From NCBI RefSeq assembly GCF_010499265.1, contig NZ_JAAGSC010000040.1, positions 186,001-250,000 of the forward strand: a DNA stretch of 64,000 nt, read 5' to 3'. Below, one piece after another: positions 1 to 64,000 of this stretch. The position numbers were made by a program, and so were the translations under genes. This DNA comes from Wenzhouxiangella limi. Its GTDB lineage: Bacteria > Pseudomonadota > Gammaproteobacteria > Xanthomonadales > Wenzhouxiangellaceae. Numbering within the stretch: position 1 is the first letter of the stretch; each line of letters starts with the position of its first letter. The notes under the pieces are model-generated. The model saw only the letters and a list, made by a program, of their open reading frames with translations. It searched no databases and was not told the DNA's origin.

Positions 1-1502
1 AGCTCCTCGGCGCCGATACTGACCTCGCCGGTCTCGGGATTCCAGCGCACGACGCCGAAGTTCCACAGTCCCAGCCAAAGGCCTTGATCGTCATCGGCAA
101 GGATGGCGTTGACGGGCGCGGCGGCGATGTTGAGCGCCTTGAACAGGCGGTCATCGGCCTGCAGGCGATCATCTTTGGTGATTCGAAACAGGCCGCTGTC
201 GGTGGCAACCCAGACCGTTCCGGCGGCGCTTTGTGCCATTCCTTCCACCCGTCGCACGCCTGTGCTGGCGGGAAACTCCCAGGCGGACCATCGGTCCTCA
301 TCATCCCGGCGCAACAATCCGCCCGGAACGCCCAGCCATAGCCTCCCGGAATGGTCCGTGAGGATGGCCGAGGTCAGGCGGGATGCCTCGTCGGCCAGCT
401 CGGCGGGCGCCGCTTCGGCCAGTCTGTTGAAGACACGGTCGTGACGCTGCCCGTGGATGATTCCTCGATCCCGGCTACCGATCCACAGGTTCCCTTCGGT
501 GTCTTCGTAGAGCGCTCGGATGTCCACGTCGGGAATCAGGTGATAGCCGTTTTCAAGCAGCTCGAAACGGGGAGCGTGTTCGTCAATGCGGTACAGGCCG
601 TCGTGGGCCCCGACCCAGATGCCGCCGCGACGGCTTTCCAGGATGGCATTGACGCGTGGCATCGATCGTCTCGGGTCCGCTTCGAACTCGATCCGGCTCA
701 AGGAGTCATCCTCGGCGTTCCAGCGGAACACCCCAAGTTGTGAGCCGGCCCAGATCTGATCATGCGCCACCGCCACGGTGCGGACTTCAGCACCACGTTC
801 GAAGCGTTCAGCGGCGGACTCGTCCATCAGCAGGTGCGTCCACTCGGACAGATCATGGGACAGGCGGTAGAGGCCGCCAGAGGTTGCGAACCAGAGTCCG
901 CTGTCGTGCTCGACCATGCCCCAGATGCGCTCGGAGTACAGCGGATGATCGGGCTGATCGTGGGCAAAGCGCCGGATGGCGTCAGGCTCGCCGGAATCGA
1001 TCACATTGATCCCGGCCGTGGTTCCAATCCACAGCCTGCCGCGGCTGTCGATCATCAGTCGCTGGACCCGGTTGGCGGCCAGGGCATGGGGGTCGGCCGC
1101 GTCAGGCAGAAACTGGACAAAGGTCTGCTTGTCGGCATCCCAGTACTGCAATCCATTGCCCCAGCTGCCGACCCAGAGCCGGCCATCGTCGCTGACCCGC
1201 AGGGTCGAGATGTTGCTCCGGGCATTGTTTTCGATCAGCCCGTCCGACCACGACACCCAGTCCTCACTGTCGAAACGCAGGATGCCGTCGGTGTCACCGG
1301 CAAACCACAGGAAACCGAAGGGGTCTTCGAAGATTTCATAAACGGTGGACTGCCGTCCACCCAGGTGATCGGACAGACGATCGAACTCGAAATGCGCGCC
1401 GCGCTCCTGGGCGCTGGCGCCGTCGACGAAAAGGGTCAGCAAAAGGCCGCCGGCCAGGCCCATGAAGCGCCAGCTTGACCGCCTGCCGAGTTCCCGTTTC
1501 AT
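1..1502 (-). CDS. Two-component regulator propeller (Reg_prop) sensor protein, partial
   Basis: The reading frame starts at the ATG on the minus strand ending at 1502 and runs off the left edge, so only about 500 N-terminal residues are visible. A signal peptide or anchor is seen at about residues 13-31 (hydrophobic, ending DGASA). About ten propeller repeats follow, each with a core such as GRLWVGSWGNGLQYWD, GRLWIGTTAGINVID, GGIWVGAHDGLYRID or GNLWIGSRDRGIIHG. This is the periplasmic ligand-binding propeller of hybrid sensor proteins (PF07494 repeats). The missing C-terminal part would normally hold a Y_Y_Y domain and then a histidine kinase or GGDEF output, but that cannot be seen here. The ligand is unknown. 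The family assignment is firm; the output domain is not known. Confidence 0.85.
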   Translation of the reverse strand, partial: MKRELGRRSSWRFMGLAGGLLLTLFVDGASAQERGAHFEFDRLSDHLGGRQSTVYEIFEDPFGFLWFAGDTDGILRFDSEDWVSWSDGLIENNARSNISTLRVSDDGRLWVGSWGNGLQYWDADKQTFVQFLPDAADPHALAANRVQRLMIDSRGRLWIGTTAGINVIDSGEPDAIRRFAHDQPDHPLYSERIWGMVEHDSGLWFATSGGLYRLSHDLSEWTHLLMDESAAERFERGAEVRTVAVAHDQIWAGSQLGVFRWNAEDDSLSRIEFEADPRRSMPRVNAILESRRGGIWVGAHDGLYRIDEHAPRFELLENGYHLIPDVDIRALYEDTEGNLWIGSRDRGIIHGQRHDRVFNRLAEAAPAELADEASRLTSAILTDHSGRLWLGVPGGLLRRDDEDRWSAWEFPASTGVRRVEGMAQSAAGTVWVATDSGLFRITKDDRLQADDRLFKALNIAAAPVNAILADDDQGLWLGLWNFGVVRWNPETGEVSIGAEE

Positions 1503-1598
1503 GCCTGGCAGTGTAGCAGCGCAGCCGCCACGCCAGGCCGATCAAGAATACCGGCCCGGGGATTTGCGTAGCTGCCCCGGGCGGCCTTCTGGTTCCAG

Positions 1599-1612
1599 TT
1601 GACGTGGGTCAA
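1599..1612 (+). promoter_or_regulatory. ANR/FNR-type box upstream of tatA
   Basis: TTGACGTGGGTCAA is a perfect palindrome of the CRP/FNR family type (TTGAC-N4-GTCAA), 62 bases before the tatA start. Similar boxes stand before six other loci in the window. The match is seen; regulator identity is inferred. Confidence 0.5.
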
Positions 1613-1674
1613 GCGCGGTCTTGCCGCCGTCTGCTAGATTGCGGTCTCGTTTAAATATTTCAGGCAGGTGCACC

Positions 1675-1878
1675 ATGGGTATCGGTAATATCGGCGTCCC
1701 CCAGCTGATCATTCTTCTGGTTGTCGTCATGCTGGTCTTCGGGACCAAGAAAATTCGCAGCCTGGGCGGCGACCTGGGCGGCGCCATGCGCGACTTCCGC
1801 AAGGGCATGAACGAAACTGAAACAGCGGTGGAAGAGGCGGTCGAAGAGGTCCAGAGCGAACCCGCCGCCAAGGGCTGA
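1675..1878 (+). CDS. tatA: Sec-independent translocase subunit TatA
   Basis: A 67-residue protein with one N-terminal membrane helix (residues about 7-22, PQLIILLVVVMLVFG) followed by the family motif FGTKKIRSLGGDLGGAMRDF, an amphipathic helix and an acidic tail. TatA forms the export pore for folded Tat substrates. The start at 1675 (MGIGNIGVPQ) matches the usual TatA N-terminus; an upstream in-frame start would add 18 unrelated residues. No tatB or tatC is near, so it is a stand-alone tatA/E copy here. A Tat substrate, the hydrogenase small subunit, lies in the same window. Length is at the short end for the family. Confidence 0.93.
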   Translation: MGIGNIGVPQLIILLVVVMLVFGTKKIRSLGGDLGGAMRDFRKGMNETETAVEEAVEEVQSEPAAKG

Positions 1879-1895
1879 TTCATTGTCGCGGCGGT

Positions 1896-3128
1896 CTAGC
1901 CGCGCTCGTAGTGGCGGCGGTCGTTGCGCGTGCCGGTGTAGTACAGCCCGCCGGACAAGCCGAAGTCGGCCGGGTTGAGCGTTTCGGCGCGGTCGGCTGC
2001 TTCGCTGGCGCGGACCAGGCTCTCGTACTCCGCGATGGTCAGGCGCCGGCGCCTGGCCAGCGCCGGCGTTGGGTCAAGCGCTGACTGCCAGCGTCCCGCC
2101 GTGTCGCTGATCTTGCCCAGGCAGTGGGTGGCTCCGCAGCCGCTGCCGTAGGAAAACAGGCTGATGTCCTTGCCGGCCAGCTCGCCGCCGGCCTGGCGCA
2201 GAAGATCAATCAGCGCCAGGAACAGCGAGCCGGTGTAAATATTGCCGACCTCGGCATTGAGCGTCAGCCAGGGCGCGCACAGGCGTTCGTAGCTCTCGGT
2301 CAGCTGCTGCCAGGAGGCCGCCTCGGCTTTGCTGATGGTGTGTCCCAGCTCCATTTCCATCTCGCGCTGGTGGGCCTTGAAGGCCATCTTGACGAACGGC
2401 ACGTGGTACAGGCAGGCGCTGAGGCTGTCGAGCAGATCGTGCCGTTCGCCGACCGCGTCCAGACGCGCGCCTTTCAGGGCATCGAGGTAGCACTGGATGG
2501 AGTAGTGGCCGTCGGCCAGGGCGTGCTTGGAGTACAGCGGGCGCCAGAAATCCATCACCTGGCGGGTGTAGTCGCCAATGGTGCGCGGCTGGATCTGCAG
2601 CAGGCGCGGTTGATCGGAGACCACCATGGCCACCGCCCCCGCGCCCTGGGTGGGCTCACCGGGCGTTCCCAGGCCGTAGCTGGCGATGTCGGACGCGATC
2701 ACCAGCGCCTTGCGCCCGCGCGCCCGGCCCGAGGCGATCCAGTCCATCGATGAGGTCAGTCCGGCCATGGCGCCGTAGCAGGCGTGCTTGGTCTCGAAGG
2801 TGCGGCAGCGCTCGTCCAGGCCCAGCAGATCGTGGGCGTAGACCGCCACCGGCTTGCTGTGATCGACGCCGGTCTCGGTGCCGACGATCAGGGTACCGAT
2901 CTCGGCCGGGTCGACGTCGAAGGCCTTGAGCGCCAGGGCGCCGGCTTCGACCGCCATGGTGACGGTGTCCTCGCACGGGCTGGCGATGGCCATGCGGTTC
3001 TGGCCCAGGCCGTGGGTGAATTTGGCCGGATCGACGCCGCGGGCGCGGGCCAGGTCGGCCAGCTCGACGAACGCAGCCGGGCCGGCAAAGGCCAGCGCGT
3101 CGATACCGACGGAAATGGAGTCATTCAT
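1896..3128 (-). CDS. mvaS: Hydroxymethylglutaryl-CoA synthase (MvaS type)
   Basis: A 410-residue protein of the bacterial HMG-CoA synthase family, which condenses acetyl-CoA with acetoacetyl-CoA. The catalytic triad can be placed by family alignment: Glu85 in GTETGVDHSK, Cys117 in FETKHACYGA and His242 in YHVPFVKM. The C-terminal half carries GNIYTGSLFLAL and FSYGSGCGA, also typical. It starts five bases after the frdB stop, on the same strand, so it is probably cotranscribed with frdCAB. Most gammaproteobacteria make isoprenoids by the MEP route; a mevalonate branch, or a beta-branching role in polyketide synthesis, would each need partner genes that are not in this window. Family call sure; pathway unknown. 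Confidence 0.88.
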   Translation of the reverse strand: MNDSISVGIDALAFAGPAAFVELADLARARGVDPAKFTHGLGQNRMAIASPCEDTVTMAVEAGALALKAFDVDPAEIGTLIVGTETGVDHSKPVAVYAHDLLGLDERCRTFETKHACYGAMAGLTSSMDWIASGRARGRKALVIASDIASYGLGTPGEPTQGAGAVAMVVSDQPRLLQIQPRTIGDYTRQVMDFWRPLYSKHALADGHYSIQCYLDALKGARLDAVGERHDLLDSLSACLYHVPFVKMAFKAHQREMEMELGHTISKAEAASWQQLTESYERLCAPWLTLNAEVGNIYTGSLFLALIDLLRQAGGELAGKDISLFSYGSGCGATHCLGKISDTAGRWQSALDPTPALARRRRLTIAEYESLVRASEAADRAETLNPADFGLSGGLYYTGTRNDRRHYERG

Positions 3129-3133
3129 TTTTT

Positions 3134-3871
3134 CTAGGATACCGTAACCATCTTTCGCCGAATGAAGGCGATCTGGGTCTGCAGCGGCAGGTCCTTGGGG
3201 CAGACATCGTGGCAGCCGAGCAGGCTCATGCAGCCGAACACCCCGTTGTCGTCGCCGATGACCTGGTAGAAGTCAGCGTCCGTGCGCTGATCGCGCGGAT
3301 CCAGCCGAAAGCGCGCGATCTTGTTCAAGCCCACGGCGCCGACAAAGTCTTCGCGCATCCGCGCCGTGCCGCAGGCGGCGATGCAGCAGCCGCATTCGAT
3401 GCAGCGGTCGAGTTCGTAGATTTCTTCGGCCAGTTCCGGCTCCATGCGCTCTTCCAGGGCGTGGATGTCGGGCGTGGTCTGTTCGTGCACCCAGGTCTCC
3501 AGGCGCTCGCTCATGCCGCGCATCCACTCGCCGGTATCGACCGACAGATCGCCGATCAGCTTAAACAGCGGCAGCGGCGCCAGGGTGATCTCGGCCGGCA
3601 GGGTCGAGGTCAGGGTCCGGCAGGCCAGGCCGGGCCGGCCGTTGACGACCATGCCGCAGCTGCCGCAGATCCCGGCGCGGCAGACGAAGTCGTACTGCAG
3701 GTCGGGGGCAAAACGATCGCGGATCTCGTTCAAGGCGATGAACAGGGTCATGCCCTCGTATTCCTCGAGCTCGAAGCTTGCCCACTGCGGCTGGCTGTCC
3801 GGGTCGGCCGGATTGTGGCGCAGCACCTTGATGGTCAGGGCGCGGCCGGGCGCGCGGGTCTCGGTCTTCAT
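3134..3871 (-). CDS. frdB: Fumarate reductase/succinate dehydrogenase iron-sulfur subunit
   Basis: A 245-residue iron-sulfur subunit that carries electrons between the flavoprotein and the membrane haems. Cluster ligands are visible: the [2Fe-2S] motif [21 protein letters not shown] (given as CRAGICGSC plus the later Cys), the [4Fe-4S] motif [11 protein letters not shown] and the [3Fe-4S]/[4Fe-4S] region [12 protein letters not shown]. The start MKTETRA at 3871 overlaps the frdA stop by ATGA, showing translational coupling; a longer open frame upstream is only frdA read in another frame. Order C-A-B and sequence match the Wolinella succinogenes type of quinol:fumarate reductase. Confidence 0.95.
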
Positions 3872-5847
3872 GCGGTGGCCTCCAGGCGCTGGTTGCGCGG
3901 CCGGTATTTTTCCGGCAGCAGGTGATCGAAGGGCATCAGCGCGGCCTGGCGTGCGTGGCGGTCGTCGGGATCGACGGTTTCCAGGATCTTCTCGATCCGG
4001 GCATCTCGCTCGGCGCTGTCGGGATGATCGATGTAGTTGCGCGTGCCGTAGCCGCGAAAGCCCGGCGGCAGCTCCATGTCGGCCACGGCGATGGTCTCGT
4101 AGCCTAGATTTGGCAGGCTGGCCCCGGCCTCGGGCCAGGTGGTGATGGAGCGGTTGAGCCAGTCGCGGTCGTTGCGCTGCGGAAAGTCTTCGCGAAAGTG
4201 CGCGCCGCGGCTTTCGGTGCGCTCGCGCGCGCCCAGCGCCGCGCACAGGGCCAGCTTGAGCATCTTCGGCAAACGGTAGGCGGCAACCAGTTCGGGGTTG
4301 GGCCCGGGAGCGCTGCTGCGCACACCCAGATTGCGGCTGCGCGCGAGCAGGTCCTCAAGCTCGTCGACGGCGCGGTCGAGTTCTTCGCCGGTGCGGAAGA
4401 TGCCGACCTGGTCGATCATGATCTCTTCCATGCGCTGCCGGATCGGGCCGGCCTGCTCGCGACCGCCGCCCGAGACCAGCCGGTCGAGCCCGGCCTGTTC
4501 GCGCTCGACGAACTCGCGCACCAGCCCGGTGGAGACATTGATATCGCTGGCTGAATCGGCGCAGTAGTCGGCGATGAATTCGGATACGATCATGCCGGCC
4601 ACCACGGTCTCGGCCACCGAGTTGCCGCCCAGGCGGTTGAAGCCGTGCATGTCCCAACAGGCCGCCTCGCCGCAGGCAAACAGGCCTTTGAGCGTGGTGC
4701 TCTCGCCGCGGTGATCGGTGCGGATGCCGCCCATGGAGTAGTGCTGGGTCGGGCGCACCGGGATCCAGTCGTTGGCCGGATCGATCCCCAGGAAGTAGCG
4801 GCAGATGTCGGTGACTTCGCGCAGGTTCTTGTGGACGTGATCCTTGCCGAGGACGCTGATGTCCAGCCACAGATGATCGCCGTAGGGCGATTTCACCCCG
4901 AGCCCCTTGCGCATGTGCTCAGTCATGCGCCGCGAGACCACGTCGCGGGAGGCCAACTCGCGCTTTTCGGGCTCGTAGTCGGGCATGAAGCGGTGGCCGT
5001 TGACGTCGCGCAGGATGCCGCCGTCGCCGCGGCAGCCCTCGGTGGTCAGGATCCCGGCCGGGACGATGGCGGTGGGATGAAACTGCACGGCTTCCATGTT
5101 GCCCAGCTCGGCCACGCCGGTCTCCAGGGCAATGGCCGTGCCGGTGCCTTCACAGATGACGGCGTTGGTCGAGACCTTGTAGATGCGCCCATACCCGCCG
5201 GTGGCGATGGTGGTGGCCCGGGCCAGGAAGGCAGTCAGCTCGCCGGTGACCAGGCTTCGAACAACCGCCCCGTAGCAGCGTCCGCTTTCGTGGATCAGGG
5301 CCAGGGCTTCCATGCGCTCCATGACCGGGATGCCGTTGGCGATGGTCTGATCGCCCAGGGCAAACAGCATGGCGTGACCGGTGCCGTCGGAGGTGTAGCA
5401 GGTGCGCCATTTCTTGGTGCCGCCGAAATCGCGCGCGGTGATCAGGCCGTGGGCTGATTCCGACTCGGTGATGACCACCCGCTCGGCGTTGATCACGGCC
5501 TCGCGCTCGCCTTGCTTGACCCGGTTCCAGGGCACGCCCCAGCCGGCCAGCTCGCGGATGGCCTTGGGCGCCACGTGCGTGAACATGCGCGCTACGCGCT
5601 GATCGGCCCCCCAGTCGCTGCCCTTGACGGTGTCTTCGAAATGAACGTCCTCGTTGTCACCGCTGCCCATGGATGAATGCCCCAGGCTGGCCTGCATGCC
5701 GCCTTGCGCGGCGGCCGAGTGCGAGCGCTTGGCCGGGACCAGGCTCAGGACAATGGTGTCGAATCCGCGCTGCTTGACGCCCACGGCGGTGCGCAGGCCG
5801 GCCAGCCCGCCGCCGATCACGAGCACATCGGTGTAGACGATCTTCAT
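3868..5847 (-). CDS. frdA: Fumarate reductase flavoprotein subunit (Wolinella type)
   Basis: A 659-residue flavoprotein holding the dicarboxylate site. The N-terminal dinucleotide fold reads [10 protein letters not shown] (residues 10-19). His43 in [11 protein letters not shown] is the expected covalent FAD ligand. NFGGTKKW-like [55 protein letters not shown] and [10 protein letters not shown] are all present and agree closely with the epsilonproteobacterial FrdA as I remember it. It overlaps frdC and frdB by ATGA at both ends. Such enzymes can run as fumarate reductase or succinate dehydrogenase; the menaquinone genes and the FNR box before frdC favour anaerobic fumarate reduction. Confidence 0.95.
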
Positions 5848-6551
5848 GATCCAAGCCCCTCAACGACGGTGCCGAAATGGTCCTGGCCGGTCAGGCCGAT
5901 ATGGACGAAAGCGCCCAGCGCGGCCAGGCTCATGGTCAGATAAACTGCGGTCACGATCCAGACCGCTTTTTTCAAGGTCTTGCGCCGCCGGTTCGGATCC
6001 TTGCCCTCGAACCAGCCCCACTTGACCGCCAACCGGTACAGGCCAACGGCCGCGTGCAGCACGACCGCGACGGTCAGCAACAGGTACAGTGGCCACTTCC
6101 ACTCAAACACGATGCGGTAGGCGGATCCTGCCGGGCCGATCGTTTGCGGCTGGGTCATGATGATGTACAGATGGACCGAGGCCAGGAAGAACATCGCGAA
6201 CCCGGTCCAGATCTGCAGCCACCACAGGCTGGTATCGCCGTGGCGCATCTCTTTCATATGGGTGCGGAACGTGCGGTACTGGCGGGCGTTTTGCGGGAAC
6301 TTGCGCATGGCCAGGCCCGCGTGGGCAATGAAGATGGCGAACACCACCAGCACCACCGCGGTGGTGATCAGGGGAATCTTTTCGCCGAAAATCAGCTTGC
6401 CTTCCAGCGCGCCGGAGACGAAATCGAAGGCCCCGGCACCGAGCAGAATCGACGAGTCGAAGATCAGGTGGAAGGCCATGAAGACCGCCAGCACCAGGCC
6501 TGTGATACTTTGCGCCAGGTCGAGTCTGGCGGGCAAGAGAGAGTTTTTCAC
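5844..6551 (-). CDS. frdC: Diheme cytochrome b subunit of fumarate reductase
   Basis: A 235-residue membrane anchor, if started at the GTG at 6551, which has AGGA five bases upstream; the open frame extends further but those residues look unlike the family and run into the divergent promoter. Five membrane helices are predicted by eye. The four haem-ligand histidines of the Wolinella protein are kept: His28, His77 ([13 protein letters not shown]), His127 ([17 protein letters not shown]) and His166 ([20 protein letters not shown]). The Glu two residues before the last ligand, Glu180 of the Wolinella E-pathway, is Val164 here. It passes electrons between menaquinol and FrdB. The frame end overlaps the frdA start by ATGA. 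Confidence 0.9.
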
Positions 6552-6617
6552 GTCGGTCCTCGCGGCAGAGCCAGGTCGATAAGGGGCGAAAGCTAGCATT
6601 GCCGCCGCCGGCAGCGA

Positions 6618-6631
6618 TTGATACATATCAA
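6618..6631 (+). promoter_or_regulatory. FNR/ANR box upstream of frdCAB
   Basis: TTGATACATATCAA is a perfect match to the FNR consensus TTGAT-N4-ATCAA. It lies 67 bases before the GTG of frdC and 72 bases before the divergent SDR gene, so it can activate the former, act on the latter, or both. Confidence 0.7.
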
Positions 6632-6702
6632 GCGGTTGTGGCCTGACGATTCGATACATTGCACTGCGCCGGATCATTCGGCCGCCAGAAAGGGTTGTTG
6701 AC

Positions 6703-8208
6703 ATGAACGACGACAGCGACAGCATCGCCCGGGTGCCAGCGGACGATTCAAGACCCTGGGTGGTCAGCGGCGTGACCGGCTACATGGGCGGTCATCTGGC
6801 GACCTACCTGCTCGATCAGGGCATCCCGGTTCGGGCCATGGCGCGCACGCCGGAAAAGCTCGAGGGGGTACGCTGGCCGGAACGCTGGCCGCACTGCGAG
6901 GTTGTCCGGGGAGACGTGCTCGACCCGGACAGTCTGGTCGGCAAGTTCGACGGCGTGCGCGTGGCCTTCTACCTGATTCACGCCATGTGCGCCGGCAAGA
7001 ACTACATGCAGCTTGAAATCGACGGCGCGCGCAATTTTGCCCAGGCCGCGGCCGCCGGCGGCGTCGAGCGGGTGTTCTACATCGGCGGCCTGGTGCCCGA
7101 CGGTGCCGACACCCAGCACATCGTGGCGCGCAAGCGGATCGGCGATACCCTGCGCGAGGGCAGCGTGCCGGTGACCGAAATCCGTGCCGGCATCATCGTC
7201 GGGCCCGGTTCGGCCGCCTTCGAGGTCATGCGCGATGCCATTTTTCATCTGCCGTTCCTGGTTTCGCCGCCTTACGTGGATCGAGTCTCGCCGCCGATCG
7301 CGCTGGAGAACATGTGCAAGTACGCCATGGAGCTGGCGGTCATGCCCGAAGCGGCCGGCGAAATTTTCGATGCCGCCGGCCCCGACGTGATGTCGTACGC
7401 CGACCAGATGCGGATCATCGCCGAGGTCGGCGGCGTCAAGCCGAGAAAAATCCTGCGCATCCCGTTTCTGACCGAGCGCATGGCCGCGGTTTTCCTGCCG
7501 CTGGTCAGCGCCGTGCCGTCGTCGATCGCCGGGGCGCTGATCGAGGGCATGCGCCAGAACTTCACCGCCGACGATACGCGCATCCGCGAACTGGTGCCGC
7601 AGCGCCTGCTGAGCTACCGCGAGGCGACCGAGGCGGTGTATGAGGAAGAGCGTAACCAGCCGGTTTACACCCGCTGGGTGGACGGCGGGTTCGTGTTTCG
7701 CGGCATGAACCACCACAGCGCCTACTACGGCAAGCAGGCCACCGGCAACTACTGGACCAAGGCCAGCCCCGAGGCGGTGTGGAAAATCATGACCCGCATC
7801 GGCGGGGAAAACCGCTATTTCTATCTCAACATCCTGTGGACCATCCGCGAGTGGATCGACTGGCTGGTCGGCGGGCGCGGCCGGCGGCGCTTTCGGCGCG
7901 ACCCGGAGGTGATCGAGCTCGGCGATGAGATCGATTCCTGGGAGGTCATCGCCATGGAGCCGGGCGAGCGCTTTACCCTGCGCTTTGGCATGAAGGCGCC
8001 CGGCGACGGCGTGCTGGAGTTTGCTGCCATACCTGACGGCGAGGGCACGCGGATCCACGCCACGGCGACCTGGCATCCGGCCGGCACCTGGGGGCTGCTG
8101 TACTGGCACGCCATGTATTTACCCCACCTGGTGCTGTTCAATGGACTCACGCGCTCGATCGGCGAACGCGCCGAGCGCCTGGAAGCGGAGAATCAACAAC
8201 ATGCCTGA
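6703..8208 (+). CDS. SDR-family NAD(P)-binding protein with C-terminal DUF2867 domain
   Basis: A 501-residue two-part protein. Residues about 18-300 are an atypical short-chain dehydrogenase/reductase or NmrA-like fold with the nucleotide motif SGVTGYMGGHLA and a GGVERVFYIGGLVPDG strand-turn. Residues about 340-490 match the DUF2867 fold (AYYGKQATGNYWTKASPEAVWKIM, FLFGM-like TLRFGMKAPGDG), a START-like module often fused to such reductases. The substrate is unknown. It is transcribed away from frdCAB and overlaps the downstream hemG-like gene by eight bases, so the two are coupled. Confidence 0.82.
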   Translation: MNDDSDSIARVPADDSRPWVVSGVTGYMGGHLATYLLDQGIPVRAMARTPEKLEGVRWPERWPHCEVVRGDVLDPDSLVGKFDGVRVAFYLIHAMCAGKNYMQLEIDGARNFAQAAAAGGVERVFYIGGLVPDGADTQHIVARKRIGDTLREGSVPVTEIRAGIIVGPGSAAFEVMRDAIFHLPFLVSPPYVDRVSPPIALENMCKYAMELAVMPEAAGEIFDAAGPDVMSYADQMRIIAEVGGVKPRKILRIPFLTERMAAVFLPLVSAVPSSIAGALIEGMRQNFTADDTRIRELVPQRLLSYREATEAVYEEERNQPVYTRWVDGGFVFRGMNHHSAYYGKQATGNYWTKASPEAVWKIMTRIGGENRYFYLNILWTIREWIDWLVGGRGRRRFRRDPEVIELGDEIDSWEVIAMEPGERFTLRFGMKAPGDGVLEFAAIPDGEGTRIHATATWHPAGTWGLLYWHAMYLPHLVLFNGLTRSIGERAERLEAENQQHA

Positions 8209-8752
8209 CGTCCTGATTGTCTACGCCAGCCGCGATGGCCATACCCGTGCCATCGTCCAGCGCATGCAGCGGCGTCTGGACGGCCGCGGCGTCGAGGTGC
8301 GTCTGGTCGACGTGGATTCGGCCAGCGACCTGGATCCTTCGGCCTTCCGCGTCGTGGCCGTAGGCGGCAGCGTGGTTTACGGCAAGCACGACCCGCGCCT
8401 GGCTTCTTTTGTGGCCGACAACGCCGAGCGCCTGGACTCGTGCCAAACGGTGTTTTTCTCGGTCAACCTGATCGCGCGCAAGCCGGAGAAGCGCACCATC
8501 GAGGGCAATGTTTACGTGCGCAAATTTCTCGACGCGTTGCCGATCACGCCCGACCACGTCGAGATCATCGCCGGCAAGCTCGACTATCCCAGCTACGGTT
8601 TTATAGACCGGATCATGATCCAGCTGACGATGAAGTTCACCGACGGACCGACCGACCGCAGCACGGTGATCGACTACACCGACTACGACCAGGTCGACGC
8701 ATTTGCCGACAAGCTCCAGGCGATGGCGGAGGAAACCTCGGCCGTCGACTGA
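8201..8752 (+). CDS. hemG: HemG-like flavodoxin (protoporphyrinogen IX dehydrogenase family)
   Basis: A 183-residue flavodoxin-fold protein. The FMN phosphate loop is YASRDGHTRAI at residues 9-19, and the family segment FFSVNLIARKPEKRTIEGN is present, as in E. coli HemG, which oxidises protoporphyrinogen IX with a quinone as acceptor and so allows haem synthesis without oxygen. Length agrees with HemG (about 180). The start at 8201 overlaps the SDR gene; the upstream extension of the frame is that gene read out of phase. A second paralogue is at 32443-32982. One of the two could have another quinone-linked role. Confidence 0.85.
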   Translation: MPDVLIVYASRDGHTRAIVQRMQRRLDGRGVEVRLVDVDSASDLDPSAFRVVAVGGSVVYGKHDPRLASFVADNAERLDSCQTVFFSVNLIARKPEKRTIEGNVYVRKFLDALPITPDHVEIIAGKLDYPSYGFIDRIMIQLTMKFTDGPTDRSTVIDYTDYDQVDAFADKLQAMAEETSAVD

Positions 8753-8877
8753 ATCTGGTTTCACGGGTGCTTCACCGCCAGCGTGTTTCGATCAGGGGCG
8801 AGTAGGGCGTTGGAGCGCAGCCTCGGTGCTGCAATGCAAACGTCCCTTCCTTCATCCAAAACCCAAGGAGCGCAAGA

Positions 8878-9084
8878 ATGGCAGAACATCCAAAAGACTG
8901 GTCCGAACTGGCGATCAGCCTGTACGACAAGCTCACCGGCCGCAATGCTGAAATCACCTACGAGTTCAAGGATTTTAATCTCGACGTGCCGTCCGGTCCC
9001 GGCGACAAGGCGCAGTACGCCCGCTGGGGCATGAATGGCTCGCTTGTCATTCGCGCTCGCGACATGAAGACGCCCGCCAAGTAA
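8878..9084 (+). CDS. Hypothetical protein, N-terminal part of a frame with an in-frame stop
   Basis: A 68-residue product preceded by AAGGAG seven bases before the ATG. No family recognised. The TAA at 9082-9084 is followed directly, in the same frame, by a 108-codon open stretch (9085-9411) that has no ribosome binding site of its own. The two parts may be one 177-codon gene broken by a nonsense change, a sequencing error, or a true short gene followed by another. The first half is polar with a GSLVIRARD strand-like end. Confidence 0.55.
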   Translation: MAEHPKDWSELAISLYDKLTGRNAEITYEFKDFNLDVPSGPGDKAQYARWGMNGSLVIRARDMKTPAK

Positions 9085-9411
9085 GTGCGCGGCCCGCTCG
9101 ACATCGAAGCCGATCTGGCCATCCGGGCCGGATCGGATTCGATCAGCGTTCGCGCCCGCGGGCGCGGCGTTCAGGTCGATACCACCTCGCTGGCGGTCTT
9201 TCGCCAGCTGCCCTCGGATTACCGGGGCTTGCACAATCTTCGCAAAATCGCCTTCGGGCTGGCCCTGTCTGATCAGGCCATGACCCTTTCCTCTCGGGGC
9301 GTGCCCATCATCGACCTGGATCCGGCCCAGCGCGGTCGCTGGCTTGGCTGGCTGCTGCGCGTGCCCGGTTTCCGGCTGCATTTCTTCAACTGGCTGCGCC
9401 ACCGCCGCTGA
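9085..9411 (+). CDS. Hypothetical protein, continues the 8878-9084 frame after a TAA
   Basis: This stretch begins with GTG directly after the upstream TAA and encodes 108 residues ending in a basic, aromatic tail (FRLHFFNWLRHRR). No Shine-Dalgarno sequence is seen before the GTG. Codon use looks coding: the G+C bias at third positions continues from the first half. No domain recognised. It is best read as the C-terminal part of the gene that starts at 8878, now split, but independent reinitiation cannot be excluded. Confidence 0.45.
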   Translation: MRGPLDIEADLAIRAGSDSISVRARGRGVQVDTTSLAVFRQLPSDYRGLHNLRKIAFGLALSDQAMTLSSRGVPIIDLDPAQRGRWLGWLLRVPGFRLHFFNWLRHRR

Positions 9412-9557
9412 TCCCTATCCAGCTTCGCCTGGCCGAGATTGCGGCCCTGTGATCCGAATCTTCGGAACCCGACGACCGGTTCGGCGTAAAATACCGCCTT
9501 CGCTAGTCCACCTACTTCATTACGATCCATCACCGCCTGCGGGCGACAGGAAGCTGC

Positions 9558-10052
9558 ATGAAAGCGCTTGAAAAACTGACCGCGAAAGACGTCATGAACC
9601 CCGATGTCGTGCTGGTGCACGACGACATGACCGTGCACGAACTGGCCGCGAAGCTGACCGAACACGGCATCTCCGGGGCGCCGGTGCTGGACCGCGACGG
9701 GCTGCTGGTGGGGGTTGTATCGCTGTCGGACATCGTGGCCAACGACGGCCATCGAAGCGCCATTCGCGGCGGCGAGCATGTCGGGGATTTTTTCCTGCAA
9801 GGTTGGGAAGATGAACTCGACGAGACCGAGTTGCGGCCTTTTCACGTCGTCGATGACGATGACGGCATGACCGTGGCCGATATTTTGACCTCGGTCATAT
9901 ACACCGTCGACGAGAGCACGGATATTGCGACCATGGCCGACACCATGATCCAGGGTCGGATCCACCGCCTGGTCGTCACCCGTGACGGCGGGGTGGTGGG
10001 CATCGTCAGTACCCTCGACATGCTCAAGGCCTTGCGCAGCCTCGCCGACTAA
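9558..10052 (+). CDS. Tandem CBS-domain protein
   Basis: A 164-residue protein made of two CBS domains. The first spans about residues 8-65 (AKDVMNPDVVLVHDDMTVHELAAKL is its opening, GISGAPVLDRDGLLVGVVSLSDI its core), and the second about 95-160 (MTVADILTS, HRLVVTRDGGVVGIVSTLDML). Such stand-alone pairs bind adenine nucleotides such as AMP, ATP or NAD(H) and regulate a partner; which partner is unknown. The gene stands alone on the plus strand. It is followed by an imperfect hairpin with a T-run at 10082-10090, perhaps a weak terminator. Confidence 0.88.
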   Translation: MKALEKLTAKDVMNPDVVLVHDDMTVHELAAKLTEHGISGAPVLDRDGLLVGVVSLSDIVANDGHRSAIRGGEHVGDFFLQGWEDELDETELRPFHVVDDDDGMTVADILTSVIYTVDESTDIATMADTMIQGRIHRLVVTRDGGVVGIVSTLDMLKALRSLAD

Positions 10053-10112
10053 GGCTTCAACGCCATCGGGTCGGCCGGGCTTGTTTTTTTTTGAGACAAG
10101 GCCCGTGAACCC

Positions 10113-12959
10113 ATGCCGACCCTGCATCGTGACGCTCTGACCCGCCATCTGTATGCCGTCGACGCCTCCATGTACCAGGAGGTGCCGGCGGCGGTGTGTT
10201 TCCCGGCAGATGCCGACGAACTGACCAAACTGATCACCCAGGCCCGCGCTGACAACCTGGGCATTACCCTGCGCGCGGCCGGCACCAGCCTGGCCGGCCA
10301 GACCACCGGCGGCGGCGTCGTTGCCGACATCTCGCGCCACATGACTGCGATTGTCGCCATTGATTCCGAACGGCGCCGGGCGCGGGTCCAGCCCGGGGTG
10401 ATCCGCGACCAGCTCAATCTTGCGGCCGCCGAATACGGCCTGCTGTTCGGCCCGGATACCTCGACCACCAACCGCTGCATGCTCGGCGGCATGATCGGCA
10501 ACAACGCCTCGGGCTCTTACTCGCCGGCCTACGCCACCACCCGCGAGCACGTCGTTTCGCTGGACTGCCTGCTCGACGACGGCAGTCGGGCGACCTTCGG
10601 CCCCCTGGCTCCGCAAGCGCTTGATGCGAAGTGTCGCCTGGCCTCGCGTGAGGGCGAGATCTACCGCCGTATGCTGGCCCTGCTCAAGGAGCACAAAACG
10701 GCCATCGAAGCCGCTTTCCCGCATCCCGAAGTGACCCGGCGCAACACCGGCTACGCGCTGGACCTGCTGTGCCGGATGGCGCCGCTCACGCCTAACGGCC
10801 CGCCGTTCAACCTGGCCGCGCTGCTGACCGGCAGTGAGGGCACCCTGGCGATCACGGTCGAGGCCGAGCTCAATCTCGAGCCGCTCAAGGCCCATCGCGC
10901 GCTGGTCGTGCCGCACTTCGATTCGCTGGATGCGGCCATGCGCGCCACGGTCGCGGTGCTGGATCTGGCGCCGGCCGCGGTCGAGCTGGTCGATCGCCAC
11001 ATTCTTGAAGCCACCCGGGCCAATCGCACCCAGCGCCGCAATCGCTTCTTTCTTCAAGGAGAGCCCGACTGCCTGTTGATCATCGAGTTTCTCGACGACG
11101 ACGCCGAGCAGGCCCGTGCGCGCGCCGAGGCCGCTGCGGCCGCGCTGGTGACCGCCACGGCCGCGCCGGTGCTGACCGACCCGGACCAGATGCGCCGGGT
11201 CTGGGAGGTACGCAAGGCCGGCCTGGGACTGCTGATGGGCCGGGTCGCGGACGAGAAGTCGCCGACCTTCGTCGAGGACACGGCCGTGCGCGTGGCCGAC
11301 CTGCCGGACTACGTGCGCGACTTCCAGGCCCTGATGGCCCGCCACGGCACTGAGTGCGTGTTTTACGGCCACGCCGCTTCCGGCGAGCTGCACCTGCGCC
11401 CGGTGCTGGATCTGCGCAACCCCGAGGGCCTGGCAAAGATGAAGACCATGGCCCAGGACGTCGCCGAGCTGATTCGCGACTACCGCGGTTCGCTATCGGG
11501 CGAGCATGGCGATGGCCTGGCTCGGGCGCAGTTTCTGCCCACCGTGCTGGGGCCCGAAATGGTTGGGCTGCTCGAGCAGGTCAAACAGATCTGGGATCCG
11601 GACGGGCTGTTCAATCCCGGCAAGATCGTGTTCGCCCCGCCCATGGACGAGAATTTGCGCTACAGCCCCGAGTGGCGTCCGGCCGAGGTTGAGGCCGTGT
11701 TCCGGTTTCGCGAATCCAACGGGTTCGCCGAGGCCATCGAGCGCTGCAACGGCGCCGGCGCCTGCCGTAAGCTCGATTTCAGCGGTGGGGCCATGTGCCC
11801 CAGCTACCGCGCCAGCCTGGACGAAAAAGACAGCACCCGCGGCCGGGCCAACCTGCTCAGGCAGATGTTTACCGGGAAAAACCCGGCCGGCTTCCGCTCC
11901 ATCGAGGTGCGCGAGGCGCTGGAGTACTGCCTGGGCTGCAAGGCCTGCAAGTCCGAGTGCCCGGCCAGCGTCGACATGGCCGCGCTCAAGGCCGAGTTCC
12001 TCAACGGCTGGATCCGCGAGCACGGCGCTTCGCTGGCCGATCGCTTTTACGGTCAGCCGATGCGGCTGTACCCGCTGGCCGCCCGTTTCACCACTTTGAG
12101 CAATGCCTGGATGCGCTCGCGGCCGGGCAAGTGGATGCTCAAGCGCCTGATCGGCATTCATCCGGACCGGCGGCTGCCGCCGTTTGTTCCACGTCCGTTC
12201 CATCGCCGGTCGGCTGCTTCGGTGGGACGATCCGATCGCCCCGTCGTCGTGCTGCTGGTCGACTACTTCATCAACTACCACGAGCCGCAGATCGCCGAGG
12301 ACGCGGTGCGCGTGCTCGAAGCGCTGGGCTTTGCGGTTCAGATTGAAGCGCCGTTCGCCGCCGGCCGCACCCTGATCTCGCGGGGCCTGCTCGACCAGGC
12401 CCGCGCCCTGGCCGAGCGCAACCTCGACCTGCTTGCCCCGCACGTGGCCGCCGGCCACCGCATCGTCGGACTGGAACCCTCCGAAACCCTGGCGCTGCGC
12501 GATGAATACCTGGACTTCTTCGACGGAAAGCAGCACGCCCGGGCCGAACGCCTGGCCGGCTGCGTGCAGATGTTCGAGGAACTGGTGGCCGGCCACGCGC
12601 CCGAATCGCTGGTCGATGTTTTTGCCGGCAAGTCACAAGCCGTGCTGGTCCACGGCAACTGCCACGCCAAGGCTCTGGTCGGCGAGCACGCCCTGCTCAA
12701 GTCGCTGGAAATCGCCGGCTACGCGCCCGAGCGCCTGGCCACCGGTTGCTGCGGCATGGCCGGCAGCTTCGGCTACGACCAGAAGAAATACAAGATGTCC
12801 ATGGCGATCGCTGAGCAAAAGCTGTTCCCCAGCCTGCGCAAACAGCCCGAAACCCTGGTCTGCGCCCACGGCTTTTCCTGCCGCCACCAGATCCACGACG
12901 GCCTGTCGCGCCAGGCTCGCCACCCGGCTGAGCTGATGGCGGCGGTTTTGGTCGATTGA
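10113..12959 (+). CDS. FAD-binding and Fe-S dehydrogenase (YdiJ/D-2-hydroxyacid type)
   Basis: A 948-residue cytoplasmic oxidoreductase with three parts. Residues about 25-200 are a FAD-binding type 4 fold ([32 protein letters not shown]). Residues about 230-520 are the FAD-oxidase C domain, ending [14 protein letters not shown] and [12 protein letters not shown]. The rest is a GlpC-like iron-sulfur module with [12 protein letters not shown] at residues 606-617 and a cysteine-rich CCG motif ([13 protein letters not shown]) near residue 878. The architecture is that of E. coli YdiJ, a D-2-hydroxyglutarate dehydrogenase; D-lactate or glycolate are possible substrates too. Length is slightly under YdiJ (about 1018). 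It is monocistronic as far as can be seen. Confidence 0.87.
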
Positions 12960-12968
12960 CATCATCTC

Positions 12969-12980
12969 TACATCAATGTA
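12969..12980 (+). promoter_or_regulatory. Short palindrome before the VapB-like gene, possible operator
   Basis: TACATCAATGTA has five-base inverted arms (TACAT/ATGTA) and lies 11 bases before the antitoxin ATG, where toxin-antitoxin complexes often bind. Only the palindrome is seen; autoregulation is inferred. Confidence 0.25.
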
Positions 12981-12991
12981 AGTTTACCGGC

Positions 12992-13219
12992 ATGGTTCGT
13001 ACACAAATTCAATTGCCCGACGAGCTGTACCGCGACGCCAAGCGGATTGCCGCTGAGCAGGAGATCAGTCTGGCTGAAGTGCTGCGCCGCGGGCTGGAAC
13101 ACATGCAGCGCGTCTATCCCCCGGGACGCAGCGATCAGCCATGGCAGCTGCCGTCTGCAGCAGCGCTGGGCGAGTTTCAGTCCCCACAGGAGCGCTGGCG
13201 CGAACTGGCCAACGCGTGA
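12992..13219 (+). CDS. Ribbon-helix-helix antitoxin (VapB-like)
   Basis: A 75-residue protein starting [20 protein letters not shown], the classic ribbon-helix-helix opening: a beta strand followed by helix A, then [13 protein letters not shown] as helix B. The C-terminal part, about residues 50-75, is flexible and rich in Gln and Trp, suited to wrap the toxin. It precedes the PIN-domain gene by three bases. The start at 12992 is chosen because the RHH strand begins right there; the upstream extension is out of the preceding gene. It probably neutralises the toxin and represses the operon. Confidence 0.8.
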
Positions 13220-13222
13220 AAA

Positions 13223-13678
13223 GTGCTGTCGATCGACACCAATATCCTGCTTTACGCGCAGAATCGAGATTGCCCCGAGCATCATCGCGCCCGAGCCTTC
13301 ATGGAACAGTGCGCCGCGCGCGACGATGTGGCGATCAGCGAGCTTGTTCTGATCGAGCTGTATCAGCTGCTGCGCAACCCGGTGGTTCTGACCAAACCGC
13401 TCAGCGCACCCGATGCGGCGGAGATTTGCGCGCGCTGGCGTAATAACCCGCGCTGGGCGCTGGTCGAAAACGCGCCTGTAATGGGCCAGGTCTGGGAAAT
13501 TGCCCGTCGCCCCGGCTTGCCGCGGAGGGCCTTGTTCGACGCCCGTATCGCGCTGACCCTGCGCCACCACGGCGTCACCGAATGGGCGACCCGCAACGTG
13601 TCCGACTTCGCCGGCTTCGGCTTCACCCGGCTCATCAATCCGGTTGACGAGACCGACCCGTCGGTCCACGACTTCTGA
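13223..13678 (+). CDS. PIN-domain ribonuclease toxin (VapC-like)
   Basis: A 151-residue PIN-domain protein that starts with GTG. The acidic cluster is visible: Asp5 in LSIDTNILLYA, a Glu in ISELVLIELYQLL and Asp residues in ALFDARIALTLRHHG and TRNVSDFAGFGF. VapC toxins cleave RNA, commonly initiator tRNA or rRNA. Length is slightly longer than the usual 130-140. The final DETDPSVHDF tail is not part of the fold. It forms a toxin-antitoxin pair with the gene three bases upstream, placed between the YdiJ-like gene and the hyp cluster. Confidence 0.82.
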   Translation: MLSIDTNILLYAQNRDCPEHHRARAFMEQCAARDDVAISELVLIELYQLLRNPVVLTKPLSAPDAAEICARWRNNPRWALVENAPVMGQVWEIARRPGLPRRALFDARIALTLRHHGVTEWATRNVSDFAGFGFTRLINPVDETDPSVHDF

Positions 13679-13837
13679 TTTGCTCCGTCTCCGTCACGGC
13701 GCACGCCGCATTGGTCACCTGATCTTGGGACACGCGCGGGTGATTTGACCCAGCGCAATTCCGGCCGGGATAGACTGCGTTAAGGTAAACCTATATCTGA
13801 TGTACCTGTTTGCCACGCAACGGAGCGAATTTTCACC

Positions 13838-14095
13838 ATGTGCCTAGCCATTCCCGCCAAAGTCGAGGCCCTGCACGAGTTCGACCAGGCTACGGTCGAA
13901 GTCGGCGGTGTGCGCAGCAAGGTCTCGTTGGCCATGATCGACGGCGTCGAGGTCGGTGACTACGTCATCGTCCACGTCGGCCACGCCATCACCAAGCTCA
14001 ACGTCAAGGAGGCCGAAGAGTCGCTGGCCCTGTTCCGCGAGCTGGCCGAAACCATAGGGGCATCGACCGATGCGTTACATCCACGGGTTTCGTGA
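13838..14095 (+). CDS. hypC: Hydrogenase maturation chaperone HypC
   Basis: An 85-residue protein beginning MCLAIPAKVEAL, the invariant HypC N-terminus whose Cys2 binds the iron of the forming Fe(CN)2CO unit. HypC works with HypD and then delivers the iron unit to the large subunit precursor. The C-terminal part overlaps hypD by 26 bases, so the two are translationally linked. A degenerate FNR-like sequence lies at 13745-13758 upstream (TTGAC with a poor second half), with a TAGACT hexamer at 13771, so an oxygen-controlled promoter is possible but weakly supported. Confidence 0.95.
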   Translation: MCLAIPAKVEALHEFDQATVEVGGVRSKVSLAMIDGVEVGDYVIVHVGHAITKLNVKEAEESLALFRELAETIGASTDALHPRVS

Positions 14096-15197
14096 GGGCA
14101 AGGCGGCCGCGGCGCTGGCCCAGCTGATCCGCCGCGAAGCCCGTCCCGAGCGACGCTATCACCTGATGGAATTCTGCGGCGGCCACACCCACGCGGTGTT
14201 CCGCTACGGCATCCCCGACCTCCTGCCCGACAACGTTGAAATGGTCCACGGCCCCGGCTGCCCGGTCTGCGTGCTGCCGGTTGCGCGCCTGGATATGGCG
14301 ATCGAGCTGGCTGGTCGAGAAGACGTGATCCTGGCCAGCTACGGCGACATGCTGCGCGTGCCGGCCTCGCGCCGCAACAGCCTGCTCAAGGCCCGCGGCC
14401 AGGGCCGTGACGTGCGCGTGGTGCAGTCCACGGCCGAGGCCCTGGAACTGGCGCGCGACAACCCGGACAAGCAGGTGGTGATGTTTGCCATCGGCTTCGA
14501 GACCACCACGCCGCAGACCGCGCTGGCCATCCAGCAGGCCGAGAAAATGGGCCTGGAGAACTTCAGCGTGTTCTGCAACCACGTGCTCACCCCGTCAGCG
14601 ATCCAGTCGATCCTGGATTCTCCGGAAGTGCGCGACCTGGGCCAGGTCCGCGTCGATGGTTTTCTGGGGCCCTCGCACGTCTCAACCATCATCGGCTCCG
14701 AGCCCTACGAGTTCTTCGCCGAGGAATACCAGCGCCCGGTGGTCATCGCCGGCTTCGAGCCGCTCGACGTGATGGCCTCGATCGTGATGCTGATCCGGCA
14801 ACTGAACGAAGGCCGGGCCGAGGTCGAAAACCAGTTCAAGCGCGGCGTCAAGCGCGAGGGCAACACCAAGGCCAAGGCCATGGTCGCCGACACCCTTGAG
14901 CTTCGACCCGAGTTCGCCTGGCGGGGCTTAGGAACCGTGCCCTACAGCGGCCTGCGCATCAAGGACAAGTACGCCAAGTTTGATGCCGAAAAGCGCTTCG
15001 ACCTTGCCGAAAAGGAAGTGCGCGAAAACAAGGCCTGCCAGTGCCCGTCCGTGATCCGCGGGGTCAAAAAGCCGACCGACTGCGAAATCTTCGGCACCGT
15101 GTGCACGCCGCGCAATCCGATTGGCTCTTGCATGGTCTCCGACGAAGGCGCCTGTGCGGCCTACTACCGCTACCGCCGCTACGCCGAAGCCGGCTGA
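14070..15197 (+). CDS. hypD: Hydrogenase maturation factor HypD
   Basis: A 375-residue [4Fe-4S] scaffold on which CN and CO are attached to iron, together with HypC. Conserved motifs include MEFCGGHTHAVFRYGI, HGPGCPVCVLP, GFETTTP, CNHVLTPSA, GFLGPSHVSTIIGS and the C-terminal cysteine cluster (ACQCPSVIRGVKKPTDCEIFG and GTVCTPRNPIGSCMVSDEGAC, quoted in parts). Start at 14070 gives MRYIHGFREG, which matches the family opening. Only hypC and hypD are here; the other hyp genes are in two separate groups further on. Confidence 0.95.
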   Translation: MRYIHGFREGKAAAALAQLIRREARPERRYHLMEFCGGHTHAVFRYGIPDLLPDNVEMVHGPGCPVCVLPVARLDMAIELAGREDVILASYGDMLRVPASRRNSLLKARGQGRDVRVVQSTAEALELARDNPDKQVVMFAIGFETTTPQTALAIQQAEKMGLENFSVFCNHVLTPSAIQSILDSPEVRDLGQVRVDGFLGPSHVSTIIGSEPYEFFAEEYQRPVVIAGFEPLDVMASIVMLIRQLNEGRAEVENQFKRGVKREGNTKAKAMVADTLELRPEFAWRGLGTVPYSGLRIKDKYAKFDAEKRFDLAEKEVRENKACQCPSVIRGVKKPTDCEIFGTVCTPRNPIGSCMVSDEGACAAYYRYRRYAEAG

Positions 15198-15329
15198 GGC
15201 CGGCCCGTTCCCCGCCCAGAGCGACCGGGCGGGTCGGCATACGTAATTTCCCGTACGTGTTATCGCGGATGGATCGTCTCCTTTACCGTCGCCACAATGG
15301 TTGGCACTGAATCCTTGAGGAGAAACCTG

Positions 15330-15506
15330 ATGCTACGCAATCTCTTTTCACTGTACGCAATCGCGTTGATAGCGCTGGCATTTGTCAGCCCCGCCCTGGC
15401 CGATACGCCTGAAACCAAAAACGGGCTGACGAGGGTTCATCTGGACCAGGACAGCCGCTGCCTGATCAATCCGACGCCCTGGTACGAGGTCGGAGTCAGC
15501 GGGTGA
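15330..15506 (+). CDS. Small secreted protein of unknown function
   Basis: A 58-residue product with a signal peptide (LRNLFSLYAIALIALAF then SPALA cleavage at about residue 23), leaving a mature peptide of about 35 residues with one cysteine. GAGGAG precedes the ATG at 15330 by six bases, which is a much better site than the in-frame ATG at 15297. The stop overlaps the GTG of the next gene by GTGA, so the two are translated together. No family recognised. Confidence 0.5.
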   Translation: MLRNLFSLYAIALIALAFVSPALADTPETKNGLTRVHLDQDSRCLINPTPWYEVGVSG

Positions 15507-15760
15507 GTGCCGGGTACGTGAATGACAGACTGCCACTGTCGCTGTTCTTGCTGCGGGTGAGCGTGTTTCTGGTCATGGCGATGTGGTCGCTGGACAAGAT
15601 CCTGGCGCCCGACCACGCCGCGGCCGTATTTGAGAGTTTCTATTCTATCTCGGGCATGAGCGCAGGCCTGTTGCTGCTCGCCGCTATTCCGATGCTGGCA
15701 GCCTGCGGGGCGCTGTTCCTGCTGCGCGATGAAGATCGGATGCTGATGCTCGGCAGCTGA
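15503..15760 (+). CDS. Short DoxX-like membrane protein, probably internally deleted
   Basis: An 85-residue protein with two hydrophobic segments (PLSLFLLRVSVFLVMAMW and AGLLLLAAIPMLAACGALFLL). The opening, with MWSLDKILAPDHAAAVFE and FYSISGMSAGLL, resembles DoxX-family proteins of about 140-150 residues; the end (PMLAACGALFLLRDEDRMLML) resembles the end of those same proteins. The middle helices seem to be missing, which suggests an in-frame internal deletion. This is from memory of the family, not from alignment. It is coupled to the small secreted protein before it. Confidence 0.5.
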   Translation: MSAGYVNDRLPLSLFLLRVSVFLVMAMWSLDKILAPDHAAAVFESFYSISGMSAGLLLLAAIPMLAACGALFLLRDEDRMLMLGS

Positions 15761-15866
15761 CGGCGGTCAGCGGCTCGACATCGCCAAGAGCGAGCTTTCA
15801 GGTCTCGTTGAAGACCTGGTCCATCGGCCCGCGCGGGCGGTGGCAGTTACATCTCCGCAGACCGCG

Positions 15867-17387
15867 TTAGGCGTGATTGGCAAACGGTAACCGGATTTCG
15901 AATCGCGTTCCTTCTCCCAGTTTGCTTTGGACACTGATCGTTCCACTCATCGCCTCGACAAGCTCTTTGGTAATTGCGAGCCCGAGTCCGGTTCCTTCAG
16001 TTTCCGGCGCGTTGCGCGCGAACGGCTCGAAAAGATCATCCATGAACTCCGGCTCGATGCCTGGCCCAGTATCGGTAATGGTGATCACGACGGCATTTGC
16101 CTTGGCTGGTTCTGCTTCTGTATCTTGACCAACCCTTATGTCGGGGCCTCGTTTGCGGCTTACCGTTTGATCGATGCCGGCGCCGTATGCTCGCCTTGCT
16201 CCGGGAGCGCGTGAGGCATAAACGCCCAGCATGACGATGTCTCCCTGCTTGCTGTACGAGAGCGCGTTTCTGACGAGGTTTTTTACTACGCGGCGCAACG
16301 ACTGTGTGTTTGTCATGGCCATCAAGTCTGTGTCACCTGGCGAGTCGGCGTCCGTTGCCGGTTCCGGCGTATCAGTCCGGAGGTCGATGCCCGCCTGCGC
16401 CGCCGCGAAGCGCGCCGCATCGGCAACATCGCGGATCAGTGCTCCGACAGGGGTCGGGCGCCGCTCCAATTTGATGGCTCCTTCTTCCAGCCGCGCGAGT
16501 TCGGTGAGCGATTCAGCCATTCCGTTAAGCTCGTTGGCGGCCAGGCAGATGTCATGGACAAATTTCTGTTCCTCTCCCTTCAAACGCTCGGCGAGGATTT
16601 CACCGAACGCTGAAATCAAGCTCAGGGGACTTCTTAGGTCATGGGCGACACCCGTGAGAAAGCGGGACTTTGCCTCGCTGGCTTTCTTGATGCGTTCGGT
16701 CAGGTCTTCTTTCTGCGTCGCCAACTGGTGAGGGACGACCAGTACGAGGGCGAACAGCAGGGTGATGGTCGCAGCCATCTGCGTTACGACGAAGAGCACA
16801 TGCAGGGAATCGAGTTGCACGAGACCTGTAGCGTCCGTATCCGAGATGAACAGGACATTCACGACCTGCATGATGCTGCTTCCGATCAGGACGACCGCTG
16901 CTCCGGTGATGCTTCCTCCCACCAGCGTTCCTGCGAACGCCCGCGGGAGACACCACATTATGTAGATCGTTGTAACGGTAATTCCTGCTGCCGCGGCCGT
17001 GATCCGTCCCTCGACGCCGGGCCAGCCAGTTGCGGCAAAAAGCAGAAAGATTCCGGATATGCCGACAACCGCGATAATCACGATCCAGTCAGCGCGTCCC
17101 AAAGATTGGCGGTGAAGGCGGCTCAGGCCTACGCCTATGAGAAAAAGCCCGACCAGGCTGAATGTGTTGGGCAGAAAGACCGACAAGAACGTCAATCCCT
17201 CATGCTGCATCATGAACAGAGGCCCGGCAATCGACAAGAACACACCGCTTGCCGTCCAGTAGGGGAGCCCCTTCACCTCGCGGTGATGCCGGAGGGCGGA
17301 CACCGCCAGCAGGCCCGTGGCCACAAGAGCCGTGATCGCCACGGTCAGCAGCAGCGTTCCAACGTCAAAGGCAGAAAAAGTGCTCAT
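15867..17387 (-). CDS. Membrane sensor histidine kinase
   Basis: About 506 residues from the ATG at 17387 (MSTFSAFDVG); an in-frame ATG at 17432 would add 15 residues and neither has a good ribosome site. The N-terminal 215 residues hold about seven hydrophobic segments, an unusual multi-helix sensor. Then follow the HisKA box GVAHDLRSPLSLISAFGE, the N box RRVVKNLVRNALSYS, G1 DTGPGIEPEF, F box DLFEPFARN and G2 EGTGLGLAITKEL. A basic insertion of about 40 residues sits between the N and G1 boxes. No response regulator is adjacent, so it is an orphan kinase here. The signal is unknown. Confidence 0.88.
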   Translation of the reverse strand: MSTFSAFDVGTLLLTVAITALVATGLLAVSALRHHREVKGLPYWTASGVFLSIAGPLFMMQHEGLTFLSVFLPNTFSLVGLFLIGVGLSRLHRQSLGRADWIVIIAVVGISGIFLLFAATGWPGVEGRITAAAAGITVTTIYIMWCLPRAFAGTLVGGSITGAAVVLIGSSIMQVVNVLFISDTDATGLVQLDSLHVLFVVTQMAATITLLFALVLVVPHQLATQKEDLTERIKKASEAKSRFLTGVAHDLRSPLSLISAFGEILAERLKGEEQKFVHDICLAANELNGMAESLTELARLEEGAIKLERRPTPVGALIRDVADAARFAAAQAGIDLRTDTPEPATDADSPGDTDLMAMTNTQSLRRVVKNLVRNALSYSKQGDIVMLGVYASRAPGARRAYGAGIDQTVSRKRGPDIRVGQDTEAEPAKANAVVITITDTGPGIEPEFMDDLFEPFARNAPETEGTGLGLAITKELVEAMSGTISVQSKLGEGTRFEIRLPFANHA

Positions 17388-17733
17388 CCGAGGGCGATTA
17401 CATTTCTGAAAGACAAGCCTTGACAGATCCAAAGGCGCCGGGATGGAGGGTCAACAGCTGCCGCATTCGGGGTGGCTGGCGAGACCCGGTGGCGCCTGTG
17501 CCCGTGTATCACGCTATCAGGCGAACCGTTCTGAATCTTTCACCACTTGTCATTCGACTGCCGCAGAGCGAGCTGGCTTTCGGGCGCGTATGCGTACAAG
17601 GAGGATACGCGCCGTGATTCCAGAATTGCAACACTATCGGATTTCGTACGCGTTCCATCAGACACTTCGACTCTTTAATCCGCGTTAATCTGCATCCATC
17701 TGCGGTAAGCTTCTTGCTTTTGCTCAATAAACC
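17388..17733. other. Intergenic region between histidine kinase and hypX
   Basis: About 346 bases without a supported gene. It holds a perfect 8-base inverted repeat, GCGCGTAT at 17584-17591 and ATACGCGC at 17605-17612, whose loop contains AAGGAGG; this could be a structured leader or a cryptic hairpin. The last 80 bases before hypX are AT-richer and are the likely promoter area, but I see no clear -35/-10 pair and no FNR box. Confidence 0.4.
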
Positions 17734-19431
17734 ATGCGTATTCTGCTCACCTGCCACGCCTTCAACAGTCTGAGTCAGCGCGTCCACGCCGAGCTGCGCG
17801 CGGCCGGACACGCGGTCAGCGTCGAGCTCGACATCAGCGATGAGGTCACCGCCGAGGCGGTTGAGCTGTTCAAGCCCGACGTGCTGGTCGCGCCCTTTCT
17901 CAAGCGCAAGATTCCGGAGTCGGTATTCGCCGCCGTGCCCTGCCTGATCGTCCACCCCGGCCCGCCGGGCGACCGCGGCCCGGCCGCGCTGGACTGGGCG
18001 GTGCTGGAAAATGAGCCCGAGTGGGGGGTATCGATCATCCAGGCCACCGAGGAGCTCGACGGCGGGCCCGTTCTGGCCAGCCGGATGTTTGCCACGCGTC
18101 CGGCGCGCAAGTCCAGCCTGTACCGGATCGAGGTTACCGAAGGCGCGGTGGCCGCGCTGTTCGACGCGCTGGCCAAGGTCGAGCGGGGCGAGCCCGGCGA
18201 TCCGCCGCCGCCCGGGCGCTGGCGAGATCCGGTCCCGCCAACCGCCCGGCGCATCGACTGGACGACTGACGACACCGCCACCGTGCTTACCAAGATCCGC
18301 AGCGCCGACGGCTTTCCCGGCGTGATCGACGAGATCGCCGGGCGCGAGGTGCGCCTGTTCAATGCCTGGACCGAGCCGGAACTGAACGGCGAGCCGGGCG
18401 CGCTATTGGCGCGCTGCCACGGCGCAATCTGCCGGGCCACGGTTGACGGCGCGGTCTGGATCGGGCACCTGAAAGAGTCCGGTGACCAGCCCTTCAAGCG
18501 CCGCGCGACGAGGGTGCTGGGCGAGGCGGTAGCGGACTTGCCCGAGCTGGATCTCGAGACCGACCCGGAATCCGGACGCGGGCCGATCCGCTACCGCGAA
18601 GTCGGTGATGTCAGCCTCCTGGACTTCGATTTCTACAACGGCGCCATGAGTACCAAGGATTGCCGAGCGCTTCTTGCGGCCTACCAGCAGGCCACCCAGC
18701 GCCCGACCCGGGTAATCGTGCTGGCCGGCGGCGCCGACTTCTGGTCCAACGGCATGGATTTGAACACCATCGAAGCCGCGGCCAGCCCGCCGGACGAGTC
18801 CTGGGACAACATCCGCGCCATCGACGAGGTGGCCGAGGCCATCATCCGCACCACCTCCCACCTCACCGTCTCGGCCATCGGCGGCAACGCCGCGGCCGGC
18901 GGGGTGTTCCTGGCCCTGGCCGCCGACGAGGTCTGGGCGCGCGCCGGCGTGGTGCTCAACCCGCACTACAAGAACATGGGCAACCTGTACGGCTCGGAGT
19001 ACTGGACCTACCTTTTACCGAAGCGCGTGGGCGAGGGCGGCATCAAGGCCGTCATGGGCCATCGCCTGCCCATGCTGGCGGCCGAGGCGCAAGACCTGGG
19101 CCTGGTCGACCGCACCGGCCCGACCAAGCGCTCGGACTTCGATGCCTTTGCGCTGGAGCAGGCCGCACGCCTTGCAGCGGACGGCTTCGAGAACCGCCTG
19201 GCCGCCAAGGCCGAGCGCCGCGAGCACGACGAGGCCGAGCGCGCGCTGCATGAATATCGCGACGCGGAGCTCGAGCGCATGCGCATGAATTTCTACGGCT
19301 TCGACCCGTCCTACCACGTCGCCCGCTTCCGCCTGGTCCGGCGCAGTCCTCATGCCTGGACACCGCTGTACCTGGCCCATCATCGTGCGCGGGTCGGGAC
19401 GAGAAACCCGGCGGGACCAACGCAGGGATGA
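17734..19431 (+). CDS. hypX: HypX, CO-ligand synthase for NiFe hydrogenase
   Basis: A 565-residue protein with two halves: residues about 1-250 are a formyltransferase-like fold that takes the formyl group of N10-formyl-tetrahydrofolate (PCLIVHPGPPGDRGPAALDW motif) and residues about 270-510 are an enoyl-CoA hydratase fold (GGADFWSNGMDLNTIE, SAIGGNAAAGGVFLALAAD, NPHYKNMGNLYGSEYW). HypX makes the active-site CO through formyl-CoA, which matters when oxygen is present. It overlaps hypF by ATGA. Its presence suggests that the hydrogenase can also be matured under oxic or microoxic conditions. Confidence 0.95.
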   Translation: MRILLTCHAFNSLSQRVHAELRAAGHAVSVELDISDEVTAEAVELFKPDVLVAPFLKRKIPESVFAAVPCLIVHPGPPGDRGPAALDWAVLENEPEWGVSIIQATEELDGGPVLASRMFATRPARKSSLYRIEVTEGAVAALFDALAKVERGEPGDPPPPGRWRDPVPPTARRIDWTTDDTATVLTKIRSADGFPGVIDEIAGREVRLFNAWTEPELNGEPGALLARCHGAICRATVDGAVWIGHLKESGDQPFKRRATRVLGEAVADLPELDLETDPESGRGPIRYREVGDVSLLDFDFYNGAMSTKDCRALLAAYQQATQRPTRVIVLAGGADFWSNGMDLNTIEAAASPPDESWDNIRAIDEVAEAIIRTTSHLTVSAIGGNAAAGGVFLALAADEVWARAGVVLNPHYKNMGNLYGSEYWTYLLPKRVGEGGIKAVMGHRLPMLAAEAQDLGLVDRTGPTKRSDFDAFALEQAARLAADGFENRLAAKAERREHDEAERALHEYRDAELERMRMNFYGFDPSYHVARFRLVRRSPHAWTPLYLAHHRARVGTRNPAGPTQG

Positions 19432-21737
19432 GCAGACAGGGCGTGGACAATCATCACCCGGTGCGCCGGGTCACGGTCGCCGGCCGGGTCCAAGGCGTGG
19501 GCTTCCGGCCCTTCGTCTACCGCCTGGCCCATGAATTGAAGCTGACCGGCTGGGTCTTCAACGCCTCCGGCGTGGTCGAGGTCGCGATCCAGGGCCCGGC
19601 GGATCAGCTCGATGCCTTCGCCCGCGACGTCATCGAGCGCGCGCCCCCGCTGGCCCGGCCCGAGCTGTTGCGCAACGAGCCGGGCGAGGGGGAAGATTTT
19701 CAGGCCTTTGAGATCCGCGCCAGCCAGGCGCAAGCCGAGCCGGAAATCCACGTCCCGCCCGATCAGTTCATGTGCGACGACTGCCTGGTCGAGGTCAGCG
19801 ATCCGGCCGAGCGCCGCTACCGCTATCCGTTCATCAACTGCACCCAGTGCGGGCCGCGCTACACCATCATCCGGGCCTTGCCTTACGATCGGCCCAACAC
19901 GACGCTGAGAGATTTTCCGCTGTGTGCCGACTGCGACGCCGAATACCGTAATCCGCTGGACCGCCGGTTCCACGCCCAGCCGCTGGCCTGCGCAGTGTGC
20001 GGGCCCAGCCTTCGATTCGTCTCCGGCCAGACCCGCATCGAGGGCAACGAGGACAGCCTGGCCGCGGCCATCGAGGTCATCAAGGGCGGCGGTATCGTTG
20101 CCGCGCGCGGCGTTGGCGGCTACCACCTGATCTGCGATGCGGGCAATGAAAGCGCGGTCTCGGCCTTGCGCGCGCGCAAGCATCGTCCCGACAAGCCACT
20201 GGCGGTGATGGTGGCCATGGCCGGAGCCGACCGCCTGGACGGCGCGCGTGAACTGGCCGAGCTGGATCAGGCCACGGCCGCGCGCCTGGCCGACCCCGAG
20301 CGGCCCATCGTGCTGGTCCGCATGCGTCCCGACGCGAAGCTTGCGCCCAGCATCGCGCCGGGGCTGAACGAGGTCGGGCTGATGCTGCCCTACAGCCCCA
20401 TCCATCACCTGCTGCTCGGCGATCTGGGTCGGCCGATCGTGGCCACCTCGGGGAACCTGAGCGGGGAGCCCGTGCTGACCGACCCGGCCGAGGTCGAGGC
20501 GCGCTTGAGTACCGTCGCCGATGCCTTCCTGCACCACAACCGTCCGATCCAGCGGCCGGCCGACGATCCGGTCTGGCGCAAGATCGCCGGTCGCATGCGC
20601 CCGATTCGCTTGGGAAGAGGCAACGCGCCGCTGGAAATCGAGCTGCCGGTGACGCTCGGCGAACCCCTGCTGGCCGTCGGCGCCTTCCTGAAAAACACCG
20701 TTACCCTGGCCTGGAAATCGCGCGCCATCGTCTCGCCCCACATCGGCGAGCTCGACAGCCTGCGTACCGTCGAGGTCTTTCGCCAGGTCTCGGCCGATCT
20801 GCAGGATCTGTACGGTGTGCGCGCCAAAAGCCTGGCCTGCGACGCCCATCCCGACTTCCCCAACAGCCGCTGGGCGCGCGATGCCGGGCTGCCGCTGACC
20901 CGGGTGTTCCACCACGAGGCCCACGCCTCGGCCCTGGCGGGGGAGTTTGGCGTGCTGGACCGCGACATGCTCGTGTTTGCCTGGGATGGCGTGGGCTATG
21001 GTCGCGATAAGACGCTGTGGGGTGGCGAGACCTACTTCGGCCGACCCGGCGCCTGGCAGCGGGTTGCCTCGTTCAGACCTTTTCGCCTGCCCGGCGGCGA
21101 TCGCGTTACCCGCCAGCCCTGGCGCACCGCGCTGTCGCTGTCCTGGCACGCCGGCTTCGACTGGGCCGGCGCACCGGAGGTCGACCCCTTGCTAAGAACC
21201 GCCTGGGACAAGGGCATGGCCAGCCCGGTCAGCAGCGCGGTGGGGCGCCTGTTCGACGGCGCGGCGGCGCTGGCCGGTGTGGCCCTGGAGGCCAGCTACG
21301 AAGGCCAGGGCCCGACCTGGCTGGAGGCCATGGCGGCAAAGGGACGCGATCCGGGTGCACCCGATCTGGCGCTGGTCGAGGACGAGCAGGGCCTGCTGCG
21401 CGCCGACTGGTCTGAACTGATGGCGTGGATGGCCGATCCGGGCGTGCCCGTCGCCGACCGCGCCGCCGGCTTTCACGCAGCCCTGGCCCGCCTGATCGCT
21501 GCCCAGATCGGAGAGCTGGCCCGGCGTTTCGAGTTCAAGGAAGTGGGTCTGACCGGTGGCGTGTTCCAGAACAATCTGCTCGCCAGCCAGGCCGCCAGTG
21601 CGATCGAATCTGCCGGCCGTATCGCCCTGATCCCCGAGCGACTGCCCGTCAACGACGCCGGCATCAGCTATGGGCAGGTGATCGAGACGGCGTGTCTGGC
21701 GTCTGAGCCTGGCGAGTCTGGGCCTTCGGGGGCGTAA
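19428..21737 (+). CDS. hypF: Carbamoyltransferase HypF
   Basis: A 769-residue enzyme that makes the thiocarbamate precursor of the cyanide ligands from carbamoyl phosphate and passes it to HypE. In order: acylphosphatase domain with GRVQGVGFRPFVYRLA (about residues 10-95), zinc fingers built on CDDCLVEV, NCTQCGPRYT, CADCDAEY and CAVCGPS (about 110-200), a YrdC-like domain (about 210-380), and a Kae1-like domain with the metal motif HHEAHASALAGEFG. The length fits the family (about 750-780). The start at 19428 overlaps the hypX stop. Confidence 0.96.
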   Translation: MSRQGVDNHHPVRRVTVAGRVQGVGFRPFVYRLAHELKLTGWVFNASGVVEVAIQGPADQLDAFARDVIERAPPLARPELLRNEPGEGEDFQAFEIRASQAQAEPEIHVPPDQFMCDDCLVEVSDPAERRYRYPFINCTQCGPRYTIIRALPYDRPNTTLRDFPLCADCDAEYRNPLDRRFHAQPLACAVCGPSLRFVSGQTRIEGNEDSLAAAIEVIKGGGIVAARGVGGYHLICDAGNESAVSALRARKHRPDKPLAVMVAMAGADRLDGARELAELDQATAARLADPERPIVLVRMRPDAKLAPSIAPGLNEVGLMLPYSPIHHLLLGDLGRPIVATSGNLSGEPVLTDPAEVEARLSTVADAFLHHNRPIQRPADDPVWRKIAGRMRPIRLGRGNAPLEIELPVTLGEPLLAVGAFLKNTVTLAWKSRAIVSPHIGELDSLRTVEVFRQVSADLQDLYGVRAKSLACDAHPDFPNSRWARDAGLPLTRVFHHEAHASALAGEFGVLDRDMLVFAWDGVGYGRDKTLWGGETYFGRPGAWQRVASFRPFRLPGGDRVTRQPWRTALSLSWHAGFDWAGAPEVDPLLRTAWDKGMASPVSSAVGRLFDGAAALAGVALEASYEGQGPTWLEAMAAKGRDPGAPDLALVEDEQGLLRADWSELMAWMADPGVPVADRAAGFHAALARLIAAQIGELARRFEFKEVGLTGGVFQNNLLASQAASAIESAGRIALIPERLPVNDAGISYGQVIETACLASEPGESGPSGA

Positions 21738-21884
21738 GCTCGGCCTGCCGCCCTTATCGGCCGACGTCGCTCCTTGCAGGTCGGTCCCACAAGGCTAACG
21801 CGCGCGGCGCTTCATCCGCTTTCGGCCCGAACAAGGACGCTTTTATCCTTATACTGGCCATCCGCTCGAAAACGCCCGAACGTC

Positions 21885-22895
21885 ATGAAACTCGAACCCC
21901 ACATCCGCTTGGCCCACGGTAACGGCGGGCGCTACATGCGCGAACTCATCGACGGCCTGTTTGCCGCCCGCCTGGGCGAGCAGGGCCTGGACACCACGGT
22001 GGACGCGGCCATGGTCGACGTGCCGCAAGGGGTGCGCATGATGATGACCACCGACGGCTTCACCGTCGATCCGCTGGAGTTTCCCGGCGGCAACATCGGC
22101 TCGCTGGCCATCCACGGCACGGTCAACGACCTGGCCGTGGGCGGGGCGTTTCCGCTCTACCTGACCCTGAACGCCTTTATCGAGGAAGGCACCGAGACCG
22201 CGCTGCTCGAACGGATTGTCGATGCGCTTGCAGCGGCTGCGACGGAAGCTGGCGTAAAAGTCGTGGCCGGGGATACCAAGGTCCTGGCCCGCGGCGAATG
22301 CGGTGGAGTGTACCTGGCCACCACCGGCCTGGGCGTGGTGCCGGCCAGCCACAAGCTGGGCCAGCAATACGTCCAGCCCGGCGACAAGCTCATCGTCACC
22401 GGCGGCGTCGGCGACCACGGCACCGCCGTGCTGCTGGCGCGCGAGGAGTACGGCTTGCGAGGCGACCTGAAATCCGACTCGGCCAGCGTGCTGCCGATCA
22501 CCGAGATGTTGATGAAGCGCCCGGGCCTGCGTTTCATGCGCGACCCCACCCGCGGCGGCCTGGCCACCGTGGCCCTGGACCTGGCGCGCGAATCGGAACT
22601 GTCGATCAACATGGAAGAAAACGCCATCCCCTTGAGCGAACCGGTCCAGGCGGTGTGCGAACTGCTGGGCTACGACCCGCTTTATCTGGCCTGTGAGGGC
22701 CGAGTGGTCGCCGTCATCGCCGCCGACGAGGCCGACGACGCCGTGCAGGAGCTGCGCCTGTCCGGCGTCGCCCCCGACGCCGCCGTCATCGGCACCATCG
22801 GCGAGAAAAAAGGCGCGGTCACCCTGACCACCAGCCTGGGCGGCCAGCGCCTGATCGACGAGCTCGAAGACGACCCACTGCCGCGAATCTGCTGA
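21885..22895 (+). CDS. hypE: Hydrogenase maturation factor HypE
   Basis: A 336-residue AIR-synthase-like ATPase that dehydrates the thiocarboxamide on its own C-terminal cysteine to thiocyanate. Motifs: LAHGNGGRYMRELID, GDTKVLARGECGG, TGGVGDHGTAVLLAREEY, MRDPTRGGLATV, and the C-terminus LPRIC in which the last Cys carries the ligand. The start MKLEPHIRLAHG at 21885 is chosen because an in-frame upstream extension has no family similarity. A TATACT hexamer is at 21850-21855, so hypE may have its own promoter besides readthrough from hypXF. Confidence 0.95.
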   Translation: MKLEPHIRLAHGNGGRYMRELIDGLFAARLGEQGLDTTVDAAMVDVPQGVRMMMTTDGFTVDPLEFPGGNIGSLAIHGTVNDLAVGGAFPLYLTLNAFIEEGTETALLERIVDALAAAATEAGVKVVAGDTKVLARGECGGVYLATTGLGVVPASHKLGQQYVQPGDKLIVTGGVGDHGTAVLLAREEYGLRGDLKSDSASVLPITEMLMKRPGLRFMRDPTRGGLATVALDLARESELSINMEENAIPLSEPVQAVCELLGYDPLYLACEGRVVAVIAADEADDAVQELRLSGVAPDAAVIGTIGEKKGAVTLTTSLGGQRLIDELEDDPLPRIC

Positions 22896-23362
22896 GCCGC
22901 CAAGCGCCCCGGCCGGCACAGATCCTTGGCAATCGAGCATCCGTCATGCCGGACCTGATCCGGCATCAACGCGTCGCTCCGGCGCCTGGCGCATGCCGGC
23001 AATCGATAATTTGTCATGCCGGACCTGATCCGGCATCCCCAGCCCGCGAACCGGACAATAAATCGGGGATGGCCTCGATGCCGGGTTCGGCGGCGATCGG
23101 CCGCTTCAGTTCGACGCGTGGCGAGGCCCTCAGCGACCGATCCCCGCCAAACCCGGATGAGTAGCGGTGAACGCTTTTGGTCGGTTGGCTCCGAAAAGGC
23201 CTCAAAGCCATAATCCTTGACCAAGGTCTGAATCTGTTTCCTGCGCGTCTCGGTATCCCACGCGCAATTCAGGTTCGTTTCCCTCTGGCCAGGGCAGCCT
23301 GGATGTTACGCCCACGCGCGGCTTGTTGTAGAGTCTTGAGGGGCTCTTGCCGGCAATTTGAA
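22896..23362. other. Intergenic region with repeats between hypE and the S41 peptidase gene
   Basis: About 467 bases without a supported gene. It contains two REP-like hairpins (22943-22966 and 23013-23036), and one copy of a dispersed element with the core TTCGACGCGTGGCGAGGCC at about 23109-23127. The final 70 bases include AT-richer sequence that may be the promoter of the peptidase gene. No RNA gene is recognised. Confidence 0.5.
22943..23036. repeat. Two REP-like palindromic hairpins in tandem
   Basis: The 24-base unit GTCATGCCGGACCTGATCCGGCAT (core ATGCCGGA-CCTGA-TCCGGCAT, an 8-base perfect stem) occurs at 22943-22966 and again at 23013-23036, a 70-base period. Each copy is preceded by GGCAATCGA. 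This is a common proteobacterial palindromic repeat type, usually found after stop codons, and may act on mRNA stability downstream of hypE. Confidence 0.7.
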
Positions 23363-25096
23363 ATGAACAAAATATTGTCTCGTCTGGCCTCGTACCTGGT
23401 CATGATCCCGCTTGTGGTGATTAGCTTCTCGGCCCATCCTAAGGACGAGGGGCTGGCCATGCGGCATTACCAGCTAGTCACTGAAATCCGGGAGGATCAG
23501 TGGCCCGTTTGGCAGGATGAAGATGCCACTCCCGAGGACCTGGAGTCTGCGCTGGCGCAGCTTGCCGGGGCCCTCGACCACCTAGCGCGGCCCGAGGTTG
23601 AAGAACTGGCCCTGGGTAACAGCTACCTTCATTATCGGGTTTACAACATCCGGCGTGACATGCTGCAGATTGAGGCGAAGATGGGCCGTCCGGAAAGGGT
23701 TGTCGAGCAGCTGCGCTATCTGCGTCACTTCGTGGTTGCAGCGGGTGATCATGCCAGGCTGCTTGAAGAATTGCCCAAGTCCGTGCTTGATCATCCCGAC
23801 GTCCAACGCGAACTGGCTGCGTGGCGGGCTCTGGCTCGTGTAGCGGCCGCCGAATCGCTGGCCACCCCCTATGCCGAAGACCTGCCGGCCAATGAAAAGA
23901 TCGCTGGAGTCAGCCGCATCTGGGCGATGGCGCGCGAGTATTTCGTGCACTTCGACGCTAGACCCGAACTCGATTGGGATCAGGCCTACCTTGAGGCTAT
24001 AGAGACGGTGCTGGCCACGGATTCGACCGCGGACTATTACCGCGAGCTGATGCGTTTCGTGGCACGGCTCGGCGATAGTCACAGCAACGTGTATCCGCCG
24101 GAGGAACTCAGCGAACACTTCTATGCCAGGCCCCCGATCAGGACGCAGTGGATCGAAGGTCGCGTCATCGTGACCGGGGTGTTCAGTGATCGCTTGCGCG
24201 CGCTCGGGCTCAGTGTCGGCAGCGAAATTGAAAGCATCGACGATGAGGCGGTAGCAGCGTATGTACGACAGCACGTCGCGCCTTTTCAGAGTGCTTCGAC
24301 CGAACAGGATCTGAAAGTACGCAAGTATGGCTATGCGCTGCTTGCGGGGCCGTCCACTCGCAGTCTGACCCTGTCCTTGCGTCAGCCCGACGGAAGCTTG
24401 CAAACCATCGAGGTCGAGCGCTCCGGCTATACCGATGTCGAGTGGCCCGAGTCTTTTCAACGGCGCCAGCTGGATGGCGGCATCGAGTATTTGTCGCTGG
24501 ACAGCTTCGCCGATGGCAGGGCGCTGGAGGCCTTCGATGCCGCCTGGCCGGAGATCCAGCAAGCCAGCGGCCTGATCCTCGATCTTCGGAATAATGGCGG
24601 CGGCAGTTCCTGGCCCGGCTACCGAATACTGGCCTATCTGATTGATGAGCCGGCCGTGCCGGCCGCTTCGTGGACGCGACGGAATGACTCGGTCAGGCAG
24701 GCGGCGTCGGCCAGCGTGCAGTTTCATCCGCTGTCCGTTCGCCCAATCGAGCCGATCGCCGAAGACAACTACGCTGGGCCGATAGTTCTCCTGACTGGAC
24801 CCCGGACCTTTTCAGCAGCCGAGGACATGGCGATGGCCTTTGCTGTCAGCCAGCGCGGGGTGATCATCGGCCAGACCACGGCCGGCAGCACCGGCCAGCC
24901 ACTGATGTTCCATCTTCCCGGCGGCGGCATGGCGCGCATCTGTGCCAAGCGTGATACCTGGCCTGACGGCAGCCCCCTGGTCGGCGTTGGCGTGGCGCCC
25001 GACATCGAGATCGCACCCAACGTGAGCGACATCCAAGCCGGTCGGGACCCCGTCATGGAGGCGGCCATGGACTGGATTCGTGAGCGAACGGATTGA
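23363..25096 (+). CDS. Secreted S41-family (C-terminal processing) peptidase
   Basis: A 577-residue protein. Residues about 1-27 are a signal peptide (LASYLVMIPLVVISFSA). A helical region of about 200 residues comes next, then a PDZ-like part (VTGVFSDRLRALGLSVGSEIE), then the S41 core: GGIEYLSLDSFADG, LILDLRNNGGGSSW, and the nucleophile region GPRTFSAAEDMAMAF, with GQTTAGSTGQPLMFHLPGG after it. The start at 23363 is chosen because the signal peptide begins there. Acts in the periplasm or outside. Not obviously linked to the hydrogenase genes. Confidence 0.87.
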   Translation: MNKILSRLASYLVMIPLVVISFSAHPKDEGLAMRHYQLVTEIREDQWPVWQDEDATPEDLESALAQLAGALDHLARPEVEELALGNSYLHYRVYNIRRDMLQIEAKMGRPERVVEQLRYLRHFVVAAGDHARLLEELPKSVLDHPDVQRELAAWRALARVAAAESLATPYAEDLPANEKIAGVSRIWAMAREYFVHFDARPELDWDQAYLEAIETVLATDSTADYYRELMRFVARLGDSHSNVYPPEELSEHFYARPPIRTQWIEGRVIVTGVFSDRLRALGLSVGSEIESIDDEAVAAYVRQHVAPFQSASTEQDLKVRKYGYALLAGPSTRSLTLSLRQPDGSLQTIEVERSGYTDVEWPESFQRRQLDGGIEYLSLDSFADGRALEAFDAAWPEIQQASGLILDLRNNGGGSSWPGYRILAYLIDEPAVPAASWTRRNDSVRQAASASVQFHPLSVRPIEPIAEDNYAGPIVLLTGPRTFSAAEDMAMAFAVSQRGVIIGQTTAGSTGQPLMFHLPGGGMARICAKRDTWPDGSPLVGVGVAPDIEIAPNVSDIQAGRDPVMEAAMDWIRERTD

Positions 25097-25154
25097 TTGT
25101 CAGTTTATGCGACGAAATCGTCCAGGGCTATCAAAAGTATTAGAGGGCTCCCAT

Positions 25155-25940
25155 TCACCCCCAATCCCCATGCGCATGGACATGCCGATGTTCAGTGCCG
25201 TCGGCATGGACGTGGCGGTGGGCGTGGGCGAGGTTGGCGCGCCAGAGGAGGTCGGTGTCGGTGAGAGCATCGTCGAGCGGACCGTCGTAGAGCAGCCGGC
25301 CGTCTTCGCCCAGGATCAGGGCGCGCTGGCCGAGTTCGGTCGCCAGCGACAGGTTCTGGGTGGTGACCAGGGTGGTCAGGCCTTGCTGGTCGAGGAGGAA
25401 GTCGACCAGCCAGCCGGTAGCTCGGGGGTCTAAGTTGGCGGTGGGCTCGTCGAGCAGCAGTAGCCTGGGCTGGCAGGCCAGTACGCAGGCCAGGGCCAGG
25501 CGCTGTTTTTCCCCACCCGACAAACGATAGGGCGGGGTGGCCAGGTATTTTTCCAGCTGCAGGCGTTCGGCCCAGCGCCTGGCGACGGCAGTCGGCTCGG
25601 GCATGCCGAGGCGCTCGGGGCCGTAGGCGATTTCTTCAGCGACGGTGGCGTTGAACAGCATGGCCTCGGGGGACTGGAAAACCATGCCAACGTCGCGGCG
25701 GAAGTGCCGCGCAAACTCGCGCTGGCGCAGGCGGCTGGCCGACAGGGCCTCGCCCTGGTAGCGGATCTCGCCGCCGGTGGGGTCGAGCAGGCCGTCGATC
25801 AGTTTGAGCAGCGAGGACTTGCCGCAGCCGTTGGCGCCGAGCAGCACGACGCGCTCTTCTGGATTCAGGCGAAAGCTCACTTCCTTAAGAATGGCTTCGC
25901 CTTCCGGATACCGAAAGCTGACCTGCTCAAGTTCGATCAT
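25155..25940 (-). CDS. nikO: Nickel ECF transporter ATPase NikO
   Basis: A 261-residue ABC ATPase with Walker A LGANGCGKSSLL, Q-loop VGMVFQSPEAMLF, signature RLSGGEKQRLALA and Walker B LLLLDEPTANLDP, as in CbiO/NikO. The C-terminal 25 residues are rich in histidine (AHRHVHADGTEHRHVHAHG), consistent with handling of nickel or cobalt. It drives the ECF-type uptake complex with the four genes before it on the minus strand, and overlaps nikQ by 14 bases. Nickel rather than cobalt is inferred from the NikR operator and the hydrogenase context. Confidence 0.9.
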   Translation of the reverse strand: MIELEQVSFRYPEGEAILKEVSFRLNPEERVVLLGANGCGKSSLLKLIDGLLDPTGGEIRYQGEALSASRLRQREFARHFRRDVGMVFQSPEAMLFNATVAEEIAYGPERLGMPEPTAVARRWAERLQLEKYLATPPYRLSGGEKQRLALACVLACQPRLLLLDEPTANLDPRATGWLVDFLLDQQGLTTLVTTQNLSLATELGQRALILGEDGRLLYDGPLDDALTDTDLLWRANLAHAHRHVHADGTEHRHVHAHGDWG

Positions 25941-26484
25941 CGAAAAATCCTCGCGAGCGCATGCCCAAGTTCACTTCCGTGGCCTGCAGTTCGGCCTTTT
26001 CCAGCAGGGCCCCGGCCTGGCGTCCGGCGCTGCGGGCGCGGGTGGCAAGATCAGGCCGGCCGAGGCTGCGGCTGCGAAAGGCCATGCGGTAGTCGGTGAG
26101 CAGGCGCTGGAAGGTCTTGATCTGGCCCAGCGCCAGCACCACCACGAACTGCAGCGAGCGCGAGAAGTCGACCGCGCGCACCAGGTCCAGGTGGCGGGCC
26201 AGCCACAGGGTGAGGAAGGTCAGCAGCAGCACGCGCAGGTTCAGGCGCAGCACGAACAGGCCCCAGGGTTCGCCGGCCAGGCTGGCGCTCAGGACAAAGC
26301 CTAGGCTTACGGCGATGTTGACCAGGGCGATGGCGATCAGGGCGCGCTTGAGCAGGGTCGGGGTGGCGCGTCCGGCGAGCAGCAGGGCAGCGGTCAACAG
26401 CCCGCCCAGCCACAGCGGGTCGTGGATGAAGGTGATGCCGACCACGGCCACCAGCCACACTGAAAGCAGCAGGCGATCCTTCAT
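25927..26484 (-). CDS. nikQ: Nickel ECF transporter membrane subunit NikQ
   Basis: A 185-residue integral membrane protein of the CbiQ/NikQ T-component family with about five hydrophobic segments. Two coupling motifs of the family are visible as MAFRSRSLGRP and MRSRGFFDDRT near the end, which contact the ATPase. Length is shorter than the usual 220-250 residues. It overlaps nikM by four bases and nikO by 14, so the operon is tightly packed. Confidence 0.87.
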   Translation of the reverse strand: MKDRLLLSVWLVAVVGITFIHDPLWLGGLLTAALLLAGRATPTLLKRALIAIALVNIAVSLGFVLSASLAGEPWGLFVLRLNLRVLLLTFLTLWLARHLDLVRAVDFSRSLQFVVVLALGQIKTFQRLLTDYRMAFRSRSLGRPDLATRARSAGRQAGALLEKAELQATEVNLGMRSRGFFDDRT

Positions 26485-27122
26485 GCCGGCACCCGGCGGC
26501 GTTCGACCACGCTCAGGACCATCCAGGTCAGGATGCCTTCGCCCAGAGCGATGATCAGGTGCGGGCCGACCACCACCGGCAGGGTCACGGCCGGCCCGAA
26601 CGGAAAGAACAGCGGCTGGCCTTCCGTATCGCTGCCCATCAGCGGCTGGATGCCCAGCACCAGGGCGACCAGCGTGGCCGCCACCACCACCCCCAGCCAG
26701 ACCCCGATCACGGCGGCGGCCGGTCGGTGGACTTTTGCAAGCAGCCGGAACACGCCGACGGTCACGGCCGCCCCGGTCAGACCCATGGCCAGGGCGTTGA
26801 TCGCCAGCACGGTGATGCCGCCGGCGCCCAGCAGCAGCGACTGCAGCACCAGCACCAGGCTGTAGGCCAGAAACGCCGGCCAGACCCCGAACGCCAGCGC
26901 CAGCAGGCCGACCCCGACCAGGTGGCCGGAGGTGCCGCCGGGCAAGGGCACCATCACCGTGGTCAGCACGAAGGCCAGCGCGGTCAGCACGGCCAGGCGC
27001 GGGATCAGGGCGTCGTCGAACTCGCGCGCGACCTTGCGCACCGCATACGCCCAGGCCGGTGCGGCCACGGCGTAGGCGCCCAGGTAGACCTGCGGCGCGA
27101 TCAGGCCGTCAGGGATGTGCAT
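26481..27122 (-). CDS. nikM: Nickel ECF transporter substrate-binding subunit NikM
   Basis: A 213-residue membrane protein that begins MHIPDGLIAP, the hallmark of CbiM/NikM, in which the N-terminal Met1-His2 backbone and side chain bind the metal. About six to seven hydrophobic segments follow (for instance VVVAATLVALVLGI). GGTSGHLVGVGLLALAFGVW is the conserved helix with a metal-binding His. It overlaps nikL by 14 bases. Together with NikL, NikK, NikQ and NikO this gives the NikKLMQO arrangement described for nickel. Confidence 0.92.
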   Translation of the reverse strand: MHIPDGLIAPQVYLGAYAVAAPAWAYAVRKVAREFDDALIPRLAVLTALAFVLTTVMVPLPGGTSGHLVGVGLLALAFGVWPAFLAYSLVLVLQSLLLGAGGITVLAINALAMGLTGAAVTVGVFRLLAKVHRPAAAVIGVWLGVVVAATLVALVLGIQPLMGSDTEGQPLFFPFGPAVTLPVVVGPHLIIALGEGILTWMVLSVVERRRVPA

Positions 27123-27573
27123 GGGCTTTCTTGCGCTTCCGCCACAGGATCAGCAGGCCGGCCAGGCCGAGCAGGTAGCCGACGCCAGCCAGGATGTTGA
27201 CCAGGCGGTTGCGGGGAGGGCCCTCGACCTCGGTCACGGCTAGCGCCTCGTCGACCCGCACGCGCACCTCCAGCCCGTGACCGTCCTCGGTGGTCACCAC
27301 CACCCGCCAGCGCCCGGGCCGGTCGGGCAGAAAGCTGATCCGGCCCAGGGCGTCAGTGCGTCCGTTCTGAAAAGCGACCTCGGAGTCCGGCGCGAAGATC
27401 TGGTAGGGCACGAACACCGGCTGCTGCCCGAACGGGTGCGACAGGCTCAGGACCTGGGCCTCGGCGGTGGCGATCTCGTGGTCCATGCGATGACCCAGGG
27501 CCAGCGAGCTGATCCCGATCAGCATGACGGCGACGAGGAGGCGGCAGGGCATCTTGAGCGATCGACAGGACAT
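27109..27573 (-). CDS. nikL: Accessory nickel transporter subunit NikL-like
   Basis: A 154-residue protein with an N-terminal hydrophobic segment (LLVAVMLIGISSLALG, possibly a cleaved signal), a small periplasmic beta domain (VPYQIFAPDSEVAFQNGRTD, GRISFLPDRPGRWRVVV) and a single C-terminal membrane helix (ILAGVGYLLGLAGLLIL) followed by a basic tail ending KKAHAHP. The fold and position between nikK and nikM fit NikL, an auxiliary subunit of Nik(KLMQO). A second start at 27552 (MPCRLLVAV) is also possible. It is less conserved than the core subunits, so the symbol rests on context. Confidence 0.75.
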   Translation of the reverse strand: MSCRSLKMPCRLLVAVMLIGISSLALGHRMDHEIATAEAQVLSLSHPFGQQPVFVPYQIFAPDSEVAFQNGRTDALGRISFLPDRPGRWRVVVTTEDGHGLEVRVRVDEALAVTEVEGPPRNRLVNILAGVGYLLGLAGLLILWRKRKKAHAHP

Positions 27574-27593
27574 GGCGTGGTTGAGTGCTGTTC

Positions 27594-28358
27594 TTATGGG
27601 TTTTGGGTTGGCTTCCCGAAGGTCAGCGAGGCGTAGAAACTCTCGACGTCGCAGACCGACGGGTCAGGATAATCGATCTCGCCGTGGGCGAGCAGCAGCC
27701 ACGGGCCTTCACCCTCCAGCATCACTTCGGTCCGGCCGTCGGCGTTTGTTTCCAGCACCGCGTAAGGGTCCTCGCCCGATGCGCTGTGAAAAGCCAGCAG
27801 CGGCCCGGCGTGCGGCTGGCCTTCGAACAGGACCTGAACGGGCAGGGTGTCGCCGGCCTGTAGCGTGTTGGGCTCGCCCTGGGGGATGATTTCCAAACGG
27901 TGGCCAAGTGATGTTGCCACAGCCGACGGTCCGCTGTCGCCCACCTTGACCAGGGTCTTGGACCCGTTGTCGGAATAGCTGCAGCGCACCGCGTTGGCCA
28001 CTTCCGAGCGCGGCAGCCGTTGGCCGCCCTCGGTGGTCTGGGTCCAGTAGCCGCGCGCCTGACGCACGCCGATCACAGACACGCCGGGCTCGGACAGGGG
28101 CGGGCTTGTCACGGCGCCGTCGCCAGCCAGGTCGAGCGCGATCTGCTGCCCGTCCGCCAGGGTCACGGTGGCTTGGGCCAGGCGATCGGCCGCCATTTCC
28201 TCGTCGCCGGGAAAGGCGTGGCCGAAGTAGGGCAGAACCTGCACCGCCTGCCCGGGTTCGACCTGGGCGGGTTCGGCCAGGACCCAGGGGTGGTGGGCGT
28301 GGACTGAGCCGGCGACAAAGCCGGTTGCGATCAGGGCGATGGCAAGAATGCGCGTCAT
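27594..28358 (-). CDS. nikK: Periplasmic DUF4198 protein, NikK-like
   Basis: A 254-residue protein with a signal peptide (LAIALIATGFVAGSVHA, ending in AHHP) and a DUF4198 beta-rich periplasmic domain. The mature N-terminus begins HHPWVL, a histidine pair that could bind nickel, and GHAFPGDEEM and GLLLAHGEID-like segments are typical. NikK is an auxiliary nickel-binding part of the ECF transporter. It is 20 bases before nikL in transcription order, and 20 bases after the TonB receptor, so all six genes look like one operon. Confidence 0.8.
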   Translation of the reverse strand: MTRILAIALIATGFVAGSVHAHHPWVLAEPAQVEPGQAVQVLPYFGHAFPGDEEMAADRLAQATVTLADGQQIALDLAGDGAVTSPPLSEPGVSVIGVRQARGYWTQTTEGGQRLPRSEVANAVRCSYSDNGSKTLVKVGDSGPSAVATSLGHRLEIIPQGEPNTLQAGDTLPVQVLFEGQPHAGPLLAFHSASGEDPYAVLETNADGRTEVMLEGEGPWLLLAHGEIDYPDPSVCDVESFYASLTFGKPTQNP

Positions 28359-28378
28359 GGTCGATCCTTAATCGGGGG

Positions 28379-30382
28379 TCAGAACAGGTAGCTGGCCTGC
28401 AGCTTGACGCTGCGGCCGGGCTGGTTGATCAGGGTCAGGTGGCGACGGTAGGTCGCATCACTCAGGTTGTCGATGCGCGCGCTGATGCGCAGATCGGGCG
28501 TGGCCTGCCAGGTCGCGTACAGGTCGATCAGGGTGTGCGACGGCGTGGGCTGGGCCCGGTGCATGCCGCCCAGGACGCGGTCCTGCTCGAAGGTGTGGAC
28601 GATCTGGCCGCCCAGCAGCAGGGCCGGCAGGCGGTGCTCCAGGCGCAGGCCGATCTCGTCGCCCGGGATGCTCTCCAGCGGGATGCCGAGTTCGCGGTCG
28701 TCGCCGCGCTGGCGGGCGCCGAACAGGCCGGCGCTGTAGTCGCCGATCCGCCAGTCCAGCTCGACTTCCAGCCCTTCGACCCGGGCCTGGCCGACGTTGT
28801 CGAAGCGGGTGGTGTTGGTCAATGGCGCGGGCGCATCATGGCCGCGCACGCGCTGCTCGATGAAGTCGTCGATGTCGTTGCGAAACACCGCCAGGCGCGC
28901 CTTGAGCCGGTCATCATTCAACAACACGCCGCGGCGGTCGAAGCGCAGGCCCAGCTCGTAATTGCGCGCCGACTCCGGCTGCAGCTCGGGGTTGGGAACG
29001 TAGAAATTGCCCGGGAAATGCTGGCCGCCGATGAACAGCTCGCGCAGCGCCGGGGCGCGAAAGGCCTCGTTGAACGAGGCGCTCAGCGTCCAGTCGCTGG
29101 CCAGGTCGAACAGCAGGCCGGCCTGGTAGGAGGTCTGGGAGAACGAGGTCGCGACCAGCTCGGCCTCGTCGGGCCGGGAGTCGATGGCGTCGTGGCGCAG
29201 GCCCAGCACCAGGTCCAGGCGCGCGGTCAGCTCGGCCCGGTTCTGGGCGAACAGGCCAACGGTTTCGCGCTGTGAGCCGCGAAACTGCGGCGCCGGCCGG
29301 CCGTTGCGCAGCCCGCGCTGGGTGTCGCGGTAGAGCTCGGCGCCGTAGGTCAGAGTATGGGCAATAGTGCCGGTCTGCAGCCGGCTGCTGTTGGCGAGGT
29401 CCACGCCCACGGTGCTCAGGCTGTTCTCCACCCGGGCCTGGCCGGCTACAACCGGGCGCTCGTCGAGCATCAGGTCGCTCCAGTAGACTACCGCGTCCAG
29501 CGCCAGCAAGTCGCTGTCGGGGTAGAGCTGGTAGCGCAGGCTCATCGACTGCTGGCGGCTGGAGCGGTCGACCACGGTGCCGCTGGCGCGGTCGGCGGTG
29601 CCGAGGCTGGGGCTGTCGTCGACGTAGCCCAGGTAGGTCAGGCTCAGGTGCTGGGCCTGGTCGGGCCGCCAGCTGCCCTTGACCAGGCCGCTGAAGACAT
29701 CGCTTTCGGTCAATTCAAGGGTGTTGCCGTCGCCGTCGACGTAGTCATCTGAAGCGCGGCGGCTGACGCTGGTGATCAGGCCGGCATCGCCGGCTTGCGC
29801 GGCCAGGGTCGCGCTGCCGATCCGGGCGTTGTTGTTGCTCTGGTAGCCCAGCCGGGCCTGGCCGCCGAAGCTGGCGCCGGGTTCGAGAAAGCCTTCGGCG
29901 TCCAGGGTCTCGAACAGGATCACCCCGCCGGTGGCGCCGCTGCCGTAGAGCGAGGAGGCCGGGCCGCGCAGGATCTCGACGCGCTCGAGCAGGGCCGGGT
30001 CGAGCAGGCTCTGGGCGCGGTGGCGGATGGCCATATTCTGGCGCGCTCCGTCGATGCGCATCACCACCCGGCCTTCGCCCAGCCCGCGGATGTTGGGCAC
30101 CAGCGCTTCCGGTCGCGGCCCCTGCGCGGACTGCACCCCCGGGAGGTCGGACAGCAGGTCGGCCAGATCGCCGGCCTGGCGCAGCTCGATCTCTTCGCGG
30201 TCGAGCACGCTGACCGGTGCGATGACCTGCTGCTCGGGCTGAACGACCCGGCCGATGGTGACCAGGATGGTGTCGGCCGGGCGCTCGACGTTCGTCGCGG
30301 CCGCCATTGCCGGCATCGACAACAGCACCATCGCGGCCACGGTCCGACGCCAGGCGCACGCTAGAGAAGACAGAAAACCCAT
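28379..30382 (-). CDS. TonB-dependent receptor, likely for nickel
   Basis: A 667-residue outer membrane receptor: signal peptide ending AMAAA, an N-terminal plug (about residues 60-160; QAGDLADLLSDLPGVQ, VPNIRGLGEGRVVMRIDG, LLERVEILRGPASSLYGSG) and a 22-strand barrel ending in SYLF with the usual terminal Phe. The substrate is inferred: the gene heads the nik operon and its promoter carries a perfect NikR operator. Nickel receptors of this kind (FrpB4-like, HmuR-like) are known in other proteobacteria. Iron or haem chelates cannot be excluded by sequence alone. Confidence 0.85.
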   Translation of the reverse strand: MGFLSSLACAWRRTVAAMVLLSMPAMAAATNVERPADTILVTIGRVVQPEQQVIAPVSVLDREEIELRQAGDLADLLSDLPGVQSAQGPRPEALVPNIRGLGEGRVVMRIDGARQNMAIRHRAQSLLDPALLERVEILRGPASSLYGSGATGGVILFETLDAEGFLEPGASFGGQARLGYQSNNNARIGSATLAAQAGDAGLITSVSRRASDDYVDGDGNTLELTESDVFSGLVKGSWRPDQAQHLSLTYLGYVDDSPSLGTADRASGTVVDRSSRQQSMSLRYQLYPDSDLLALDAVVYWSDLMLDERPVVAGQARVENSLSTVGVDLANSSRLQTGTIAHTLTYGAELYRDTQRGLRNGRPAPQFRGSQRETVGLFAQNRAELTARLDLVLGLRHDAIDSRPDEAELVATSFSQTSYQAGLLFDLASDWTLSASFNEAFRAPALRELFIGGQHFPGNFYVPNPELQPESARNYELGLRFDRRGVLLNDDRLKARLAVFRNDIDDFIEQRVRGHDAPAPLTNTTRFDNVGQARVEGLEVELDWRIGDYSAGLFGARQRGDDRELGIPLESIPGDEIGLRLEHRLPALLLGGQIVHTFEQDRVLGGMHRAQPTPSHTLIDLYATWQATPDLRISARIDNLSDATYRRHLTLINQPGRSVKLQASYLF

Positions 30383-30408
30383 GCAACAAGATTCCGATCC
30401 GGGACTGG

Positions 30409-30436
30409 GTATGAAGAATAATAAAAATCTTCATAC
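30409..30436 (-). promoter_or_regulatory. NikR operator (GTATGA-N16-TCATAC)
   Basis: A perfect match to the E. coli NikR operator: GTATGA at 30409-30414 and TCATAC at 30431-30436, separated by exactly 16 bases. It lies 27-54 bases before the TonB receptor start, where it would cover the promoter. nikR itself is the next gene upstream. Nickel-bound NikR should repress the operon. Confidence 0.88.
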
Positions 30437-30441
30437 TTTTC

Positions 30442-30455
30442 TTGATCCGGATCAA
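30442..30455 (-). promoter_or_regulatory. FNR/ANR box beside the NikR operator
   Basis: TTGATCCGGATCAA is a perfect FNR-type palindrome. If its centre is at -41.5, transcription would begin near 30407, right at the edge of the NikR operator. Oxygen-controlled activation combined with nickel repression is inferred. Confidence 0.72.
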
Positions 30456-30510
30456 ATCCGTATTAATTCCCGCTAGGTTTTTCTTAATCCATCGGGCCGG
30501 GCTTCAGGCC

Positions 30511-30981
30511 TCAGTCGTGCGGCGTGATGTGCTCGTGGGCGTGGACGTGATCGCCGTGCGAGTGCTGATCGGCCTCGACCCGCACCGGCACCAGGTGCAG
30601 ATCGCCGTGGCGTACGCCGCGGCGGGCGATGAACTGCTGGGAGAACTCGCGTACCCGCTTCAGCGGTCCGCGCAGGATGCTGGTTTCCAGGCAGTGATCA
30701 TGATCCAGATGCACGTGCAGGGTGGCCACGGTCAGGTCGTGGTGGGCGTGCTGGGCTTCGGTCAGTTGATCGCCCAGCCCGCCGCGGTGGTGGTCGTAGA
30801 CGTAGCTGAGAATACCGACACAGCCGCCGTCGGGGTCGCCTTCGGCGCGCTCGCGCGCCATGAAGCCGCGCAGCAGGTCGCGAATGGCCTCGGAGCGGCT
30901 GGCGTAGCCCAGGCGCTGCCGGTAGGCCTCGAAGGACTCGGCCAGATCCTTGTCCAGAGAGACGGTAAAACGTTCGGTCAT
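30511..30981 (-). CDS. nikR: Nickel-responsive regulator NikR
   Basis: A 156-residue ribbon-helix-helix/ACT regulator. The N-terminus TERFTVSLDKDLAESFEAY is the DNA-binding strand and helix. The nickel ligands align with E. coli NikR: His78 (in QHAHHDL), His89 and His91 (LHVHLDHDHC) and Cys97. The core ends at VRHGDLHLVPV. A C-terminal tail of about 25 residues is rich in His (HSHGDHVHAHEH) and is absent from the E. coli protein. A perfect operator is found 75 bases after the gene, before the nickel operon, so the target is clear. Confidence 0.95.
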   Translation of the reverse strand: MTERFTVSLDKDLAESFEAYRQRLGYASRSEAIRDLLRGFMARERAEGDPDGGCVGILSYVYDHHRGGLGDQLTEAQHAHHDLTVATLHVHLDHDHCLETSILRGPLKRVREFSQQFIARRGVRHGDLHLVPVRVEADQHSHGDHVHAHEHITPHD

Positions 30982-31032
30982 GCTGACTTCCCTCCGTGGT
31001 GGGTTTTTCTTGGAAACCGCGCGCGTCTTCGT

Positions 31033-31046
31033 TTGATCCCGGTCAA
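31033..31046 (+). promoter_or_regulatory. FNR/ANR box in the nikR / thioredoxin-fusion divergent region
   Basis: TTGATCCCGGTCAA (TTGAT-N4-GTCAA) lies 52 bases before nikR (minus) and 64 bases before the thioredoxin-membrane fusion (plus). Either or both may be controlled. Confidence 0.6.
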
Positions 31047-31109
31047 GCGCTTTCTGCTGTTCAACCCCGAGAATACCCCGAGTCTCCCAAACTTTGCCGC
31101 GAGTTTTCC

Positions 31110-32432
31110 ATGGTCATGCTCAACCGCTTGTATCGATTGGCCGCCGGGCTGCTGGCGCTGGGCCTGATGGCCGGAGCCGCGCTGCCGTCGGGCGTTCATG
31201 CCCAGTCGCCGGAAACCGCCGCCGACGCGCTCACGATGTACGTATTCATGAGCGAGACCTGCCCCCACTGTCAGGCCCAGAAGCCGTTTCTCGAGCGCCT
31301 GGATGAAGAGCATGAGCGGCTTGAAGTGGTGCACATGGAAGTCATGACTTCCGACGAGCATCATGACCTGTTGCGGGCCATGGCGACCGCCCATGAGGTT
31401 CGGCCGGGCTCGGTGCCGATGATTTTCCTGGGCGGCGAGGTCTGGGTCGGCGACAGCGGACAGATTCGCGATGAAATCGAGGCCACCGTCGAGCAGTGCC
31501 TGGCTTCCGACTGCCCCGACCCGCGTCAGATGGCGATGGAGGTCGCGCAGGAGGGCGAACAAGCACCGGCCGAAGCGCTGATCCGCCTGCCGCTGATCGG
31601 CGCCATCGATTTGGCCGTCCAGCCGCTGATGGTCAGCACGCTGATGATCGCCTTCGTCGACGGCTTCAACCCCTGCTCGATCTGGATCCTCACCATCCTG
31701 CTGGCGCTGGTCCTGCACTCCGGCTCGCGCGGGCGGGTGCTGCTGGTGGGGCTGACGTTTCTGTTCACCACGGCCGCGATCTATGGCGCCTTCATCGCCG
31801 GCGTTTTCAGCGTCCTGGCCTACGCCGCCTACCTGCCGTGGGTGTACTGGATCGTGGCGCTGTTTGCGCTGGTCTTCGGGCTGGTCAACATCAAGGACTA
31901 TTTCTGGTTCAAGCGCGGGTTTTCTTTCACCATCGACGACAAGCACAAACCCGGCATCTTCAAGGGTTTTCGAGAGCTGATGGTCAACGGGCGCTCACCG
32001 CTGGCGCTGATGGGCGCGACCATCGTCATGGCCAGCGGCATCGCTTTGATCGAGCTGCCCTGCACGGCCGGGTTCCCGGTGATCTGGAGCGGGCTGGTCA
32101 ACGCCAACGACGTGTCCGGAATGGCCTTTATCGGCTTGCTGGCGGTGTACTTGTTAATTTATCTTTTGATCGAGCTGGTGATTTTCGGCGTCGCCGTGGT
32201 CAAGCTGCGCATCGATCGCTTCCAGGAAGGCCACGGCCGCATTCTCAAGCTCATCGGCGGGGTCATCATGATCGCGCTGGCCGTCGTTTTGCTGGCCGCG
32301 CCCGAGCTGATGAGCGGCATCGGCTCCTCGATGGGGGTATTCCTCGGGGCCTTTGCGGTAACCGGCCTGATCGTGCTGCTGCACCGCCAGGTATTGCCCA
32401 GGCTGGGCATTCGCATCGGCGACGGCTGGTAA
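31110..32432 (+). CDS. Thioredoxin-like domain fused to a DsbD/CcdA-like membrane domain
   Basis: A 440-residue protein. A signal or anchor helix (residues 7-31) is followed by a periplasmic thioredoxin/glutaredoxin-like domain with the redox motif SETCPHCQAQ (Cys51, Cys54), and then by about seven to eight membrane helices from residue 165. The membrane part has FNPCSIW (Cys189) and ELPCTAGFP (Cys318), the paired half-motifs of CcdA/DsbD electron carriers. It should move reducing power across the membrane to periplasmic thiols, for example for cytochrome c haem sites. The start at 31110 fits the signal; 31116 is possible. The FNR box upstream suggests anaerobic expression. Confidence 0.82.
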   Translation: MVMLNRLYRLAAGLLALGLMAGAALPSGVHAQSPETAADALTMYVFMSETCPHCQAQKPFLERLDEEHERLEVVHMEVMTSDEHHDLLRAMATAHEVRPGSVPMIFLGGEVWVGDSGQIRDEIEATVEQCLASDCPDPRQMAMEVAQEGEQAPAEALIRLPLIGAIDLAVQPLMVSTLMIAFVDGFNPCSIWILTILLALVLHSGSRGRVLLVGLTFLFTTAAIYGAFIAGVFSVLAYAAYLPWVYWIVALFALVFGLVNIKDYFWFKRGFSFTIDDKHKPGIFKGFRELMVNGRSPLALMGATIVMASGIALIELPCTAGFPVIWSGLVNANDVSGMAFIGLLAVYLLIYLLIELVIFGVAVVKLRIDRFQEGHGRILKLIGGVIMIALAVVLLAAPELMSGIGSSMGVFLGAFAVTGLIVLLHRQVLPRLGIRIGDGW

Positions 32433-32442
32433 GGTGGCTGCC

Positions 32443-32982
32443 ATGAAACTGCTGATGCTCTGCTCCAGCGTCTACGGGCACACTTCTACAGTCTGCCGGC
32501 ACATGCGCCCGGCCCTGGAAGCGGCCGGTTTCGAGGTGGTCGAGCACGCGCTGCCCGACGCGCCGCCCGATCCGGCCGAGTTCGACGCCGTGCTGATCGG
32601 CGCCAGCATCCGCAACGGCAAGCACAACCCGGCGGTGCTGCAGTTCATCGAGCGCTATCAGTCTGCTCTGCAGGCCCGGCCCAGCGCCTTCTTTTCGGTC
32701 AACCTGGTCGCCCGCAAGCCACACAAGAACACGCCCCAGACCAATCCTTACGTGCGCAAATTTCTGGAAACCTCGCCCTGGCAGCCCGATCGCGTGGGGG
32801 TGTTCGGCGGTCAGCTGAACTATCGCCGATACCGCCGCTTCGATCGCTGGGTGATCCGCTTCATCATGTGGATGAACAAGGGGCCGACGGATCTGGACAC
32901 CAACGCTGATTTCACCGATTGGGACGCGGTGCGCGCCTTCGCCGAGGAGTTCGCCGAGTTCGCGCGTCAGAACAGGGCGTGA
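32443..32982 (+). CDS. Second HemG-like flavodoxin
   Basis: A 179-residue flavodoxin-like protein of the HemG family: CSSVYGHTSTVCRHM in the FMN loop region, GASIRNGKHNPAVL, and FFSVNLVARKPHKNTPQTN. It is a paralogue of the protein at 8201-8752 and keeps the same core but differs in the loop (YGHTST versus RDGHTR). The ATG at 32443 is preferred over an upstream GTG. It overlaps the next gene by GTGA. Its role could be protoporphyrinogen oxidation or a separate quinone reductase activity linked to the cytochrome b-like neighbour. Confidence 0.8.
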   Translation: MKLLMLCSSVYGHTSTVCRHMRPALEAAGFEVVEHALPDAPPDPAEFDAVLIGASIRNGKHNPAVLQFIERYQSALQARPSAFFSVNLVARKPHKNTPQTNPYVRKFLETSPWQPDRVGVFGGQLNYRRYRRFDRWVIRFIMWMNKGPTDLDTNADFTDWDAVRAFAEEFAEFARQNRA

Positions 32983-33497
32983 GCGGCGGGCGCCTGCACT
33001 ACTGGAGTCACATGCAGCACGGGTTGCTGATCCTGCTGCTGGCCTGGCTGATCTTCACCAGCCCCTGGGTCCACCTTTATAACCGTCTCCCGCCCAGCCC
33101 GTCGTTCTGGGTCTGGGCGCACGTGGTACTGGGCCTTGCCGCGCTGGTGCTCGGCCTGGGCTTTGTGCTGACCAGCGCGCTACAGGGTCGACTGGCGCAG
33201 TATTTTCCCTGGGCTTTGGGCCGCCTCGGCCCGCTGTGGGCGGATCTGCGCGGGCTGTTAAAGCTGAAGGTGCCGGGCAACGAGGGCGCGGGGCTGTTCA
33301 GCATCATCAAGGGCGTGCTGCTGCTGGCGCTGCTGGCGACCGGGCTGACCGGACTGATGTGGCTGTGGACGGCCGGCAGCCAGGACGCGGTGGCCTGGCG
33401 CGGCTGGCATATCGTCTCGGCGCGGGTGCTGATCGGGGCGCTGGTCGCGCATATTCTGGCGACGCTGGCGCATGTAGTTGATTTTATGCGGCAGTAG
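32979..33497 (+). CDS. Small cytochrome b561-like membrane protein
   Basis: A 172-residue integral membrane protein from the GTG at 32979 that overlaps the hemG-like stop; an ATG at 33012 is the alternative. Four hydrophobic segments are seen. Histidines occur in positions suited to haem b: HYWSHMQHG at the start, WAHVVLG in the second helix and GWHIVSARVLIGALVAHIL in the last. This resembles the cytochrome b561/diheme family, but no direct family match is certain. Translational coupling with the flavodoxin suggests the pair forms an electron transfer unit with the quinone pool. Confidence 0.6.
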   Translation: MSGGRLHYWSHMQHGLLILLLAWLIFTSPWVHLYNRLPPSPSFWVWAHVVLGLAALVLGLGFVLTSALQGRLAQYFPWALGRLGPLWADLRGLLKLKVPGNEGAGLFSIIKGVLLLALLATGLTGLMWLWTAGSQDAVAWRGWHIVSARVLIGALVAHILATLAHVVDFMRQ

Positions 33498-33503
33498 GAG
33501 GGG

Positions 33504-33595
33504 CTGGCGCGTCCTTCAGGCTCGGGGAGAGCACCATCAGTTCGACGCGTGGCGAGGCCTTCTGGCACTCTCCCCGAGCCCGAAGGACGCGCCAG
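33504..33595. repeat. 28-base inverted repeat flanking a copy of the dispersed element
   Basis: The left arm (33504-33531, starting CTGGCGCGTCCTTC) and right arm (33568-33595, ending GAAGGACGCGCCAG) are reverse complements over 28 positions with one mismatch. The 36 bases between them contain the shared core TTCGACGCGTGGCGAGGCC. It could fold into a long hairpin. Confidence 0.75.
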
Positions 33596-33696
33596 CGTGC
33601 CCGGGGCTTGGTACACCATCGGTTCGACGCGTGGCGAGGCCCTCTGGCACTCTCCCCCAGTCCGGAGAGCGATCCAGCGTGCCGGGCTCCGTGCCC
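33533..33696. repeat. Two tandem ~82-base copies of a dispersed element
   Basis: Two copies begin with ACCATCRGTTCGACGCG at 33533 and 33615, an 82-base period, and share long blocks (TTCGACGCGTGGCGAGGCC, CTGGCACTCTCCCC, CCAGCGTGCC). The second copy runs up to the hypB stop. A third partial copy of the core is at about 23109-23127. No coding sequence is supported here. It looks like a mobile or structural intergenic repeat of this genome. Confidence 0.7.
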
Positions 33697-34455
33697 TCAG
33701 GCGACGGAGGCGGTTTTTTCTCCTTGCCGGCGGTGTTCGGCCAGCTGGCTTTCCAGCCACTCGATCCAGGCCGAGATATCGGTTTCGCGGCCGGCCGCGG
33801 CGGTCAGGACCGGCGTTTCCACGCCCAGACCGCGCAGCGACTGCTCGGCGCGCTCGACGTCGAAGCCGTCCATGTACGGCAGCAGATCGGCCTTGCTGAT
33901 GACGACCAGATCGGCAGCCCGGAACATCACCGGGTACTTGGCCGGCTTGTCGTCGCCCTCGGTGGTCGACAGCAGCACCACGTTGGTGTGCTGGCCCAGG
34001 TCGAACGCCGCCGGGCAGACCAGGTTGCCGACGTTTTCGATGAACAGGATGTCGGTGGTCTGGCCGTCGATTTCCAGCGGGAAGTCGTGCAGCGCCTTGT
34101 GGATCAGGTGGGCGTCGAGGTGGCAGGCGCTGCCGGTGGCGATCTGGTGGGCGCGGATGCCCTGCTCGCGCAGGCGCTTCGCGTCGTTCTCGGTCTCCAG
34201 GTCACCCTCGATCACGGCGATGGACAGCCGGTTCTTCAGGGCCTGGGCGGTGCGCTCGAGAAGCTGGGTCTTGCCGGAGCCGGGTGAGGACATCAGGTTG
34301 ATGACCAGGGTCCCGGTGCGGTTGAAGTGTTCACGGTTGTGACCGGCGGCGTGGTCGTTGGCGTCCATCAGGCCGGTCAGGACCTCGACCGTATGCTCGT
34401 CGGCCGGGGTTGGGTGGTGGTGGTCGGGAATCGAACAGCCGCAGGTTTCACACAT
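33697..34455 (-). CDS. hypB: Hydrogenase nickel insertion GTPase HypB
   Basis: A 252-residue SIMIBI-type GTPase. The N-terminus MCETCGCSIPDHHHPTP has the high-affinity nickel motif CxxCGC (Cys2, Cys5, Cys7) and a short His cluster. P-loop: NLMSSPGSGKTQLLE. Further motifs: VIEGDLETENDAKRL, ATGSACHLDAHLIH (nickel/zinc site at the dimer interface), ENVGNLVCPA and ISKADLLPY. The start at 34455 is chosen because Cys2 belongs right after Met. It overlaps hypA by eight bases. It lies apart from hypCD and hypXFE. Confidence 0.96.
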   Translation of the reverse strand: MCETCGCSIPDHHHPTPADEHTVEVLTGLMDANDHAAGHNREHFNRTGTLVINLMSSPGSGKTQLLERTAQALKNRLSIAVIEGDLETENDAKRLREQGIRAHQIATGSACHLDAHLIHKALHDFPLEIDGQTTDILFIENVGNLVCPAAFDLGQHTNVVLLSTTEGDDKPAKYPVMFRAADLVVISKADLLPYMDGFDVERAEQSLRGLGVETPVLTAAAGRETDISAWIEWLESQLAEHRRQGEKTASVA

Positions 34456-34846
34456 GATCAGAACTCGCTTTTGAATCAGTCGTTGGATTTGGAGGGTCGG
34501 AGATCCCCTGAAGTTCAACCCGGGCCAGCAACAATTCGTCACCGCTGACCAGGTCGACGCGGAAGCTTTCGCAGGCCGTGCACAGCAGCCGATTGGTCGG
34601 GACCTCGTTTTCGTTGCCGCAGTCGCGGCAGCGGATACGGACCGGCTGCGGTTCGATCACCAGGCTGGCCTGGGCCGTCATCGGGCCGTTGCGTGCGATG
34701 GTGAACGCCTGGGCCAGCAGATCCGGCTCGACCCCCGACAGCGGCCCGAGCCGGACCGTGATGCGGCCCACGCCGGAGGCGCCGTTGGCCTCTGCCGTAG
34801 AGCGGACCTGGGTCAGCAGGGCCTCGCAGACGGAAAGTTCGTGCAT
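34448..34846 (-). CDS. hypA: Hydrogenase nickel chaperone HypA
   Basis: A 132-residue nickel-zinc protein. It starts MHELSVCEALLTQV; His2 with Glu3 and the N-terminus forms the nickel site. The zinc site is built from RCRDCGNE and LLCTACES, two CxxC pairs. A C-terminal extension of about 20 residues (PPNPTTDSKASSDHV) is not part of the usual fold. HypA hands nickel to the large subunit with HypB. It is divergent from the maturation protease gene, with an FNR box in between. Confidence 0.95.
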   Translation of the reverse strand: MHELSVCEALLTQVRSTAEANGASGVGRITVRLGPLSGVEPDLLAQAFTIARNGPMTAQASLVIEPQPVRIRCRDCGNENEVPTNRLLCTACESFRVDLVSGDELLLARVELQGISDPPNPTTDSKASSDHV

Positions 34847-34958
34847 GGGTTTCGCAATCCAGAACCGGTGCAGCAGATACTCATTATAAAGGCGGCGACG
34901 GGCTAGGACCGCATTTCTCGCTCGATGATCCCGGGTTTTCGGGTTTTTCGGCCACCTT

Positions 34959-34972
34959 TTGATCCACGTCAA
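34959..34972 (+). promoter_or_regulatory. FNR/ANR box between hypA and the maturation protease gene
   Basis: TTGATCCACGTCAA (TTGAT-N4-GTCAA), 54 bases before the protease ATG and 112 bases before hypA on the other strand. It would place the structural hydrogenase operon under oxygen control. Confidence 0.68.
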
Positions 34973-35026
34973 GCGGTGCTGCTTCAGTACCCGGTAATTT
35001 AGCCTCGTGAATCGAGGAGGTATTGC

Positions 35027-35563
35027 ATGACATTGACCACGCCCATCGGGGCTGCGGCTGATTCTGGCGCCGCCGCCATCCAGGCTGAGAAGTCGATCGA
35101 TACGCTGGTGATCGGGATTGGCAACAACCTGATGACCGACGACGGTGCCGGCGTGCACGTGATCGAGCGCCTGCAGGCTGCCGGCCTGCCCCGGCACGTC
35201 GAGCTGGTCGACGGTGGCACTCTGGGCTTCACCCTGCTCGAAAGCGTTGAATGCGCCCGCCGGCTGATCGTGGTGGACGCGGCCCAGCTGGGCGCCGAGC
35301 CCGGCACCGTGCAGGTTTTCGAAAACGACCGCATGGATGCCTATCTGTCCAACTGCCGCCGCTCCAGTGTCCACGAGGTCAATCTGATGGACGTCATGAG
35401 TGCGGCGAAATTTCGCGGGACCATGCCGAAAAACTATGCCATGGTGGGCATCCAGCCAGCCGAGGTGGACTGGGGCGCCGAGCCGACCGAGGCGGTCGCC
35501 CGCGGCATCGACCAGGCCACCGAGATCATCGTCGACATGGTGACCGAGGAGTGCGCGGCATGA
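35027..35563 (+). CDS. hynD: NiFe hydrogenase maturation endopeptidase (HyaD/HupD family)
   Basis: A 178-residue protease that removes the C-terminal peptide of the large subunit after nickel has been inserted. The nickel-sensing residues are placed by motif: Glu/Asp in GIGNNLMTDDGAGVHV, Asp in LVDGGTLGFTLLE and His in SSVHEVNLMD. The N-terminal 25 residues are extra to the family fold. An ATGA overlap links it to the next gene, and five downstream genes follow without large gaps. The symbol is by analogy with the hyn operon; hupD or hyaD would be equally fair. Confidence 0.92.
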   Translation: MTLTTPIGAAADSGAAAIQAEKSIDTLVIGIGNNLMTDDGAGVHVIERLQAAGLPRHVELVDGGTLGFTLLESVECARRLIVVDAAQLGAEPGTVQVFENDRMDAYLSNCRRSSVHEVNLMDVMSAAKFRGTMPKNYAMVGIQPAEVDWGAEPTEAVARGIDQATEIIVDMVTEECAA

Positions 35564-35973
35564 GCGGCGCGATCCCGCTCAAGGTCAAATCCAGCCCCAA
35601 GGGCGTGACGATCGGTGGCGGCGTCAAGGCCATCGGCTTCGAGATTCTGTCCTATCTCGAGCGCTTTCTGGAAAGCGGCGAAAGCGCGGCGATCGACATG
35701 CGCGGCCTGCCCATGGCGCCCAACGAGTACACCGAACTGCTGGAGATGCTGGGTCAGGGCGAGCTCGACCTCTCCCTTGAAATGGCCGGGACCACCCGGA
35801 TCCGCGAGACCGCGTTTTCCGGCGTCTGGTGGATCCAGCACAAGGGCCCGGATGACCGAATCCAGAGCGAGTACATCGAAATCAATCGAATTCCCGAATT
35901 TCTCTGCGCGCAGACCGACCAGATCGAGGATGCGGTCAGAGAGTTGAGCGACCGACTGAGAGGAGCTTTATAG
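35560..35973 (+). CDS. Short HupH/HyaF-like hydrogenase assembly protein
   Basis: A 137-residue protein resembling the C-terminal repeat of HyaF/HupH, with GGGVKAIGFEILSYLERFLESG, LPMAPNEYTELLEMLGQGE and a GVWWIQH segment near the end. HyaF proteins are usually about 280 residues with two such repeats; here there is only one. HyaF-type proteins assist in assembling the small subunit with its iron-sulfur clusters. It sits directly between the maturation protease and hynS; the stop abuts the hynS start. Confidence 0.82.
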   Translation: MSGAIPLKVKSSPKGVTIGGGVKAIGFEILSYLERFLESGESAAIDMRGLPMAPNEYTELLEMLGQGELDLSLEMAGTTRIRETAFSGVWWIQHKGPDDRIQSEYIEINRIPEFLCAQTDQIEDAVRELSDRLRGAL

Positions 35974-37050
35974 ATGAGTAAGCTGAAGCAACGGAAAGAC
36001 CGGCCGACGATCGGTCAAGTGATGGATGAGGCCGGCGTCGGTCGTCGTCAATTCATGAAATATTGTGCCGGCATGACGGCGCTGATGGCGATGCCGCCGA
36101 TGGCAACCACGGCTTTTGCCAAGCAGCTGCGTGCCGCCCGCCGGCCGTCGGTGATCTACATGCCGTTCCAGGAATGCACCGGCTGCCTGGAATCGCTGAC
36201 CCGATCATTCGCGCCGAGCCTGGAAAGCCTGATTTTCGACACCATCTCGCTGGACTACAACCATACGCTGCAGGCCGCCGCCGGTCATGCGGCCGAGGAA
36301 GCCCGGCTCGAAGCGATGGAAGAGAACTGGGGCGAGTACATCCTGATCGTCGATGGCTCCATTCCGACCAAGCTCAACGGCATGTACGGTGTCAGTGAGA
36401 GCCATACCTTCATGGAGCAGCTCGAACAGACCGCCGAAGGCGCAGCCGCGATTGTCGCGGTCGGCGTTTGTGCCGCTTACGGTGGCGTCGGTGCGGCTTA
36501 CCCGAACCCGACCGGTGCGGTGGGCGTGGCCGACCTGATCAAGAACAAGCCGGTCATCAACGTGCCCGGCTGTCCGCCAATTCCGGAAGTCATGACCGGC
36601 ACGCTGGTCAGCTTCCTGGCCAACGGGGTGCCGGATCTCGATGCGCATCTGCGTCCGCGTGCCTTCTTCGGCAACACCATCCACGACCGCTGCTATCGCC
36701 GGCGCTTCTATGACCGTGGCCTGTTCGCCAAGTCCTTCGACGACGAAGGCGCGCGCAACGGCTGGTGTCTGTACGAACTGGGCTGCCGCGGCCCGACCAC
36801 CTACAACGCCTGCGCCACGATCAAGTGGAACGGCGGTGCCGGCTGGCCGGTGGAATCCGGTCACGGCTGCATCGGCTGCTCCGAGCCTGGTTTCTGGGAC
36901 CAGGGCGGCTTCTACGAGCCGGTTACGGCGAAGCTGTTCACCGAGCGTGGCGAGTCGATAGCGGCTGCTGCAGCCGGTGTTGCAGTGGGTGCAGCGGCGG
37001 GCCTTGCCTCGAAGGCGCGCAAGAAGAAACTGGCTAGCGAGACCGAATAA
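35974..37050 (+). CDS. hynS: NiFe hydrogenase small subunit (HynS, group 1e-like)
   Basis: A 358-residue small subunit that carries three iron-sulfur clusters. The Tat motif GRRQFMKYCAGM has its Arg pair at residues 24-25, and cleavage is likely near residue 49 (TTAFA). Cluster ligands appear in FQECTGCLES (Cys68, Cys71), VGVCAAYGG, NVPGCPPIPEVM, CYRRRFYDRG, GWCLYELGCRGP and GHGCIGCSEPGFWD. The C-terminus has only a weakly hydrophobic, Ala-rich stretch (AAAAAGVAVGAAAGLA) followed by a basic tail, so the usual strong membrane helix is poor. Gene order with isp1 and isp2 inserted before the large subunit marks the Isp type. Confidence 0.95.
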   Translation: MSKLKQRKDRPTIGQVMDEAGVGRRQFMKYCAGMTALMAMPPMATTAFAKQLRAARRPSVIYMPFQECTGCLESLTRSFAPSLESLIFDTISLDYNHTLQAAAGHAAEEARLEAMEENWGEYILIVDGSIPTKLNGMYGVSESHTFMEQLEQTAEGAAAIVAVGVCAAYGGVGAAYPNPTGAVGVADLIKNKPVINVPGCPPIPEVMTGTLVSFLANGVPDLDAHLRPRAFFGNTIHDRCYRRRFYDRGLFAKSFDDEGARNGWCLYELGCRGPTTYNACATIKWNGGAGWPVESGHGCIGCSEPGFWDQGGFYEPVTAKLFTERGESIAAAAAGVAVGAAAGLASKARKKKLASETE

Positions 37051-37061
37051 GGAGATCAATC

Positions 37062-37730
37062 ATGTCGATACTTGAATTTTCCCGTGGACCGATGCTCCAC
37101 TTTGCACTGCTGGTCTTCGTGTTCGGCGTTCTCTGGAGGCTGGTGGCCGTACTCATGCTGGGTTTCCGCAAGCGCTACAGCGAAGAGCGGAACTCCAACG
37201 ACAAGGCCTTGATGGTCGGCGGCGCGACCTGTGGTCTGCGTTCCTGGCCCCACAAGGAGTTCATCGGTCGAACCGCGTTCGGTGAAGCGGTCGGCTATGG
37301 CTATCACATCGGGCTTTTCACCATTGTTCTGCTCGGCGGCCCGCACGTGATCTTCTGGCAGAACCTGTTCGGGTTCTCGGCCCCCTGGTGGCCGACCTTG
37401 CCCGGTGGCCTCATCACGGTGGTGTCGGTGCTGACGGTCATCCTGATGCTGATCGCGACGATTCGCCGCTACATGCACAGGCCGCTGCGCCAGATCTCCA
37501 ACTTTGATGATTACTTCACCCTGGCCATCCTGTACGCCATCATGATTTCCGGCCTCTGGGCGGTTCTGGGCGGACCGGGCCGATACGAGTACATCCTCGC
37601 CGCCCACATCATTTCGTTCAATCTACTGTTGATCTGGTTCCCGTTCGGAAAGCTGATGCACGCGTTCTATATCTTCCCGGCGCGATTCGTTAACGGTTAC
37701 CTGCATGCCAAGAAGGGAGCTGCCACATGA
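37062..37730 (+). CDS. isp1: Isp1 membrane cytochrome b subunit of the hydrogenase
   Basis: A 222-residue membrane protein with five hydrophobic segments, related to the NarI/DsrM type of cytochrome b. Histidines suited to haem b are in GYGYHIGLFTIVLLGG, the tail of the second helix, and in AHIISFNLLLIWFPFGKLMHAF. In Thiocapsa, Isp1 pairs with Isp2 to link HynSL with the membrane. It overlaps isp2 by ATGA. Direction of electron flow (hydrogen uptake or evolution) cannot be told from sequence. Confidence 0.9.
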   Translation: MSILEFSRGPMLHFALLVFVFGVLWRLVAVLMLGFRKRYSEERNSNDKALMVGGATCGLRSWPHKEFIGRTAFGEAVGYGYHIGLFTIVLLGGPHVIFWQNLFGFSAPWWPTLPGGLITVVSVLTVILMLIATIRRYMHRPLRQISNFDDYFTLAILYAIMISGLWAVLGGPGRYEYILAAHIISFNLLLIWFPFGKLMHAFYIFPARFVNGYLHAKKGAAT

Positions 37731-39040
37731 GCACTACAGCCACTCAAGCATTTGCCGGCGCAGGCGCCGCCAACGACAACCGCACTGCGGAAGAGCGCGT
37801 TGAAGGTGCCATGGGCGCATTCGCCAGGAGCTTCGGCGCCACCGTTGCCTGGAACATGGAGTCCTGCATTCACTGCGGGATGTGCGCCGACGCCTGCCAT
37901 TTCTACATCGCCACCGGCGATGCCAAGTACACGCCGATCTGGAAAGCCGAGATGTTCAAGCGAGCTTTCCGCCGTGAGTCCGGAGCTTTTGCCCCGTTCT
38001 TCAAGGTCCTGGGTCTGAAGAAGAAAGTGACCCTGAAAGACCTGGAAGAGTGGCAGGAACTGCTGTTCGACAGCTGCAACATGTGCGGCCGCTGCAGCCT
38101 GATCTGCCCCATGGGTCTGGAAGTCGCCGAGCTGATCGAGATCGGTCGTCGCGGCATGTACGAAGCGGGCCTGGCACCCAAGGAGCTGGCCGACCGCGCC
38201 GCCCTGCAGGCCGAAACCGGTGTGCCCGAAGAGGTCGAAAAGCCGTACGCCGAACTGCTCAAGGAGATCGGTGAAAAGCACGGGGTCGACGTTGTCCTCG
38301 ACAAGGCCAAGGCCGACATCATGGTCTGTGCGCCGCGTAACGATCTGAACCGCAACCCTTCATCGGTCGCAGCCATGGTCAAGGTGCTCAACAAGCTGGG
38401 TGCCGACTACACCTTCCGTTCCGACGCCATCGTGGCCGAGAACTACGGTTACTATGCCGGCAGCAACGGTCTGCAGAAGAAAATCGCCAAGCGGGTCGTT
38501 GATCAGGCCAAGAAGATCGGCGCCTCGCTGGTGCTGGTCCCCGAGTGCGGCCACGCCTATTATTCATTGCGCTGGCAGGCGGCCGAACTGATGGGTGAAA
38601 CCCTGCCGTTCAAGGTCCGCCACGTCACCGAGTATCTGGCCGAACAGGTCGAAGCCGGCAAGCTCAAGCTCAACAAGGTCGATGGCCTTCCGACCGCCTT
38701 CCACGATCCCTGTCAGATCGTGCGCAAGGGTGGCGTGACCGAAGCGCCGCGGACGCTGATGAGCGAACTCGGCGTGAACCTGAAGGAAATGTTTAATCAC
38801 GAAGGCTTCAGTTTCTGCTGCGCCGGTGGTGGCGGGATGAACGATATCGAGCGCACTCGACCCCTGCGCCTGAAAGCCCAGGAGGTCAAGCTGCACGAGG
38901 TCGACGATACCGGCGCCAAACGGTTCCTGACCTCCTGCTCGGACTGCCGCGTGGCGTTCGACGACGCCGGCGAACATTTCAATTGGGACAAGAAGACCGA
39001 AAGTCTGGTCGAGCTTGTCGCCGACAATATCAAGGAGTAG
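37727..39040 (+). CDS. isp2: Isp2, HdrD-like iron-sulfur subunit of the hydrogenase
   Basis: A 437-residue protein of the heterodisulfide-reductase HdrD/GlpC type. Two [4Fe-4S] motifs are visible, CIHCGMCADACH (about residues 47-58) and CNMCGRCSLICP (about 119-130). Two CCG-type cysteine domains follow: VPECGHAYYS with HDPCQIVRKGG, and FSFCCAGGGGMND with TSCSDCRVAF. It lacks a signal peptide or membrane helix and should face the cytoplasm attached to Isp1. This links periplasmic hydrogen oxidation to a thiol/disulfide-type or quinone site, as proposed for Isp hydrogenases. Confidence 0.92.
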   Translation: MSTTATQAFAGAGAANDNRTAEERVEGAMGAFARSFGATVAWNMESCIHCGMCADACHFYIATGDAKYTPIWKAEMFKRAFRRESGAFAPFFKVLGLKKKVTLKDLEEWQELLFDSCNMCGRCSLICPMGLEVAELIEIGRRGMYEAGLAPKELADRAALQAETGVPEEVEKPYAELLKEIGEKHGVDVVLDKAKADIMVCAPRNDLNRNPSSVAAMVKVLNKLGADYTFRSDAIVAENYGYYAGSNGLQKKIAKRVVDQAKKIGASLVLVPECGHAYYSLRWQAAELMGETLPFKVRHVTEYLAEQVEAGKLKLNKVDGLPTAFHDPCQIVRKGGVTEAPRTLMSELGVNLKEMFNHEGFSFCCAGGGGMNDIERTRPLRLKAQEVKLHEVDDTGAKRFLTSCSDCRVAFDDAGEHFNWDKKTESLVELVADNIKE

Positions 39041-39046
39041 TAACCC

Positions 39047-40798
39047 ATGGCCATGTCGAATGGAACCGTTGTCGTCGATCCGGTAACCCGCATTGAGGGT
39101 CACCTCCGGATGGAGGCAGTCACAGAAAACGGCAAGATCACAAAAGCCTTGAGCTCCGGGACCATGGTGCGTGGGCTGGAGATCATTCTCAAGGATCGCG
39201 ATCCGCGCGACGCGTGGGTTTTTACCCAGCGTATCTGCGGGGTCTGCACCCTGGTGCACGCCATCGCTGCCGTGCGCGCCGTTGAGGATGCGCTCAAGAT
39301 CGAGATTCCGCCGAATGCGCAGCTGATCCGCAACCTGATGATCGGCGCGCAGTATGTCCACGACCATGTCATGCACTTCTATCATCTGCATGCCCTGGAC
39401 TGGGTGGACGTGGTGTCGGCCCTCAATGCCGATCCGGCCGCGACTTCGCAGCTGGCTCAGTCGATCTCGGATTACCCGCGCTCTTCGCCCGGTTATTTCC
39501 GCGACGTCCAGACCAAGGTTCGCAACTTTGTCGAATCCGGTCAGCTGGGCATCTTCGCCAAGGGCTACTGGGGTCATCCGGCCTACAAGCTGCCGCCTGA
39601 AGCCAATCTCATGGCGGTGGCGCACTACCTGGATGCCCTGGAATGGCAGCGCGAAGTGGCCAAGCTGCACGCGATCTTCGGCGGCAAGAACCCGCACCCG
39701 AACTTCCTGGTCGGCGGTGCACCTTGTGCCATCAGCGTGCACGCCGACGAGCCGGGTGCCGGTCAGACGTCGGTCAATACCACCGGTCTGCAGAAAGTGG
39801 CCAACATCCTGGAGCAGATCAAGACGTTTGTTGATCAGGTCTATGTCCCCGATACGCTGGCCATTGCCTCGTTCTACAAGGACTGGTTCAAGACCGGCCA
39901 CGGTGAAGGTCTGGGTAATTTCCTGAGCTATGGCGATTTCCCGACCAACGGCTACTTCGACCCGAGCAGCCTCATCATTCCGCGTGGTGCGATCCTCAAC
40001 CGCGATCTGTCGCGCATTCACGAGGTCGACCTGCACGCCGAAAACGAGATTCAGGAGTTCATCTCGCACTCGTGGTACGACTACGAGGGCGGCAAGGACA
40101 CCGGGCTGCATCCGTACATCGGCGAGACCACCCTCAACTACGACGGGCCCGATGCCCACTACGACAACCTGGACATGGATTCGACCTACACGTGGCTGAA
40201 GGCGCCGCGATGGAAAGGACATTCCATGGAAGTCGGGCCGCTGGCGCGCGTGTTGATTCTCTATGCCTCCGGTCATGAGCCGACGGTGGATCTGGCCAAC
40301 TACGCGCTGGGTCAGCTTGACCTGCCGGTCGAGGCCATGTTCTCGACCATGGGCCGAGTGGCCGCGCGGACGCTGGAGACCAAGATCCTCGCTGACATGA
40401 TGGACGGCTGGTTCACTGATCTGAACGTCAACATCAACGCCGGGGATACCCGAACCCAGAATTCCGAGAAGTGGGATCCGGGCACCTGGCCCAAGGAGGC
40501 GCGGGGCGCCGGCTACATGGAAGCTCCACGCGGTGCCCTGGGTCACTGGGTGGTCATCAATAACGAGAAGATCAAGAACTGGCAGGCCGTTGTTCCGACC
40601 ACCTGGAATGCCGGTCCGCGCGATCCGGAAGGAAAGCCTGGCGCCTACGAGGCTTCTCTGGTCGGCCACGATCTGCATGATCCGGATCAGCCGATCGAAA
40701 TCCTGCGCACCATTCACAGCTTCGATCCCTGCCTGGCCTGTGCCGTGCACGTGGCCGACACGGACGGGAACGAACTGGTGCAGGTCAAGGTAAGCTAG
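39047..40798 (+). CDS. hynL: NiFe hydrogenase large subunit (HynL)
   Basis: A 583-residue catalytic subunit. The N-terminal nickel ligands are in QRICGVCTLVHAI (Cys64, Cys67), preceded by DPVTRIEGHLRM. The C-terminal ligands are in DPCLACAVHV (Cys562, Cys565); the protease should cut after His568 and remove 15 residues (VADTDGNELVQVKVS). The presence of that tail fits the protease gene at the head of the operon. It has no signal peptide and is exported with HynS through Tat. A strong terminator follows. Confidence 0.97.
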   Translation: MAMSNGTVVVDPVTRIEGHLRMEAVTENGKITKALSSGTMVRGLEIILKDRDPRDAWVFTQRICGVCTLVHAIAAVRAVEDALKIEIPPNAQLIRNLMIGAQYVHDHVMHFYHLHALDWVDVVSALNADPAATSQLAQSISDYPRSSPGYFRDVQTKVRNFVESGQLGIFAKGYWGHPAYKLPPEANLMAVAHYLDALEWQREVAKLHAIFGGKNPHPNFLVGGAPCAISVHADEPGAGQTSVNTTGLQKVANILEQIKTFVDQVYVPDTLAIASFYKDWFKTGHGEGLGNFLSYGDFPTNGYFDPSSLIIPRGAILNRDLSRIHEVDLHAENEIQEFISHSWYDYEGGKDTGLHPYIGETTLNYDGPDAHYDNLDMDSTYTWLKAPRWKGHSMEVGPLARVLILYASGHEPTVDLANYALGQLDLPVEAMFSTMGRVAARTLETKILADMMDGWFTDLNVNINAGDTRTQNSEKWDPGTWPKEARGAGYMEAPRGALGHWVVINNEKIKNWQAVVPTTWNAGPRDPEGKPGAYEASLVGHDLHDPDQPIEILRTIHSFDPCLACAVHVADTDGNELVQVKVS

Positions 40799-40827
40799 AA
40801 TAGTCCGCTCATGGCGTACTGAAGAGA

Positions 40828-40862
40828 AAGCCGGCACCGCTATATGCGTGCCGGCTTTTTTT
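40828..40862 (+). terminator. Rho-independent terminator after hynL
   Basis: AAGCCGGCAC (40828-40837), a 10-base loop and GTGCCGGCTT (40848-40857), then a T-run to 40862. A perfect 10-base stem closes the hydrogenase operon and separates it from mtrC. Confidence 0.9.
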
Positions 40863-40924
40863 ATGGCGCACCATAAGCAGTGTCTAAATTATGTGAAAAA
40901 AAGGCATCAATTACGGGTTTTTGC

Positions 40925-40954
40925 TTGCCAAGAGGTTGCTGGGTTCTGTAGTAT
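40925..40954 (+). promoter_or_regulatory. Candidate sigma-70 promoter for mtrCAB
   Basis: TTGCCA at 40925-40930 and TAGTAT at 40949-40954, 18 bases apart, in an AT-richer region 43 bases before the mtrC start. No FNR palindrome is seen here, unlike most operons nearby. Confidence 0.4.
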
Positions 40955-40997
40955 CGAACGCAGATGGGATTGAGGTTTAGTCACCAAGGAGATGGGG

Positions 40998-43541
40998 ATG
41001 ATCACGCAATACGCTAGAAATTGGGCTCGCCTGGGTACCGTTTGCGGTGCCGCGCTGGCCGTTTTGCTGTTTTCCGCTTCGGCGTTCGCCGAAAGCTCCG
41101 ATCGCGGCGAGTTGCGCGAACAGGCGCGACCGGCGGCCACCGAGCGAGTGCAGGGAGCTCAGGGTGTGGCTGTCAGCGAGGAGGAGCAGCGTTTTTACAA
41201 GGGCATGCCCGACAGCTTCCGCGAAGTCTACGATCCCGAAGGCAAGCTCCCGGTTGAAGAGCCGGTTGACGCGCGCCTGGAGCGTATTGGTGACCGGACC
41301 CGCCTTCCCGAGGAAGTCCGTCCCTTCATTGTCGACGTCACCTTTGACGGCGCGGTGCCGACGCTCTTCTTTGAAGTAGCCGATGAAAACGGTGCCGGTG
41401 TAGCTGATATCGAGTCCGTGCGCATCGGGGTCACAGCCGTGAAACTGGCGCCGGGCAGCGACGGCAAGACCGACCACTGGCAGGGCTATTTTTACCGTGA
41501 CGACAACGGTGTGACCGATGCCCAGGTTTCGACCTACGGTGGCGGAACCCTGGAGAATCTGGGTGGAGGCAACTACAGTTTCACGCTGGATGTCGGGCTT
41601 GATGAGGTCTCTGATATTCCGTTCGAGCCGCAGTTGACCCACCGCATGGGTATCGAGTTGCGCAACGTGGAAATTCTGGGTCAGCAGCTGTCCAACAGCC
41701 AGTCCGGTGATTCCTGGTTCGAAATCCAGCCGGCGACCGGCGAAACCGAGGGCATTCCCACGCGGCGTATCGCCACGCAGGAAAACTGCGTCGGCTGCCA
41801 CGCCAGCGAAGAATTTTCCTTCCATGGCGGTCCCCGCAAGACGGTGGAATACTGCGTCACCTGCCACACCGATGGCGATATCGACGGCGGAACTGGCAAC
41901 TCCATCAGCTTCACCACGATGGTGCACGCGATTCACTCCCCCGAGCTGCAGGATGAACCGTATGCCGTCGTCGGTTTCGGTGACCGCCTCCATAGCTACG
42001 AGGGCGTGACCTATCCCCAGGATGTTCGCAACTGCACGACCTGCCACAGCCCGGACAATGAAGCCACGCCACAGGCCGAGTGGGTGGACGACCGGGGTAC
42101 TGCAGAGCAGTGCGCTTCCTGCCACACCAACCTGGCCTTTGACGACACCGGTCTGACCAACGGCAACCGCCAGCACGCTGCCGGCGCGCAGCCCAATTCC
42201 ACTTGCGCCGCCTGCCACTCCAAGGCCGGCCTGATGGAATCCAACCTCGAAGCCCACGTCATTCCGAGCCAGGCTGCCGCGAAGCGCTTCCAGTACAACG
42301 TGCTCGAGGTGACCAACACCTCCGAAGGCGACTCGCCGGTCGTGACCTTCTCGGTCACCGATCCGACCAACGACGATGCGCCCTACGACATGACCACCCA
42401 CCCGGCGTTCTCGGGCTCGGGCGAGGCCAGCGTCAACATCTCCTTCGTCTGGCCGAACGCGGACTTCACCAACGTCGCCAACGACGATGGCACCGACGTC
42501 ACCGGCCGCCCGGTAGCCCAGGCGCGCCGGATCGCGGTTGCTCCCGGCAGCGGCTTCGAGCTGCCCACGGGCGTGTTCGACAACGGCGACGGTACCTATA
42601 CGCTGGATTCGTCCATGCTCAACCCGCCGATCGTGATTCCGAGCACGACGCCGGCGCTGGGCTCGGGCTCCATCCTGATGGAAGGTCATCCCGCCGGCGA
42701 CTTCAGCGGTCAGGTCGGGGTGTTCGAAGACAGCGTGCCGGTGACCAGCGCGCTGGTGCCATTCGCCATCAACGATGAAGAGCCGGCCGCTCGCCGGGTC
42801 GTCGTCAGCCTCGAGAAGTGCCAGGACTGCCACAACGTCAACGACGGTCTGGCGTTCCACGGCGGCAACCGCGCGGACAACAACGAAGCCTGCGCGTCCT
42901 GCCATAACCCGAACTCCACCGATCTCTACCGGCGTCCGGCCGATCCCGACGGCGTCGCCAACGGTGTTAGCGAGGCCACGGTGGACGGTCTGGAAGAAGC
43001 GACGGTGAACTACGCGTACATGATTCACGCCATCCACGCGCCCGAGGTCCGGGAAACCGAGTACACCGCCTACGGATTTGGTGGCACGCCGCACTCCTAC
43101 GGTGAGGTGACCTATCCGAAGCGCGACGGCGATTGCCTGGCCTGCCACGTGGAAGGCACCTACTACGGTGCGCCGGAAGGTGCTTTGGGCACCACCGTGA
43201 ACTCGGGTGCAACGGTTCTAGAGGAAACACCACAGTTCTTCCTGGGCGCGGCTGAGTACGCCCCGAGCGAGGAGGTGGCCACCAACTGGAACGACGACAA
43301 CAAGTTCAGCCCGCAAGCCGCGGCCTGCGTCGCCTGCCACGATTCCGAGATCGCGGTCGAGCACATGTCGGTGCGCGGTGAGGGCGGCATCTCCTTCGGC
43401 AACTCCTTCCTGGACAACCCGGACCCGTTCGACGATCCGGATACGCAGGAGCGGATAAACAACGCCGGGCCGGAGAACTGCGTGTTCTGCCACGGCCAGG
43501 GCGCGTTCGCCGATGTTGACGAAGCCCACGGTCTGAAATAA
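40998..43541 (+). CDS. mtrC: Decaheme cytochrome c of the OmcA/MtrC family
   Basis: An 847-residue secreted protein. Start 40998 is six bases after AAGGAG; the ATG at 40992 is too close. The signal peptide ends SASAFA near residue 31; there is no lipobox cysteine, unlike Shewanella MtrC and OmcA. Ten CxxCH haem motifs occur between about residues 263 and 832: CVGCH, CVTCH, CTTCH, CASCH, CAACH, CQDCH, CASCH, CLACH, CVACH and CVFCH, in two pentaheme groups of five separated by a beta-rich domain of about 200 residues. This is the family layout. It should receive electrons from MtrA/MtrB and pass them to outside acceptors. Confidence 0.93.
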   Translation: MITQYARNWARLGTVCGAALAVLLFSASAFAESSDRGELREQARPAATERVQGAQGVAVSEEEQRFYKGMPDSFREVYDPEGKLPVEEPVDARLERIGDRTRLPEEVRPFIVDVTFDGAVPTLFFEVADENGAGVADIESVRIGVTAVKLAPGSDGKTDHWQGYFYRDDNGVTDAQVSTYGGGTLENLGGGNYSFTLDVGLDEVSDIPFEPQLTHRMGIELRNVEILGQQLSNSQSGDSWFEIQPATGETEGIPTRRIATQENCVGCHASEEFSFHGGPRKTVEYCVTCHTDGDIDGGTGNSISFTTMVHAIHSPELQDEPYAVVGFGDRLHSYEGVTYPQDVRNCTTCHSPDNEATPQAEWVDDRGTAEQCASCHTNLAFDDTGLTNGNRQHAAGAQPNSTCAACHSKAGLMESNLEAHVIPSQAAAKRFQYNVLEVTNTSEGDSPVVTFSVTDPTNDDAPYDMTTHPAFSGSGEASVNISFVWPNADFTNVANDDGTDVTGRPVAQARRIAVAPGSGFELPTGVFDNGDGTYTLDSSMLNPPIVIPSTTPALGSGSILMEGHPAGDFSGQVGVFEDSVPVTSALVPFAINDEEPAARRVVVSLEKCQDCHNVNDGLAFHGGNRADNNEACASCHNPNSTDLYRRPADPDGVANGVSEATVDGLEEATVNYAYMIHAIHAPEVRETEYTAYGFGGTPHSYGEVTYPKRDGDCLACHVEGTYYGAPEGALGTTVNSGATVLEETPQFFLGAAEYAPSEEVATNWNDDNKFSPQAAACVACHDSEIAVEHMSVRGEGGISFGNSFLDNPDPFDDPDTQERINNAGPENCVFCHGQGAFADVDEAHGLK

Positions 43542-43556
43542 CCGCGGAGAGCCCAG

Positions 43557-43631
43557 GCGGGCGCGGCGAAATGTCGCGCCCGCATTGAAGAGGAAGACCG
43601 GCCCGCCGGCGCTCAAGGCGCGGCGGGCCGG
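43557..43631 (+). promoter_or_regulatory. Two strong hairpins between mtrC and mtrA
   Basis: Hairpin 1: GCGGGCGCG (43557-43565) pairs with CGCGCCCGC (43575-43583). Hairpin 2: CCGGCCCGCC (43598-43607) pairs with GGCGGGCCGG (43622-43631), with an extra GCGC/GCGC inner stem. There is no T-run, so these look like mRNA stabilisers or partial attenuators within the mtrCAB transcript. Confidence 0.6.
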
Positions 43632-43670
43632 AAACTTTACGGCACCAGCCGGACAGACGGGAGACGGGGA

Positions 43671-44615
43671 TTGATTGCTAGCAGCAGGATTCTGGGATTC
43701 ACATTCGCGCTCGTGCTGATTGGCGCATCTTCCTGGGTGCAGTCGGCCGACGAGGAAAACCTCGAGTACTCCAGCTACGGCGCTCAGCAGTGCCTGTGGT
43801 GTCACTCCGGCGCCGAGCAGGCCCACTTGATGGATTTGTTCGAAGGCCCGCACGCCGTTCGCGCCGACGAGCGCTCGCCGTTCGGCGAAGGCCAGCTGCA
43901 GTGCGAGGCCTGCCACGGTCCGGGCGGAGACCACGTTGGCCCGATCGTGGCTGGACGCGAGCGCCCGCCCATGCCGGCCTATGGACCCAACGCGTTCTGG
44001 ACGGTGGACCAGCAAAATGACATGTGTACGACGTGTCACCTGGACCAGGGGCACAGTTTCTGGGACGGCAGCGAGCACCAGCGCTTCGAGGTCGGCTGCG
44101 CCGACTGCCACAACTCGCACGAACAGCGCGACCCGATGAGCCTGGCAACCAGCCAGAACGCGGTGTGCATGGACTGCCACATCTCGCAGCGCTCCCAGGC
44201 GCAGCACGCCTACGCCCACCCCGTGCGCCACGGCGAAATGGCCTGTGCCGATTGTCATGCCCCGCACGGCTCGCCCAACGAGGCCATGCTGACCGATCTC
44301 AACGTCAACCAGAACTGCTATACCTGCCACGCCGACAAGCGCGGGCCGCACCTGTGGGAGCACGCGCCGGTGGCCGAAGACTGCACCAACTGCCATCAGC
44401 CGCACGGCTCGAACCACCCCGGTATGCTGACCCGGCGCGCGCCGCTGCTGTGCCAGTCCTGCCACGGCCGAGAGAGCCACGTCGGCATCGGCATCACGGC
44501 CGACGGCCTGCCGGACAACAATCCGTCGAACCTGCTGCTGATGGACAGCTGCATGAACTGCCATACCCAGGTGCATGGTTCGAACCATCCCTCGGGTCGG
44601 GCGCTGGCGCGCTAG
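43671..44615 (+). CDS. mtrA: Periplasmic decaheme cytochrome c, MtrA/DmsE family
   Basis: A 314-residue protein starting with TTG after GGGAGACGGGGA. The signal peptide spans about residues 6-24 (LGFTFALVLIGASSWVQSA). Ten CxxCH motifs follow: CLWCH, CEACH, CTTCH, CADCH, CMDCH, CADCH, CYTCH, CTNCH, CQSCH and CMNCH, with HGxxHP-type distal histidines such as NHPGMLTRR and NHPSGRALAR. MtrA is the periplasmic wire that plugs the MtrB barrel and contacts MtrC. Length agrees with the family (about 330). Confidence 0.94.
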   Translation: MIASSRILGFTFALVLIGASSWVQSADEENLEYSSYGAQQCLWCHSGAEQAHLMDLFEGPHAVRADERSPFGEGQLQCEACHGPGGDHVGPIVAGRERPPMPAYGPNAFWTVDQQNDMCTTCHLDQGHSFWDGSEHQRFEVGCADCHNSHEQRDPMSLATSQNAVCMDCHISQRSQAQHAYAHPVRHGEMACADCHAPHGSPNEAMLTDLNVNQNCYTCHADKRGPHLWEHAPVAEDCTNCHQPHGSNHPGMLTRRAPLLCQSCHGRESHVGIGITADGLPDNNPSNLLLMDSCMNCHTQVHGSNHPSGRALAR

Positions 44616-44630
44616 GCCGGGAGAATGAGC

Positions 44631-46712
44631 ATGCAAAAGACATTGACGCTAACAACGCTGCTGCTGCTCTCGGTCGGCCAGATCGCGCTGGCCGAGACGG
44701 CAGCCAAACCCGACACCAGCGAGTGGGTGTGCGAACTGTGCCCGTTCAGCGATGGCCTGAACGGCGATGTCGCAGCCGGCCCCGGCTACGTGTCCGACGA
44801 CAACCCGGATTTTGGCAATTTCGGTGGGCTGGAAGAAGAGGGCGCTTTCGTCGCGCTGGAGGGCGATCTCTGGTACCGCGGTGATGATGGGCGTTACTTC
44901 TTGGCCTACGGCGATCGCCTGGGTCTGGACAGCCGGCATCTGGCGCTGGAAGGCGGCCGCCAGGGCGGTTACCGCCTGGCCCTGGACTGGAAGGAAATCC
45001 CCTGGATCTGGTCGGATGACGCGCGCACCTTCTACAACGGCGCCGGGACGTCCAATCAGACCCTACCGGCCGGCTGGGTCACCGGCAACACCAGCGACAT
45101 GGCCTTGCTGGAACCCAACCTGCGCGACATCCGCATCGGTCACCAGCGCGAGACGGTCAAGCTGGGTGCGGAACTGACCCGTCCCTCGCCGTGGCGCTCG
45201 CGGGTCGATTTTCAGCACACCCGCCGCGAGGGCAACTTCGTCAAGGGCGCGAGCTTCCTCTTTACGGGCACCGAGCTGGTGGCGCCGCTGGACGAGGAAA
45301 CAACCCTGGTCGAGGCCGCCGTGGGCTATGTCCGCGAATCCTGGCAGCTCGAGGGCGCCTACCAGGTCTCGCTATTCGAGTCCAACGACAATTCCGTGCG
45401 CTGGGACAACCCCTTTCCCTCCTTTAACGGCGGCGACCGCGGCGAGCTGAGCCTGGCGCCGGACAACGAGTTCCACCAGTTCGTCGTCAGCGGCTCGTGG
45501 CGGCCATCGCGCGCCTGGAACGTCGCCGGCCAGGTGGCGTTCGGGCGCGCGACCCAGGACGAGGCCTTCCTGGCCCCGACGCTCAACGACAGCCTTGCCG
45601 TGCCGGCCTTGCCGGTGACCAGCCTGGATGGACAAGTCGATACCCGGATCGCCAATTTCCGCGTCAACGGCCATTTTTCCGATCGCCTGCGCGGTCGGCT
45701 GGTGGTGCGCTACGACGACCGCGACAACGCCACCGACCAGAACCTGTATACCGCCGCCGTGACCGACACCTTCGTGGCCGGCCCGTTTGCCAATCAGCCC
45801 TATAGCTATGAGCGCCGCAGCGCCGAAGCGGCCCTGGACTATCGCGTCCGGCGCGAGCTGATCCTGACCGCCAGCGCCAGCCGCGAGGCCACCGACCGCG
45901 ATTTCCAGGAAGTCGGCGAGACCACCACCAACGGCTTCAGCCTGGGCGCGCGCGCCAACCCCGACGAGCGCCTGACCGTGCGCGCCAAGATCGCGCGCGA
46001 GTCGCGCAGCAACGATCTGGATCCGGCCCTGCTCAATCCGTTCGAGAACCCCGCGCTGCGCCGCTATCACTTCGCCGAAAAGGATCGCGATCTGTTCCGG
46101 CTGGCCGCCGACCTGGCGATCAACGAGCGCTGGACCGCCGGTGCGTTCGTGGAACTGGCCGAAGAGCGCTACGACGACACCATGATTGGACTGAGCGAAG
46201 CCGACAGTCAGCAGTTCGGTCTGGACCTGTCGGCCCGTTTCGGCCGCGCCATCACCGCCAGCGGCTTTGTTGCCCGCGAGTTGCTGGACGCCGAAATCCT
46301 GGGCGCGGACAACATCATCGGCGCGCCGTGGCGCGCGACCACGGACGATGAATTCCTCACCGCCGGGCTTGCGCTGGACTTTGCCGAACTTCCCGGTCGC
46401 TGGATGAACGCCGGCCTGCGCCTGACCTACGCCAGCGCCGACGGCGAGATCCAGATCGAAAAGCGCGGTGACGCGCCGCCGTTCCCCGAACTGCAAACCC
46501 GCCGCTATCTGCTCGAAGCCGATATTGAACGCGAGCTGGGCGAGCGCCTGAGCCTGAACCTGGGCTACATGCTGGCGCGGGCGCGCGAGGACGATTTTTA
46601 CCGGGATGGCGTCGGGCCGACCACGTTGCCGAACTACATCAGCCTGGGCAAGGTCTCGCCCGACCGAACCGTTCACGTCTTTCGGATGATGCTGCGGTAC
46701 CGCTTTCAATAG
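44631..46712 (+). CDS. mtrB: MtrB/PioB-family outer membrane beta-barrel
   Basis: A 693-residue porin. The start at 44631 is seven bases after GGGAG; the ATG at 44625 is too near the ribosome site. Signal peptide: TLLLLSVGQIALA. The mature N-terminus has EWVCELCPF, the CxxC motif that is typical of MtrB/PioB proteins. The rest is a series of amphipathic strands (for example REGNFVKGASFLFTG, RLRGRLVVRYDDRDNATD) and ends RMMLRYRFQ. MtrB sheathes MtrA and spans the outer membrane. It completes the order mtrC-mtrA-mtrB as in Shewanella. Confidence 0.92.
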   Translation: MQKTLTLTTLLLLSVGQIALAETAAKPDTSEWVCELCPFSDGLNGDVAAGPGYVSDDNPDFGNFGGLEEEGAFVALEGDLWYRGDDGRYFLAYGDRLGLDSRHLALEGGRQGGYRLALDWKEIPWIWSDDARTFYNGAGTSNQTLPAGWVTGNTSDMALLEPNLRDIRIGHQRETVKLGAELTRPSPWRSRVDFQHTRREGNFVKGASFLFTGTELVAPLDEETTLVEAAVGYVRESWQLEGAYQVSLFESNDNSVRWDNPFPSFNGGDRGELSLAPDNEFHQFVVSGSWRPSRAWNVAGQVAFGRATQDEAFLAPTLNDSLAVPALPVTSLDGQVDTRIANFRVNGHFSDRLRGRLVVRYDDRDNATDQNLYTAAVTDTFVAGPFANQPYSYERRSAEAALDYRVRRELILTASASREATDRDFQEVGETTTNGFSLGARANPDERLTVRAKIARESRSNDLDPALLNPFENPALRRYHFAEKDRDLFRLAADLAINERWTAGAFVELAEERYDDTMIGLSEADSQQFGLDLSARFGRAITASGFVARELLDAEILGADNIIGAPWRATTDDEFLTAGLALDFAELPGRWMNAGLRLTYASADGEIQIEKRGDAPPFPELQTRRYLLEADIERELGERLSLNLGYMLARAREDDFYRDGVGPTTLPNYISLGKVSPDRTVHVFRMMLRYRFQ

Positions 46713-46731
46713 ATTTTGATCCGGACTCGAC

Positions 46732-46737
46732 TATTAT
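46732..46737 (+). promoter_or_regulatory. -10-like hexamer right before the prenyltransferase start
   Basis: TATTAT ends six bases before the ATG at 46744, which would make the transcript leaderless. The same geometry is seen before 50204 and 57321. Confidence 0.35.
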
Positions 46738-46743
46738 CCGCGG

Positions 46744-47637
46744 ATGAGTGTTGCAGCGACCGTCGCCCGCTCGGCGCGACCGAACTTCCTGATTCTGACG
46801 CCGGTCTGTATCTTTCCGGCGCTGGCGGCCGCGCACGCTGACGGTTACTCGCTGGCCCCCCTCACTGCAGCGCTCATCGTGGTTGCCGGCGTGCTTGCGC
46901 ATGCCGCCGTCAACCTGATCAACGAATGGGACGATTTCCGCTCCGGGCTGGACATGACCACCCAGCGCACGCCCTTCAGCGGCGGCAGTGGAGCTCTGCC
47001 GGCGGTGCCGGCGGCATCCTCGGCGGTACTCGCCGCCGGCCTGACCGGCCTGACCGCCAGCGCGCTGATTGGCGTCTATCTGATGGCGCAGTCCGGGCCC
47101 GGTCTCTTGCTGCCGGGCGTGGTCGGTATCGCTCTGGTGGTGGCCTACACCGCCTGGATTACCCGCAGGCCGTTGCTGTGCCTGCTGGCGCCCGGCCTGG
47201 GCTTCGGCCCCATCATGGTCGCGGGCAGCTATTACGCCGTGACCGGCCACTATAGCGCCGCCATCCTCTGGGCCTCGCTGACGCCAATGCTGCTGGTCAG
47301 CGGGTTGTTGCTGATCAACCAGTTTCCCGACGTCGAGCCCGATCGACTCCACGGCCGTCGTCATCTGCCCATCCTGCTCGGCCAGGAGGCCTCGGCGCGG
47401 CTGTTCGTGGTGGTACTGATGCTGGCCTACCTGGTACCGGTTACCGGCGTGCTTGCCGGCGTTTTGCCGATGCCGATGCTGCTGATCCTGCTCGCCGCGC
47501 CGGCCGCTTTCATGGTCGGTCGCAAGGCGCTGCTGCACGCCGATGATCCCAAAGCCCTGACCCCGTGGCTGGGCCTGAACGTCGCCACCCTGATGGCGAC
47601 CATTGTTCTCATGGGCGTTGGTTTTCTGCTGGGCTGA
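46744..47637 (+). CDS. UbiA-family prenyltransferase
   Basis: A 297-residue membrane protein with about eight to nine helices. The first aspartate motif is NLINEWDDFRSGLD (residues about 58-71) and the second is NQFPDVEPDRLHGRRH (residues about 196-211), so both substrate and Mg-diphosphate sites are present. It could be a MenA-like or a distinct prenyltransferase; the second UbiA gene at 57321 looks more like the classical MenA. It is adjacent to mtrB but has its own possible leaderless start. Confidence 0.8.
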   Translation: MSVAATVARSARPNFLILTPVCIFPALAAAHADGYSLAPLTAALIVVAGVLAHAAVNLINEWDDFRSGLDMTTQRTPFSGGSGALPAVPAASSAVLAAGLTGLTASALIGVYLMAQSGPGLLLPGVVGIALVVAYTAWITRRPLLCLLAPGLGFGPIMVAGSYYAVTGHYSAAILWASLTPMLLVSGLLLINQFPDVEPDRLHGRRHLPILLGQEASARLFVVVLMLAYLVPVTGVLAGVLPMPMLLILLAAPAAFMVGRKALLHADDPKALTPWLGLNVATLMATIVLMGVGFLLG

Positions 47638-47662
47638 TCGGTCCTTCGACGCTACCAGAGCT

Positions 47663-48766
47663 TTACTTTGCAGACTCGTCATCATGGCCGGCGCAGAGCC
47701 GATCACAGAGTGCTGCCAGACCCTCCAGCGAATGAATCGCGCCGGGCATTTCGGGCAGGCGGACCAGCCCGGGCACGCCCTGCGCCTCCAGCGCATCAAT
47801 CGCCCTGGTCTGGACACGGGCCAGCCGCTCCAGCGCTGCCTGCCAGTACTCCACCCTAGCGGCCAGTTGTTCGCTGGCGAGAGCATCGGGCACGACCGGT
47901 GCCTTGTCCTGCAGGGGCGGGAGCCAGCGATTGACCACGACATTGCCGACCTTGATGCCCATCTCGTCGAGCGCCGCCGAGAATCCGCAGGCCTCTTCCA
48001 GCTGATGCGGGTTGGCGCCGGTGACGATCAGGAAAGCCGTCTGGCGGTCGCGCAAGAGTTGGCGGGCCCGGGCCGACTGTGCGCTGAACGGTTCAAGAAT
48101 GGATTCGGCCACCTCGAAGAACTCCGTGATGTCGCGAATCACCTGGGCACCGGTCAGGCGCTCCAGGGTGCGAAACAACACGTCGGTGACCCGGAAAAAC
48201 CCGCGCCCGGCGCGCCCGCTGAAGGTCAGGAAGATGCGGATCAGGTTGGAGTCGAAAAACGCCTGTAGACGTTCCGGCGCGGTGAGAAAATCAATCGCCT
48301 GGGTGGTGGGCGGTGTATCGAGAATGATGCGGTCGTAGTCTTGGCGGCTCGCGATTTCCTCGAGCTGCTGCATGGCCGCATATTCCTGGCTGCCGGACAG
48401 CCGCCCGGCGATGTTCTGGTAGAGCCGGTTGTTCAGGATCTGTTCCCGGCGTTCGGCGTTCGGTGCGTGGCGCTCCACGGCGCGGTTGAGCGTGCTGCGC
48501 ACGTCCAGCATCATGGCGTGCAGTTCGCCACTCACCGCGCTGCCGCCGCTGTTGAGCCGCGGGGTCACGTCCTCGGCTTCGGGGCCGATGCCGTCCAGGC
48601 CCAGCGCGGCGGCCAGCCGCCGCGCCGGGTCCACGGTCAGCACCAGCGTTCTATGCCCGGCGCGGGCCGCGGCCAGGCCAAGCGCTGCGCTGACGCTGGT
48701 CTTGCCGACGCCGCCGCTTCCGCCGACGATCAGAATGCGATGCCTGGCGATGCTGGTCTCGATCAT
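47663..48766 (-). CDS. ArsA/Get3-like ATPase, second of a pair
   Basis: A 367-residue P-loop ATPase. The Walker A region is IVGGSGGVGKTSVSA, where the signature lysine of the deviant motif (KGGVGKT) is a Ser. The switch-II-like region reads IILDTPPTTQAIDFLTAPERL. The start at 48766 overlaps the stop of the partner gene by ATGA; a longer frame upstream is the partner read out of phase. Single ArsA half-proteins of this sort act on membrane proteins or metals in other bacteria, but the function here is unknown. Confidence 0.82.
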   Translation of the reverse strand: MIETSIARHRILIVGGSGGVGKTSVSAALGLAAARAGHRTLVLTVDPARRLAAALGLDGIGPEAEDVTPRLNSGGSAVSGELHAMMLDVRSTLNRAVERHAPNAERREQILNNRLYQNIAGRLSGSQEYAAMQQLEEIASRQDYDRIILDTPPTTQAIDFLTAPERLQAFFDSNLIRIFLTFSGRAGRGFFRVTDVLFRTLERLTGAQVIRDITEFFEVAESILEPFSAQSARARQLLRDRQTAFLIVTGANPHQLEEACGFSAALDEMGIKVGNVVVNRWLPPLQDKAPVVPDALASEQLAARVEYWQAALERLARVQTRAIDALEAQGVPGLVRLPEMPGAIHSLEGLAALCDRLCAGHDDESAK

Positions 48767-49725
48767 GTCCTGGCAAACTCGTCGATCATGGCGTCCAGCA
48801 GTTCGGCTTCGTCGGTGAGCGGAATCCACGGCGCGCGAAACATCGGCACCTGGCTTGCCGATAGATGGTTTGCACGCGCTTGCTGGCTGCACCGCCGGTC
48901 TTCCAGCCAGCTCAGACGCCTTCGTGATGCGTCATCGCCGGCCACAAGCGAGTCCAGTTCGGTATCGGGTTCTCCGCCCAGCCAGTCGCGGTAGCGGCTG
49001 GACTCATCCTGTCCAATGTTCGGCAGGACTTCATTGCAAACGATTGCCTCGAAGCGATAGTCGGTTTCATCGTGAACGTGGCTGAGCAGATCGCGGGTTT
49101 CGTCGACCGGCAGCTCATCCAGCGTGGTGACGGCAATCAGCCCGGTCAGGGCGCGGTCGCCGAGGATGGCGTCGATCTCACGGGCGCGATCGGCCACGTT
49201 GCCGCTTTTGACGATGTCCAGCGCGGCCTGCGGGAAACGCAGCATGGCCAGCGCATGACCGGTGGCCGGTGCATCGAGAACGATCCGGTCCCAGTACGGG
49301 CTCCGGCCGCGACGGCGGCCCAGTTCATACCAGATCTTGCCAAGCGGAATCAGCGAGTCCAGGCCGGGCAGGGCCCCGGTCAGGACCTGAAACAAGGTAT
49401 TGCGCGCAATCAGCCGGGTCAGGAACGGGATTTTGAAGGCCACGGCCAGGTATTCCTCGATGGCCGGCTGCACGCGCAGGTTCATCCCCCATAACTGGTC
49501 CTGGACCGGTGCCAGTTCATAGCGCGGCTCGAAGCCAGGGAAGAAGTGACCGCCGCGCGGCGACTCCGACATTTCGACCCACAGCGTGCGCTCACCGCGC
49601 CGGGCGGCACGAACAGCCAGTGCGGCGCTGATCAGGCTTTTGCCGACCCCTCCCTTCCCGGTCACAAACAGGAAACGCCGATCGAAGACCGCTCCGAGTT
49701 CGGTCTGAAGCAATGGACTGGACAC
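48763..49725 (-). CDS. ArsA/Get3-like ATPase, first of a pair
   Basis: A 320-residue P-loop ATPase with a complete deviant Walker A, VTGKGGVGKSLIS, and the ArsA-type signature VLDAPATGHALAMLRFP. It resembles one half of ArsA. It is translationally coupled to the second ATPase gene, so a heterodimer with two unlike nucleotide sites is plausible. Its substrate is unknown; no arsR or arsB is near. A SnoaL-like gene is seven bases before it in transcription order. Confidence 0.82.
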   Translation of the reverse strand: MSSPLLQTELGAVFDRRFLFVTGKGGVGKSLISAALAVRAARRGERTLWVEMSESPRGGHFFPGFEPRYELAPVQDQLWGMNLRVQPAIEEYLAVAFKIPFLTRLIARNTLFQVLTGALPGLDSLIPLGKIWYELGRRRGRSPYWDRIVLDAPATGHALAMLRFPQAALDIVKSGNVADRAREIDAILGDRALTGLIAVTTLDELPVDETRDLLSHVHDETDYRFEAIVCNEVLPNIGQDESSRYRDWLGGEPDTELDSLVAGDDASRRRLSWLEDRRCSQQARANHLSASQVPMFRAPWIPLTDEAELLDAMIDEFART

Positions 49726-49731
49726 AGGCTT

Positions 49732-50148
49732 TCAGGCGCCGGGAGGCAGGAACAGTTCGTGGCTGTCGACGAAGACCCGGTAGGAACGAAGCGGACCTGG
49801 CGACATCTCCTCGAACTCGAAAACCGACAGGAAAGGGAAGGCGAAATGTCGATGGTCGGCCGCGCGCTGATAGTGAACGACGCCTTCAACCAGCACGTCG
49901 CCGTCGGCCAGCCAGTGCTTGAGGACCTCGTGACGGATGGCGTCGAGCATGGTAAAAATCGATTGCGCCCCTTTGGCAACCGCAGTCGGGCCGACCAGGG
50001 GCGGCTGGTTGGCGAACCGGAATGCACCACCGACAGCGAAATGACCGGCGAAGCCTTCGGCATCCATGCGATCGATGGCCCGGAAAAAATGCTCGACCCA
50101 GTCCTGGGAAGTCGGTGCGGCGCTGCCCGGCTTTTCCGTCGGGTTCAT
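49732..50148 (-). CDS. SnoaL/NTF2-like protein
   Basis: A 138-residue alpha+beta barrel protein (PF12680-like): QDWVEHFFRAIDRMDAEGFAGHF in helix one, FRFANQPPLVGPTAVAKGAQSIF, then the strands HEVLKHWLADGDVLVEGVVHYQ and FAFPFLSVFEFEEM. Start MNPTEKPG at 50148 is chosen over an upstream ATG because the latter lies in the divergent promoter area. It likely binds a small ligand; the activity is unknown. It is transcribed just before the ArsA pair, so the three form an operon. Confidence 0.72.
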   Translation of the reverse strand: MNPTEKPGSAAPTSQDWVEHFFRAIDRMDAEGFAGHFAVGGAFRFANQPPLVGPTAVAKGAQSIFTMLDAIRHEVLKHWLADGDVLVEGVVHYQRAADHRHFAFPFLSVFEFEEMSPGPLRSYRVFVDSHELFLPPGA

Positions 50149-50191
50149 TTCTGCTCGTTCTCCGCTGGGGTTGAAGTGGAACTCTGCAACG

Positions 50192-50197
50192 TACAAT
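50192..50197 (+). promoter_or_regulatory. -10-like hexamer right before the TPR gene
   Basis: TACAAT ends six bases before the ATG at 50204. TTGAAG at 50171-50176 may be the -35 element, but the spacing is only 15 bases. A leaderless mRNA is likely. Confidence 0.35.
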
Positions 50198-50203
50198 AAC
50201 CGG

Positions 50204-50743
50204 ATGGACAGCAAGAAATCGACACTTTCCCGGCGCGAGCTTTTCGGGCGCCTGACGGGACGCTCCCGCAGCGAGGCGTCGGCCGAGAGGTCGCCGGATC
50301 AGCACCCGTCGACCCTGCGCGCCGATGAGCTGCTGCGAGCCGGTGATTACCAGAAAGCTTCAGAGCTCTATGCCCGACTCACGCTGCGCGAGCCCGATTT
50401 CCTCGAAGCATACCGCAAGCAGGGCTGGTGCTACCTGAAGCTGGCCAAAACGGCCGAAGCCCGACAGGTGCTGGAAAAACTGCTGGAGCAGCAGCCCGAA
50501 GACGCCACGGCACTGCTCTATATCGCTTTGAGTCATGCCATGGATGGTTCGGCGGAAAACGCGGTCACGGTCTTGCGCGATGTCCACGATTACAACCGCA
50601 TCGTGGTTCAGCGCGAGGTCAACCTGATTCAGTTTTTGACCGACAGCGCGGAAATGCCGAGCGCCGAGGACCTGGTCGAGCGGATCGAGCGCGTGATCGC
50701 CGAGCAGAATCGGATGCCGGGAACGGTCGGCGTCTATTTCTGA
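50204..50743 (+). CDS. Small TPR-like protein with an N-terminal SRRELFGRL motif
   Basis: A 179-residue protein. The N-terminus STLSRRELFGRLTGRSRSE is a basic, twin-arginine-like stretch with no following hydrophobic core, so it is not a true Tat signal. Residues about 40-110 form two TPR-like helical pairs (ELLRAGDYQKASELYARLT, GWCYLKLAKTAEARQVLEKL). The C-terminal half is helical (AVTVLRDVHDYNRIVVQREVN). Function unknown; a scaffold or assembly role for a neighbouring redox protein is only a guess. Confidence 0.65.
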   Translation: MDSKKSTLSRRELFGRLTGRSRSEASAERSPDQHPSTLRADELLRAGDYQKASELYARLTLREPDFLEAYRKQGWCYLKLAKTAEARQVLEKLLEQQPEDATALLYIALSHAMDGSAENAVTVLRDVHDYNRIVVQREVNLIQFLTDSAEMPSAEDLVERIERVIAEQNRMPGTVGVYF

Positions 50744-50831
50744 GCGCTGCGGGGATCACGTCGCCCGCTCGGCGATCGAAATTCGCCAGGTTCTTGGCTG
50801 GCGGACTTGAGCCGGGCCAGCCGTGCTCGGG

Positions 50832-51470
50832 CTAAAGCCCGCCGGCTGCGGTTTCGGCCTGCTTCTCGTAGTCGCGCCGCGACATGCCGTGGGCAACGCC
50901 GTCATGGCAGTCGATGCAGGTCTGGCCCTCTTCCTGGGCGCGCTGATGCAGCATCCAGGCCGGGCGGCTCTGGCCATCTTCGGCCATGGCTTCCCACTCG
51001 TGACAATTGCGGCACTCGCGCGAGTCGTTGGCCTTCATCTTTTCCCACACGCTGTGGGCCATGGTCGGCCGGTAGTCGTCGTATTTTTCCTGGGTGCTGA
51101 TCTTGCCCATGAAGTGGGCCGGCAGTTCGACCAGGCCGGCGTTGATCTTGACCCCCATCTTCGGGAAATACTCATCGGGCACGTGGCAGTCCTTGCACTC
51201 GGCCCGAACCCCGCTGGCGTTGTTCCAGTGCGGCCCCTCGGCAACCGCCGGCAGAACAAAGGCCTCCATCTCATGGCAACTGGTGCAAAATGCCGTGCTT
51301 GAGGTCGCATCGATGACGGTCATCTTGGTCTGCCAGCCGGCGATGCCGACGACCACGCCGATGATGACCAGAATCCCCGCACCGACTTTTGCGGCGGGCT
51401 GGGTGAAAAGATTCCAGACCCAGCGGAAGAAGCGGACGATGAAGTTCGGGCGGTTTCCCTGCTCAGCCAT
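50832..51470 (-). CDS. NapC/NirT-family tetraheme quinol dehydrogenase (CymA-like)
   Basis: A 212-residue membrane cytochrome c: one N-terminal helix (residues about 27-45, VGAGILVIIGVVVGIAGW) and a periplasmic domain with four haem motifs, CTSCH (62-66), CKDCH (92-96), CRNCH (153-157) and CIDCH (185-189). This is the NapC/NirT/CymA layout. Such proteins oxidise menaquinol and feed periplasmic multihaem proteins. The start at 51470 has GGGAG upstream. In this window the likely partners are the small tetraheme cytochrome at 59181 and MtrA. A perfect FNR box is 57 bases before the start. Confidence 0.93.
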   Translation of the reverse strand: MAEQGNRPNFIVRFFRWVWNLFTQPAAKVGAGILVIIGVVVGIAGWQTKMTVIDATSSTAFCTSCHEMEAFVLPAVAEGPHWNNASGVRAECKDCHVPDEYFPKMGVKINAGLVELPAHFMGKISTQEKYDDYRPTMAHSVWEKMKANDSRECRNCHEWEAMAEDGQSRPAWMLHQRAQEEGQTCIDCHDGVAHGMSRRDYEKQAETAAGGL

Positions 51471-51526
51471 GACGTGGTCTCCCTGATGATTCCACGCCAG
51501 CATAGCCGTTTCGCTGATCGGATCAA

Positions 51527-51540
51527 TTGATCCGGATCAA
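51527..51540 (-). promoter_or_regulatory. FNR/ANR box upstream of the CymA-like gene
   Basis: TTGATCCGGATCAA, identical to the box before the nickel operon, 57 bases before the ATG. Anaerobic activation of the quinol dehydrogenase is inferred. Confidence 0.75.
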
Positions 51541-51566
51541 ACGCACTTTCCAGATCGGCAAACATT

Positions 51567-51598
51567 GCCGGATCGCCAAGCGATCCGGCGGCTTTTTT
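51567..51598 (+). terminator. Hairpin with T-run between the moeB operon end and the CymA-like promoter
   Basis: GCCGGATCGC (51567-51576), loop CAA, GCGATCCGGC (51580-51589), then GG and six T at 51593-51598. The stem is perfect. The T-run is on the plus strand, where no gene ends nearby, so it may stop antisense transcription, or its hairpin alone may slow readthrough from the minus-strand operon into the cymA-like promoter. Confidence 0.55.
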
Positions 51599-51613
51599 CG
51601 GTCAGCGGCGCAA

Positions 51614-51931
51614 TCAGCGCTCTTCTAGCGCATCCTGGGTCCACTGCCAGGCCGCGACCGTGGCCGGGAAACCGACCGAGTTCATGCCCAGCACCACCGC
51701 GTGTTCGATTTCCTCGCGGGTCAGCCCGTTTTCGATTCCGCGCCGCACGTGCGACTTCAGCGCCGACTGCAGGCCGGCACCGGCGCACACGCCCAGCTTG
51801 ACCAGGGCGCGGGACTTTTCGTCCAGCGGTCCGGCGTCGTCGAGCGCGCTGCCGGCCTGGCGATGGGCCGCGGCCAGTTCCGGAAAACGATCGGTGAAGC
51901 GGAGAAAAGTCTTGGGAATGTCGTTGCTCAT
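51614..51931 (-). CDS. Carboxymuconolactone decarboxylase-family protein
   Basis: A 105-residue AhpD-like helical protein: SRALVKLGVCAGAGLQSALKS (quoted in part) and the family motif HVRRGIENGLTREEIEHAVVLG. The usual CxxC redox pair before the HVRR motif is missing; only one Cys (VCAGAG) remains, so alkylhydroperoxidase activity is unlikely. The start at 51931 follows GGAG. It is the last gene of the molybdenum cofactor operon on the minus strand, ten bases after moeB. Confidence 0.82.
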   Translation of the reverse strand: MSNDIPKTFLRFTDRFPELAAAHRQAGSALDDAGPLDEKSRALVKLGVCAGAGLQSALKSHVRRGIENGLTREEIEHAVVLGMNSVGFPATVAAWQWTQDALEER

Positions 51932-51941
51932 GCAAGGCTCC

Positions 51942-53024
51942 TTAGCTTTGGGTTGAGTGCGAGTCGGCGGCAGCCTGCCAGGCAGGCAGGCCACCGCGCA
52001 GCCCGCGGATGTCCTGGTAATCGAAGCTTTTGAGGATCTCGGCTGCCGTGTGACAGCGAACGCCGCTTTCGCAATAGACGACGCAGCGCGATCCGGCCGG
52101 CGGGCTGATCCGCCCGCTCTGCAGTTCCGAAAGCGGCAGGTTGTGCGCGCCCGGGATGTGTCCGGCGGCGAATTCGTCGCGCTCGCGCACGTCGAGGAAT
52201 GGCCAGCCGGCCAAAGCCCTGGCCTCGGTCACGTCGATTTCGCGCAGAACGGGTCGGGGGGCTGACTGCAGCACGATGTCGGCCGGCGGCTGGCCGCAGG
52301 TACCGCAGTCGGCGCGGCGTCGAACTGCCATCACGCGACTCTGACCATCCCGGGCGTCCATGACCCACAGGCGCCCGAGCAGGCCCTGCATGCCGGTTGA
52401 CTTGCCCACCAGCAGCTTGATCACCTCGGAGGCCTGCAGCGATCCGGTCATCCCGACCAGCGAGCCGAGCACGCCGGCCTCGGCGCAGTTGGGGACCCAG
52501 CCGGTCGGGGCTTTTGGAAACAGGCAGCGCAGGCAGGGACCCTGCCCGGCATAAAACACTGTGACCATCGCTTCCATGCCGGTGACGGTGCCATAGACCA
52601 GCGGCCGGTTGAACTTGACGCAGGCGTCGGCGACCAGGTACTTGGTCGCGTAGTTGTCGCTGCCGTCGACGATGACGTCGTGGCTTTTCAGCAGCACTTC
52701 GACGTTGTCCAGGTTCAGCCGCGCGTCGATGGGGTCGACGCTGATGTCGGGGTTGAGGTCGCGCAGCCGATCGGCGGCGGCGACGGCCTTGGGCCGATCG
52801 AGGCTGGATTCGCCGAACAGCACCTGGCGTTGCAGATTGGTGCGGTCGACGCGGTCGTTGTCGATGACGGTGATCTGACCGACCCCGGCCCCGGCCAGAT
52901 ACGGCAGGACGGCGCAGCCGAGGCCGCCGGCGCCCACGCAAAGCACGCGACCGGCACCGATCCGGGTCTGCCCGTCTGGACCGATTTCGGGCAGGATGAA
53001 CTGCTTGGCATAGCGGTCGCTCAC
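51942..53024 (-). CDS. moeB: MoeB/ThiF-type adenylyltransferase with C-terminal rhodanese domain
   Basis: A 360-residue protein. Residues about 1-245 are an E1-like fold: VGAGGLGCAVLPYLAGAG binds ATP, DNDRVDRTNLQRQ is the family core and DGSDNYATKYL follows; zinc ligands are in CLRCLFPKA and DCGTCGQ. Residues about 260-355 are a rhodanese domain with the active cysteine in VVYCESGVRCHTAAEIL. It adenylates the MoaD C-terminus and the rhodanese can add sulfur. It overlaps mobA by four bases. Confidence 0.92.
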   Translation of the reverse strand: MSDRYAKQFILPEIGPDGQTRIGAGRVLCVGAGGLGCAVLPYLAGAGVGQITVIDNDRVDRTNLQRQVLFGESSLDRPKAVAAADRLRDLNPDISVDPIDARLNLDNVEVLLKSHDVIVDGSDNYATKYLVADACVKFNRPLVYGTVTGMEAMVTVFYAGQGPCLRCLFPKAPTGWVPNCAEAGVLGSLVGMTGSLQASEVIKLLVGKSTGMQGLLGRLWVMDARDGQSRVMAVRRRADCGTCGQPPADIVLQSAPRPVLREIDVTEARALAGWPFLDVRERDEFAAGHIPGAHNLPLSELQSGRISPPAGSRCVVYCESGVRCHTAAEILKSFDYQDIRGLRGGLPAWQAAADSHSTQS

Positions 53025-53599
53025 GTGGTCACCGACCGAGTGCCATCCAGGCGCTGCCGGACTTCCTTTAGTTCCTCGAGACTGCCGACGTTGTCCAGAC
53101 CGTCGTCGGGCAGGGAGGCCAGCACCGGCAGTCCCATCCGGGCGACCAGCGCCTGCACCGAACCGGTCTCGTTCAGCGTTTCCAGCACGATCTGCGCCAG
53201 CGCCGGCTTGTTCACCACAGCCAGCGGCAGCGGACCCAAATCGAAGACGGCGCCGCTTCCTTGGAGTTCGGCAATTTCGGCCAGGCGGGTCAGGGCACGG
53301 GGATTGAGCGCCGGCATGTCGGTCGGAACGATGACCAGGGTCTGACCGACCAGGTCCGGGTGTCGCCGCAACACGGTGGCAAGCCCGCCGAGCGGTCCCT
53401 GGCCGGGGTGTAGGTCATCGAGGCTGCCGCTGTGCTGCGCTGCGCCCGAAACGATGATCCGCTCAAACCCGGCCCGCTGCAGAATCCGGCGGGCCTGGTC
53501 GAGCAGCGAAACGCCCGGCCGCCAGTTCCAATCGGCCATGCTGTCGCGACCGCCGGCGAGGACGACGCCGACGCGCTCAGCCGCTGTTGCGCAGGGCAT
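53021..53599 (-). CDS. mobA: Molybdenum cofactor guanylyltransferase (MobA-like)
   Basis: A 192-residue nucleotidyltransferase that attaches GMP to molybdopterin. The start region GVVLAGGRDSMADWNW keeps LAGG but lacks the usual RxGxDK residues, so activity may be altered or the substrate may differ. Other motifs: HPGQGPLGGLATVLRRH, VIVPTDMPALNP and a late NVGSLEELKEV. It overlaps moaE by 23 bases and moeB by four. The call rests on motif order and context. Confidence 0.8.
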   Translation of the reverse strand: MPCATAAERVGVVLAGGRDSMADWNWRPGVSLLDQARRILQRAGFERIIVSGAAQHSGSLDDLHPGQGPLGGLATVLRRHPDLVGQTLVIVPTDMPALNPRALTRLAEIAELQGSGAVFDLGPLPLAVVNKPALAQIVLETLNETGSVQALVARMGLPVLASLPDDGLDNVGSLEELKEVRQRLDGTRSVTT

Positions 53600-54014
53600 G
53601 ACCCTTGATCCATTCGCTGTCGCCGTCGGTGTAGTGCTCCTGCTTCCAGATCGGGGCGCGGACCTTCATCTGTTCGATCAGGTAGCGACAGGCTTTGAAC
53701 GAGTCGTCGCGATGGCCGGAACTGACGGCCGTGATCACGCTGGCCTCACCGACCGCCAGACGACCCAGGCGGTGCACCAGGTAGACGTGCAGGTCCTGGC
53801 CCCACTGCTCCATCGCTTCGGCGCAGATTTCGCCGAAAATGCTGCGGCACAGCTGAGGATGCAGGTCGTAGCTGACCGCGGTGACGTTGCGGCCGTCGTT
53901 GATGTTGCGAACGCGGCCAACGAACAGGTCGGCGGCACCGTGGGCGTCGCTGGAGCAGTGGCTCAGTGCGGCCAGCGGATCAAGCACGGCTTCGGTGATA
54001 TCGACGTGGATCAT
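53577..54014 (-). CDS. moaE: Molybdopterin synthase catalytic subunit MoaE
   Basis: A 145-residue subunit that converts precursor Z to molybdopterin. Motifs: GAADLFVGRVRNINDGR, SYDLHPQLCRSIF, VYLVHRLGRLAVGEASVITAVS, HRDDSFKACRYLIEQMK and the active lysine region KVRAPIWKQEHYTDG. It follows moaD by about 20 bases. Family agreement is clear, length typical. Confidence 0.95.
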   Translation of the reverse strand: MIHVDITEAVLDPLAALSHCSSDAHGAADLFVGRVRNINDGRNVTAVSYDLHPQLCRSIFGEICAEAMEQWGQDLHVYLVHRLGRLAVGEASVITAVSSGHRDDSFKACRYLIEQMKVRAPIWKQEHYTDGDSEWIKGHALRNSG

Positions 54015-54035
54015 GAAGTTACTCCGAAAAAGTTT

Positions 54036-54290
54036 CTAGCCGCCGCAGACCGGCGGCAGGATGGAAACCTCCTGCTCGGGCACCGGATCCTGATCATCCA
54101 GTACCGCAGTGTCGGTGGCAAAGGCCGAAGCCTTGAGCAGCGAACGGGCGTTTTCGCTTTCCAGCGCCGCCTCCATGGCCTGTCGAAGGTCAGCCACGCG
54201 GCCCTGTTCGGGAATCTCGACGGTCAGGCTGCTTTCCGGATGGCTCTGGCGGAAAGCGCCGAACAGCCTTACGTTGATCGATCGATTCAT
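54036..54290 (-). CDS. moaD: Molybdopterin synthase sulfur carrier MoaD
   Basis: An 84-residue ubiquitin-like protein ending in PPVCGG, the diglycine that receives sulfur from MoeB. NVRLFGAFRQSHPESSLTVE and LRQAMEAALES are typical for the fold. The start at 54290 (MNRSINVRLFG) is nine bases after AAGGAG; an in-frame ATG at 54320 would overlap moaC. It lies between moaC and moaE. Confidence 0.92.
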   Translation of the reverse strand: MNRSINVRLFGAFRQSHPESSLTVEIPEQGRVADLRQAMEAALESENARSLLKASAFATDTAVLDDQDPVPEQEVSILPPVCGG

Positions 54291-54316
54291 CCGGGTTGTC
54301 TCCTTAGATGAGCGAT

Positions 54317-54844
54317 TCATTCATGATCCTCCGCCGTTGGCGCCTCGAAGCCCGGCGGCAGCGGCGGCAGGCCGTCGGGATGCAGAAACAGCCCCGACTT
54401 GCCGCCTTCCTTGAGCAGCAGCCGGATGCCGTCGATGGCGAGATCGGCCTGGACCTGCTTGGCCAGGTCCCAGATCGTCATCAACGCGCCGCTGACGCCG
54501 GCCAGGGCCTCCATTTCCACCCCGGTGCGGGCCGAGGTCGAGGCCTGACAGAATACATGAACCCCCGGCAGGCTTTCATCGGGGCGGAAGGCCACGGCGA
54601 CGTGGTCCAGACCCAGCGGGTGACACAGCGGGATGATTTCCGCGGTGCGCTTGGCGGCCAGCACCCCGGCCACTTCGGCCAGGCGCAGCGGATCGCCCTT
54701 GGGCAGGGTGCCGTCGCGCACCTGCACGAAGGTTTCATTCGACATGCGGATGTGGCCGGTGGCTATGGCACGTCGGCGGGTAACCGCCTTGGCCCCGACA
54801 TCCACCATGCGGTAGTGACGACGATCGGACATCGCTGGATTCAT
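54317..54844 (-). CDS. moaC: Cyclic pyranopterin phosphate synthase accessory protein MoaC
   Basis: A 175-residue protein acting after MoaA to form precursor Z. Motifs: MVDVGAKAVTRRRAIATGHI, AAKRTAEIIPLCHPLGLDHV, EMEALAGVSGALMTIWDLAK and RLLLKEGGKSG. The start at 54844 overlaps the moaA stop by ATGA; a second ATG at 54832 (MSDRRHYR) is possible. The C-terminus has about 15 extra residues (PGFEAPTAEDHE). Confidence 0.95.
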   Translation of the reverse strand: MNPAMSDRRHYRMVDVGAKAVTRRRAIATGHIRMSNETFVQVRDGTLPKGDPLRLAEVAGVLAAKRTAEIIPLCHPLGLDHVAVAFRPDESLPGVHVFCQASTSARTGVEMEALAGVSGALMTIWDLAKQVQADLAIDGIRLLLKEGGKSGLFLHPDGLPPLPPGFEAPTAEDHE

Positions 54845-55818
54845 CCTCCGGTGCTGGCCAGGTGCGGGGTATCTCCGACCCGGCCCTGGTGCAGAAAGTG
54901 AGTGGGCGGTTTTTCGAACAAGGCCTTCATGATATGGCTTTTGAGGGCCTCGGTTTGATCGTCGTCTTGCAGGAGTGCGCGCAGGTCGGTGCTGCCGTTG
55001 CCGAACAGGCACAGTTTCAAAGCGCCACGGGCGGTCACGCGCAGGCGGTTGCAGCCGTCGCAAAAGTGCGCGGCGTACGGCGCGATCAGGCCGATGTGCC
55101 CGGCGTGATCGGGATGGGCGTACTCCACCGCCGGACCGGCTGCGGGTCCGCGCCGGACCGGCTGCCAGCCGCCGGCTTCCAACTTTTCTCGGATTCGGCT
55201 GCCGGGAACGTGGTGGCGCTGGAAATAGGGCTGGTTGTCGCCGGTCTGCATCAGTTCGATGAAGCGCAGGCTGATCGGCCGGTTGCGCACGAAGTCGAAA
55301 AACGCCGGCAGCTGGTCGTCGTTGAGCTCGCGCAGCAGGACGGTGTTGATCTTGACCGAGTCGAATCCGACCGCCAGGGCCTGGTCGATCCCGTCCATGA
55401 CCTGGGCGAAGCGACGATCGCCGGTAATGCGCCGGAAGCTTTCACCCTCGAGCGCGTCAAGGCTGATGTTGACCGCGTTCAGGCCCGCCGACTTCCACGC
55501 AGCCGCATTCTTGGCCAGGCGATAGGCGTTGGTCGTCATCGCAACCCGCTCGACGCCGGGCGTGCCGGCGACGGCGCTGAGGATCTCGGTGAAATCGCGC
55601 CTGACCGTCGGCTCACCGCCGGTCAGGCGCACCTTGAAGGTGCCGAGCTCGGCAAACGCCCGCACCAGCCGACGGATTTCGGGGACGGTCAAGAAACCCC
55701 GCTTCGAGCCGCGGAAGCCATCCGGAAGGCAGTACTGGCAGCGGAAATTGCAGACTTCGGTCAGTGAAAGCCTGAGGTAGGAAAAGCGCCGGCCGAACCG
55801 GTCTTGCAGGGTCTGCAC
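54841..55818 (-). CDS. moaA: GTP 3',8-cyclase MoaA
   Basis: A 325-residue radical SAM enzyme, first step of molybdenum cofactor synthesis. The N-terminal cluster is CNFRCQYC, the second cluster FCDGCNRLRVTARG with a later Cys (LKLCLFGNG). It ends HLASTGG; the C-terminal Gly-Gly is needed for activity in MoaA. The GTG at 55818 (VQTLQDRFGR) is seven bases after AAAAGGAG and is preferred over a TTG at 55836. It heads a tightly coupled operon moaA-moaC-moaD-moaE-mobA-moeB-CMD. An FNR box and a structured leader lie upstream. Confidence 0.95.
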   Translation of the reverse strand: MQTLQDRFGRRFSYLRLSLTEVCNFRCQYCLPDGFRGSKRGFLTVPEIRRLVRAFAELGTFKVRLTGGEPTVRRDFTEILSAVAGTPGVERVAMTTNAYRLAKNAAAWKSAGLNAVNISLDALEGESFRRITGDRRFAQVMDGIDQALAVGFDSVKINTVLLRELNDDQLPAFFDFVRNRPISLRFIELMQTGDNQPYFQRHHVPGSRIREKLEAGGWQPVRRGPAAGPAVEYAHPDHAGHIGLIAPYAAHFCDGCNRLRVTARGALKLCLFGNGSTDLRALLQDDDQTEALKSHIMKALFEKPPTHFLHQGRVGDTPHLASTGG

Positions 55819-55871
55819 TGGAGTGCTCCTTTTCAAGAAAGTTGGAAGGCAAGGCCGTTTCCGGCGTTTGC

Positions 55872-55964
55872 CCCGGCCTGGGCGACACGCAGGTGCCGCT
55901 TCGGCGGTATCCCTGCCGTGCCCGTCAGCGGCTGATCGAAAGCCGATGCCGGGGGTAGGCCGGG
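55872..55964 (-). promoter_or_regulatory. Structured moaA leader, candidate Moco riboswitch
   Basis: On the minus strand, CCCGGCCT (55964-55957) pairs with AGGCCGGG (55879-55872) to close a 93-base domain. Inside are a CGGCT/AGCCG hairpin (55929-55945) and a GCAGG/CCTGC stem with an inner CCGC/GCGG tetraloop hairpin (55889-55916). This multibranch shape ahead of moaA, in the place where the Moco RNA motif is usually found, makes a riboswitch plausible. I did not match the conserved positions of the motif, so this is a candidate only. Confidence 0.4.
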
Positions 55965-56028
55965 ATACTCGGAGACGTTGTATGCCGGTCAGCGTACGAC
56001 GATTTGCCCAGGGTCGGCTTGACTCAGG

Positions 56029-56042
56029 TCAAATCGTCGGGT
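56029..56042 (-). promoter_or_regulatory. ANR/FNR-type box upstream of the moaA leader
   Basis: TTGACTCAGGTCAA, a perfect TTGAC-N4-GTCAA palindrome. With a centre at -41.5, transcription toward moaA would start near 55994, giving a leader of about 175 bases that includes the folded domain. The divergent PilZ gene starts 75 bases away on the plus side. Confidence 0.58.
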
Positions 56043-56116
56043 TCTGCTCGATGGCGGGTCGTGGGCCAAGGGGGTAAGATGAAGCCAGCAAAACGAGTTC
56101 GGAGTAAAAGCGGGCA

Positions 56117-56866
56117 ATGGACAGCGCGAGCCTGGGGCTGGAAGTCGGCGATTCGCTGCAGCTGCAGTTTGTCAACGATACCGTTGGTAATCGGCACTAT
56201 GTGAAGGTGGTGGGCTGCTATCCGGGCCGCAGCATCATCGTCGGCACGCCGCAGGTCGGCGGTCGCATCATGCTGGTTCGCCAGGACCAGGCCGTGATCG
56301 TGCGCCTGATGATCGGCAACGACGTGGTCGGCTTCAACTCCACGGTGCTGCGCAGCTGCGCGCGGCCCTATCCCTACCTGCACCTGGCGTTTCCAAGGGA
56401 GTTGCAAAGCAGCAGCGTGCGCAAGGCCTTGCGCGTCAGCCTGGATTCGGTGGTTTCCATCCGGCGCCTCCAGGGCGATGATCAGCCGGATCGGGCACAT
56501 TCGGCCTTCGCCGGGCGCACCCGCGACATCAGCACGACCGGGGCCCTGGTCAGCAGCAGCAGCCGTCTAGGCGGCGTCGGTGATCGACTGGCGGTGGCGA
56601 TGCGCGTGGCCGTGGCCGGCTTCGGCGAGGAAATCCGGCTGCGAGCGACCGTTCGCAACACCACCGTGCTGGCGGCAGCGGACGATGCGGCGGGCACGCT
56701 GTATGGCATCGAGTTCGACTCGCCGGAGCGGCGCGAGGCGATTCTGCTGCACGGGCATGTCTACCAGACCATCCTCCAGCACATGGGCAAGATGGCTGCG
56801 CCGTTTTCTGATTTGCCGGACGAAGAGCCTGCAGAGTCGCTGGAAGAGGATTCCTTCCAGCCCTGA
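56117..56866 (+). CDS. YcgR-like PilZ-domain protein (c-di-GMP binding)
   Basis: A 249-residue protein with an N-terminal YcgR-like domain (about residues 5-105; LEVGDSLQLQFVND, YVKVVGCYPGRSIIVGTP) and a PilZ domain (about 105-230). The c-di-GMP motifs are RKALRVSL (the RxxxR element, residues about 102-109) and TRDISTTGALV (DxSxxG). A second PilZ protein follows on the opposite strand. No flagellar gene is near, so the target is not known. The C-terminal 20 residues are acidic. Confidence 0.87.
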   Translation: MDSASLGLEVGDSLQLQFVNDTVGNRHYVKVVGCYPGRSIIVGTPQVGGRIMLVRQDQAVIVRLMIGNDVVGFNSTVLRSCARPYPYLHLAFPRELQSSSVRKALRVSLDSVVSIRRLQGDDQPDRAHSAFAGRTRDISTTGALVSSSSRLGGVGDRLAVAMRVAVAGFGEEIRLRATVRNTTVLAAADDAAGTLYGIEFDSPERREAILLHGHVYQTILQHMGKMAAPFSDLPDEEPAESLEEDSFQP

Positions 56867-56895
56867 GACCGGATCATGGCGTTCCCGCTCTGCGG

Positions 56896-57246
56896 TCAGG
56901 CTGATCCGGAAAACACGTAGCCGGCGGTTAGCTGCTGCACGGCGTGGTGAAAGTCGGGCGAGGGGCCAATCACGATCAGGCCGACGTCGTAAAGTTCCGG
57001 GTTGGCCTCCGGACGGCACCAGCGCACCTCGGCCTGGAAAGAAATCGGTTCGCGGGCGCCGGTTTCTTCCGGCGGCGTGAAAGCCAGCGCGAGCGTTTGC
57101 CCTTTCTCGAAAGGTTTCTCGGTGACCAGCATCAGGCCCTGCTCGGAAATGTCGACCAGGTGGCCGATCAGGTCGTCGCCGCCCTGCTTGAAGACCTTCA
57201 GATAAAGCACCGGCCGGTGTCGAGGATGTTTTCGTTCGTCGAGCAT
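56896..57246 (-). CDS. Single-domain PilZ protein
   Basis: A protein of about 116 residues from the ATG at 57246; an ATG at 57252 adds two residues. It has the c-di-GMP element ERKHPRHRPVL at residues 4-14 and DISEQGLMLVTEKPF, followed by a beta-barrel with FQAEVRWCRPEANPELYDVGL. TATACT just upstream suggests a nearly leaderless transcript. It is convergent with the YcgR-like gene and divergent from menA. Confidence 0.82.
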   Translation of the reverse strand: MLDERKHPRHRPVLYLKVFKQGGDDLIGHLVDISEQGLMLVTEKPFEKGQTLALAFTPPEETGAREPISFQAEVRWCRPEANPELYDVGLIVIGPSPDFHHAVQQLTAGYVFSGSA

Positions 57247-57308
57247 GGCCATCAGTATAGCGCCCGAGGCCGGCAGGTCGAAAGGCTGCAGCGCGGGCCG
57301 GGCTCGGG

Positions 57309-57314
57309 GATAAT
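57309..57314 (+). promoter_or_regulatory. -10-like hexamer right before menA
   Basis: GATAAT ends six bases before the ATG at 57321 and is followed by CCGCGC, nearly the same as TATTAT-CCGCGG before the prenyltransferase gene at 46744. A leaderless transcript is likely. Confidence 0.35.
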
Positions 57315-57320
57315 CCGCGC

Positions 57321-58241
57321 ATGAGCAAACCTACGCCGCCCTGGACGACGGTTGCCTGGCATGCCGTCCGGCCGCATACGCTGCCGCTGTCGCTCGCCCC
57401 CGTACTGGTCGGCTCCGTGGCCGGCTGGGCCGATAGCGGGGTGGTGCGGCTGGACGTCTCTCTGGCCGCGGCCTTGTCGGCGGCCTGCATGCAGATCGGT
57501 GCGAACCTGCAAAACGACGCGGCCGACGCCCTGGACGGCACCGATGATGCTCATCGGGCCGGTCCGCCGCGCGTCACCGCTCTGGGCTGGGCCAGCCCGC
57601 GTGCGGTGCTGGCTTCAGCCTGGATTTCATTTGTGCTGGCCGTGCTGGCGGGCATCTACCTGGTGGGTATTGGCGGCTGGCCCATGGTCTGGATCGGCCT
57701 GCTTGCGGTCACGGCCGCCTGGGCATACTCCGGGGGACCGAAGCCGATCGCACGCGGGCCGTTCGGGGAAGCGGTGGTGCTGATCTTCTTCGGGCTGGTG
57801 GCCGTGGCCGGTGTGGCCTGGTTGTACAGCGGAAACCTGACGGGACCCATGATCACGGCGGGGCTGGCCGTCGGTTTGCCGGCGTCTGCCGTTTTGACGA
57901 TTAACAATCTGCGCGATCTGGACGGGGACCTTCGTGCCGGAAGGCGAACACTGGCGATTTATCTGGGGCCAAAAGGCGCGGTGCGCGCCGTGGGCATTAT
58001 GCTGGTTTCGGTCGCGCCGGCGCTTTCCCTGCTGGCGCTGTGGGGACGCCCCTGGGCAGGCGCGCTGCTGGGCCTGCCGGCGCTGGCTTTGGTGCCCGGG
58101 ATCCTGCGCAGCCTGCAGCCTCCGATCACAGCCGCAGCCTGCAACGCCAACCTGAAGCGGACAACGCGCTTTCAGATGGTGCTGAGCCTTGCCATGAGTG
58201 CGGGTATGATTCTAGTCGCGTTTGTTGACCGGACGATCTGA
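57321..58241 (+). CDS. menA: 1,4-dihydroxy-2-naphthoate prenyltransferase MenA
   Basis: A 306-residue UbiA-superfamily enzyme that attaches the isoprenoid tail in menaquinone synthesis. It starts WHAVRPHTLPLSLAPVLVG, close to the MenA N-terminus, with the first Asp motif in QIGANLQNDAADALDGTDD and the second in NNLRDLDGDLRAGRRTLA. About nine membrane helices. It is followed by two bases and then the BASS transporter. Menaquinone would serve FrdC, the CymA-like protein and Isp1. Confidence 0.88.
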   Translation: MSKPTPPWTTVAWHAVRPHTLPLSLAPVLVGSVAGWADSGVVRLDVSLAAALSAACMQIGANLQNDAADALDGTDDAHRAGPPRVTALGWASPRAVLASAWISFVLAVLAGIYLVGIGGWPMVWIGLLAVTAAWAYSGGPKPIARGPFGEAVVLIFFGLVAVAGVAWLYSGNLTGPMITAGLAVGLPASAVLTINNLRDLDGDLRAGRRTLAIYLGPKGAVRAVGIMLVSVAPALSLLALWGRPWAGALLGLPALALVPGILRSLQPPITAAACNANLKRTTRFQMVLSLAMSAGMILVAFVDRTI

Positions 58242-58242
58242 C

Positions 58243-59109
58243 ATGAACAATCTTTTGCTGCCGCTGGGTCTTGCCTTCATCATGTTTGCTGTCGGGCTGG
58301 GGCTTCGAATCCGTGAATTCATGGAGGTCTTTCGGGCGCCGCGCGGCCTGCTTGCTGCCCTGGGCAATCAGATTCTGCTGCTGCCGCTGATCGCGGCGGC
58401 GCTGGTGGCGCTTTACAAGGGCCGTCCCGAATTCGCCTTCGGCATCATGATTCTTGCTGCCTGCCCGGGTGGGCCCACGTCCAATCTTTTGACCGTGCTG
58501 GCCGGCGGCAATGCCGCGCTGTCGGTGTCGGCAACGGCCCTGGCCAGCGTCGCCGGCATGATCACGGTTCCCTTGATTCTGTGGGCATCCCAGGCCTGGT
58601 TGCTGGGCGAGACGACGCTGGTGACGGTGCCGCCGCAGCAGATCCTGTTGAGCGTGTTTCTGGTCACCGGGCTGCCGTTGATGGCGGGAATGCTGCTTAA
58701 TCACGTCCAGCCAGACTTAAGCGACCGGGTCCGTATCCCGGCCCGGCGCCTGGCGACGGCGGCGTTTGCTTTCATCGTGGTCGGGGCGTTCGTCAGCCAG
58801 GGCTCGGTCATGCTGGAGCATGCCCTGGACCTGGGGCCCTACGTGCTCGCGCTGAATCTGGGCACGATGGCGCTGGGTCTGCTGACCGCCCGGCTGATGC
58901 GGCTGAATTTTGCCGATCTGGTGGCCGTGTCCATGGAAGGCGGACTGCAGAACGCCGCCCTGGCCATTTTTATCGCCGTGAGCCTGTTCGGGGTGCCGGC
59001 CATGCTGGTGCCGGCGATCATGTACGCCTTGATGATGAACATCACCGCCTTAGGCCTGATCGCCTGGGCGCGCTCCAGGGCCTCGAGTACTGCAGTAATG
59101 TCGAGCTGA
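58243..59109 (+). CDS. Bile acid:sodium symporter (BASS) family transporter
   Basis: A 288-residue membrane protein with about nine to ten helices. Family features: GLGLRIREFMEVFRAPRGLL near the start (the cytoplasmic loop after helix 1), CPGGPTSNLLTVLAGGNAALSVSAT (Na-binding crossover, quoted in part) and MEGGLQNAALAIFIA, the second crossover. The solute is unknown; bacterial members carry organic anions such as pantoate or pyruvate. It starts one base after the menA stop, so the two are cotranscribed, and a strong hairpin follows. Confidence 0.85.
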   Translation: MNNLLLPLGLAFIMFAVGLGLRIREFMEVFRAPRGLLAALGNQILLLPLIAAALVALYKGRPEFAFGIMILAACPGGPTSNLLTVLAGGNAALSVSATALASVAGMITVPLILWASQAWLLGETTLVTVPPQQILLSVFLVTGLPLMAGMLLNHVQPDLSDRVRIPARRLATAAFAFIVVGAFVSQGSVMLEHALDLGPYVLALNLGTMALGLLTARLMRLNFADLVAVSMEGGLQNAALAIFIAVSLFGVPAMLVPAIMYALMMNITALGLIAWARSRASSTAVMSS

Positions 59110-59112
59110 TTG

Positions 59113-59142
59113 AAAAGGGCCGCGGTGCTGCCACCGCGGCCC
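59113..59142 (-). terminator. Hairpin terminator between convergent genes
   Basis: GGGCCGCGGTG (59117-59127), loop CTGC, CACCGCGGCCC (59132-59142): an 11-base perfect stem. On the minus strand it is followed by TTTT, so it ends the small tetraheme cytochrome gene; it also lies after the BASS gene on the plus strand. Confidence 0.82.
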
Positions 59143-59180
59143 CTGATCAGGTTGTCGGTTCGGATCGCCGGCGGCGACGA

Positions 59181-59495
59181 TTACTCTTCTTCGTGAATCG
59201 CGTGGCAGGAACTGCACTCCATATCCATCCCGTGGGCAGAGATAGCCTTGAAGTCTTCGTCCGGCTGGTGGCAGTTTGTACAGGTTTCATTGGTGACGGC
59301 TGCCGGATGCTCCTTGAAGTTTTCCAGGTGGGCTTCCGATCCATCGCTGTGGCAGGCCATGCAGTTGGTGTGAGCGGCAACCGCGTTTTCTTCCTGATCC
59401 TGGTGGCAGGTGACGCATTGATCGCTGCTCATGGCCGGGGCCATGAACAGGCCCAGCACGGCCATCAGGCTTAAACTCAGTAGTGCTTTCCTCAT
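59181..59495 (-). CDS. Small periplasmic tetraheme cytochrome c (STC/CctA-like)
   Basis: A 104-residue secreted protein. The signal peptide spans about residues 4-23 (LLSLSLMAVLGLFMAPAM). Four haem motifs are CVTCH (27-31), CMACH (45-49), CTNCH (72-76) and CSSCH (94-98), so nearly every 20 residues bind a haem. This is the layout of Shewanella small tetraheme cytochrome, a periplasmic shuttle from CymA to MtrA and to fumarate reductases. It is a single gene here but could serve the CymA-like and MtrA proteins in the same window. Confidence 0.9.
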   Translation of the reverse strand: MRKALLSLSLMAVLGLFMAPAMSSDQCVTCHQDQEENAVAAHTNCMACHSDGSEAHLENFKEHPAAVTNETCTNCHQPDEDFKAISAHGMDMECSSCHAIHEEE

Positions 59496-59580
59496 TACTG
59501 ACTCCTCGCAGTCTCAGTCAAGTGGGGGCTTTCCCACCACGCTACGATATCGTATTCACGCTGCTTGCACAAACCGGCCC

Positions 59581-60063
59581 TCAATAACGACCGCCGATCT
59601 TGTAGACGTAGTTGGCCAATTCCTGGGCCTCGCGGTTCATGCGCATCAGGTTCAGGTGCGTGATGCGGAAGATCGCCCGCATGATCTTGTAGACCAGCAC
59701 CGGGTTGCTTTCCAGCAAGGTTTCGAAAGGGCCGGGCTCGAGGCAATAGACCACCGAGTCGCACTGCGCCTTGAGCGAGGCCGAGCGCGCAGTACCGTCG
59801 ACAAAAGCACGCGTGCCGGCGAACTCTCCCGGCGCCATGGCGTAGATATGGGTGGGTTCGCCGTGCTGAAGGGTCAGGACTTCCAGGCCCCCGTCGGCCA
59901 GCAAATAGAGGTGGCGGTCGGTTGAGCCTTCCCTGGCCAGGAACTCGTCCTTGGCTACGGTCTTGATGGTCATCACGCTTTGGAGTGATTTGATGTCGGC
60001 ATCATCCAGCTCTTCGCCCAGGAAAGAATCTTTCAGGTGTTTGCCGTCGATCTGTTGGTCCAT
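59581..60063 (-). CDS. Cyclic nucleotide-binding domain protein without DNA-binding domain
   Basis: A 160-residue protein that is essentially one cNMP-binding (Crp N-terminal) domain: KTVAKDEFLAREGSTDRHLYLL, a GGLEVLTLQ strand, then PGEFAGTRAFVDGTARSASLKA, where the phosphate-binding cassette should lie, and a helical end. There is no helix-turn-helix, so it is not a transcription factor by itself. Ligand and partner unknown. It is upstream of, and in the same direction as, the small cytochrome gene with an 85-base gap. Confidence 0.82.
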   Translation of the reverse strand: MDQQIDGKHLKDSFLGEELDDADIKSLQSVMTIKTVAKDEFLAREGSTDRHLYLLADGGLEVLTLQHGEPTHIYAMAPGEFAGTRAFVDGTARSASLKAQCDSVVYCLEPGPFETLLESNPVLVYKIMRAIFRITHLNLMRMNREAQELANYVYKIGGRY

Positions 60064-60134
60064 GGCCGCGGTGCCTTCGCCGTGAAAGTGATGGTAGGAA
60101 GTCTACCAGCCCGATGCTTTGTGCAGGGCGTCAT

Positions 60135-61076
60135 TCAGTCCGGCATGGGCTGTCCGAATTCGGCCTGGAAGCGCCGGGCGACCGAGCCGGGCGTGAAATC
60201 GTGCTGCTGGGGTCCGGCGTGGGCGATCTTGATGGCACCCAGGATGGCCCCGAGGCGGCAGGCGTCAACCGGCGCCCAGTCGCGTTCGAGGCCGAACAGC
60301 AGGCCGGCGCGGTAGGCGTCGCCGCAGCCGGTCGGATCGCGCACCGCCTCGGGCGCGACCGCGGGAATGGTCTGGCGCGCGCTGCGGGTGATCAACTCCG
60401 AGCCTGCCCCGCCCTGGGTGATGACCAGCCCGCCGGCCAAGTGATCGAGCGCGGTGTCGACGTCCAGCCCGGTCTTCTTGCGCAGCATTTCCCACTCGTA
60501 GGAATTGACCGTCAGCCAGTCAGCGCGCTCGATCATCAGGCCCAGTTCGGCGGCACTGAACAACGGCAACCCCTGGCCGGGATCGAAGACGTGCGGGATG
60601 CCGGCAGTGCCGAGTTGGGCGGAATGGTCCAGCATGGCCTGCTTGCCGTCGGGAGAGACGATCCCGAAGCCGATATCGCCGCCGGCCGGAACGGCCTGGC
60701 GGTGGGCCTCGTTCATGGCCCCGGGATGGAAAGCGGTGATCTGATTGTCGTCGATATCGGTGGTGATGTAGGCCTGGGCGGTCCAGAAATCCTCGAGTTT
60801 GAGGATATGGTCGCGGCCAATCTCGAGGTGATCAAGGTGGCGCGCGTAGTCGTCGAAGTCGCTGCCCACCGTGGCCATGGGCAGCGGATCGGCGCCGAGT
60901 TTCTTGAGGCTGTAGGCGATGTTGCCGGCGCAGCCGCCGAAATACCGGTGCAGCTCGGGGACCATGAAGGCGACGTTGAGCATGTGGGTCTTGTCGGGCA
61001 GGATATGGTCGCGAAACCGCCCCGGGAAGACCATGATGGTGTCGTAGGCAATCGAGCCGCTGATCAGAATGGACAT
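60135..61076 (-). CDS. PfkB-family sugar/nucleoside kinase
   Basis: A 313-residue ribokinase-like enzyme. Motifs: the N-terminal GSIAYDTIMVFPGRF, the substrate segment YFGGCAGNIAYSLKKLGA (GG motif), and the catalytic DPTGCGDAYRAGLLFG with Asp as base. Members that carry this variant include adenosine kinase-like proteins; the substrate cannot be told. The start at 61076 (MSILISGSIAYD) has GGCGGAAAG upstream and is preferred to an ATG 17 codons earlier. Confidence 0.88.
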   Translation of the reverse strand: MSILISGSIAYDTIMVFPGRFRDHILPDKTHMLNVAFMVPELHRYFGGCAGNIAYSLKKLGADPLPMATVGSDFDDYARHLDHLEIGRDHILKLEDFWTAQAYITTDIDDNQITAFHPGAMNEAHRQAVPAGGDIGFGIVSPDGKQAMLDHSAQLGTAGIPHVFDPGQGLPLFSAAELGLMIERADWLTVNSYEWEMLRKKTGLDVDTALDHLAGGLVITQGGAGSELITRSARQTIPAVAPEAVRDPTGCGDAYRAGLLFGLERDWAPVDACRLGAILGAIKIAHAGPQQHDFTPGSVARRFQAEFGQPMPD

Positions 61077-61200
61077 CTTTCCGCCAGTAGAGGGATTGAC
61101 GTTTATTGTAGGTCGAGGCGCCAACATCGCGGCGGGCTGATTTGGCCGCCCCGATTATGAAATAATCATGAACGGCTTCGAGACACTCTGTTCAGCCAGC

Positions 61201-64000
61201 ATGAACGAGGCGACGAATAATGCAGACGTGATGGATCAAGGGCCGTCGCAGGGCGGAGCTTTTCCCGGATATGTTGTCGGCATCGGCGCCTCGGCCGGCG
61301 GGCTGGAGGCGCTGGAGCACTTCTTCAGTCATTGCCCCTCCGATACCGGGGCGGCCTTCGTGGTCGTTCAGCACCTGTCGCCCGACCACAAAAGCATGAT
61401 GAGCAATCTTCTGGCCCGGCATACCGACATGCCGGTCCAGATTATCGAGGACGGACTGCGCCTCCAGCCCAACGAAGTTTTCCTGATTCCGCCGGGCCAC
61501 ATCCTGACGATCGAGGAGGACCGGCTGTATCTCAAGCCCAAGCGCGCGCACGGGCTGACCTTGCCGATCGATATCTTCCTGACCTCGCTGGCTCGCGCTT
61601 ACGGGTCACACGCGGTCGGTGTGATTCTGTCGGGAACGGGCTCGGACGGCACCCGGGGCGCGGTGGAAATCAACGCCGCCGCCGGTTTCCTGGTGGCGCA
61701 GGATCCGCGCGAGGCCAAGTTCGACGGCATGCCGTCTTCGGTGATCAACACCGGGGTGGTGGATGCCGTGCTGTCAGCCAACGACCTTCCGGAACGGCTG
61801 CAGACACACTTCCTCAAGTGTTCTGACAGCGCGACAGGCGACAGCCCCGATGCCTTGCCCGCTATCCAGGGAGAGGACGCATTCGAAGGCATCATGCAGC
61901 TGCTGCGCCAGATCGGCGGGATCGCGTTTAGCGACTACAAGCCCTCAACCGTGATCCGGCGCATCGAGCGGCGCATGCAGGTGCGCCAGGCCGAATCGCT
62001 GGACGACTATCTCTCCCTGCTGGAAAAAGACCGCGGCGAGGCGGTCACGCTCCGGCGCGAGCTGCTGATTCCGGTCACGAGCTTTTTCCGCGATCCACAA
62101 AGCTTCGACCGGCTGGCTGAAAAGGCGGTTCGCAAGATCGTCTCGAACGCGGCTGCGGGCGACCAGATCCGGGTCTGGGTGGCCGGTTGCTCGACCGGTG
62201 AAGAGGCCTATTCCATCGCCATTCTGTTTCTCGAGGCGTTTGAACGTTACGGCCGGCGACCGTCGCTGAAAGTCTTCGCGACCGATGTCAATGAGCAGGG
62301 TATCGAGTTGGCCGGCAACGGTCAGTACCCGGACTCGGCCGCCGCCGAGCTGACCCCGGAGCGGATCGAGCGGTTCTTTACCCGCTCCGGACACAGCTAC
62401 ACGGTCAGCAACGAGTTGCGCCAGTGCATCGTTTTTGCCCGCCACAACCTGCTCACCGATCCGCCGTTCACACGCATGGACCTGGTCAGCTGCCGCAACG
62501 CGCTGATCTACTTCAAGCGCGAAGCCCAAAGCCAGGCTGTCCGCAGGCTGCAGTATGCGCTTAAGCCCGGCGGTTTCCTGTTCCTGGGTCCGAGCGAGTC
62601 GATGTCGGGTATGGACGACGCCTTCGAGACCGTCGACAGCAAGCACAAAATCTATTCGCGCACTGCGGTCAGCCTGCCGCCGGTGTTCGCCATGGACGTC
62701 GCCGGCGGGTTTACCGGGCAGGCGCGCAAAATTCCGCCCCCGGACGAGGCCAGGAGCCAGCGGCGTTCGCGCGACTCGGCGCTGATCGATTACGGCGTGC
62801 ATGAACTGCTCGAGGCCTACGCGCCACCGTCGATTCTGGTCAACGACAAGCATGAAGCCGTTCATCTGTTCGGACAGGTGCAACGCTTCATTCGCATGCG
62901 CGAGGGACTGGCCAGCCTGGATTTGAACCGAATACTCGTCGAGCCGCTGGTGCCGGTCGCCTCGGCGCTGCTGTACAAGGTGGCCAAGGACGGTACGCGG
63001 CTGGTATCGAGTCCAGTGACCCTGGACCTGGCCGACGGCGAGCGGGTGGTGGTACACCTGAGCGTCCGCCCGCTCCGGCGAGAGGCTGACGAACGCTACA
63101 TGCTGCTGTCGTTCGAAGCGCGCGAGGCCCGGGACGACGTCAACGATCCGGAGCCGGTGGATGTGGGTGCGGAGAACTCGGCTCACATCGAGATGCTCGA
63201 GCACGAACTGGCGGCCACCCGGGAGAGCCTGCAGGCCACGATCGAGGAGCTGGAAACGGCTAACGAGGAGCTGCAGGCGACCAACGAAGAGCTCATGGCC
63301 TCCAACGAGGAGCTGCAGAGCTCGAACGAGGAACTGCAGTCGGTCAACGAAGAGCTCAACACCGTTAACGCCGAGTACCAGGAAAAGGTCCAGATTCTCA
63401 ACCGGCTCAACGCCGACCTGGACTCGATGGAAAAGGCGGTGGGCATTGCCACGGTATTCGTCGACCAGGATTTGCAGGTCAACCGCTTCAGCCCCGATGC
63501 GGTCGACCTGTTCCGGCTGCGACCGTCCGACATCGGCCGGCCGCTGGACGAAATCGCCCATTCGATCCGCCATCCCGGCCTGACCGAAGACCTGCGCAAG
63601 ACCTTGCGCTCGGAGCGGCTGATCGAGCGCGAGGTGACGGGGCGCGACGGCAGCAAGCTGCTGATGCGTATCCTGCCGTACCGGGTGTCTTCGTCGAGCG
63701 CGGTCGGGGCGGTGGCCAGCTTCATCGACGTGACCGCGGTACACGATCTCAAAGAAGTCCAAAGCGTGCTTGACGCGCTGCCGGAGCATATTGCCGTGCT
63801 CGAGGTCGACGGCAACATCGCCCTGGTCAACGAGGCCTGGCGGCGCTTTGCCCGGGCCAACGGCGACCCGGATCTGGTGCATTCCGGGCCAGGCAGCAAC
63901 TACTTTCGGGCCTGTCGAGCCGATGGTGGAGAGGATGAAGAAGGCTCAGCCTCTGCCGCCGCCGCCGGCCTGAAAAACGTGCTCGAGGGCAGTCGCACTG
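61201..64000 (+). CDS. CheB-CheR-PAS fusion protein, partial
   Basis: About 933 residues are visible before the right edge. In order: CheB methylesterase (about residues 20-200; GIGASAGGLEALEHF, VVQHLSPDHKS, VILSGTGSDGTRGA), CheR methyltransferase (about 230-490; VPVTSFFRD-like IPVTSFFRDPQSF, WVAGCSTGEEAYSIA, FATDVNEQGI), a long heptad coiled coil rich in EEL repeats (EELQATNEELMASNEELQSS, about residues 675-725), a first PAS domain, and a second PAS (VLDALPEHIAVLEVDG) that is cut. An ATG at 61168 in frame is the alternative start. No chemotaxis receptor is near. Confidence 0.9.
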   Translation, partial: MNEATNNADVMDQGPSQGGAFPGYVVGIGASAGGLEALEHFFSHCPSDTGAAFVVVQHLSPDHKSMMSNLLARHTDMPVQIIEDGLRLQPNEVFLIPPGHILTIEEDRLYLKPKRAHGLTLPIDIFLTSLARAYGSHAVGVILSGTGSDGTRGAVEINAAAGFLVAQDPREAKFDGMPSSVINTGVVDAVLSANDLPERLQTHFLKCSDSATGDSPDALPAIQGEDAFEGIMQLLRQIGGIAFSDYKPSTVIRRIERRMQVRQAESLDDYLSLLEKDRGEAVTLRRELLIPVTSFFRDPQSFDRLAEKAVRKIVSNAAAGDQIRVWVAGCSTGEEAYSIAILFLEAFERYGRRPSLKVFATDVNEQGIELAGNGQYPDSAAAELTPERIERFFTRSGHSYTVSNELRQCIVFARHNLLTDPPFTRMDLVSCRNALIYFKREAQSQAVRRLQYALKPGGFLFLGPSESMSGMDDAFETVDSKHKIYSRTAVSLPPVFAMDVAGGFTGQARKIPPPDEARSQRRSRDSALIDYGVHELLEAYAPPSILVNDKHEAVHLFGQVQRFIRMREGLASLDLNRILVEPLVPVASALLYKVAKDGTRLVSSPVTLDLADGERVVVHLSVRPLRREADERYMLLSFEAREARDDVNDPEPVDVGAENSAHIEMLEHELAATRESLQATIEELETANEELQATNEELMASNEELQSSNEELQSVNEELNTVNAEYQEKVQILNRLNADLDSMEKAVGIATVFVDQDLQVNRFSPDAVDLFRLRPSDIGRPLDEIAHSIRHPGLTEDLRKTLRSERLIEREVTGRDGSKLLMRILPYRVSSSSAVGAVASFIDVTAVHDLKEVQSVLDALPEHIAVLEVDGNIALVNEAWRRFARANGDPDLVHSGPGSNYFRACRADGGEDEEGSASAAAAGLKNVLEGSRT

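Follow-up and report, generated by a model that had tools for sequence, protein, structure and literature searches.

In E. coli, the nikA promoter is under NikR repression and is Fnr-dependent in anaerobic conditions, with nickel-dependent regulation seen both with and without oxygen (PMC9434800); the logic of joint FNR and NikR control is therefore already known. In delta-proteobacteria, nikMQO/nikKL operons are NikR-regulated (Rodionov et al. 2004, PMC545781), and in Helicobacter, as is predicted for the locus described below, outer-membrane nickel receptor genes (FrpB4, FecA3) are under NikR (PMC7055735; PMC7689651). We analysed a window of 64 kb, that is, the whole stretch of contig NZ_JAAGSC010000040.1 from position 186,001 to 250,000 in assembly GCF_010499265.1 of Wenzhouxiangella limi (genome 3.35 Mb); coordinates are those of the window. 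We conclude, with a probability of about 0.88, that it carries a predicted sigma-70-type promoter of FNR class II, activated by FNR and repressed by NikR, which would read leftward from about 30408 and feed nickel import.

Two adjacent sites and a predicted promoter

The preliminary description of this DNA had reported a GTATGA-N16-TCATAC operator with exact spacing and, five bases from it, a perfect FNR box. Both are found precisely where it placed them, with 5 bp between them in the window sequence. The strand had not been named: the promoter lies on the minus strand and points leftward, into a gene whose ATG ends at 30382.

30442..30455, minus strand: FNR box TTGATCCGGATCAA, an exact palindrome; predicted class II activator site, centre near -40.5/-41.5
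30409..30436, no strand assigned: NikR operator GTATGA-N16-TCATAC, 28 bp; predicted binding site, sole perfect copy in the genome
30415..30420, minus strand: predicted -10 hexamer TATTCT, 21 bp past the FNR box and within the NikR operator
30407..30408 (+/-2), minus strand: predicted transcription start, placed from the -10 position

The operator sequence is identical to the published E. coli operator (PMC7055735), and its arms reach 9 bp (GTATGAAGA/TCTTCATAC). A scan of the 3.35-Mb genome returned this one perfect match, none with one mismatch and 14 with two mismatches, the last showing no excess over a reversed-pattern control (18 sites). Perfect FNR boxes, on the other hand, number 15 genome-wide against 0 in the control and, because the genome holds 15 of them, the chance of one lying within 40 bp of the NikR operator is about 4e-4. 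If boxes with one mismatch are counted too, they become fairly frequent, with 7 in the 64-kb window, and one could imagine that the two sites are neighbours by accident and that the NikR operator alone matters; that low chance, and the fact that the spacing and half-sites are kept in 7/7 species despite diverged flanks, make such a coincidence hardly credible.

The seven species are the window's genome and the 6 that carry nikR among 29 genomes of the same genus. All six of these congeners keep both sites and the exact 5-bp gap; their operators have 0-1 mismatch and their FNR boxes one mismatch each. Across the seven, mean pairwise identity is 89% for the half-sites of the FNR box and 96% for those of the operator, but falls to 37% and 39% in the two flanks and to 45% in the 5-bp gap.

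The spacing of the predicted promoter elements is conserved as well. Each of the seven Wenzhouxiangella species has a TANNNT hexamer beginning 21 bp past the FNR box, within the operator. The operator palindrome does not account for its invariant first T and A, while the last T may be kept as a part of the operator rather than of the -10, the extended half-site being TTCATAC in the genus. The hexamers are weak, those of the congeners matching TATAAT at 3-5 of 6 positions, and a generic promoter scan found nothing. The arrangement is nevertheless that of an FNR class II promoter, in which a TTGATNNNNATCAA box near -41.5 replaces the -35 element and precedes the -10 by ~21-22 bp. The claim that the FNR box is centred near -41.5 stands up well, with the hexamer at the same 21 bp as in E. 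coli nikA. From the -10 position, we predict the start at about 30408 (30407 in the preliminary description), relative to which the operator spans about -28 to -1. GTATGA-N16-TCATAC thus overlaps the core of the predicted promoter, as in NikR-repressed promoters, and with the -10 inside the operator, NikR would probably cover the core promoter, as had been proposed.

The operon and its regulators

The predicted promoter follows the end of nikR and precedes a run of genes on the same strand:

30511..30981, minus strand: nikR, nickel-responsive repressor, ending just upstream of the promoter (NCBIfam NikR 1.8e-52, Pfam NikR_C 6.3e-30)
28379..30382, minus strand: TonB-dependent outer-membrane receptor, the operon's first gene (TonB barrel 2.5e-53, plug 8.4e-27)
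27594..28358, minus strand: DUF4198 protein, NikK-like periplasmic component (PF10670 1.2e-33; NikK role suggested by position)
27109..27573, minus strand: NikL-like ECF component (NF058648 NikL family 6.1e-15, below cut-off)
26481..27122, minus strand: CbiM/NikM substrate-specific membrane component (PF01891 5.4e-54)
25927..26484, minus strand: NikQ-like transmembrane component (no family match; assigned by position between NikM and NikO)
25155..25940, minus strand: NikO/CbiO ATPase (PF00005 1.1e-35; best NCBIfam ECF ATPase 4.8e-52, below cut-off)

CbiM/NikM, an ATPase, NikK and NikL thus occur in one operon, as in NikKLMQO systems; CbiM, the ABC ATPase and DUF4198 score above the Pfam cut-off, whereas NikL falls below its curated cut-off and NikQ is placed by position only. 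The receptor matches a TonB-hemin subfamily model. Downstream of the promoter, no NikA binding-protein ABC transporter of the E. coli NikABCDE type was found, its place being taken by the TonB receptor and the ECF genes. Control by a cobalamin riboswitch was considered and rejected, none being found in the part of the window from 20 to 60 kb; from the context alone, that is, nikR, the hydrogenase and the lack of such a riboswitch, the transporter is predicted to be of nickel rather than cobalt type. The gene order TonB - nikR // DsbD-like (the last divergent) is kept among the congeners, with nikK after the TonB gene where contigs reach. In a separate sequence (L092, position 351, minus strand), a one-mismatch GTATGA-type operator lies upstream of a NikK-like gene and has no FNR box beside it, so NikR control of NikK-type transporters probably also occurs without FNR.

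Both regulators appear intact. Aligned to E. coli NikR (1q5v, 2hzv), the NikR encoded here is identical at R3 and T5 and at H76, H87, H89 and C95, the nickel ligands (PMC7055735), so that all four ligand residues are conserved in the cognate repressor. The genome's one FNR has a C-x2-C-x5-C motif, a fourth cysteine and an IETVSR recognition helix of the E..SR type, and it aligns to solved FNR-type regulators such as 5e44 and 5cvr. The same genome encodes at least five Crp/Fnr-type helix-turn-helix proteins, and this leaves some room for another member of the family, for example of the NO-responsive DNR type, to bind the FNR box, in which case the signal would not be oxygen itself. We consider this improbable, however: the four cysteines and the E..SR helix are combined in one protein only, and the other strong paralogues have neither the cysteine cluster nor the helix.

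The hydrogenase island and read-through from nikR

Beyond nikR, the window contains a thioredoxin/DsbD-like gene (named from its sequence, the glutaredoxin match being weak), a flavodoxin, cytochrome b561, hypB/hypA, a maturation protease and a [NiFe] hydrogenase; as the genome has no urease match, the hydrogenase is the obvious nickel consumer. Two further FNR-like boxes accompany these genes:

31033..31046, plus strand: second FNR-like box TTGATCCCGGTCAA, with nikR on one side and the divergent thioredoxin/DsbD-like gene on the other; present in 7/7 species
34959..34972, plus strand: third FNR-like box TTGATCCACGTCAA, before the hydrogenase operon; conserved in 6/6 species
35974..40798, plus strand: [NiFe]-hydrogenase genes (small subunit, Isp-like proteins, large subunit; hydA small subunit 1.4e-121, PF00374 1.2e-232)

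From the box at 31033, a NANNNT hexamer is found at 22 bp toward the DsbD-like gene in 7/7 species, the nikR side having no consistent hexamer; from that at 34959, TANNNT is found at 22 bp toward the hydrogenase in 6/6 species and is not conserved toward hypA. By their sequence conservation, these island boxes support the idea that hydrogenase and nickel import share anaerobic control. That nikR, too, is a class II target of FNR was considered and set aside, given the lack of a consistent -10 on that side and, in one species (G002), of room for one; the sequences do not clearly mark it as an FNR target. Elsewhere, perfect FNR boxes are found in the promoter of hemN, which adjoins fnr, and, in the window, before a fumarate reductase/succinate dehydrogenase cytochrome/membrane subunit (6618-6631) and before a NapC/NirT-type cytochrome (51527-51540), the latter two fitting an FNR regulon as expected; some other perfect boxes fall within reading frames and are probably chance. 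The window also holds a molybdenum/tungsten cofactor riboswitch (RF01055, 51 bits) at 55810-55986 on the minus strand.

Across the genus, nikR and hydrogenase tend to occur together, with a hydrogenase in 6/7 genomes that have nikR against 2/23 of the rest (Fisher p 3e-4, with no correction for relatedness); in the single nikR genome where no hydrogenase was detected, completeness is 88%. A 99% complete congener (G011:C26, L031 and L032) has a hydrogenase with FNR boxes before it and shows no match to NikR or CbiM.

The strongest challenge to the promoter reading comes from nikR's own position. In 5/7 species, about 10 to 55 bp at most separate the end of nikR from the FNR box downstream of it, on the same strand, and we found no minus-strand terminator-like site between it and the promoter; because nikR is co-directional and no such site intervenes, read-through could express the operon without FNR. 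Taken to its conclusion, the operon would be expressed mainly in this way, with NikR at 30409-30436 acting as a roadblock or the local promoter being minor, and oxygen control would be weak. We regard this as unlikely, if less so than a different Crp/Fnr protein at the box: if NikR were a pure roadblock, neither the FNR box nor the 5-bp spacing nor the TA in the -10 would be conserved, and for the FNR-like box that precedes nikR, the conserved -10 faces the divergent gene rather than nikR.

We therefore favour a local promoter under FNR and NikR. Without oxygen, FNR would occupy 30442-30455 and recruit RNA polymerase to the weak -10, 21 bp downstream; with sufficient cellular nickel, Ni-NikR would occupy the operator and block the polymerase. 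The output would be the TonB receptor and the NikKLMQO-type ECF transporter and, these being nickel-import genes, nickel import would track the anaerobic demand of the hydrogenase. In sum, we infer FNR activation at about -41, occlusion of the promoter core by Ni-NikR and a nickel import matched to hydrogenase demand. The preliminary description had gone one step further and had nickel import turned on only when oxygen is low and nickel short. Its NikR/FNR reading is supported by the conserved sites, the gene content, the intact regulators and the E. coli precedent; the word "only" is too strong for oxygen, given the possible read-through from nikR and given that, in E. coli, where the same logic is known, nickel-dependent regulation is seen with and without oxygen.

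Relation to known systems

A strict composite scan of 85,000 species, in which the records of the window's own genome were possibly left out, gave no hit; it was too strict, since the congeners and E. coli have at least one mismatch in the FNR box. A looser scan returned 13 stretches, of which 4 come from the window's relatives (gap 5), 2 lie upstream of nikA in enterics (gap 7) and the other 7, at other spacings, look like chance or coding sequence. Where records with this composite carry a name, it is Wenzhouxiangella or, in one case, Gammaproteobacteria, and they come from the CSSed and PLM2 sets. We take these sets to be soda-lake samples. A fixed-gap search of 368 other members of the class found only chance-like matches with 2-3 mismatches, and at most of the other gammaproteobacterial nikR loci surveyed, a GTATGA-type operator is absent within 1.5 kb. 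A similar 47-bp stretch, about GGGATCACATA-GTATGACC-ACATTCTTCATAC and 2-3 mismatches from the composite, is shared by genomes of four different families (L056, L059, L061, L064) and is perhaps coding sequence.

The enteric promoters offer the closest comparison. E. coli nikABCDE and the Wenzhouxiangella operon have in common the NikR operator consensus, an upstream FNR site, a -10 inside the operator and an FNR-to--10 distance of 21 bp. The FNR site of E. coli nikA is imperfect (TTGATCCAGAACAG, read from the sequence), whereas the W. limi box is perfect, and the gap between the sites is 7 bp in E. coli but 5 bp in Wenzhouxiangella, which shifts the operator by 2 bp relative to the promoter. 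Yet in E. coli K-12, Enterobacter and Buttiauxella, all with the 7-bp gap, TAAAAT or TATAAT lies exactly 21 bp past the FNR box (3/3); the distance being constant at both gaps, the activator-to--10 spacing is what stays fixed, and the operator is offset by 2 bp between the two lineages. The genes controlled differ altogether, E. coli having a NikA-type binding-protein ABC transporter and Wenzhouxiangella a non-homologous TonB receptor and ECF operon.

Since the transporters are non-homologous and the spacing differs, the double control may have arisen separately on NikABCDE in enterics and on the TonB receptor and NikKLMQO in Wenzhouxiangella; going by the sequences, we hold this tentatively, at slightly less than even odds. 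If true, nickel uptake would have come under anaerobic gating more than once, and core occlusion would tolerate a changed operator register with the FNR-to--10 distance held at exactly 21 bp. The 5-bp and 7-bp gaps provide a natural comparison of the freedom of a repressor site once the distance from activator to -10 is fixed.

The delta-proteobacterial nikMQO/nikKL operons (PMC545781) likewise encode an ECF nickel transporter with extra periplasmic components and an adjacent nikR; their operator, GTGTTAC-N13/14-GTAACAC, differs from the enterobacterial-type operator of Wenzhouxiangella, the passages on them mention no FNR site, and the Wenzhouxiangella operon is also led by a TonB receptor. 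The nickel TonB receptors of Helicobacter, in turn, stand in an operon context unlike that of Wenzhouxiangella. We know of no FNR component for these NikR-regulated receptors. A search of the literature, with most subscription journals outside its reach, found no published report of an FNR/NikR composite on a TonB-receptor/ECF operon. From the present locus, one would predict that both oxygen and nickel can directly control outer-membrane receptors for nickel. It also extends the textbook two-signal promoter of E. coli to relatives of Wenzhouxiangella from soda lakes, where the uptake system is a different one. What is new, compared with the known systems, is the FNR/NikR logic on a non-homologous operon of TonB receptor and ECF genes, beside an FNR-boxed [NiFe]-hydrogenase island.
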